Below, piece by piece: positions 1 to 37,526 of a stretch of 37,526 nucleotides of DNA. The position numbers and the translations under genes are program-made. The stretch lies in assembly GCA_013791995.1 (NCBI GenBank), contig VMSS01000231.1, forward strand, positions 1-37,526. Direction: 5' to 3'. This stretch comes from Desulfurivibrio sp. Its GTDB lineage: Bacteria; Desulfobacterota; Desulfobulbia; Desulfobulbales; Desulfurivibrionaceae. The notes beneath the pieces are model-generated. The model did not search any database and was not told the origin of the DNA. It saw only the letters and a program-made list of their open reading frames with translations. Position 1 is the first letter of the stretch. Each line of letters begins with the position of its first letter.

Positions 1-1953
1 CATGGCAAAACCAATCCCGGCGCGGCGAACCCTGTCCACGAGCAGAGACAATGCGTCTTCCCCCGAAGCATCGATGTCATTGATGCCGTCAGCTACCAGA
101 AGGATAAACTTCAGCGCAGGATTAGCCGTGCGAATCCGGAACACCTGTTCATCCAGATAACTGGCATTGGCAAAAAAAAGTGTTCCGTCAAAACGAATCA
201 CCGCGATGTGGCTGCACACCCGAAGGCCGTGATCGATGGTACATCCCAACACGCCATCGTTGCTCATCGCCAGGGTCGAAACATTGGGATGCATCCGTCG
301 ATACAAAAAGACTGCCACGGAAAGAAAAACTCCCAGCAGAATCCCCTTGTCCAGATGGGGGGCAAAAACAAGGGTCGAACAAAAACAGGTCACAGCGATA
401 ATTCCATCCGCCTTCTGCGCCTTCCAGGCATGAACAAACCCTTTCACCTGCACAAGACTGATAACCGCCATCATGATTACTGCAGCGAGAACCGCCTGGG
501 GCAAATGATACAGAAGGGGCGTCAGAAACAATAAGGTCACGGTAACAACGATTGCGCTGAAGACATTTGATAGCCCTGTTTTCCCCCCGGCCTGCAGATT
601 CACTGCTGATCTGGAGAACGAGCCTGACACAGGATAGGAACCGCTGAAAGAGCCAATGATATTGGCCAGTCCCTGCCCCATCAACTCCTGATTGGCATCA
701 AGCTTTTGCCCTGTTTTCGCGGCAATGGCTTTGGCGATGGAAATGGCCTCCATGAAACCGAGCAGGGAAATAATCGCGGCATAGGATAGAAGCTGCGAAA
801 ATGCCTGGAGGTTTAATTCCGGAAAGCGCAAGGAAGGAATACCCTGGGGGATATTGCCAACCACCGCTCCCCCGCCGGTCAAAACCAAACTGTATTCCGA
901 CAAAGCATTGTTGCCCACCTTGATCCGCCATGTCCGCCCGTCCACTTTCATTTCCGGCGGAGCCTCCCCCTTCCGGAAGAAGACAACCCCATCTTCCGTC
1001 TGAACCGAGTCAAGTTGCAAAGTACGCAAGGCTGCTCTGCTTGCCTGCATATTTCCCTTGGTTTTTTCGAGCAGAAGGCTCTGCACCGCCTTATTGTGCT
1101 GCATTTCCAAAAGCGCCAACGGATCCCCGGCGCTCCCGCTCTCCATCGCATTGATCGCGTCAATCACCGTTGATCGCTGTTCACCATAAAATTTTATTTT
1201 TTCCACGCCGAGATTGAACTCTGCCACCTGTTCCCGGATTTCCTCTGAACGAAAATCGTCGAGAGATACCGTCTGGTGACGCTCAAAGCCGGTGAGCCAG
1301 GAAATCAGGGTAGTGATCACAACTGCGGCCAGAATTGCTGGTGCTTTCGGGTACGCTCTTTTCAAGCCCACCATTATGGCGATGGCCAGGGCAGCCATGC
1401 CGAATGTCGGCCAGTGGATATATTGCACACCCCTCTGCAACACAAGAAAAATGGTTTCGTAATGGTATCCCGCCTTGTCAACCTCAACCCCGAGTATTTT
1501 CGACAACTGCGAAGTAGCTATAATAATGGCGGCAGCATTGGTGAAACCGCTGACCACCGGATGGGAGAGAAAATTGACCACCAGTCCGAGCCTGAAAACA
1601 CCCAGACAGAACTGAAAGAGGCCTACAATAAGAGCCAGCATGATGGCGTAGGCGATAAACTGCTCACTGCCTGCAGTGGCGATGGACTCAAGAGACGCTG
1701 CGGTCACCAGGGAAACCACCGCCACAGGACCTGTGGCAAGCTGCCTGCTCGACCCGAAAAGGGCCGCCACCATCGGCGGGAGAAAGGAGGCATACAGGCC
1801 GTAATAGGGTGGCAAGCCGGCAAGCTGGGCATAGGCCATGGACTGAGGAATCAGGACCAATGCCACGGTAATGCCGGCCAACGCATCCGCCTTGAATTTT
1901 TCCTTGTCGTATTCCCTGAGCCAGGGCAGAAACGGAAACAATTTTAGAAGCAA
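1..1953 (-). CDS. SulP-family inorganic anion transporter with STAS domain (3' end cut by window edge)
   Basis: This is an inner-membrane anion permease, probably for sulfate or bicarbonate; the substrate cannot be read from sequence. 651 codons are visible and the frame is still open at base 1. The N-terminus has the SulP signature: residues about 25-60 contain ADALAGITVALVLIPQSMAY and the motif GLPPYYGLYASFLPP. Hydrophobic segments follow to about residue 220, then a polar insert (about 223-361), then VVGNIPQGIPSLRFP, which normally directly follows the membrane helix. A C-terminal STAS domain ends the visible part (DINDIDASGEDAL near residue 635). No ATG is available. I place the start at TTG 1953, 9 nt after a GGGGG ribosome site and downstream of an in-frame TAG. 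It lies 59 nt downstream of purE and may share its transcript. Confidence 0.88.
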   Translation of the reverse strand, partial: MLLKLFPFLPWLREYDKEKFKADALAGITVALVLIPQSMAYAQLAGLPPYYGLYASFLPPMVAALFGSSRQLATGPVAVVSLVTAASLESIATAGSEQFIAYAIMLALIVGLFQFCLGVFRLGLVVNFLSHPVVSGFTNAAAIIIATSQLSKILGVEVDKAGYHYETIFLVLQRGVQYIHWPTFGMAALAIAIMVGLKRAYPKAPAILAAVVITTLISWLTGFERHQTVSLDDFRSEEIREQVAEFNLGVEKIKFYGEQRSTVIDAINAMESGSAGDPLALLEMQHNKAVQSLLLEKTKGNMQASRAALRTLQLDSVQTEDGVVFFRKGEAPPEMKVDGRTWRIKVGNNALSEYSLVLTGGGAVVGNIPQGIPSLRFPELNLQAFSQLLSYAAIISLLGFMEAISIAKAIAAKTGQKLDANQELMGQGLANIIGSFSGSYPVSGSFSRSAVNLQAGGKTGLSNVFSAIVVTVTLLFLTPLLYHLPQAVLAAVIMMAVISLVQVKGFVHAWKAQKADGIIAVTCFCSTLVFAPHLDKGILLGVFLSVAVFLYRRMHPNVSTLAMSNDGVLGCTIDHGLRVCSHIAVIRFDGTLFFANASYLDEQVFRIRTANPALKFILLVADGINDIDASGEDALSLLVDRVRRAGIGFAM

Positions 1954-2012
1954 AAGAAAAATCCCCCTTGTCTATCCACGATTAAACAAACAATTTCACT
2001 GTTCAGTCGCGG

Positions 2013-2513
2013 CTAGGCTTTGCCTTTTTTAAGCTCTGCAGACTTTTTCATCAGGTTTTCACGGGTTTTCACCCTGAACTTTTCTAACTCTCCTGCGACT
2101 TCAGGATATTTGATCGATAAAATTTCACAGGCGAGATACGCTGCATTCTTTGCGCCATCGATCGCAACGGTTGCCACCGGAACCCCCGGAGGCATCTGGA
2201 CCGTGGCGTACAAGGCGTCAACTCCGTGCAAAGCACCGGAAGTCAGAGGCACCCCGATAACCGGCAAAGTGGTGTGGGCGGCAATAACCCCGGCAAGATG
2301 CGCTGCCATTCCGGCTCCGGCAATAATCACCTCAAGTCCGCGCTCTCTTGCGGTACCGGCATATTCCGCTGTTTTATCCGGAAGCCGGTGTGCAGAACTG
2401 ATATCTATTTCGTAAGGGATACCCATTTCTGCAAGCACCGCTCCCGCCTTTTCCATAACCGGAAGATCCGATTCGCTGCCCATCAGAATTCCAACAAGTG
2501 GTTTGCTTTGCAT
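2013..2513 (-). CDS. purE: N5-carboxyaminoimidazole ribonucleotide mutase, class I PurE
   Basis: PurE converts N5-CAIR to 4-carboxy-AIR in cytosolic purine synthesis. The protein has 166 residues, the usual class I length. Visible motifs are GSESD (12-16), SAHR (40-43) with the catalytic histidine, GAGMAAHL (66-73) and QMPPGVPV (106-113). The frame is open 16 codons further upstream, but ATG 2513 is preceded by AAGGAG at 6 nt and gives the family N-terminus, so I chose it. The stop is TAG. No purK is seen nearby. The gene lies 90 nt downstream of the P-loop protein gene with no terminator between them, suggesting co-transcription. Confidence 0.95.
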   Translation of the reverse strand: MQSKPLVGILMGSESDLPVMEKAGAVLAEMGIPYEIDISSAHRLPDKTAEYAGTARERGLEVIIAGAGMAAHLAGVIAAHTTLPVIGVPLTSGALHGVDALYATVQMPPGVPVATVAIDGAKNAAYLACEILSIKYPEVAGELEKFRVKTRENLMKKSAELKKGKA

Positions 2514-2603
2514 TGTTCTCTCCTTTGTGCGGATTTTTCCGGTGCATTGACGCACCAGCATTTTTAATCTGAATAACTGTATTATTTCCTCTGCTCCACA
2601 GAC

Positions 2604-4409
2604 TCATGGCGCAAGCTTTATATCTCCCAGGGTGGCGATAACCCTCAACAACGCTCTGGCCGCTTTTTCAGGTCCGGAGGCCTCATAACCGGGGATGCCA
2701 AGTCGTGTCCGAAGCTGCCCAACCTTTACTCCGGACTTGAATGCCGCAGCAAAAGCCATACCGGCCAGATCTTCATGCAATTCTTTGTATTGTGGCGGCC
2801 CGAATATATTGGCAAAATACGAATGAACCAGGCCGGTGGATGTTGTCGTCCCCTTGGCCATCACTGCTCCTTCCCGGAAAACGTTCAGCGCCTGGGCAGG
2901 ACTCGTAAATTGTTCAAGGATAGGATGCTCCGCATCGACCTCTTCATAATTATTGGCGTACAACAGATAATCCAGGGGATACCCTTTCAAGACATCTTCA
3001 ATGGTCGCCACCGGCAATACGACACGGGCGTTGACTTTCTGCGGGCTCATGATGATGGCCCGATCAATCTGACCAAAGGCATAGCCTTGCTGCAGATCAT
3101 CCAACCGGATGAAGGCGCCTATTTCCGTTCCATAGGCAATAAGCCGTCCTGTCTCATCAATCTCGATTGAACCCATGTCATCGGCGACAATCCGCATTTC
3201 CCGAATATACGTTTCCCCGAGAATGCGGAACGCTTCCAGGGTTTCTGATTTCCCTGCAGCCGTATCCCCGACAAGCAGAATATTGGCCTCGATCCCGCTT
3301 TTGACAAAACCGCCTTTGAGGGAAATATGCACCATGGCACCATGAAAGGGCAGGCGGCCCCGTTTCATCATGATCACATTGTGGAGGGTCAGGGTCATCT
3401 TCTTGAGATAGCCGAAATAGCCGAACCTATCTTCGAGCGGTACAGCGGCAACCAGCAGATCATGCCCATCATCATCAAAAAACACCGTGGGCAAATCCCC
3501 GAATTGGGCCATCTGTTCCGGTGGGGCGCCAAAAACGTATACTGCAGCGGGGCCGGCACAAATCTGTTCATCCGTGGCCAATTCAAAAAGGTTTGCAACA
3601 GAGGAACCCAACCCCATAAATCGGTGGTGAAAATAGATAAAAATAACGAGCGACCCGACCTGCGCCGGATAACAGAGAAAATCCTCTGGTACTAAAACCA
3701 GATCAAGAAGCGGGTTGACCTCTGTACGCTGGAATTGCCCAGTGCGCTTATTTGTCGGCGGGTCGATAATCAGGGGAGGAGCTATCCATATCTGGCGGAT
3801 AAATGGTATTTCTCCTAAAATTTTTTCATACGATTCCGGCAAGCCGGAATCTTTTGGCACAGCGATAATGCCGACCTTGCATCCGGCCGCAACATGTCGA
3901 TATACCCGTGGATGACTACCGGTTATATTCTCGCAAATATTGCGATACAAGGAGCGGACCTGATGCGCCAATAAAACGAGCGTCTCATTAAAAGCTCGGT
4001 GGGGACGCTGATCCATACAGTTTGGCCCTGGCTCGGAATACAGCACCATATAACGATCAAAAGACCGCCAATAATCGTACAATTTCTCTACAAATTCATG
4101 AAAAGCCTGTCGCCGCAATGGCTCAGACAAGAAAGCCGCCGATGGCAGCAGTGAAACAACCTGCGCCACCGGATGTTCGCTCAATGATTTTAAGATATTG
4201 ATGAACAGCCTCTTCTCCCTGTCACTTTCGAGAGCCAGCCCTAATTCTGCAAGCAAGGGCGATTCGTCGAGGCGAAGGTCTGCTATGTACAGGTTGAGCA
4301 ACTCGTCGAATACTTCACTGTGGATGAGTTCTCTTTGCGACTCGCAGATCTTGCCATCGGTGCTGATGATAATTTGCCGCCCTTGCCGTTGGATTTTTTT
4401 TGCCGCCAT
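2604..4409 (-). CDS. Uncharacterised 601-residue P-loop protein, HPr kinase / PEP carboxykinase-like
   Basis: I do not recognise a characterised family for the whole protein. The C-terminal half has a Walker A motif GDTAAGKS (381-388) followed by ET, then VADD (408-411). This layout resembles HPr kinase/phosphorylase (GDSGIGKSET then RLVADD) and the related PEP carboxykinase fold. Further conserved-looking segments are HGAMVHI (356-362) and YGTEIGAFIRLDDL (426-439). The first 330 residues are mostly helical and acidic and match nothing I can name. No signal peptide or membrane span is evident. ATG 4409 has CGGAG 9 nt upstream; the stop is TGA. Two intrinsic terminators sit directly upstream of the start codon. 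A nucleotide-binding kinase-like role is inference; no PTS genes are in the window. Confidence 0.7.
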   Translation of the reverse strand: MAAKKIQRQGRQIIISTDGKICESQRELIHSEVFDELLNLYIADLRLDESPLLAELGLALESDREKRLFINILKSLSEHPVAQVVSLLPSAAFLSEPLRRQAFHEFVEKLYDYWRSFDRYMVLYSEPGPNCMDQRPHRAFNETLVLLAHQVRSLYRNICENITGSHPRVYRHVAAGCKVGIIAVPKDSGLPESYEKILGEIPFIRQIWIAPPLIIDPPTNKRTGQFQRTEVNPLLDLVLVPEDFLCYPAQVGSLVIFIYFHHRFMGLGSSVANLFELATDEQICAGPAAVYVFGAPPEQMAQFGDLPTVFFDDDGHDLLVAAVPLEDRFGYFGYLKKMTLTLHNVIMMKRGRLPFHGAMVHISLKGGFVKSGIEANILLVGDTAAGKSETLEAFRILGETYIREMRIVADDMGSIEIDETGRLIAYGTEIGAFIRLDDLQQGYAFGQIDRAIIMSPQKVNARVVLPVATIEDVLKGYPLDYLLYANNYEEVDAEHPILEQFTSPAQALNVFREGAVMAKGTTTSTGLVHSYFANIFGPPQYKELHEDLAGMAFAAAFKSGVKVGQLRTRLGIPGYEASGPEKAARALLRVIATLGDIKLAP

Positions 4410-4446
4410 AATGAATTACTCCGAACACATTGCGTGATTGCAAAGC

Positions 4447-4490
4447 AAAAAAAAGGCCGAGGAATCCTTTAACAAGGATGCATCGACCTT
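4447..4490 (-). terminator. Intrinsic terminator (second of a tandem pair), 37 nt before the P-loop gene start
   Basis: On the minus strand an 8-bp outer stem (AAGGTCGA with TCGGCCTT, one G-U pair) encloses an inner ATCCTT/AAGGAT hairpin and is followed by eight T residues. It lies inside the 5' leader of the 601-residue protein gene, so it may be an attenuator and not only the end of an upstream transcript. Confidence 0.8.
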
Positions 4491-4550
4491 TATTCCAAGA
4501 ACCGCTCTCAAACCTGAGTCGGCTGGACAAAATATCATTTATATTGTAGG

Positions 4551-4596
4551 CAAAAAAAAACCGCACAATATCAGAAACAAGTCAGATATCGTACGG
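4551..4596 (-). terminator. Intrinsic terminator (first of a tandem pair)
   Basis: On the minus strand a 12-bp stem (CCGTACGATATC with GATATTGTGCGG, two G-U pairs, otherwise perfect) with a 12-nt loop is followed by nine T residues. It comes 126 nt after the MpsC-family gene stop and just after a promoter-like sequence. Confidence 0.85.
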
Positions 4597-4651
4597 TCCT
4601 TTCCTGGCAGGTGCTTTTGACACCCCCCAAGTCTCAACCTCTTATAGCCAC

Positions 4652-4680
4652 AACTTACCTTCCGATCAGCAGGAAGTCAA
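4652..4680 (-). promoter_or_regulatory. Candidate sigma70 promoter upstream of the tandem terminators
   Basis: Minus strand TTGACT, a 17-nt spacer, then TAAGTT. The -35 matches consensus at 5 of 6 positions; the -10 is weak (3 of 6). It lies between the MpsC-family gene and the two terminators, so a transcript from here would run into both before reaching the P-loop gene. The 312-nt gap 4410-4721 otherwise holds nothing I can identify. Confidence 0.35.
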
Positions 4681-4721
4681 CGGGAAATAGTATCTCGGTT
4701 CACCAAAGGGCAAAAGAGCTT

Positions 4722-5087
4722 TCAAGACAGATCCGGCACCGAATTTAGAGTGAACAAAATTATTCTCTCGCCGGTAACAGTGCTGATGTCCGTATGCAAA
4801 CTTTTGACTTTCTCGCCTATGATTCCCTCGATGACCGCCTCCAGCAATGGCCGTCCTTTTTCAAGGAGGGTACAGCGTACCTGCTTGATCAATTCTCTAC
4901 CGTTGGAAACATCGGCAGCACCTGCCAACTGGTATTCCGCTTTGGTCAGTACCCCTTTCAGGCGAACAAGAACCATGTCATCAACAATGTAAGTCTTGGT
5001 TTCAAGAGGGCCTCGGCCCATATATTCCTTTTCAAATCTGATGATCGCCTCGCTTATCTCCGCTTCGATCATTCCAGTACTCTTCAT
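4722..5087 (-). CDS. DUF2294 / MpsC-family small protein
   Basis: This is a 121-residue soluble protein of the DUF2294 family (Pfam PF10057, now named MpsC after a cation/bicarbonate-linked membrane-potential system in staphylococci); its molecular role is poorly known. Family hallmarks are the N-terminal GMIEAEISEAIIRFEKEY stretch, GRGP (24-27), DDMVLVRLKGVLT (36-48), KAE (49-51) and the C-terminal HTDIST..GERIILFTL (98-114). The length equals that of single-domain members. I start at ATG 5087, with GAGGA 7 nt upstream; the frame extends 20 codons further without a ribosome site. The stop is TGA. It is isolated by terminators on both sides, and no MpsA/MpsB partner is in the window. Confidence 0.8.
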   Translation of the reverse strand: MKSTGMIEAEISEAIIRFEKEYMGRGPLETKTYIVDDMVLVRLKGVLTKAEYQLAGAADVSNGRELIKQVRCTLLEKGRPLLEAVIEGIIGEKVKSLHTDISTVTGERIILFTLNSVPDLS

Positions 5088-5206
5088 TTTCGTTTCCTCT
5101 GTTGTCTGCCCAAAAAACCAGCAGCTAAAACGACATCCCCACCCCACTTATCCAAAAAGCAGCTGTGGTTGTTTTTACCCCAATGAAGTGCGACCTGCCG
5201 GAAGCA

Positions 5207-5245
5207 CAAAAAAAGCTGGTCTGAACTTTCGTTCAAACCAGCTTT
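5207..5245 (-). terminator. Intrinsic terminator of the ribosomal-protein superoperon, after rplQ
   Basis: On the minus strand a 15-bp stem (AAAGCTGGTTTGAAC with GTTCAGACCAGCTTT, one G-U pair) closed by a GAAA tetraloop runs into a T tract. It begins 24 nt after the rplQ stop and ends the alpha operon. Confidence 0.92.
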
Positions 5246-5269
5246 GAATTTTCCCAAGGATTAAGTGTA

Positions 5270-5656
5270 CTAATTATCCTCTTTTTCTCCTTTTGCCTCG
5301 CTGTAGTTCACAAGCTCAAGGATAGCCATCTCTGCTGCATCACCAAGGCGATTGCCGGTTCTGATAATCCTGGTATATCCACCATTACGGGTCATATACT
5401 CATCTTTCAGGACATCAAACAATTTGGCCACGACTTTTTTGTCCTGAATAAAAGATAAAGCCTGGCGGCGGGCATGAAGATCACCACGCTTGGCCAACGT
5501 AATCATCTGATCAGCAACCTTGCGAACTTCCTTGGCCTTGGGGGTAGTAGTGACAATTCTCTCATGCTCTAACAGAGAAGTCACCATATTGCGAACCATG
5601 GCCTGGCGATTGGATGTTGTCCTGCCAAGTCTTCTGCCTGCTTTTCTATGTCTCAT
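5270..5656 (-). CDS. rplQ: 50S ribosomal protein L17
   Basis: L17 is a large-subunit protein near the exit tunnel. The 128-residue protein starts [20 protein letters not shown], the family N-terminus, and contains the conserved stretch about [19 protein letters not shown] (28-46). The C-terminus is short and acidic (EAKGEKEDN). It is the last gene of the alpha cluster, 19 nt after rpoA, and is followed by a strong terminator. Confidence 0.97.
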
Positions 5657-5675
5657 AACTACCCTCTTCCCGGAT

Positions 5676-6713
5676 TTATAACTGTTCTTCAGGTACTTTG
5701 TCAGACACGACAGGAGGCTCCCAGCCTTCTAGTTTCATGCCCAGCGAAAGTTCCATCTCAGACAGCAGTTGCTTTATCTCATTAAGAGATTTACGGCCAA
5801 AGTTTTTGGTCTTCAGCATCTCAGCCTCTGATTTCTGCACCAATTCGCCAATGTGACGAATATCGGCATTACGAAGACAATTTGCTGAACGAACCGAAAG
5901 CTCCAGATCCTCTACGCTACGGTAGAGGTTCTCATTGACAGGCGACCGATTATCTTCGCGTGTATCATCAATAACAGGCTCAACAGATTCCTCATCAAAA
6001 GCGATAAAAACCTGCAGCTGCTCTTTCATTATTTTTGCGGCATAGGCCAAGGCATCTTCAGGCTTTACGCTGCCGTCGGTGGTTATTTCCAGAATCAGTT
6101 TGTCGTAATCGGTCTGCTGCCCAACACGCGCCTGGCTGACAAGGGACTTCACATTGACAATGGGCGTAAAAATAGCATCGATTGGGATTACCCCGATCAC
6201 CTGCTCCTCAGTCTTGTTTTTCTCAGCCGTAACATACCCTTTTCCCCACTTCACCTCAAACTCGGCCTTAAATACACCCTCGCCGCTGATGGTGCAAATC
6301 TCCTTGTCAGGATTCATCACTTCAACTTTGCCACCGGAGGTAATATCGCCGGCGGTGATGGTGCCAAGCTTGTTCTTTTCAATCTTAACGATCTGCGAAC
6401 CGGGAGTATTCAGTTTCAGGCGCACTTCTTTAAGATTAAGGATGATCTGGGTCACATCTTCCTTAACCCCAGGAATGGTTGATAATTCGTGAAGCGCACC
6501 ATCAATCTTAACTGAAGTAATAGCAGCACCCTGAATGGAGGACAAAAGAATCCTGCGCAGGGAATTCCCGATAGTCGTGGCAAAACCCCGCTCCAATGGC
6601 TGACAGGTGAATTTGCCGAAACTTTTGGTATGGGTGTCCTGGTCTACTTCCAGTCTTTCAGGAATGATAAGCTCATGCCAATTTCTGTAAAACGGATCAG
6701 ACTCAAGTGTCAT
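5676..6713 (-). CDS. rpoA: DNA-directed RNA polymerase subunit alpha
   Basis: The alpha subunit nucleates RNA polymerase assembly and contacts upstream promoter DNA and activators. The protein is 345 residues, slightly longer than E. coli (329). The dimerising N-terminal domain spans about 1-240 and includes [19 protein letters not shown] (41-59). A linker of about 20 residues leads to the C-terminal domain, with [11 protein letters not shown] (275-285) and KNFGRKSL (303-310), the helix-hairpin-helix that reads UP elements; R281 corresponds to E. coli R265. ATG 6713 has AGGA 4 nt upstream. It lies between rpsD and rplQ, as usual. Confidence 0.98.
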
Positions 6714-6741
6714 AGTTTCCTATTGCTCCACGGTTGGCTAA

Positions 6742-7371
6742 TTATTTGGAGTAAAGCTCTACAATCAACTGCTCCTGAATCGGCATAGTGATTTCCTGCC
6801 GAATCGGTAAGGCTTTTACAGTTCCCTTGTAGTTCTCTTTATCAAGCTCCAACCAGCTTGGCACACCACGACGCACGACGGCTTCAAGGCTCTCGTTAAT
6901 GGCGGCAACTTTTTTGCTTTTTTCTTTCAAAGTAATCACGTCATTCACGGAAACTCGGAAAGAAGGGATGTTCACCTTCCTGCCGTTCACCTGAATATGA
7001 TCGTGCCGCACCAACTGCCGTCCCTGATTCCTTGAACTGGCATAACCAAGGCGATAAATGACATTGTCAAGGCGGCTTTCCAAGAGCATCAACAGGTTTT
7101 CACCAGTAACACCCTTGATCCGCTCTGCAATCTCAAAATATTTGTGAAATTGGCCTTCCAGCATGCCATACATGCGCCGGACTTTTTGTTTTTCACGTAG
7201 CTGAATGGAATAGTCAGAAACCTTACGCACCCGGGCCTGACCATGCTGTCCTGGTGGAAAGGAACGCCTTTCAAAGGCGCACTTATCTGAATAGCATCTG
7301 TCGCCTTTCAAAAACAACTTGAGTTTTTCGCGCCGACACTGCCGGCATTCCGCGCCTGTATATCTGGCCAA
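6742..7371 (-). CDS. rpsD: 30S ribosomal protein S4, zinc-binding form
   Basis: S4 is a primary 16S rRNA-binding protein and, in many bacteria, the translational regulator of the alpha operon. The protein has 209 residues. C9, C12, C26 and C31 form the C-x2-C-x13-C-x4-C zinc site of the Cys-containing S4 type. The S4 RNA-binding domain follows (about 98-160, including [20 protein letters not shown]). Translation starts at TTG 7371, 6 nt after GGAGG; no ATG is near, and the family N-terminus MARYTG fixes this choice. Confidence 0.97.
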
Positions 7372-7441
7372 TTTGGACCTCCACTCAATCTCACTAAATC
7401 ATACTTTAATTATCAAACGCCCTGCGACCAGCCCTGCTCCA

Positions 7442-7834
7442 CTAAACCCTTCTACGCTTGGGAGGCTTGCAGCCATTATGCGGCACTGGGGTCACATCAC
7501 GGATAACGCTCACATCAAAACCATTGGTCTGTAGTGCCCGGATAGCAGATTCCCGCCCAGGCCCAGGGCCATTGACCCGGACCTCAACTTTGCGCATGCC
7601 ATGTTCCTGAGCCTTTTTCGCCGCAGCATCAACCGTGTTTTGCGCAGCAAAAGGGGTGCTTTTTCGTGACCCTTTAAACCCCAAACAACCAGCACTCGAC
7701 CAGGAAATAACATTTCCCTGCCTGTCCGCAAATGTAACAAGGGTGTTGTTAAAGGTAGAGTGAATAAAACATATTCCCTCTGGTACATTTTTCTTTTCCT
7801 TGCGCTTCGGACGATTCGCTTTCGGACTAGCCAT
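7442..7834 (-). CDS. rpsK: 30S ribosomal protein S11
   Basis: S11 sits on the platform of the small subunit near the mRNA exit. The protein has 130 residues with conserved [20 protein letters not shown] (about 31-50) and, near the C-terminus, [21 protein letters not shown] use ATG 7834, with AGGAG 5 nt upstream; a further in-frame ATG six codons upstream lacks family support. It lies between rpsM and rpsD. Confidence 0.97.
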
Positions 7835-7873
7835 TATAACTCCTATAAACAATCCAGAATGATTATTTAATCT

Positions 7874-8242
7874 CTACTTTTTGCTTTTAATCGCTGACCG
7901 CCGTGGACCTTTTCTGGTCCTGGCATTGGTCTTGGTGCGCTGTCCCCGACACGGCAACCCTTTACGATGACGAATTCCGCGATAGCACCCAGCGTCCGTC
8001 AAACGTTTAACATCCATGGCCACTTCACGCCGACGGTCACCTTCGACAACAAACTGATCATCCATGATTTTTCTGATGTTGGTAACATCATTTTCAGACA
8101 AATCATCGCTGCTCGTTGTATGCGGCAAACCAACCAAATCCAGAATCTTACGGGCAGAAGTCCTGCCAATTCCGTGGATGTAGGTTAAAGCAATAACCAT
8201 GTGCTTATTTCTTGGTAAATCAACACCAGCTAAACGTGCCAA
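7874..8242 (-). CDS. rpsM: 30S ribosomal protein S13
   Basis: S13 lies in the 30S head and touches L5 and the P-site tRNA through its basic C-terminal tail. The protein has 122 residues. It begins [14 protein letters not shown] and ends in the conserved [17 protein letters not shown] tail plus KSKK. The start is TTG 8242, 6 nt after GGGAGG. An ATG just upstream is out of frame and closes after five codons. Confidence 0.97.
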
Positions 8243-8279
8243 GGCATGCCTCCCTTGTTAGTCAAAATAAATAAAAAAA

Positions 8280-8393
8280 TTAGCCCTGCCGTTGTTTGTG
8301 CTTTTTTATCTTACATGAAACACGCAAGACGCCTTTTCGTTTGAACACCCGGCAGTCACTACAAATTTTTTTCACAGAAGATCTTACTTTCAT
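8280..8393 (-). CDS. rpmJ: 50S ribosomal protein L36, zinc-ribbon form
   Basis: This is a 37-residue large-subunit protein, [20 protein letters not shown] at the start and [10 protein letters not shown] at the end. C11, C14, C27 and H32 form the zinc site of the Cys-containing L36 type. The start is ATG 8393 and the stop is TAA. It sits between infA and rpsM with gaps of 34 and 37 nt, its usual place. Confidence 0.95.
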
Positions 8394-8427
8394 TATGCAA
8401 CCCTTTTGTTATACGGCAAAAAATTTT

Positions 8428-8652
8428 CTACTTCTTCTTCGCCCTGAATGTCACTCTTCCCCGAGTGAGATCATAAGGAGATAACTCAACAGTGACACGA
8501 TCCCCCGGAAGAATCTTTATAAAATGCATTCTCATCTTTCCGGAAATATGGGCTAATATCCGATGGCCATTATCAAGCTCAACCCGAAACATTGCATTAG
8601 GGAGAGGCTCTACGATGGTCCCTTCAACCTGAATAGCTTCTTCTTTGGACAT
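8428..8652 (-). CDS. infA: Translation initiation factor IF-1
   Basis: IF-1 binds the ribosomal A site during initiation. The protein has 74 residues, against 72 in E. coli, and is a single OB fold carrying [20 protein letters not shown] (residues 10-29), [10 protein letters not shown] and [15 protein letters not shown] chose ATG 8652, which gives the family N-terminus MSKEEAIQ; an in-frame ATG ten codons upstream would add a non-family extension. The ribosome site is imperfect (AAGGGG very close, AGGA further off). A 133-nt AT-rich gap separates it from map. Confidence 0.95.
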
Positions 8653-8785
8653 AAACCCCTTATTTCCTAAAATACTTTCCATCCTGCCGGTTCATAAACA
8701 CAAAATATTCTGGCAGACAGAAAGCAGAGGATATTACCTTATTTATTATTTTTTGCCTTATTTTTTTTCATAAAGACAAAAATAG

Positions 8786-9550
8786 CTACACAGATAGCTC
8801 GCTCAAAATTATTGGCGCTCCATCTGTTACAGCAATCGAATGCTCAAAATGAGCCGAAATTTTTCTATCGCGGGTTACTACTGTCCATCCGTCTCGCAAC
8901 ACATCAACTGCATGCGTTCCAAGATTGACCATGGGTTCTATAGCGAGAACCATGCCCGGCATAAGCTTTGGGGTCCGGTCCGACCGAGCATAATTAGGTA
9001 TTTCCGGAGCCTCATGGAGCTGGCTCCCAATGCCATGACCAACAAACTGACGGACAACCGAAAAACCGTGCTTTTCCACATGTTCCTGCACGGCTTGAGA
9101 TATATCGTTTATTCGGTTCCCAGGAACTGCCTGGGCGATTCCCTTATAAAGGGCTGCTCGCGTTACCTCAAGCAAGGCGAGACGCTCTTGAGCCACTTCC
9201 CCGACAGGAATGCTCACCGCAGCATCGCCGTAATACCCCTTATATTTAACACCAAAATCTATGCTAACTATATCGCCATCCCTGACAACTACCTTCTTGG
9301 ATGGGATGCCATGCACAACTTGCTCATTAATGGAAACACACAGACTTCCTGGAAAACCGCGATATCCCTTAAATGCAGGCTCACCGCCACAACTACGACA
9401 ATATTTTTCGGCCAATGCATCCAGTGATAACGTTGTGCATCCCACTTCAATTTTCTTACTGAGCAGGGCTAAAGTCTGGGCAACGATCTGGTTCGCCTCA
9501 TGCAATAGCTCTATTTCTCGAGGCGATTTCAGGATAATTGCCATGTGCAT
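8786..9550 (-). CDS. map: Methionine aminopeptidase, type I
   Basis: This enzyme removes the N-terminal methionine from new proteins at the ribosome. The protein has 254 residues. All metal ligands are present: D98, D109, H172, E205 and E236; H80 is the substrate-binding histidine (VVHGIPS). Start choice is uncertain: ATG 9550 and ATG 9544 (MAIILKSPREIELL) are both possible and neither has a clear ribosome site. It follows secY by 15 nt, replacing the secY-adk-map order of many bacteria; no adk is in the window. Confidence 0.96.
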   Translation of the reverse strand: MHMAIILKSPREIELLHEANQIVAQTLALLSKKIEVGCTTLSLDALAEKYCRSCGGEPAFKGYRGFPGSLCVSINEQVVHGIPSKKVVVRDGDIVSIDFGVKYKGYYGDAAVSIPVGEVAQERLALLEVTRAALYKGIAQAVPGNRINDISQAVQEHVEKHGFSVVRQFVGHGIGSQLHEAPEIPNYARSDRTPKLMPGMVLAIEPMVNLGTHAVDVLRDGWTVVTRDRKISAHFEHSIAVTDGAPIILSELSV

Positions 9551-9565
9551 GTCACTGTAAAGCTA

Positions 9566-10873
9566 TCAACGTCCCTTGAAGCTGCCTGACTTCATAAAAC
9601 CGTCATAGTTGCGCATAACCGTATGGGACTCAATCTGCGCTATTGTATCAATTGCCACACCGACAACAATCAAGAGGGCGGTGCCGCCGAAGTAAAACGG
9701 TATATTCAACTCATTAATCAAGATAGTCGGTAACACACAGATAACACTTATATAACATGCACCGATAACTGTTATCCGGACAACAATCTTGTCAATAAAA
9801 TCGGACGTCTTTTTCCCTGGTCTGATCCCGGGAACAAAGCCGCCATGTTTTTTTAAATTCTCTGCAATATCAACCGGATTGAAAGTAACTGCTGTATAAA
9901 AAAAGCAGAAAAACACAATAAATCCAACAAACATCACAGTGTGTGGCAGGCTTCCCCAACTGAGGGCAGCACTCACCTTTTGCACCCAGTCAACCTGGAT
10001 AAACTGTCCAATAGTGGCGGGAAACATCATTATTGAAGAGGCAAAAATCGGCGGAATAACACCGGACATATTGATTTTAAGGGGAAGGTGCGATTGCTGC
10101 CCCCCGTACATTTGCCTGCCGACCATCCTCTTCGCATACTGGATGGGAATCCGCCGCTGCGCAGTTTCAAAAAAGATAACAAAGGCGATAACGGCACCAA
10201 CCATGCCCAATATAACCGGCAACATGATATAGGAAATTTCACCCGCGCTGGCCATTTTAAACGTATTTACAAGAGCGGCTGGCATTCTCGCAACAATACC
10301 AGCAAAAATTATCATGGAAATACCGTTGCCAATCCCCCGCTCGGTCATCTGCTCGCCAAGCCACATGATAAAAGCGGTCCCGGAGGTCAGGGTCAGCATG
10401 GTCATCAAACGGAAATGCCAGCCGGTGGCAATGACCACCATTTCGCCGGAACCGGGCGCGGTCATACTTTCCAAACCAATGCTTATGAACAACCCCTGGA
10501 TCAGGCTTAAAACAACCGTCGCATAACGGGTATACTGGGTGATCTTGCGCCGCCCTGCTTCACCTTCTTTCGAGAGGGCTTCAAGCTGGGGGACAACCAC
10601 GGTCAGCAATTGAAAGATAATTGAGGCGCTGATGTATGGCATAATGCCAAGGGCGAAAATGGAAAAATTTTCCAAAGCCCCACCGGAAAACATGTTGAAC
10701 ATGTCAAAAAGGGAGCCAGCGCTTTTTTGAAAAAATTGACTCAGCGCTTCACCGTTGATGCCTGGAGTAGGAATCTGAACCCCGGCTCTGTAAACGGCAA
10801 GCATCAACACCGTAAAAACAATCCGGCGCCTTAACTCCGGGATATTCGCAGCATTCTGGACCCCAGCGCGCAT
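9566..10873 (-). CDS. secY: Protein translocase channel subunit SecY
   Basis: SecY forms the protein-conducting channel of the inner membrane together with SecE (also in this window). The protein has 435 residues with about ten hydrophobic helices. Visible landmarks are the N-terminal ELRRRIVFTVLMLAVYR (14-30), the plug region FNMFSGGALENFSIFALGIM, and the cytosolic loop with RRIPIQYAKRMVGRQ. The C-terminus ends YDGFMKSGSFKGR. ATG 10873 lies 4 nt from the rplO stop. The stop is TGA followed immediately by TAG. Confidence 0.98.
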   Translation of the reverse strand: MRAGVQNAANIPELRRRIVFTVLMLAVYRAGVQIPTPGINGEALSQFFQKSAGSLFDMFNMFSGGALENFSIFALGIMPYISASIIFQLLTVVVPQLEALSKEGEAGRRKITQYTRYATVVLSLIQGLFISIGLESMTAPGSGEMVVIATGWHFRLMTMLTLTSGTAFIMWLGEQMTERGIGNGISMIIFAGIVARMPAALVNTFKMASAGEISYIMLPVILGMVGAVIAFVIFFETAQRRIPIQYAKRMVGRQMYGGQQSHLPLKINMSGVIPPIFASSIMMFPATIGQFIQVDWVQKVSAALSWGSLPHTVMFVGFIVFFCFFYTAVTFNPVDIAENLKKHGGFVPGIRPGKKTSDFIDKIVVRITVIGACYISVICVLPTILINELNIPFYFGGTALLIVVGVAIDTIAQIESHTVMRNYDGFMKSGSFKGR

Positions 10874-10877
10874 CTAT

Positions 10878-11318
10878 TTATTCCTCAACCTTTCCGCCAG
10901 CTGCTTCAATCTTCTGACGCGCGGAAGCACTCACCTTATCGACAATAACGGTCAGAGCATGCTTCAACTCTCCGTTTCCAAGAACTTTCACAAGATCGTC
11001 ATTCTTGGAAACAAGGCCGGCAGCAACTAAGGCCTGCTTGTCAACCTTGGTTTCTGCTGCAAAACGCTCAAGATCCTGAATATTAACAATGGCGAAGACT
11101 TTCTTGAAAATATTGTTAAAGCCTCGCTTCGGCAGACGACGCTGGAGAGGCATTTGGCCGCCCTCAAACCCCAGCTTTATTCCGCCACCGGAACGTGCTT
11201 TATGACCTTTGTGCCCACGGGTCGCTGTTTTACCATGCCCAGAGCCAAGACCACGGCCTATTCTCTTTCTCGGCTTTCTCGAACCTGGCTGCGGCGACAA
11301 ATTGCTTAACGTCAACAT
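10878..11318 (-). CDS. rplO: 50S ribosomal protein L15
   Basis: L15 is a late-assembly large-subunit protein. The 146-residue sequence has the glycine/basic N-terminal extension ([20 protein letters not shown], then [16 protein letters not shown]) and the globular domain beginning near [17 protein letters not shown]. It is tightly packed between rpmD (3 nt) and secY (4 nt), consistent with translational coupling. Confidence 0.97.
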
Positions 11319-11321
11319 AAA

Positions 11322-11513
11322 TTAATCCTCCACCTCAACCATATGTTCAACTTTTTTAATCATCCCACGGATTTCAGGGGTGTCTTGCCGAATAACAGTT
11401 TTATTCATCTTGGTCAGCCCAAGGCCGATCAACGTCGCACGTATTTTTTCAGTGCACCCGATCTTGCTTCTCTTCAGGGTCACTTTGAGCTGATTTGCCA
11501 TATCCTTACCCAT
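11322..11513 (-). CDS. rpmD: 50S ribosomal protein L30
   Basis: A 63-residue L30 with the family pattern [26 protein letters not shown] and a C-terminal [13 protein letters not shown]. Two ATG codons four apart are possible: 11513 (weak ribosome site) and 11501 (MANQLK, closer to the family start, with GGG a few bases further up). I list the longer form. A 97-nt gap without obvious signals separates it from rpsE. Confidence 0.94.
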
Positions 11514-11610
11514 TCACTCATCATTGATGTCATGCTGTTTCCAGCACACAATTCAAGCCTGGACAACCCTTCGCAATTACTCACACAAATAATCAGGTGA
11601 TTACAAAAGA

Positions 11611-12120
11611 TCAGGCGGTGATTTCCTCGACGGTCTTACCACGACTCTGTGCGATCTGCTGCGGACTGCGCAGTCTCCGCAAGCCGTCCATGGTTGCTTT
11701 GACCAGATTATGCGGATTATGAGAGCCGATACATTTGGTCAATATATTATGTACCCCGGCTGCTTCAAGCACAGCGCGAACCGCACCACCGGCAATTACC
11801 CCGGTTCCTTCTACGGCAGGCTTCAACATTACGTTTCCAGCCCCAAATTTCCCAAAAACCTCGTGCGGTATGCTCATGTCGGTTATGGAAACACGCTTCA
11901 TGTCTTTACGCGCCTGATCAACACCCTTCCTGATTGCGTCTGGAACCTGATTAGCTTTGCCAAGGCCGCAACCAACTTTTCCTTTTCCATCACCAACAAC
12001 AACAATGGCGCTGAAACTGAAACGACGTCCACCCTTGACTACTTTCGCAGTCCTGTTGATATGAACGATCTTTTCAATAAACTGGTCATCGCCACTTATG
12101 TTCTTATTAAAATCAGCCAA
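11611..12120 (-). CDS. rpsE: 30S ribosomal protein S5
   Basis: S5 contributes to decoding fidelity and the mRNA entry helicase site. The protein has 169 residues. The double-stranded-RNA-binding-like N-terminal domain shows [20 protein letters not shown] (30-49) and [12 protein letters not shown]; the C-terminal domain has [15 protein letters not shown] and a [15 protein letters not shown] stretch. The start codon is TTG 12120 behind GGGGGTG; no in-frame ATG precedes the conserved domain. The stop is TGA. Confidence 0.96.
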
Positions 12121-12183
12121 GGTTCACCCCCAAATCGCTTTGGAATTTTTTACAGGGACAAAAATTTTTCCGTGGACAACACA

Positions 12184-12549
12184 TTAGAAATCAAGACCGC
12201 CTTCACGGGCACCTTCGGACAGTGCCTTGACCCGGCCATGATAGATATAGCCGCCTCTGTCAAAAACCACCCTTTCAATACCTTTGACTTTGGCAAGTTC
12301 GGCTATTTTCAAGCCAACCTGGCGCGCCTTTTCGGACTTTCCCTTAATGTCGGCAGCTATCATCCCTTTATCAACAGTGGACATGGCAGCCAGGGTATTT
12401 CCGGCAACATCATCAATTATCTGACAATAAATATGATTGGCGCTTTTAAAAACACGCAGACGAGGTCTCTCTGGAGTTCCGGAAATGTTTTTCCTGATCC
12501 GTTTCACCCGCTTTTGACGAGCACTCTCTTTCGGATTTATCTTACCCAT
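12184..12549 (-). CDS. rplR: 50S ribosomal protein L18
   Basis: L18 binds 5S rRNA. The 121-residue protein has a basic N-terminus ([20 protein letters not shown]) followed by [20 protein letters not shown] and ends [17 protein letters not shown], the conserved C-terminus. ATG 12549. It lies between rplF and rpsE in the spc cluster. Confidence 0.97.
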
Positions 12550-12606
12550 TGTTTTGCCTTATAAATATTTATCTCTTGCAAGCCGCGAAAAGTTTACGCG
12601 TCATCT

Positions 12607-13149
12607 CTACTTCTTAGAAGCAGACTTGCCAGCCTTACGGGCTATATATTCATCTGCGTAACGAATCCCTTTCCCTTTATAGGGCTCGGGAGGACGCACA
12701 GCGCGTATTTTGGCGGCAGTTTCACCAAGCAACTCTTTATCAATACAATCCAGGGTGACATTATTTGCTTTGTCGACCTCAGCGGAAACCCCTTTCGGCA
12801 GGGCAAACTCAACCGGATTTGAATAACCAACGCTCAGATTCAAGAATGAACCTTTCACCTCAGCCCGGTATCCGACGCCCTCGATAGATAGTTTTTTCTG
12901 GAACCCCTTCTCCACACCAACGATCATATTATTGACCAAGGTACGGGTGAGGCCAGAGAAGGCCCTGGTCCTTTTACTGTTATCCTTCCGAACAACAATA
13001 AAGGTATCGCCTTCTGCCTGCAAACCGATCTCAGGGCGGATATTCCGCTCCAGAGTACCTTTGGGTCCGACGACCTTAACAAACGATCCATTTATATCAA
13101 GCTTAACCCCTTTAGGTACAGGGATAGGTTGATTGCCAATCCTAGACAT
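12607..13149 (-). CDS. rplF: 50S ribosomal protein L6
   Basis: L6 lies near the factor-binding site of the large subunit. The protein has 180 residues (177 in E. coli), starts MSRIGNQPIPVPKGV and shows both repeated L6 domains; the second ends in VRPPEPYKGKGIRYADEYI (about 151-169) with a basic tail. ATG 13149. Its neighbours rpsH and rplR are as in the standard spc order. Confidence 0.97.
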   Translation of the reverse strand: MSRIGNQPIPVPKGVKLDINGSFVKVVGPKGTLERNIRPEIGLQAEGDTFIVVRKDNSKRTRAFSGLTRTLVNNMIVGVEKGFQKKLSIEGVGYRAEVKGSFLNLSVGYSNPVEFALPKGVSAEVDKANNVTLDCIDKELLGETAAKIRAVRPPEPYKGKGIRYADEYIARKAGKSASKK

Positions 13150-13203
13150 GGCGACTCTCCACTTGTTACGAAATACTCAATAGTTAGCAATTACAACTTC
13201 GAT

Positions 13204-13602
13204 TTACCAAACTTCACAGAGCAGCTCTCCGCCAATTTTCATGGCCCGAGCTTCTTTATCCGTAAATATTCCTTTGGAAGTCGAGATAATCGCGATACCA
13301 AGGCCACTCATTACCTTGGGAATCTGGTCATGCTTCACGTAAACGCGGCGACCAGGCTTACTGACACGCTTCAGGTTGGTGATAATACGATCGTTATTCT
13401 GGTCGTATCTCATCTCAATACGCAAAACACCTTGGGTGTCGGTATCAAGAACCTGATAGTCATTGATGAAGCCTTCCTTTTTCAGGATCGCTGCAACACC
13501 GGTTTTCACTTTCGAAAGCGGCATTTCAACAGTCTCGAACTTGACCATACCGGCATTTCTTATCCTGGTCAGCATATCAGCCAGGGGGTCAGTCATGGAC
13601 AT
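13204..13602 (-). CDS. rpsH: 30S ribosomal protein S8
   Basis: S8 is a primary 16S rRNA binder and, in enterobacteria, the spc operon repressor. The protein has 132 residues with [15 protein letters not shown] at the N-terminus and the conserved C-terminal [20 protein letters not shown]. Two ATG codons lie two codons apart (13602 and 13596), each with a plausible ribosome site (GGGAG or AAGGA at 8 nt); I give the longer form. Confidence 0.96.
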
Positions 13603-13672
13603 AGTCCTTGCTCCCTATGATGATTTTTAAAACAAACAGTTAACATATCTAAGGTGATCACAAACAACACTG

Positions 13673-13858
13673 TTACCAACTTGATTTGGTAACACCGGTA
13701 ATTTCACCACGATTAGCCAAAGAACGAAAACAGATACGACAAACACCGAATTTCCGATAAACGGCTTTTGACCTACCACATAACCCACAACGGTTATAAG
13801 CCCGCACTGCAAACTTCGGGGTCCGCTTGCACTTTGCTATCAAAGACTTTTTAGCCAA
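13673..13858 (-). CDS. rpsN: 30S ribosomal protein S14, zinc-binding form
   Basis: This is the short (61-residue) S14 with C24, C27, C40 and C43 forming a zinc site (CGLCGRS then CRICFRS). The long Cys-free form typical of E. coli is about 100 residues. The start codon is TTG 13858, 6 nt after GGAGG, giving the family N-terminus MAKKSLIAK. Its place between rplE and rpsH is standard. Confidence 0.96.
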
Positions 13859-13879
13859 CTTCTTCCTCCTTACCCTGTG

Positions 13880-14419
13880 CTATTTCCTGAAGGGCATTCC
13901 CATTGCTTTCAAAAGAAAACGACCTTCATCATCCGTCTGAGCGGTCGTGGTAATCGCAATATTGAGTCCCTTGATCTTGTCGATTTTATCATAGTCAATT
14001 TCAGGGAAAATAATATGCTCCTTGATACCCATGGCGTAATTCCCACGCTCATCAAACGATTTCGTCGACAAGCCGCGAAAGTCACGAACTCGAGGCAGGG
14101 CAATATGCACCAATTTGGCGAAAAAATCATACATCCGGTCACCGCGGAGTGTTACCCGACAACCAATGGGTACCCCTTCTCGCAACTTGAAACCGGCGAT
14201 GGATTTTTTCGCTTTGGTTACAACAGCCTTCTGACCTGCAATCAAGGTCAGTTCCTGAACAGCACTGTCGATGATCTTAGGGTTCTGCACGGCCTCACCC
14301 AAACCCATGTTCAGGACGATCTTGGTGATCTTCGGCACCTGCATGATGTTCTGGTAGCCAAATTCTTTCATGAGCTGCGGGACACACTCGCTCTGATATA
14401 CTTCTTTTACCCCAGCCAT
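13880..14419 (-). CDS. rplE: 50S ribosomal protein L5
   Basis: L5 binds 5S rRNA and contacts S13 across the subunit bridge. The protein has 179 residues, equal to E. coli. Conserved segments are [20 protein letters not shown] (about 30-49), [18 protein letters not shown] and the C-terminal [16 protein letters not shown] start at ATG 14419, with GGAGG 5 nt upstream; four further codons upstream lack support. Confidence 0.97.
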
Positions 14420-14447
14420 TCTTGCCTCCAAAAAAAATCAGGATCTA

Positions 14448-14780
14448 TTACGCTTTCGCCTCTAAAGATTCACTGCATTTTTTGCAAATGCGAACCTTAG
14501 ATCCATCTTCAAGTATTTTTTTACCTACCCGTGAAGTCTTTGAACATTTCGGGCAAATCACCATCAGGTTAGAAGCATCAAGTGCAGCCTCCCTCTCGAT
14601 GATACCGCCCTGTTGATTCATTTGACTGGGCTTCGTGTGACGCTTTATCATGTTGATCTTTTCAACGACAGCTTTACCATCGTTAGAGTCGACCCTGATG
14701 ACCTTGCCAACCCGACCTTTATCCTTGCCGGAGATCACCTCAACCTGATCATTAACTTTCAAATGTGTTTTTGCTCTCAT
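14448..14780 (-). CDS. rplX: 50S ribosomal protein L24 with C-terminal zinc ribbon
   Basis: L24 starts large-subunit assembly. The protein has 110 residues. The KOW domain is at about 8-35 ([20 protein letters not shown]). C-terminal C76-x2-C79 and C99-x2-C102 make a zinc ribbon, absent from E. coli L24 but common in other phyla. ATG 14780. It lies between rplN and rplE. Confidence 0.97.
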
Positions 14781-14857
14781 ACCTTCAGCCTCTCAACCGC
14801 CCAATAGTAAGGGCAGGGGGAACTCTTTGAATATCCAGCTCTTCGCTTCAGCCTTAA

Positions 14858-15226
14858 CTACAGAACTTCTGGGGCCAGCGAAATAATTTTCATATAGCCC
14901 TTCGGACGCAACTCCCTGGCAACCGGACCAAAAATTCTGGTTCCAATTGGCTCCCCTGAATTTGCCAGCAACACGGCCGAATTATCATCAAATCGGACAA
15001 TCGTATCATCTGTGCGGCGGATCTCTTTAACGGTCCTCACAACGACAGCCCGAAGAACATCGCCCTTTTTGACTTTCGCGTTGGGAATCGCTTCTTTAAC
15101 GGTGACGACAATAACATCACCCACAGAGGCATACCGACGCCGGGTACCGCCCAAGACTCTTATACAAAGAACCTTCTTGGCACCTGAATTATCTGCTACA
15201 TTAAGTACGGTTTCTGTTTGTATCAT
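14858..15226 (-). CDS. rplN: 50S ribosomal protein L14
   Basis: L14 sits at the subunit interface beside L19 and is the docking site for silencing factor RsfS. The protein has 122 residues, the usual length, with [20 protein letters not shown] at the start, a [13 protein letters not shown] stretch and the C-terminal [16 protein letters not shown] region. ATG 15226. The gap to rplX is 77 nt with no clear signals. Confidence 0.98.
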
Positions 15227-15300
15227 TTCTTCACCAACCGCAGAACACTTTTCAAGTACCCAGACAAGAAGTCTGGCACCTAGTTATCAAAAACCGCTAA

Positions 15301-15561
15301 TTAAACGGCCTTATCGATGACTTCCATAATCCGCCACCGTTTATTTTTGCTCAGCGGACGGCACTCTTCAATCATAACCCTGTCGCCAACGCTACAGCTG
15401 TTTTCAGGGTCATGAACCATGCATTTAGCATGCTGACGCATGAACTTACCATACAGTTTATGCGGAACAAGGCGCTCGGTCTGTACAATAGCACTTTTAT
15501 CCATCTTGGTGCTGACAACAAAACCAACCATTGTCTTCTTATTCTTTTTTTCATCAACCAT
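15301..15561 (-). CDS. rpsQ: 30S ribosomal protein S17
   Basis: S17 is a primary 16S rRNA binder with an OB fold. The protein has 86 residues: an unusually lysine-rich start (MVDEKKNKKTM), then GFVVSTKMDKSAIVQTERLV and the conserved CSVGDRVMIEECRPLSKNKR near the C-terminus. ATG 15561. Confidence 0.96.
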   Translation of the reverse strand: MVDEKKNKKTMVGFVVSTKMDKSAIVQTERLVPHKLYGKFMRQHAKCMVHDPENSCSVGDRVMIEECRPLSKNKRWRIMEVIDKAV

Positions 15562-15638
15562 GAATGTATCCTACCAAATAGCGTTATCGATTGACGCAAG
15601 CACTAAAAAATCCAGTAATCTTGGCCAGAAAGCATCTA

Positions 15639-15827
15639 TTATGCGGTATGCGCTGTTAGAGCCGTTTGCACCCGGGCAATCTCTTTACGCAACTGCCGAA
15701 GCTTAGCAGTATTCTCCAAAGGACGAATACCGTGTTGGAATTTCAATTTAAAATGTTCTTCCGACAATTCTCTTACCTTGGCGACAAGCTCATCTTTCCC
15801 AAGTTCGCGTATATCCTTCATCTTCAT
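15639..15827 (-). CDS. rpmC: 50S ribosomal protein L29
   Basis: L29 lies at the tunnel exit, where SRP and trigger factor dock. The 62-residue two-helix protein shows [20 protein letters not shown] and the terminal [15 protein letters not shown] 15827 overlaps the rplP stop by 4 nt (ATGA), implying translational coupling; a second in-frame ATG lies two codons on. Confidence 0.96.
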
Positions 15828-16240
15828 AAAGTCGTCCCCACATAAATCACTTTAGTCGGGAAAGGCAACTTGTTGGCTGCCAAGCGCAACGCCTCACGAG
15901 CCAAATCGTCATCAACCCCGGCCAGCTCATACAGTATGCGCCCTGGCTTAATCTGAGCAACCCAATACTCCGGACTTCCCTTACCTTTACCCATCCGAGT
16001 CTCAGCAGGCTTCTTGGTAATCGGCTTATCAGGAAAAACACGAATCCAAAGCTGTCCAGTTCTCTTAATCTTTCTGTTGATAGCGATACGAGCAGCCTCA
16101 ATCTGTTGAGCGGTCATTTTGCCACACCCAACAGCCTTAAGGGCATATTCACCAAAGGAAAATCCAGACCCGCGATACGCTGCTCCGGTCAGACGACCCT
16201 TAAACATCTTTCTATGTTTTACTTTTTTTGGACTTAACAT
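15824..16240 (-). CDS. rplP: 50S ribosomal protein L16
   Basis: L16 positions A-site tRNA near the peptidyl-transferase centre. The protein has 138 residues, with [27 protein letters not shown] and [20 protein letters not shown] as conserved landmarks and [14 protein letters not shown] in the middle. ATG 16240; the end overlaps rpmC by 4 nt. Confidence 0.97.
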
Positions 16241-16295
16241 CTGTATATCCTATCTGTGACTGACTTTTTTAAAAGCCGTTTCACCCGACAACGAG

Positions 16296-16943
16296 TTATT
16301 CGGTAATCTGGTCGGCAGCGCTCAGAACTTCACCCTTGAAGATCCAAACCTTAACCCCGATTTTGCCATAGGTAGTATTAGCCTCTGCAATTCCATAATC
16401 AATGTCAGCACGAAGTGTGTGCAGTGGCACCCGGCCCTCGCGCACCCATTCCTGACGAGCAATTTCCGCACCACCCAGCCGACCTGAACACGCAATTTTA
16501 ACACCTTTGGCGCCGAACTTCAAGGCCATATTTACTGACTTCTTCATGGCGCGCCGGAAGGCTACACGTCTTTCAAGTTGCAAGGCGATATTTTCGGCAA
16601 CCAGCTGCGCATCCGCCTCAGGACGGCGAACCTCCTGAATATCAAGTACGCACTCCTTGCCGGTCAATTTATCAATTTCAGCTTTCAGGACTTCAATCTC
16701 TGTCCCTTTTTTGCCAATAACAATGCCAGGTCGGGCAGTATGCAGCTTAATCCGGAGTTTATCGCCGGTTCGGGCTATCTGAATTTTGGAAATGCCAGCA
16801 TGATAGAGCCGTTTTTTCAGGAATTTCCTCAGGCTCTGATCCTCTAGAAATTTTTTGGCATAATCCCTGTCAGCGTACCAGATGGAGTCCCAGGTACGTA
16901 TAATATTCAGTCGTAAACCTATCGGATTAACTTTCTGGCCCAA
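16296..16943 (-). CDS. rpsC: 30S ribosomal protein S3
   Basis: S3 forms the mRNA entry pore with S4 and S5. The protein has 215 residues. A type II KH domain holds [13 protein letters not shown] (71-83, GKKG loop 77-80); the C-terminal domain has [20 protein letters not shown]. Translation starts at TTG 16943, 6 nt after GGAGG, giving the invariant MGQKVNP. No ATG lies upstream in frame. Confidence 0.97.
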
Positions 16944-17013
16944 AACCTTCCTCCATTCTCATTGATGTGCAACTCAAAGGACAAACGAATACAATTTTCG
17001 TTTCTGTTTTATA

Positions 17014-17346
17014 TTATTGTTCGTCCAAGACAACAGTAATATGACTGGTTCTTTTTAGAATTCTGTTCGCACGACCCTGGGCCCGCGGCATGGTTCGCTT
17101 CAACATGGGCCCGCCATCTATAAAAATAGACTTAACATACAGAGTATCAACATCAATACTCTCATTCTGGCTGGCATTAGCAACCGCAGATTCAATTACC
17201 TTTTTCAGCAAACGGGCACCTTTTTTAGGCAAGAACCGCAGTGCGGTTATTGCGTAATCAACACTTTTCCCGCGTACCAAATCCGCAACCAGCCGGGCTT
17301 TTTGCGGCGATATCCTTATATAACGAGCAAGCGCTTTTGCTTCCAT
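17014..17346 (-). CDS. rplV: 50S ribosomal protein L22
   Basis: L22 lines the exit tunnel; its beta-hairpin is a macrolide-resistance site. The protein has 110 residues with [20 protein letters not shown] (9-28) and the hairpin region [20 protein letters not shown] intact, with no deletion there. ATG 17346. Confidence 0.97.
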
Positions 17347-17395
17347 CGATTGAACTCCTTTCTTTACCTAATGACCGTATTCGGCTTAGCAGCTT

Positions 17396-17671
17396 TTATT
17401 TCTTTTTCTTCCTGTCCGCTGCGTGACCATGGTAGGTGCGGGTGGGAGAAAACTCTCCAAGCTTATGCCCTACCATATTTTCGGTCACGAAAACCGGGAT
17501 GAACTTCTTGCCATTGTGCACAGCAAAGGTGAGTCCAACCATGTCCGGAATAACATCAGAACGACGGGACCAGGTCTGAATAACCTTTCTGGAGCCCTCG
17601 TCTTTGGCCTTCATGACCTTTGACATCAAATGGTCATCTACAAATGGACCTTTTTTAACTGAACGTCCCAC
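17396..17671 (-). CDS. rpsS: 30S ribosomal protein S19
   Basis: S19 lies in the 30S head next to S13. The protein has 91 residues: [36 protein letters not shown] and the C-terminal [19 protein letters not shown]. The start codon is GTG 17671, 7 nt after GGGGG. Its short 15-nt gap to rplB suggests coupling. Confidence 0.97.
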
Positions 17672-17686
17672 TTGTATACCCCCTAA

Positions 17687-18508
17687 TTATGATCTTTTCT
17701 TAACAATATATTTGTCGGATGACTTCTTGCCACGTGTCTTATAACCCTTGGTGGGAACACCCCACGGAGTACATGGATGGCGACCGCCTGAGCTTTTACC
17801 CTCACCACCACCCATTGGATGATCAATCGGATTCATGGCAACACCACGAACCTTGGGGCGGTTCCCTTTCCAGCGACTGCGGCCAGCTTTGCCCAACTTC
17901 TGGCTTTCATGCTCGTTGTTCCCAACCTGGCCGATACAGGCCCGGCATTTACGATGAAATTTACGGACTTCGCCGGAGGGTAATTTTACCGTGACATACT
18001 CACCCTCTTTCGCCATAAGCTGCGCGGAAACACCAGCGCTTCTCACAAGCTGCGCACCCTTGCCGATTTTCATCTCAAGGTTGTGGATAATGCTGCCCAA
18101 AGGCATATTGCCCATGGGCAAGCAGTTACCAGGCTTGATATCAACAGCCTCCCCAGCTATAACTGTATCCCCGATCTTGATGCCGAGCGGCGAAAGAATA
18201 TAGCACTTTTCACCATCGACGTAATTCAAAAGCGCCAAGTTAGCCGAGCGATTCGGATCGTATTCAATGGCTGCCACTTTTGCAGGGATATCAATTTTAT
18301 CCCGCTTGAAATCGATCAGCCGATATTTCCGCTTATGACCCCCACCAATATGTCTGGATGTAATGCGGCCATTGTTATTCCGTCCCCCGGTTTTACTAAG
18401 AGGACGAATCAACGATTTCTGCGGTTTATCCTTTGACAACTCGGGATTGACTACTGTAACAAGTGATCTTCTGCCCGGTGATGTAGGTTTATAGGTCTTT
18501 AATGCCAT
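17687..18508 (-). CDS. rplB: 50S ribosomal protein L2
   Basis: L2 joins the subunits and supports the peptidyl-transferase centre. The protein has 273 residues, as in E. coli. It carries [20 protein letters not shown] (41-60) and the catalytic-site loop [20 protein letters not shown], with the conserved histidine. ATG 18508. Confidence 0.98.
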
Positions 18509-18575
18509 TTCAAACCCCGATAATATTTAAACGTATTCGTAACAAAAATTATAACTCTTGCCGACGAGACTTCCC

Positions 18576-18866
18576 TTATATCTTCTCAAGGAAATCAATC
18601 TTATTCCCTTCTTCAAGAGTAACAATGGCCTTCTTCCAGTCAGACTGCTGTCCGAAATTCTTGCCCACACGTTTTTTCTTGCCATGCATATTTGCAGTCC
18701 GCACCTTGGCGACCTTGACGCTGAACAGCTTTTCAACAGCATCTTTGATCTCAATTTTATTGGCGCGGGGATCAACCTTAACAACAACCTGATTGTTAAT
18801 CTCCTGCAATCCGAGAGCCTTTTCAGTCAGGCAAGGCTTCTTGATAATATTGAACATATCTTTCAT
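18576..18866 (-). CDS. rplW: 50S ribosomal protein L23
   Basis: L23 is the tunnel-exit docking site for trigger factor and SRP. The protein has 96 residues from ATG 18866 (MKDMFNIIKKPCLTEKA); GAGAGG lies 8 nt upstream. The ATG overlaps the rplD stop by 4 nt (ATGA), so the longer open frame upstream is not used. The C-terminal half includes KVAKVRTANMHGKKKRVGK. Confidence 0.96.
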   Translation of the reverse strand: MKDMFNIIKKPCLTEKALGLQEINNQVVVKVDPRANKIEIKDAVEKLFSVKVAKVRTANMHGKKKRVGKNFGQQSDWKKAIVTLEEGNKIDFLEKI

Positions 18867-19486
18867 GACAACAACCTCTCTTCCAGCTGGCCAATACAAG
18901 GCTGCAGTAAAACAATGTGCTTATGGAGCAAAATGTCGTAAACATTCAAACCTGCCGTCGGAATAACCTTAAAGCCTTGCACATTGCGAGACGAACGCTC
19001 AAGATGATCATCGCGCTCAGGAACCACGATCAGGGCATTTTCGATTTTCAGGGTATTCATGACCCCGATAAATCTCTTGGTCTTGATTTCCTCAATTTTA
19101 AAATTATCAAGGACCAGCACCAGCTTGTCACTAAAGCGTGAGCTCAAAGCCATGCGGAGACCAAGCTTCTTAACCTTTTTGGGCAACTTGAAAGAATAAT
19201 CGCGCGGCTTGGGACCAAACGCTACACCACCACCTCGCCAGAGAGGGGAAGTGGTACTCCCTGCTCGGGCACGGCCAGTACCTTTCTGTTTCCAAGGCTT
19301 CTTGCCGCCGCCCCGCACCTCATTACGAGTTTTGGTGCAGGCTGTGCCAGACCGACGAGCAGCGCGCTGCATTCTGACAATTTCATGAATGATATGAGGA
19401 TTGACAGGAACGGCAAAAAGATTGTCGTTCAACTCAAGATCACCCACTTTCACATTATCGACATTGTATATTTCAGTAACCGCCAT
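18863..19486 (-). CDS. rplD: 50S ribosomal protein L4
   Basis: L4 lines the exit tunnel; in E. coli it also represses the S10 operon. The protein has 207 residues. The tunnel loop is intact (RRSGTACTKTRNEVRGGGKK, then PWKQKGTGRARAG). I chose ATG 19486 over a TTG five codons upstream because it gives the family N-terminus and usual length. The stop is TGA within the ATGA overlap with rplW. Confidence 0.96.
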   Translation of the reverse strand: MAVTEIYNVDNVKVGDLELNDNLFAVPVNPHIIHEIVRMQRAARRSGTACTKTRNEVRGGGKKPWKQKGTGRARAGSTTSPLWRGGGVAFGPKPRDYSFKLPKKVKKLGLRMALSSRFSDKLVLVLDNFKIEEIKTKRFIGVMNTLKIENALIVVPERDDHLERSSRNVQGFKVIPTAGLNVYDILLHKHIVLLQPCIGQLEERLLS

Positions 19487-19528
19487 TTCCGGCACCCCCA
19501 AAATAAATCTTAAGGTAACTAAGACTCA

Positions 19529-20158
19529 TTATTTTGTGTAAATATGTAGCAAACCCTGCTTTGCGCCAGGCACGCCGCCTTTAACGACAAGCACATTTTG
19601 CTCAGGCCGGATATCCATGATGGTCACGCTTTTCTTGGTGATCATATTCGTGCCCATATGCCCAGGCATCTTCTTCCCTTTAATAACCCGGCTCGGCCAA
19701 GCACTACAACCAATGGAGCCGGGAGCACGATGGAACATGGACCCATGACCAGATGGTCCACCCTTGAAGCCATGTCGTCGGATAACACCCTGAAAGCCAC
19801 GACCTTTTACGGCTCCACTCACATCGATGATGTCGCCTACCTTGAAAATGTCCGAGACCAATATCGCCTGACCCACTTCAAACTGACTTGGGTCTGTAAC
19901 CCGGAACTCTTTAATGTGGTAAAATCCGCCTTTTCCTGATGCCTTGGCATGACCTGTGTCAGGCTTGTTCAAGCGAGACTCTTTTTTTGAACCAAACCCA
20001 ACCTGAATGGCATCATAGCCTTCATTGGCAACGGACTTTTTCTGAAGCACCACACAGGGTCCAGTTTCAATAACCGTTACCGCAACAGCAGAGCCATCTT
20101 CGGAATAGATCCGGGTCATCCCAATCTTCTTCCCCAGTAATCCTAATTTTTTAGGCAT
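19529..20158 (-). CDS. rplC: 50S ribosomal protein L3
   Basis: L3 is an early-assembly protein reaching the peptidyl-transferase centre. The protein has 209 residues: KKLGLLGKKIGMTRIYSEDG at the start, and a central extension with RRHGFKGGPSGHGSMFHRAP and GSIGCSAWPSRVIKGKKMPG. ATG 20158. It sits between rpsJ and rplD in the S10 order. Confidence 0.98.
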   Translation of the reverse strand: MPKKLGLLGKKIGMTRIYSEDGSAVAVTVIETGPCVVLQKKSVANEGYDAIQVGFGSKKESRLNKPDTGHAKASGKGGFYHIKEFRVTDPSQFEVGQAILVSDIFKVGDIIDVSGAVKGRGFQGVIRRHGFKGGPSGHGSMFHRAPGSIGCSAWPSRVIKGKKMPGHMGTNMITKKSVTIMDIRPEQNVLVVKGGVPGAKQGLLHIYTK

Positions 20159-20226
20159 TGTTCCAACCTGTTTTTGTCTTCTCTGACATCAACTGTACCA
20201 TTACCTGGTACAACCGTTTCATAATC

Positions 20227-20538
20227 CTAAAGCTTGATTTCCACATCAACCCCAGCAGAAAGCTCGAGCTTCATAAGTGCATCAATAGTCTGCTGCGTTG
20301 GCTCAAGTATGTCCAGCAGCCGCCTATGGGTGCGCATTTCAAACTGCTCACGAGACTTCTTGTCCACATGCGGAGACCGCAACACACAAAACTTGTTGAT
20401 AGTCGTCGGCAGAGGAATGGGGCCAGCAACAGTTGCACCAGTACGCTTCGCAGTATCTACAATCTCAGAGGTGGATTGATCGATAAGCTTATGGTCGTAA
20501 CCCTTCAGCCTGATGCGTATTTTCTGTGTCTGAATCAT
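20227..20538 (-). CDS. rpsJ: 30S ribosomal protein S10 (NusE)
   Basis: S10 lies in the 30S head and also couples ribosome and RNA polymerase through NusG and NusB. The protein has 103 residues from ATG 20538 ([20 protein letters not shown]), with GGTGGAG 5 nt upstream. An in-frame GTG two codons earlier would add only two residues. It starts the S10 cluster only 12 nt after tuf, leaving no room for the long S10 leader of E. coli. Confidence 0.97.
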
Positions 20539-20550
20539 GCTCACTCCACC

Positions 20551-20784
20551 TTATTCGATAATTTTATTGATAACACCGGCGCCCACAGTACGGCCGCCTT
20601 CACGAATCGCGAAACGAAGTCCTTCTTCCATCGCGATAGGGGTGATCAACTGTCCTTCGATGGTCACGTTGTCGCCAGGCATTACCATCTCAACGCCTTC
20701 TTGCAGCTGCACAACTCCGGTCACATCCGTGGTCCGAAAGTAAAACTGCGGGCGATATCCGTTGAAAAACGGGGTATGACGACC
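20551..20784 (-). repeat. Near-identical repeat shared by the two tuf genes (first unit)
   Basis: This 234-nt stretch aligns without gaps to 37293-37526 with five substitutions, two in the last two sense codons and three silent. The repeat presumably covers the whole gene but the second copy is cut. Both copies have the same orientation, about 16.7 kb apart. Confidence 0.95.
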
Positions 20785-21741
20785 ACCCTCATCCTTAGAC
20801 AAGATGTAGGCCTCGGCAATGAATTTCGTATGCGGGGTAATAGAACCCGGCTTGGCAAGTACCTGGCCGCGCTCGATATCCTCACGCTTCAAGCCTCGTA
20901 ACAGCACGCCAACGTTATCTCCGGCCATGCCCTCATCAAGAAGCTTGCGGAACATCTCAACACCGGTGACCGTTGTCTTGGCCGTTGCCCGGATACCGAC
21001 AACCTCGATTTCTTCCCCAACCTTTACCTTGCCGCGCTCGATACGACCGGTGGCTACCGTGCCACGACCTGAGATGGAAAAGACATCTTCCACCGGCATC
21101 AAAAACGGCTTGTCAATGTCGCGGGCCGGCTCAGGAATGAAGCTGTCGCAGGCTTCCATCAGGTCCCAGATGCATTTGGTTGCTGCTTCGTCATCCGGAT
21201 TCTCAAGAGCCTTCAAGGCGCTGCCCTGGATGATCGGGGTGTCGTCGCCGGGGAAATTATATTTGGTCAGCAGCTCACGCAGCTCCATGTCGACCAGCTC
21301 GATGAGCTCAGGATCGTCAACCATGTCGCACTTGTTCATGAAGACCACCATGGAGGGAACACCTACCTGACGAGCAAGCAGAATGTGCTCACGGGTCTGA
21401 GGCATGGGGCCGTCCGTAGCGGCAACAACCAAGATAGCGCCGTCCATCTGCGCCGCGCCGGTGATCATGTTCTTAATGTAGTCGGCATGGCCCGGGCAGT
21501 CCACATGAGCGTAATGGCGCTTGTGGGACTCGTACTCAACATGAGCAGTAGCAATTGTGATACCACGCTCTTTTTCTTCCGGTGCCTTGTCGATCTGGTC
21601 AAACGCAGTTGCCTTAGCAAAGCCCTTGGTTGACAAAACCCGGGTAATGGCTGCAGTAAGGGTGGTCTTGCCATGGTCGATATGGCCGATCGTCCCAATA
21701 TTTACATGCGGTTTCTTGCGCTCAAATTTCTCTTTTGCCAT
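20551..21741 (-). CDS. tuf: Elongation factor Tu (first copy)
   Basis: EF-Tu brings aminoacyl-tRNA to the ribosome as a GTPase. The protein has 396 residues: G1 GHIDHGKT (19-26), DCPGH (81-85) and NKCD (136-139), followed by the two beta-barrel domains. ATG 21741 lies 34 nt after fusA. The last 234 nt are nearly identical to the partial copy at the right edge of the window; the proteins differ only in the final residue (Glu here, Ala there). Confidence 0.99.
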
Positions 21742-21775
21742 GTCCTTTCCTCTTTCTTTGCTTGCGTCTCTCGAC

Positions 21776-23860
<2,085 letters not shown>

Positions 23861-23924
23861 TCTTTTCCCCTGGTCACTTATTTTACCGGCTGTGTCAACC
23901 CAGCCCGACCGACAAGGATTGGCG

Positions 23925-23953
23925 TTAATACCTTATCCCCGCCGTTTTGTCAA
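23925..23953 (-). promoter_or_regulatory. Candidate sigma70 promoter for fusA-tuf-S10
   Basis: On the minus strand a perfect TTGACA, a 17-nt spacer and TATTAA (4 of 6) lie 65 nt before the fusA start codon, in the rpsG-fusA gap. A second TTGACA a little further down lacks a -10 at proper spacing. Confidence 0.6.
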
Positions 23954-23977
23954 CCAAGGAAAACCAAGAGCCCGAAA

Positions 23978-24451
23978 TTACCAGCGGTAATGGGCAAATG
24001 CCTTGTTGGCATCGGCCATGCGGTGTGTATCCTCACGCTTCTTCACTGCTGCGCCACGATTATTATAGGCATCAGCGAGTTCCCCAGCCAACTTGTCAGC
24101 CATGGTCTTCCCAGGCCGCTTCTGTGCAAAGGAAACCAACCAACGAATAGCCAGAGCATTTCTCCTCTCAGGGCGAACTTCCACCGGCACCTGATAGGTA
24201 GCACCACCCACCCGACGGGATTTTACTTCGAGACGGGGGCGCACTTTTTCCATGGCTTTCTCGAATACCACAATGGGATCTGCTTCGGTGATGCGGCTCT
24301 CGATCATATCCATGGCACCATAAAAAATGGTGCGGGCGATACTCTTTTTGCCACACTCCATCAGGCCATTAACAAATTTGGAAACAAGCACACTATTAAA
24401 GCGAGGATCAGGCTCAATCCCGCGTTTTGCAACAAGTCTTTTCCTAGGCAT
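23978..24451 (-). CDS. rpsG: 30S ribosomal protein S7
   Basis: S7 starts assembly of the 30S head and, in E. coli, represses the str operon. The protein has 157 residues with [20 protein letters not shown], the hairpin [20 protein letters not shown] and the C-terminal [16 protein letters not shown] 24451. The final residue before the TAA stop is a tryptophan encoded by TGG. Confidence 0.98.
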
Positions 24452-24485
24452 CTCTAAAACTCCTTCTCAGGCAGTAGGCAACCGA

Positions 24486-24857
24486 TTATTTCGGCCGCTT
24501 GGCTCCGTACTTGGAACGACCCTGCTTACGGTTGGCAACACCAAGCGTATCCAGGGTGCCGCGAATAATATGATAGCGGACACCAGGAAGATCTTTCACC
24601 CTGCCACCGCGAATCAAGACAACCGAATGCTCCTGAAGATTGTGGCCAATACCCGGGATGTAAGAGGTAACCTCGATCCCGTTGGTCAGCCGAACCCTGG
24701 CAACCTTTCTCAAGGCCGAGTTGGGTTTCTTGGGGGTGGTAGTATATACACGGACGCAAACACCACGCTTCTGCGGACAACCCTTCAACGCAGGCGTATT
24801 GGTCTTGCTTATTTTGGTTTTACGTCCGTGCCGTACCAGCTGGTTAATGGTTGGCAT
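24486..24857 (-). CDS. rpsL: 30S ribosomal protein S12
   Basis: S12 is the decoding-centre protein. The protein has 123 residues from ATG 24857 ([13 protein letters not shown]), with GGGAG 9 nt upstream; nine more open codons upstream are not family-like. K43 and K88, the positions altered in classical streptomycin resistance, are both lysine, and D89, the RimO modification site, is present. Confidence 0.98.
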
Positions 24858-24940
24858 TGAAATCGACTCCCGTATTACTGACATTAATTAGTAGCATTTC
24901 TCCATGCCCAAAACTCACCGCTCAGCACAGGAAAACGGCA

Positions 24941-24969
24941 TATTTACTCGAAGGGCGAATGCTTGTCAA
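24941..24969 (-). promoter_or_regulatory. Candidate sigma70 promoter for the str operon (rpsL)
   Basis: On the minus strand a perfect TTGACA, 17 nt and TAAATA (-10, 3 of 6) begin 12 nt after the rpoC stop codon, in the 124-nt rpoC-rpsL gap. No terminator hairpin is visible in the gap, so rpoC transcripts probably also read into rpsL. Confidence 0.5.
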
Positions 24970-24981
24970 GGCAAATGTGTA

Positions 24982-27900
24982 TTAATTGTCACCACCCTTC
25001 GTATACTCAGCAAAGCCCGTGCCCGCAGGAACCAAACGGCCCATAATCACGTTCTCTTTCAGACCCCGCAAGGTATCGATCTTGCCGGCCATGGCTGCAT
25101 TGGTCAAAACCTTGGTGGTTTCCTGGAAAGAAGCCGCGGAAATGAAGCTGTCCGTGCTGAGGGAGGCTTTTGTCACGCCAAGGAGCAACGGTTCCGCCGT
25201 GGCCGGCTGACCATCCTCCTGGATAATTTTTTCGTTCTCCTCTTTAAAGCGCCACCATTCGACATGCTCACCCAGCATAAAGGTGGAGTCGCCCACCCCG
25301 GTAATCTGGACCCGACGCAACATCTGGCGAACTATCACCTCAATGTGCTTGTCGTTGATCTTTACACCCTGCAGTCGATATACCTCCTGGATTTCATTCA
25401 CCAGGAACTTGGCCAGCTCCTTGACGCCCATGACCCGAAGAATGTCGTTCGGATCAGGGGAACCATCCATCAACGCCTCACCTGCCTTGACATAGTCCCC
25501 CTCATGGACGGCGACATGCTTGCCTTTGGGAATAAGATATTCCTTGGCTTCACCAACCTCGGGGGTAATCACCACCCGCTTTTTGCCTTTGAGATCCTTG
25601 CCAAGGCTAACCTGGCCATCAATCTCAGTGATAACGGCATACTCCTTTGGCTTGCGAACCTCAAAGAGCTCGGCAATTCTGGGGAGACCGCCGGTAATAT
25701 CCTTTGTTTTTGTGGTTTCCCGCGGAATCTTGCCAAGCACGGTGCCCGGTTCGATCACGCTATCTTCCGCCACTGAAATCAAGGCGCCAACCGGCAGGGA
25801 ATACCGAGCCGGAGAGCCTGTTTTGGGAAGTTTTGCTGTTTTTCCAGCCTCATCTTTCAGGGTAATACGCGGGTTATGCTGCCCTGAGCGGGAAGGAACG
25901 ATAACGTGGCTTGATTTACCGGTAACAGGGTCAACGCGTTCCTGCATGGTGACACCCTCAAGGATGTCACCAAATTTGACCACACCACCGATCTCGCTGA
26001 CGATGGGAATGGTGTACGGATCCCAGTTGGCAAGCAGGGTGTCAGGATCGATATTGCTTCCCTCCTTGACAAAGATCTGCGCACCATAGTTTATCTGATA
26101 GCGCTCCCGTTCGCGACCCTGGGCACCGATGATGGACACTGCCGCATTCCGGTTCATAACAACCATGTTTCCGGCAGTATTTTCAACATAGTGCATATTC
26201 TGGAACTGCACGGTCCCGCCGTGCTGGCAACGGACTTCGGCCTGCTCAACGCTCCGACTCGCCGTACCACCGATATGGAAGGTCCGCATGGTGAGCTGGG
26301 TGCCGGGTTCACCGATCGATTGCGCTGCGATAATACCGACAGCCTCGCCCATGTTGACCATGTGCCCACGGCCAAGATCACGGCCATAGCAGGAACTGCA
26401 AACACCACGCCGAGCCTGGCAGGTGAGCACGGAACGGATCATAACCCGATCAATACCGGCCTGTTCGATTTGCTTGACCTTATCTTCGGTGATCTCCTCG
26501 TTGGCCTCGACAAGAACCTCCCCGTTAAACGGATCGACAATATCTTCCAGCGCAACACGTCCAAGAATCCGATCGCCAACCCGCTGGATTACCTCCCCGC
26601 CTTCGAGCAGGGCTTCCATCAAAATCCCGTCCAGGGTCTCGCAGTCCCTCTCGATGATTGTGGCGTCCTGAGCCACATCAACCAGCCGCCTGGTCAGATA
26701 TCCGGAGTTTGCCGTTTTCAGTGCTGTATCCGCCAGACCTTTCCGTGCGCCGTGGGTGGAAATAAAATATTCGAGAACATTCAACCCTTCTCGAAAATTT
26801 GCCTTGATAGGGGTCTCGATGATCGCGCCGGAAGGCTTGGCCATCAAGCCGCGCATACCGGCAAGCTGCCGAATCTGATCACGGCTACCGCGGGCTCCGG
26901 AGTCGGCCATAATATAGATGGAGTTGAAACTGGGGGTCTCCACCAGCTTCTTGTTTTTGTCGCGGAGGTATTGGACACTCATTTCCTGCATCATCTCGTT
27001 GGCCACATCATCGGTGGAACGTGACCAAATATCAACGATCTTATTGTACTTCTCGCCATCGGTGATCAAACCGTCCCGATACTGCTGCTCAACCTCCATC
27101 ACCGCATTCTCAGCTTTTGCCAGCCGATCATCCTTGGTCACAGGAATCATCATATCGTTGATACAGATGGATATGGACGCCCTGGTTGAGAATTCATAGC
27201 CCATATCCTTCAGGCGATCAGCCAGGATAACCGTTGCCTTGGTGCCAGCAAAACGATAGGTGTGATCAATAAGCTTGGCCAGCTGTTTTTTGCCCATCAC
27301 CTGATTTACGTGGCTAAACGGCACATTCTCTGGCAAAAGTTCGCCAAGCAGGACCCGCCCCACAGTGGTTTCTACAAACTCACCCTGTCGCCGCACCCTA
27401 ATTTTAGCCTGCAGATGCACGGCACCATTGTCATAGGCCATTCGCACCTCGTCCGGAGAACTGAAGGCTTTGTCCTCGCCCTCAGCAAAAAGTCGTTCGC
27501 GGGTCATATAATAGAGCCCGAGAACAATATCCTGGGAGGGAATAATTACCGGTTCGCCATGCGCCGGAGAAAGGATATTGTTGGTGGACATCATCAGAAC
27601 CCGGGCTTCAATCTGCGCCTCAACCGTAAGAGGCACATGCACGGCCATCTGATCGCCGTCAAAGTCGGCGTTAAACGCCGCGCAGACCAACGGATGCAAC
27701 TGGATGGCCTTGCCTTCGATAAGCACGGGCTCAAAAGCCTGCATGCCGAGACGATGCAGGGTCGGAGCACGGTTCAGCATGATGGGATATTCCTTGACCA
27801 CGTCGTCAAGAACATCCCAAACCTCTTTGGTTCCTTTTTCCACCATTTTCCTGGCGCTCTTGATGGTCGTTACATAACCGAGCATTTCCAGTTTATTGTA

Positions 27901-29043
27901 GATAAAAGGCTTAAAGAGCTCCAGGGCCATTTTCTTCGGCAGTCCGCACTGGTGGAGCCTAAGATGCGGCCCAACCACGATGACGGTACGACCGGAATAG
28001 TCCACCCGTTTTCCGAGCAAATTCTGACGAAAACGCCCCTGTTTGCCCTTGAGCATGTCGGAAAGCGATTTCAGCGGTCGCTTGTTGGGCCCGGTGATAA
28101 CCTTGCCGCGTCGACCATTGTCAAAAAGGACATCCACCGCTTCCTGCAACATCCGCTTTTCGTTACGAATGATGATCTCCGGTGCATCCAGTTCCAACAA
28201 CCGCTTCAAACGATTGTTCCGGTTGATTACTCGGCGGTACAGGTCATTCAGGTCGGAGGTGGCAAAACGCCCCCCTTCCAAAGGAACCAAAGGCCGCAAA
28301 TCGGGAGGAAGAACCGGGATAACATCAAGTATCATCCAATCCGGCTTGTTGCCGGACTCATGAAATGCCTCAACAACATTAAGCCGCTTGGCCAATTTCT
28401 TGCGTTTGGCCTCGGAACCTGTTTCTTTCATCTCCTGGCGAAGAACTTTGGACAAGGACTCAAGGTCAAGTTTCTGCATCATGTCCTGAATAGCTGCCGC
28501 GCCGATGCCAACGGAAAACTTGCCGGGGAAATCTTCTTTTGCCTGCCGGTAACCCTCTTCGGTCAGCAAGGAGCCCACAGAAATAGAAGGCTCATCGGAA
28601 GCGGTGACCGCATAGGAGTCAAAATAGAGAACCTTTTCCAGTTCTTTCAGAGTCATGTCGAGGATATTGCCGATTTTGCTGGGCAGACTCTTGAGAAACC
28701 AGATATGGGCGACAGGCGCGGCCAGTTCAATATGCCCCAGCCTTTCCCGCCGAACCTTTGACTGGATAACCTCAACTCCGCATTTCTCACAGACAACGCC
28801 GCGGTGCTTCATGCGCTTGTATTTGCCGCAATTGCATTCGTAATCCTTTACCGGACCAAAAATCTTGGCGCAAAACAACCCTTCACGTTCCGGTTTAAAG
28901 GTCCGATAATTAATGGTCTCCGGTTTTTTAACCTCACCATGAGACCAGTCACGAATTTTTTCCGGAGAAGCCAGAGAGATTCGCACCGCATTAAATTTTA
29001 ACGGTCCTTTCGGATTGGAAAAAAAGCTGAAAAGTTCTTCCAC
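24982..29043 (-). CDS. rpoC: DNA-directed RNA polymerase subunit beta'
   Basis: The beta' subunit carries the catalytic centre of RNA polymerase. The protein has 1353 residues. The N-terminal zinc site is C70, C72, C85 and C88. The magnesium-binding NADFDGD is at 458-464. The second zinc site ([11 protein letters not shown], near 875-885) is followed by [20 protein letters not shown], the bridge-helix/trigger-loop region. The start codon is GTG 29043 with AAGG 7 nt upstream. It follows the end of the beta reading frame by 59 nt. No interruption is seen. Confidence 0.98.
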
Positions 29044-29102
29044 GGCAGCACCTTTATCTATGTTGAATAATCAAATCACTTCGACGGCAATATACTCTGG
29101 AC

Positions 29103-29315
<213 letters not shown>

Positions 29316-32300
29316 TCAGACCTCCATCTCGCCAAGACGCTGTCCACCGAACTGCGCCTTGCCGCCAAGGGGCTGCTGGGTAACCAGCGAATAAGGCCCT
29401 GTGGAACGTGCATGGATTTTGTCATCAACCAGATGATGGAGTTTGAGGATGTACATGGTGCCAACGGTTACCGGGTTATCAAATTTTTCTCCGGTCAAAC
29501 CGTCATACAAAGTGGCCTGTCCAACTTCGTCCATGCCGGCTTCAACCAAAAGGCTCCGGATTTCGCTTTCATGGGCTCCGTCAAATACCGGAGTGGCCAT
29601 ATGCAGACCCGAACCCATGCGCCTGGCAAGAGCCAAGAGATCATCATCCGACAACCCGTCAGTCAACCGGCCATATTCCTCTTTAGAATATACCTTTTCA
29701 AGCTTTTCCTTCACCGCGGCAACCTGATGCTGATCGGCAAGATGCTGGATCTGCTGGCCGAGTCTTTTAGCCGCCAGACCAAGATGCACCTCCAACAACT
29801 GCCCCACGTTCATACGAGAGGGAACGCCCAACGGATTCAAAACGATATCAACTGTGGTGCCGTCGGCAAAAAATGGCATGTCCTCTTCGGGCATGATTCG
29901 GGAAACAACACCCTTGTTTCCGTGACGTCCCGCCATCTTGTCGCCCACAGACAGCTTGCGCTTGGTGGCGACATAAACCTTGACCATCCGGATAACTCCG
30001 GGAGGCAGATCATCACCTTTCTTGAGCCGGGTGATACGTGCTTCGTAACGGTCCCGCACCAATTTCACCTGGCTTTCGTACCGCTCAAAAAGAAGCGTTA
30101 CCTCGCCTTCAAACTTATCTTTTTCGGCATAGCTGATCAGCTTGATCCCGGAAAGGGACAACTGTTCAATCACTTCACGGGAGATCTTTTTGCCCTTGGC
30201 AAGCAGGGTCTCTCCTTTTTTGTCCTTGATGATATTGGTCGCGGTCTTCCCGTCAAGAAGATCAGCGAGACTGTTGCGAACTCCCTTTTTCAGGCAATTG
30301 ACTTCATCTTCCATATCCCGTTCAAGGGTCTTGATCTCGAACTCGTCGATGGCCAGGGTACGTTCATCCTTCTCCACTCCCTTACGGGAAAAGACCTTGG
30401 CGTCAATAACCACCCCTTCAGCCCCGGGTGGGACACGCAGGGAGGTATCTTTGACATCACCGGCCTTTTCTCCGAAGATAGCACGCAACAATTTTTCTTC
30501 AGGAGAAAGCTGGGTTTCACCCTTTGGGGTTACCTTGCCCACCAAAATGTCTCCGGATTTGATCTCAGCCCCGATACGGATAACCCCGGACTCATCGAGA
30601 TTGCGCAACGCTTCCTCGCTCACATTGGGAATATCGCGGGTGATTTCCTCCTTGCCCAACTTGGTATCACGGGCAACGGTCTCGAACACCTCAATGTGCA
30701 GTGATGTATAGGTATCCTTTTTCAGCATCTTCTCGCTGATCAGGATGGAATCCTCAAAGTTGTATCCACGCCACGGCATGAAGGCGATGGTCACATTCTT
30801 GCCCAAGGCAAGTTCGCCCTGATCACAGGCCGGGCCATCGGCAAGAATATCGCCTTTTTTCACGCGGAGGCCGGGATTTACCAAGGGCCGTTGCGTGAAA
30901 CAGGTGCTTTGATTCGATTTTTTATATTTCTCAAGACGATAGATCCCAATGCCGGTGGTAAAGCCGTCCGTCCCTGGCTTGTCGTAACGAACAACCACCC
31001 GGTTGGCATCAACCTCTTCCACAACACCATCGCCTCCGGCCAACAAACAAACGCCGGAATCCTTGGCCACGGTCAGTTCAAGACCGGTTCCGATCAACGG
31101 CGCCTCCGGCCGCAAAAGGGGAACGCCCTGTCGTTGCATGTTGGAACCCATCAGGGCCCGGTTCGCGTCATCATTCTCGAGGAAAGGAATCAGGGAAGCG
31201 GCAACACTCACCAACTGGTTGGGGGAAACATCCATCTGCGTTACAGCATCAGCTTCGGTGGAAAGAACCTCACCGTCCTGTCGGGCAATAAGGACATCCG
31301 GAATAATCTTCCCCTTGCTGTCCAACTCGGTTTTTGCCTGGGCAATGACATGCTCCTGTTCATCCAGAGCGGTCATGTAGGAAATTTCTTTTGTCGCCTT
31401 CCGGTTTTTGACGTTCCGGTATGGGGTCTCGACAAAACCGAATTCATTGACCCGGGCATAGGTTGCAAGTGATACGATAAGACCGATATTCGGACCCTCA
31501 GGTGTCTCAACAGGGCAAATACGCCCATAATGTGTCGGATGAACATCACGCACCTCAAACCCTGCCCGCTCGCGGGATAGCCCACCCGGTCCAAGCGCGC
31601 TCAACCGGCGCTTATGCGTTACCTCGGACAAAGGATTGGTCTGATCCATGAACTGAGAAAGCTGGCTGGTGCCAAAAAATTCCTTGATCGCAGCGGTAAT
31701 CGGCTTGGGATTGATCAGGTCATGGGGCATCAAGGCCTCAACTTCCTGAATGCTCATCCGCTCACGAATTGCGCGTTCCATGCGGACAAGTCCCATCCGA
31801 TACTGATTTTCCACCAACTCGCCAACGGTACGGACCCGACGATTGCCAAGATGATCAATATCGTCGATGGGGCCCTGACTGTCTTTGAGACGCACCAGAT
31901 ACCTTACCGCCAGCATGATGTCATCCTTGGTCAGGGTGCGATGCTCTCTATCGGTGCTCAGTCCCAGCCTGGCGTTGATTTTAAAACGGCCGACCTCGGA
32001 GAGATCATAGGTATCAACGCTGAAGAACAAATTGTCGAAGAAGGCCGAGGCGATCTCATGGGTTGGGGGGCTGCTGGGCCTCAGCCTGCGATATATTTCA
32101 AGCAACGCCTCTTCCGGGGTATTCACTTTGTCCAGAGACAGAGTCTTGCGGAAAGAGTCGGAAACCGAGATCCCGTCAATGAAAAGAACTTCAAATTCGG
32201 AAATTTTAGCCGCGATAATATCGTCAAGCATGGTCTCGGTCAGTTCCGTATTGCAAGGGAAAATAACCTCGCCGGTCTTATGGGCCACGATGTCATGGGC

Positions 32301-33203
32301 CAAAAACTTACCAACCAAACTCTCCGCTTCGATGTCAAAATGAGTGACACCCGACTCAAAAATTTTCTTGGCCAGGACTTTGCCGATCTTGCGGCCTCCC
32401 TTGGCAAGAATTTCTCCGGTTTTCGGATCAAGAATATCATGGGTCACCCGTTGTCCGGCCATGACATCGGGTGAGAATTCCTTCTTGAATTTCTTACGAC
32501 TTACGGAGATTTTTTCCGTATCGTAATAGTAGCGTAACAGTTCATCTCCGGTGTAGCCAAGGGCCTTGAGCAGGGTTGTTACCGGAAATTTTCTGCGCCG
32601 ATCAATACGTACGTACAGAATATCCTTGGCGTCAAACTCGAGATCAATCCAGGACCCACGCACAGGAATAATCCTGGCCGAATAAAGAAGCTTGCCGCCG
32701 GAGTGGGTTTTCCCACCGTCATGGCTGTAAAAAAGTCCGGGGGAACGTTGCAACTGACTCACGATAACTCTTTCGGTACCGTTAACGACATAGACCCCGG
32801 TTTTGGTCATCAATGGCATGCTGCCCAAATAAACAGCCTGCTCTTTGATATCCCGGATATTCTGCACACCTGTTTCGGCGTCGGTATCAAAAGAAACAAG
32901 GCGTACCGTAATCTTAACGGGAACCTCGTAGGTCATGCCCCGCTGGATACACTCATCCACGGAATATTTCGGCTCTCCAAAGTTATAACGCACAAACTCA
33001 AGAGAACAGGTCCCGTTGAAATCCTGAATGGGGAAAACACTTTTGAAAATCCCCTGCAAACCGCTGTCAGAACGTTGATCCGGCTCTGTGCCCATTTGAA
33101 GAAACTTTTCATAGGACAGCCGCTGCATCTCAATGAGATGTGGTATTTCAACAATACTCTTGGTTTTGGCGAAACTTTTCCGAACTCGTTTGATAGTTTG
33201 CAT
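29316..33203 (-). CDS. rpoB: DNA-directed RNA polymerase subunit beta, interrupted near the C-terminus by in-frame TGA
   Basis: The beta subunit forms half of the RNA polymerase claw and the rifampicin pocket. 1295 residues run from ATG 33203 to [10 protein letters not shown], then TGA. With the TGA read as tryptophan and the 70 following codons, the full length is 1366, the normal size for the family. The rifampicin region is intact, with D520, H530 and S535 (E. coli D516, H526, S531). All other beta landmarks before the TGA are uninterrupted. The TGA replaces TGG at the tryptophan of EVWALEAYGA, a single G-to-A change. It could be a sequencing or assembly error, a real nonsense mutation, or a read-through site. 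Confidence 0.95.
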
Positions 33204-33328
33204 GCAGCAATACCCTCATCTGTTTAGCGGTGGAGGATGGGAACGGGCTCCCCGGTGTGGAGCGTCAGGAGATGCGTTGTGCCATAAGTCATGGAGGCCA
33301 ATCTCTCCCTTTGATAAGAACGCAAGAA

Positions 33329-33352
33329 CGCTACGGGGTTTCCCCCGTAGCG
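33329..33352 (-). promoter_or_regulatory. Hairpin in the rplL-rpoB intergenic region (attenuator or processing site)
   Basis: On the minus strand a perfect 10-bp stem CGCTACGGGG/CCCCGTAGCG closed by GAAA lies midway in the 256-nt rplL-rpoB gap. It is followed by TTCTTGCGTTCTT, a poor T tract. E. coli has a partial terminator and an RNase III site in the same gap, so a role in lowering rpoBC relative to rplJL is likely. The rest of the gap shows nothing I can identify. Confidence 0.65.
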
Positions 33353-33459
33353 TCGCTGCATCTCTTGTTGACCCCTGTGACTTGGTCAGCCTCAGGAAAT
33401 GCTATATTCTTCTTGCTGAGATCAGAGATGACCAGCAAGAAAACAGTACTGTTTTCACA

Positions 33460-33840
33460 CTACTTGATCTCTACAGTTCCGCCGGCAGCCTCGATCTTAG
33501 CTTTGATATCGGCAGCTTCCTCTTTGGAAACGCCTTCCTTGATCGGGCTCGGTGCGCCTTCTACCATATCTTTTGCTTCCTTGAGGCCAAGAGAAGTAAT
33601 AGCGCGAACCTCTTTGATTACCCCAATCTTCTTGTCGCCAGCAGTAAGAAGAATTACGTCAAACTCGGTCTTCTCCTCAACCGCAGCGGCAGCACCGCCG
33701 CCAGCAGCAGGAGCAGCCATTGCTACCGGAGCAGCCGCGGAAACACCAAATTTATCTTCAAGTTCCTTGATGAGCTGGGAAAGCTCAAGAACTGTCATAT
33801 TAGAAATGAAATCAATTACATCTTCCTTTGATACTGCCAT
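33460..33840 (-). CDS. rplL: 50S ribosomal protein L7/L12
   Basis: This is the stalk protein that recruits translation GTPases. The 126-residue protein has an N-terminal dimerisation domain, an alanine-rich hinge (about 38-55, [20 protein letters not shown]) and a C-terminal domain with [20 protein letters not shown] and AGGTVEIK at the end. ATG 33840 has AGGA 7 nt upstream; five further open codons are not used. It follows rplJ by 28 nt. Confidence 0.98.
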
Positions 33841-33868
33841 TGCTATATCCTCCAAATACTATTGTAGT

Positions 33869-34396
33869 TTAATTGTCGCCCTGACCTTTCTGGTCCTTTA
33901 TTGCCTGCAATGCGTACAACGCTTTTTGCGGTACAGCGCTGAGCACCCTGACAAAACTGGTCGGAACAGCAAGCATAACTGCAAGCAGTTGCGCCCGGAG
34001 TTCGTCCTTGCCAGGCAATGCGGACAATGCCTTCAGATCGTCTGCCGTAAGCAATTTGCCATCTAAAACTGCCGTTTTAATCTCAAACTTTGGGTTGGTC
34101 TTGATAAAATCAACCAAAACTTTAGCCGGCGCCACCGGATCCCCATCTGCAAAAGTAACTGCCGTTGTTCCAACAAGGAACTGTTCCATAGGCTCAAAGG
34201 GTGTTCCTTTGATAGCCAGTCGCAACAAGGTGTTTTTGGCGACACGGATTTCGGCGTTACTTTGCTTGAGATCGCGGCGGAGTTGAGAGATGACAGGCAC
34301 GGTCAGACCACGATAATCGGAAACAACGGCAAATTTGGCATGGGCCAATCTGCTGGTGAGTTCCTCAATTACCGCAACCTTATCGTCTCGATTCAA
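33869..34396 (-). CDS. rplJ: 50S ribosomal protein L10
   Basis: L10 anchors the L7/L12 stalk and represses its own mRNA by binding the leader. The 175-residue protein has SRLAHAKFAVVSDYRGLTVP near the N-terminus, and its C-terminal helix carries the L12-binding sites. The start is TTG 34396, 8 nt after AGGAGG; no ATG is available. Its 293-nt upstream gap contains the L10 leader. Confidence 0.97.
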   Translation of the reverse strand: MNRDDKVAVIEELTSRLAHAKFAVVSDYRGLTVPVISQLRRDLKQSNAEIRVAKNTLLRLAIKGTPFEPMEQFLVGTTAVTFADGDPVAPAKVLVDFIKTNPKFEIKTAVLDGKLLTADDLKALSALPGKDELRAQLLAVMLAVPTSFVRVLSAVPQKALYALQAIKDQKGQGDN

Positions 34397-34499
34397 TTCC
34401 TCTACCTCCTTTGAACTAACAAAATATTAGGGTTAGCGAGAAGCAGTCGAGTTCGACCGGAACAGACGAATGCGTTCTTTCCATCCTGTGCAATGTTCC

Positions 34500-34640
34500 T
34501 GCTGAAGGAAAAAACCCATGTGACGACACTGCGAAAAAGCAATGACACTTCGCCTCGGCAGGCCGAGCCATTGCGCCTTACATAGAGCAATGGCTCGATT
34601 AAACCTCTTGGTACCCACGGTCTTTGACGACCTAACTGCT
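34500..34640 (-). promoter_or_regulatory. L10 leader RNA (autoregulatory site for L10-L12)
   Basis: On the minus strand the rplJ leader contains CAAAGACCGTGGGTACC, AGAGGTTTAATC, an 11-bp hairpin (CGAGCCATTGC/GCAATGGCTCG, 34564-34597) and CCTGCCGAGGCG. The pieces AAGACCG, UUAAUC and CCUGCCGAGG in this order are the signature of the ribosomal L10 leader family, which binds the L10-(L12) complex to control rplJ translation. Boundaries are approximate. The stretch from 34397 to 34500 shows no further clear element apart from the rplJ ribosome site. Confidence 0.8.
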
Positions 34641-34641
34641 T

Positions 34642-34670
34642 AATACAAAATATATAAACGCTGGATGCAA
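34642..34670 (-). promoter_or_regulatory. Weak candidate promoter upstream of rplJ
   Basis: On the minus strand TTGCAT, 17 nt and TGTATT sit just before the L10 leader, where E. coli has its rplJ promoter. The same bases can form a 6-bp hairpin (CGCTGG/CCAGCG, 34659-34676) followed by a T/A-rich run, so this could instead be a weak terminator of rplKA. I cannot choose between them. Confidence 0.25.
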
Positions 34671-34689
34671 CCAGCGGGATCAACGCCGA

Positions 34690-35400
34690 TCAGGAATGTT
34701 TACAGAGAACTCGCAACTCCATGGGATCGAGTTTCAACCCAGGCCCCATGGTGGTGGACAAAAACACCGCCTTCAGATAAACACCCTTACTGGAAGAAGG
34801 CTTGAGTTGAATAACCTTATCCACAAAGGCAAGAATATTTTCCTGCAATTTTTCAATACCGAATGACGACTTCCCAACCATGCAATGAAGAACCCCAGCC
34901 TTATCAACTTTGAAATCAACCTTTCCGGATTTGATTTCCTTAACGACTCGGCCGACATCAAAAGTAACCGTACCCAGTTTCGCGTTCGGCATCAAATTAC
35001 GGGGGCCGAGAACCTTACCGATCTTGCCAACGGTGCCCATCATGTCAGGCGTGGCAACTGTTCTGTCAAATTCCATCCAGCCGCCTTGGATCTTCTCAAG
35101 AAGCTCATCACCCCCGGCATAATCCGCGCCAGCATCAAGAGCTTCCTGTACCTTTTCTCCCTTGGCAAAAACGAGTACACGCTCTGTTTTACCGGTACCA
35201 TTAGGGAGAACAACACTGCTCCGCACCATCTGCTCTGCATGGCGAGGATCAACGCCAAGGTTGAGAGCCAGATCCACCGACTCATCAAATTTTGCGAACT
35301 TACCCTGCAACGCGAGAGCAACAGCCTCCTCAAGGCTATAAGCCTTCATCGGATCAAGCTGTGCTGCACTGTTTTTATATTGCTTGCCTTTCTTTGCCAT
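34690..35400 (-). CDS. rplA: 50S ribosomal protein L1
   Basis: L1 forms the mobile stalk at the E site and represses the rplKA mRNA in many bacteria. The protein has 236 residues from ATG 35400 ([11 protein letters not shown]), with GGAG 6 nt upstream. Landmarks include [20 protein letters not shown] and [18 protein letters not shown]. The stop is TGA. Confidence 0.98.
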
Positions 35401-35486
35401 GGCGCTCTCCAAACATTCAAGCCTTCACGAAATCAGAAGTGCTACGGTTAACCCACTAATAAATCAATTAAAAATCAGACTTACGA

Positions 35487-35912
35487 TCAATCGACAATTG
35501 TAATCCCGCAGCTTCTCGCAGTTCCTTCAATAATCCGCATTGCGGCATCAACATCGTAGGCGTTCAAATCGGGAAGTTTTCTCTCTGCAATCTCTTTAAT
35601 TTTATCGCGGGTGATCTTCGCCACACGATCGTTTTTGGGATTGCTCGATCCCTTACCAAGATTGCATGCTTTAAAAAGCAGCGTCGAGGCGGGAGGCGTC
35701 TTGGTAACGAAGGTGAATGAACGGTCAGCATATACCGTAATCACAACAGGAATAATCGTATCGCCTTCCGCCTGGGTTTTTGCATTAAATGCCTTGCAAA
35801 ACTCCATGATGTTAACACCACGCTGACCAAGGGCCGGTCCAACTGGCGGCGAGGGATTCGCTTTACCGGCTGGGATCTGTAACTTTATGTATCCTTCAAT
35901 CTTCTTCGCCAT
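35487..35912 (-). CDS. rplK: 50S ribosomal protein L11
   Basis: L11 is at the GTPase-associated centre and is the thiostrepton and RelA contact. The 141-residue protein has the proline-rich N-terminal segment [20 protein letters not shown] and the rRNA-binding C-terminal domain ending [20 protein letters not shown] 35912. The 141-nt gap from nusG shows only weak promoter-like sequences. Confidence 0.98.
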
Positions 35913-36053
35913 CGCTGGAACTCCTACATGTCGGAAACTGTTACCCTAATTTTTTTCTCTGCCGCAAGGATCCAGACAGTTCGACATCATAAATTTAGCG
36001 GAACAAACTACCTCTATGTGCTACGCAATTAATGTCCCAATTGCAAAAAACAA

Positions 36054-36584
36054 CTAACCTCTACTCACCTGGATATATTCCAACTCAACCGGGGTTTCCC
36101 TGCCGAAGATGGAAACCATGACCCGAACCCGGCCCTTATCAGGAAAAACTTCATCGACAACACCTTGAAAATTGCTAAATGGCCCATCAATAACCCGGAC
36201 AACATCGCCTGACTCGAAAGAAACTTTTGGCTTCGGCTTGAGAGCGCCATCCTTTATCCGGCCAATAATTTTCATGGCTTCTTCATCGGAAAGAGGCTCA
36301 GGGCTCATATCGTTTCCGACAAAACCAGTCACTTTCGTGGTCCCGCGAACTGTATGCCAGGTCTCATCATTGAGATCGACATTTACCAGAATATATCCTG
36401 GGAAAAATTTACGAGACGATGTTTTCCGTGCACCCTTGACCATTTCAACAACTTGCTCGGTGGGAACAAGAATTTCCCCAAACATTTCTTCCTGGCCCGC
36501 ATTTTTAATGCGCTCAAGCATGCCGGTCTTCACCTGCTCTTCAAAACCGGAATATGTATGAACAATATACCAATGACGTGCCAT
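36054..36584 (-). CDS. nusG: Transcription termination/antitermination factor NusG
   Basis: NusG binds the beta' clamp and links RNA polymerase to Rho or to ribosomal S10. The 176-residue protein has the NGN domain (1 to about 115, HWYIVHTYSGFEEQV and FFPGYILVNVDLNDETW) and a KOW domain (about 124-155, ESGDVVRVIDGPFSNFQGVV). ATG 36584. It follows secE by 33 nt. Confidence 0.98.
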   Translation of the reverse strand: MARHWYIVHTYSGFEEQVKTGMLERIKNAGQEEMFGEILVPTEQVVEMVKGARKTSSRKFFPGYILVNVDLNDETWHTVRGTTKVTGFVGNDMSPEPLSDEEAMKIIGRIKDGALKPKPKVSFESGDVVRVIDGPFSNFQGVVDEVFPDKGRVRVMVSIFGRETPVELEYIQVSRG

Positions 36585-36617
36585 AATGCTGTTTCTCTCC
36601 CGGCTTAGGCTGGTTTC

Positions 36618-36878
36618 CTACCGCAAAACATACCCGATTAATTTCCCCAGCAGCAGATCAACAGCTCCCAAATAAAAAGAGATGATCATCACCAGTACTA
36701 CTACCACCGCCGTAGTGCCAACAGTCTGTTTTCTGGCAGGCCAAACGATCTTGCCGAACTCATTTTTTACTTCGGCGGCAAATTCTTTAACCCGACCTGG
36801 CTGGAACACAGATCCCTGGTCGGGATCACTGCCATCTGCCTTTTTGCTTTTGGCCAATCGGTCTTCCTTGCTTGCCAT
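36618..36878 (-). CDS. secE: Preprotein translocase subunit SecE, single-span form
   Basis: SecE clamps SecY in the membrane. The 86-residue protein has a charged N-terminus, the amphipathic helix with KIVWPARKQT (43-52) and one membrane span (about 54-73). It is shorter than the three-span E. coli protein. I chose ATG 36878 (MASKEDRLAK), with an AGGAAGAG purine stretch about 10 nt upstream; the frame is open 44 codons further but that extension is not family-like. Confidence 0.93.
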   Translation of the reverse strand: MASKEDRLAKSKKADGSDPDQGSVFQPGRVKEFAAEVKNEFGKIVWPARKQTVGTTAVVVVLVMIISFYLGAVDLLLGKLIGYVLR

Positions 36879-36972
36879 AATGATCGTCTCTTCCTGCACA
36901 GGCTGATCGTTCTTACACTTGAAGTTGGATGAATATCGACCAAGACACTTGAACCGACCATCCAAATAACTA

Positions 36973-37003
36973 CTTCGCCCCCTCAAACAAGAAAAGGGCG
37001 AAG
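36973..37003 (-). repeat. Inverted repeat between tRNA-Trp and secE
   Basis: On the minus strand CTTCGCCC pairs with GGGCGAAG across a 15-nt loop, 21 nt after the tRNA 3' end. No T tract follows, so it is more likely a processing signal or mRNA 5' structure than a terminator. Confidence 0.4.
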
Positions 37004-37023
37004 CAATCACAATCTCTCGTCTC

Positions 37024-37099
37024 TGGCAGGCCAGGAGGGACTCGAACCCCCAGCCCTCGGATTTGGAGTCCGATGCTCTACCATTAGAGCTACTGGCCT
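37024..37099 (-). tRNA. tRNA-Trp (anticodon CCA)
   Basis: A 76-nt cloverleaf with the 3' CCA encoded. The acceptor stem AGGCCAG/CTGGCCT pairs perfectly with discriminator G; the D stem is GCTC/GAGC, the anticodon stem TCGGA/TCCGA with loop CTCCAAA, and the T stem GGGGG/CCCTC with TTCGAGT. The D loop reads TAATGGTA, so U occupies position 14 (or is an extra base before A14); U8-A14 is normally conserved. The D-stem pair 11-24 is C-G. The gene lies 5 nt downstream of rpmG and 145 nt upstream of secE. Confidence 0.97.
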
Positions 37100-37104
37100 A
37101 AAAA

Positions 37105-37254
37105 CTATTTCGTTTCCTTGTGCAGGGTGTGTGATCTGCAAAAAGGGCAGAATTTTTTAAACTCAAGCTTGCTCGGGGTAGAACGCTTATTTTTGGTCGT
37201 TGTATAATTACGTCTTTTGCAGGTCTGACAACCCAATGTAATAATGTCTCGCAT
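37105..37254 (-). CDS. rpmG: 50S ribosomal protein L33, zinc-ribbon form
   Basis: A 49-residue large-subunit protein beginning [17 protein letters not shown] and ending [11 protein letters not shown]9, C12, C36 and C39 form a zinc ribbon. ATG 37254, stop TAG. It lies in the usual place between tuf and tRNA-Trp/secE. Confidence 0.96.
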
Positions 37255-37292
37255 CTAATATCCTTTTTCTGCAGTCCAAATCGTGCAGGCGT

Positions 37293-37526
37293 TTATGCAA
37301 TAATTTTATTGATAACACCGGCGCCCACGGTACGGCCGCCTTCACGAATCGCGAAACGAAGTCCTTCTTCCATCGCGATAGGGGTGATCAACTGTCCTTC
37401 GATGGTCACGTTGTCGCCAGGCATTACCATCTCAACACCTTCTTGCAGCTGCACAACTCCGGTCACGTCCGTGGTCCGAAAGTAAAACTGCGGGCGATAT
37501 CCGTTGAAAAACGGGGTATGACGACC
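37293..37526 (-). CDS. tuf: Elongation factor Tu, second copy (C-terminal 77 residues, cut by window edge)
   Basis: The frame enters at the window edge with [16 protein letters not shown] and runs to [11 protein letters not shown] and TAA. It matches the end of the first tuf at 97.9% nucleotide identity over 234 nt (5 differences). Only the last residue differs (Ala for Glu). Position before rpmG-tRNA-Trp-secE is the standard tufB location. Confidence 0.97.

Follow-up and report, generated by a model that had tools for sequence, protein, structure and literature searches.

What does a protein do whose P-loop recalls that of HPr kinase, but which is about twice the size of that enzyme? The question is raised by a gene on the minus strand of the window, the whole stretch of 37,526 nucleotides of Desulfurivibrio DNA that was analysed. 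A first-pass annotation, made from the letters alone, had described its 601-residue product as a P-loop protein of the HPr kinase/PEP carboxykinase (PEPCK) superfamily. That placement and the size difference hold, and the interpretation as a whole is partly supported. As set out below, we consider it reasonably probable that the protein is a divergent PEPCK with PEPCK chemistry.

The PEPCK-Like Gene and Its Surroundings

1..1950, minus strand: SulP anion carrier with a STAS domain, truncated where the contig begins (PF00916, E-value 1.2 × 10−109, and PF01740)
2013..2561, minus strand: purE, AIR carboxylase (PF00731, AIRC, E-value 9 × 10−63), 42 bp downstream of the PEPCK-like gene
2604..4409, minus strand: gene for the PEPCK-like protein, 601 aa; open reading frame confirmed, homologues found
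4722..5147, minus strand: MpsC/DUF2294 protein, 141 aa, upstream neighbour (PF10057, E-value 1.8 × 10−37)

The reading frame covers exactly 2604-4409 on the minus strand and consists of 601 codons with an ATG start and zero internal stops. Because homologues with 90% and 86% identity to the protein were found in two genomes of the same genus, we regard it as a real gene. The motifs singled out in the first-pass annotation were recovered at residues 381-390 (P-loop GDTAAGKSET) and 409-411 (ADD). Both neighbours that it had named, purE and a SulP carrier, are in place, the latter running off the start of the window. The upstream neighbour, which it had left unmentioned, is a clear member of the MpsC/DUF2294 family; rplQ and rpoA also lie upstream in the window.

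The SulP carrier was considered as a member of a conserved gene unit and rejected. Among the compared loci, only the window and L017 have a SulP match (E-value under 10−10), and a third locus, L142, shows one by eye, so it is a local neighbour of the PEPCK-like gene. The Pfam match of this carrier (P0002; window positions 1-1950, minus strand) falls in two stretches, and by eye a long hydrophilic stretch lies between its membrane parts (region of approximately residues 225-375).

A Predicted PEPCK Fold with an Additional N-Terminal Domain

2607..3866, minus strand: predicted PEPCK fold, residues ~182-601 (N- and C-terminal PEPCK domains), from the model, Foldseek, VIA and hhalign
3870..4409, minus strand: additional helical domain, residues 1-180, without recognised fold or family, modelled separately

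As the first-pass annotation had stated, no curated family covers the protein. Its scores lie below the cut-offs of PF01293, PF00821 and NCBIfam, the best Pfam match being Hpr_kinase_C (E-value 0.22; 11.5 bits, cut-off 33.3) and the best NCBIfam match a PEPCK (E-value 0.093; 11.3 bits, cut-off 369). A sequence search of the PDB returned zero matches for the protein and an unconvincing best E-value of 0.058 for the family profile. Among 48 family members, the NCBIfam PEPCK model NF006821 was matched by 34 at E ≤ 0.01 (best 6 × 10−8) and the NCBIfam HPr kinase model by three; in Pfam, PEPCK_ATP was matched by eight members versus two for Hpr_kinase_C at the same threshold (best Pfam E-value 8.3 × 10−4). 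A member from Limosilactobacillus fermentum, 37% identical over 490 columns and annotated as PEPCK in its record, matches PEPCK_ATP with an E-value of 2.1 × 10−5 and 23.9 bits, just under the cut-off of 26.5. This member also has a weak P-loop match to DUF4914 (PF16260, E-value 0.016), a family with no match to the 601-residue protein at E-values up to 10. Passages of papers on lactobacilli name PckA or PEP carboxykinase (PMC8909743, PMC3022021, PMC6821008).

An AlphaFold2 model built from 48 aligned members (pLDDT 86.3, pTM 0.88) predicts that residues ~182-601 form the whole two-domain PEPCK fold. The best Foldseek match of the model was the Thermus ATP-PEPCK 2pc9_C (E-value 1.6 × 10−13), and the best VIA match was likewise the ATP-PEPCK of Thermus (Z 17.2, rmsd 3.0, 348 aligned residues, model residues 194..601). 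All 50 Foldseek and all 50 VIA matches, among those listed, were PEPCKs. ATP-PEPCK (EC 4.1.1.49; PF01293, NF006821; PDB 2pc9, 1ayl) has the two-domain fold and the catalytic residue equivalents in common with the protein. Nevertheless, structural alignments give only 12-17% identity among the matches listed, ATP-PEPCK lacks the N-terminal domain of ~180 residues, and its P-loop reads GLSGTGKT versus GDTAAGKS in the family consensus. The predicted fold is also that of GTP-PEPCK (VIA Z about 15, alignments of as many as 387 residues), yet the GTP-PEPCK family PF00821 is unmatched by the protein at E-values up to 10 and has no match in the genome of the window.

The first-pass annotation had found 330 N-terminal residues unassignable. 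This stands for a helical part of ~180 residues, but residues ~182-330 belong to the N-terminal domain of the predicted PEPCK fold. Modelled separately, residues 1-181 reached a pLDDT of 83.6. A Foldseek search of the PDB with this domain gave nothing below an E-value of 1 (best 1.3), VIA gave a best Z of 5.1 to a globin with phycobilisome proteins lower, which we took as chance, and Pfam gave zero families at E ≤ 0.01.

Profile comparison with hhalign matched the family to 11 ATP-PEPCKs with an E-value of 3.1 × 10−6 over 218 columns. At the lowest alignment threshold, this match extends colinearly over 358 columns and residues 180-601 (E-value 2.8 × 10−6), with low confidence at the ends. The match to a profile of seven HPr kinases had a lower E-value, 1.4 × 10−7, though over a shorter stretch of 63 columns round the P-loop only. 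Two observations thus speak against a PEPCK: no curated threshold is reached, and the HPr-kinase profile has the lower E-value. HPr kinase/phosphorylase (PF07475, TIGR00679) shares the P-loop, HG and ADD region in those 63 columns, but its score here is below the cut-off, the HPrK N-terminal family is not among the matches listed and HPr is absent from the genome. Given the sub-threshold score, the short similarity versus the longer PEPCK match, and the absence of HPr, we rejected an identity as HPr kinase. The HPr-kinase-like C-terminus of the first-pass annotation is therefore a genuine, if sub-threshold, signal in a protein whose nearer relative is PEPCK (358 versus 63 columns).

Active-Site Positions and Predicted Reaction

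Conservation was counted in 89 dereplicated members, with positions mapped by the 218-column PEPCK profile alignment. We take the relevant residues of E. coli PEPCK to be Y207, G209, K212, K213, H232, K254, T255, D268, D269, N331 and R333; in this order they correspond to Y331, G333, K336, K337, H356, K387, S388, D410, D411, N460 and R462.

3399..3419, minus strand: YFGYLKK, residues 331-337, equivalents of Y207, G209, K212 and K213; Y331 87/89, G333 89/89, K336 89/89, K337 87/89
3342..3344, minus strand: H356, equivalent of the Mn ligand H232; 89/89
3246..3269, minus strand: P-loop GDTAAGKS, residues 381-388; K387 87/89, S388 88/89 (Thr in the other member)
3177..3185, minus strand: ADD, residues 409-411, equivalents of D268 and D269; D410 88/89, D411 89/89
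3024..3032, minus strand: NAR, residues 460-462, equivalents of N331 and R333; N460 88/89, R462 89/89
2799..2864, minus strand: low-confidence segment, residues 516-537 (pLDDT under 50), at the place of the PEPCK omega-loop lid

The Lys, His and Asp of the Mn site, K213, H232 and D269 in E. coli PEPCK, are thus retained as K337, H356 and D411. The same holds for the P-loop Lys and Ser/Thr and the second Asp (K387, S388 and D410), and for the PEP/oxaloacetate residues Y331 and R462, although the alignment is weaker around R462. There is no TGRSP motif, in which R65 lies; the alignment is uncertain there and R222 (88/89) is a candidate equivalent. By the 358-column alignment, segment 516-537 may be equivalent to the mobile omega-loop lid. 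A review of the PEPCK mechanism treats CO2 as substrate, the Mn site and the omega-loop lid (PMC8100219).

For a divergent PEPCK, the most likely reaction would be oxaloacetate + NTP <-> PEP + CO2 + NDP. K337, H356 and D411 would form the Mn site, K387 and S388 would belong to the P-loop, and R462 would serve as the PEP/oxaloacetate arginine, while Y331, G333 and the mobile lid would complete the site. The helical domain of ~180 residues would be an addition to the PEPCK fold. The first-pass annotation had proposed that the protein may phosphorylate or sense something other than HPr. This fared less well, as oxaloacetate or PEP and CO2 are likelier substrates than a protein serine.

All exceptions among the 89 members occur in L005 and L023, which are sister sequences on the tree. 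Both L005 (genome G037) and L023:10001-11767 have lost Y331, K337 and K387, and L005, which sits on a long branch, has also lost a P-loop glycine. These two look catalytically dead and possibly represent a pseudoenzyme lineage.

Distribution and Relation to Canonical PEPCK and HPr

Counting its own genome, the gene was found in 5/58 related genomes, in three of the 17 genomes of the genus and in 11/297 genomes of a phylum sample. The genome_contigs collection (84,980 species) holds at least 507 confirmed relatives. The 80 loci used come from Desulfobacterota-like genomes, Planctomycetota, Bacillota, Actinomycetota, Omnitrophota, Bacteroidota, Spirochaetota, Woesearchaeota and others, so that the family reaches archaea besides many bacterial phyla. 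A family tree made by a quick method intermingles these phyla, which is consistent with transfer between them. Phage records gave zero matches and plasmid records one.

We checked for canonical PEPCK and HPr in 50 carriers chosen from the 80 loci, mostly draft genomes. PEPCK_ATP exceeded its cut-off in 21, in some cases with a weak or fragmentary match, and PEPCK_GTP in 16; 34 carriers had at least one of the two and 16 had neither. Among the 58 relatives, an ATP- or GTP-PEPCK match was found in none of the five carriers versus 23 of the 53 non-carriers, a difference that is not significant (Fisher p 0.15). Canonical PEPCK was likewise found in none of the 27 genomes of the taxonomic family, whether or not they carry this gene, and in none of the 17 genomes of the genus, 14 of which lack the protein. 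Simple replacement of canonical PEPCK is therefore unsupported by the 34/50 carriers that hold both, by the p-value and by the pattern in the genus. HPr (PF00381) had no match in the whole genome of the window, which is 95.5% complete, and the lack of a PTS partner reported in the first-pass annotation thus extends to genome scale. Across the 50 carriers, HPr was present in 25 and Hpr_kinase_C exceeded its cut-off in ten. Because HPr occurs in 25/50 carriers and canonical PEPCK in 34/50, the protein family has no fixed link to the PTS, and it is not a plain substitute for canonical PEPCK either.

If the protein proves to be an active PEPCK, an enzyme between PEP and oxaloacetate would be missing from the flux models of many uncultured anaerobes, since neither ATP- nor GTP-PEPCK was found in 16/50 carriers, mostly draft genomes. 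It might also be a piece of how anaerobes handle CO2 and central metabolites.

Related genomes also encode further divergent PEPCK-like proteins, 568-624 aa in length (L133:332-2035, L134:378-2249 and L135:400-2223). They are above the Pfam cut-off for PEPCK_ATP with scores of only 49-54 bits and far under the NCBIfam cut-offs; such weak matches were seen in 11/58 relatives. Two Omnitrophota genomes have tandem PEPCK_ATP genes, and at L102:3-1283 (minus strand) a second PEPCK_ATP copy follows a HAD-hydrolase domain in a single frame.

MpsC as a Companion Gene

MpsC was found in six of the 58 relatives, namely in all five carriers and in one of the 53 non-carriers (Fisher p 1.3 × 10−6, which overstates independence as the carriers are mutually related). 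The sole non-carrier with MpsC, G020, is 85% complete. In G037, MpsC and the PEPCK-like gene share a contig but are about 23 kb apart. MpsC was present in the examined flank of 25 of the 88 dereplicated loci; of the 80 loci that could be scored, 22 have it upstream in the same orientation and no more than 1.2 kb away. Loci with MpsC upstream belong to Desulfobacterota-like genomes, Planctomycetota, Goldiibacteriota, Armatimonadota, Atribacterota and Spirochaetota, and the tree requires no fewer than 12 changes of this trait. In Staphylococcus aureus, mpsC sits beside the bicarbonate transporter genes mpsAB and is reported as dispensable for MpsAB (PMC6689103, PMC8552792). Our literature search found no function for MpsC/DUF2294 and nothing that joins any two of MpsC, DUF2294 and PEPCK. 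The tight co-occurrence gives a concrete hypothesis for the function of this family, in which MpsC would be a functional partner or regulator of the predicted PEPCK.

The presence of MpsC in all five carriers could also fit a kinase of the PEPCK/HPrK superfamily that phosphorylates another substrate and owes its specificity to the N-terminal domain; this substrate could be a small molecule or a protein, possibly MpsC. The HPr-kinase profile match, no weaker than the PEPCK one, points the same way, as do the few members that match the NCBIfam HPr kinase (3/48) and Hpr_kinase_C (2/48) models and the other PEPCK match already present in 34/50 carriers. We nevertheless consider such a kinase rather unlikely: YxGxxKK and NxR are matched by the PEPCK alignment outside the 63 columns shared with HPrK, HPr is absent from the genome itself and from half of the 50 carriers, and a local MpsC is missing at most loci.

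Other Genomic Neighbours

Neighbouring genes in the examined flanks of the 88 dereplicated loci included PFOR (n = 9), purE (n = 8), aroC (n = 6), purC (n = 5) and aroA (n = 4), and more rarely beta-carbonic anhydrase (n = 3) and a gamma-type hexapeptide protein (n = 3). One or two members of each neighbour cluster were checked against Pfam, and the counts are raw numbers of loci. A theme of CO2, PEP and aspartate is visible among these neighbours, although it is minority- and clade-based and carries little weight. Because carbonic anhydrase, PFOR and purE or purC recur nearby in some lineages, the predicted PEPCK might lean towards CO2-linked supply of oxaloacetate.

The same PFOR, purE, purC, carbonic anhydrase and hexapeptide genes could instead accompany an enzyme that has the PEPCK fold but catalyses another CO2- or carboxylate-related reaction, for example one that provides purine synthesis with carboxylated intermediates beside purE or purC. 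We think this improbable, as each association concerns a minority of loci, several are confined to a single clade and much of the count is explained by shared ancestry; moreover, the aromatic genes aroC and aroA are about equally frequent.

In the Planctomycetota loci L031, L035, L038 and L040, aroA (EPSP synthase, a PEP user) and aroC are close to the PEPCK-like gene. At L094:5016-7424, a gene for a membrane H+-pyrophosphatase (PF03030) lies 23 bp downstream of it.

A Candidate Regulatory RNA in the Leader

4447..4491, minus strand: hairpin with U-run resembling a terminator, located between the leader hairpin and the gene (-20.8 kcal/mol, z -4.2)
4483..4532, minus strand: conserved leader hairpin (model R1), candidate regulatory RNA (43.7 bits, E-value 5.5 × 10−9, training sequence)
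4551..4606, minus strand: second terminator-like hairpin, nearer MpsC (-28.7 kcal/mol, z -6.0), kept in L016 and L017

The region between MpsC and the PEPCK-like gene is strikingly conserved in L016 and L017. Model R1 was built from a motif spotted by eye in 15 loci. Scanning 91 sources (1.20 Mb) with it recovered the 15 training sites and two untrained ones, with the next match at an E-value of 0.7. One untrained match, L026:946-995 (plus strand, E-value 9.6 × 10−6), lies about 80 nt before a PEPCK-like gene. The other, L142:1279-1327 (minus strand, E-value 0.0021) in genome G020, lies between MpsC and purE, so that the leader hairpin is present there though the PEPCK-like gene is absent. Leader hairpin and terminator precede the PEPCK-like gene in 16/88 loci, and all 16 of these motif-bearing loci have a hairpin with U-run between motif and gene, as an expression platform would. 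The motif was found in 15/25 loci with MpsC in the flank versus 1/63 without (p 1.4 × 10−9, from related sequences).

Covariation supports this structure. In an alignment fitted to it, 91.1% of cells pair and both sides change in eight of ten pairs, which 2/500 shuffles reach; the covariation score was reached by 0/500 shuffles and the number of further pair types by 16/500. In an unfitted alignment of 17 leaders made with MAFFT, RNAalifold predicted 31 pairs, 25 of them with changes on both sides; these belong to the motif hairpin, to the terminator and, in the case of four pairs, to a hairpin further upstream. Rfam recognised only tRNA above the gathering score in the window and no leader, four sub-threshold matches in 4400-4760 having E-values of 0.5-4.4; the leaders of L018, L020, L021, L022 and L039 also gave nothing above the gathering score. 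A simple consensus scan for terminators listed neither of the two folded hairpins (4447..4491 and 4551..4606), and a consensus scan for promoters gave no more sites than in shuffles. In the titles and abstract openings searched, with subscription journals mostly uncovered, we found no description of the protein family or of the leader.

Taken together, the leader is probably a new cis-regulatory RNA. Its hairpin resembles an on/off switch, and expression of the gene may be governed by termination ahead of it, that is, by transcription attenuation. The predicted PEPCK variant outside the Pfam and NCBIfam cut-offs and its link to MpsC are new as well. A more speculative possibility, which we put forward tentatively, is that the family constitutes a third sequence class of nucleotide-dependent PEPCK in many bacterial phyla and some archaea, with expression under the control of an RNA switch not described before. 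This switch would either respond to a metabolite from the PEP-oxaloacetate-CO2 node or be a binding site for MpsC, and in the latter case the orphan MpsC family would acquire a function for the first time. As a candidate regulator, the leader RNA is compact and has obvious ligands to try.

L005 and L023 have kept long open frames and the leader RNA despite their lost catalytic residues, as might an inactive or regulatory PEPCK relative acting as a sensor, but a general loss of activity is very improbable because the other 87/89 members retain the listed catalytic positions and the two exceptions are sisters, with L005 on a long branch, as local loss predicts. Upstream of the motif, a strict second GG/UG hairpin was found in 5/17 leaders versus a shuffle mean of 0.2, which is suggestive of a larger RNA.
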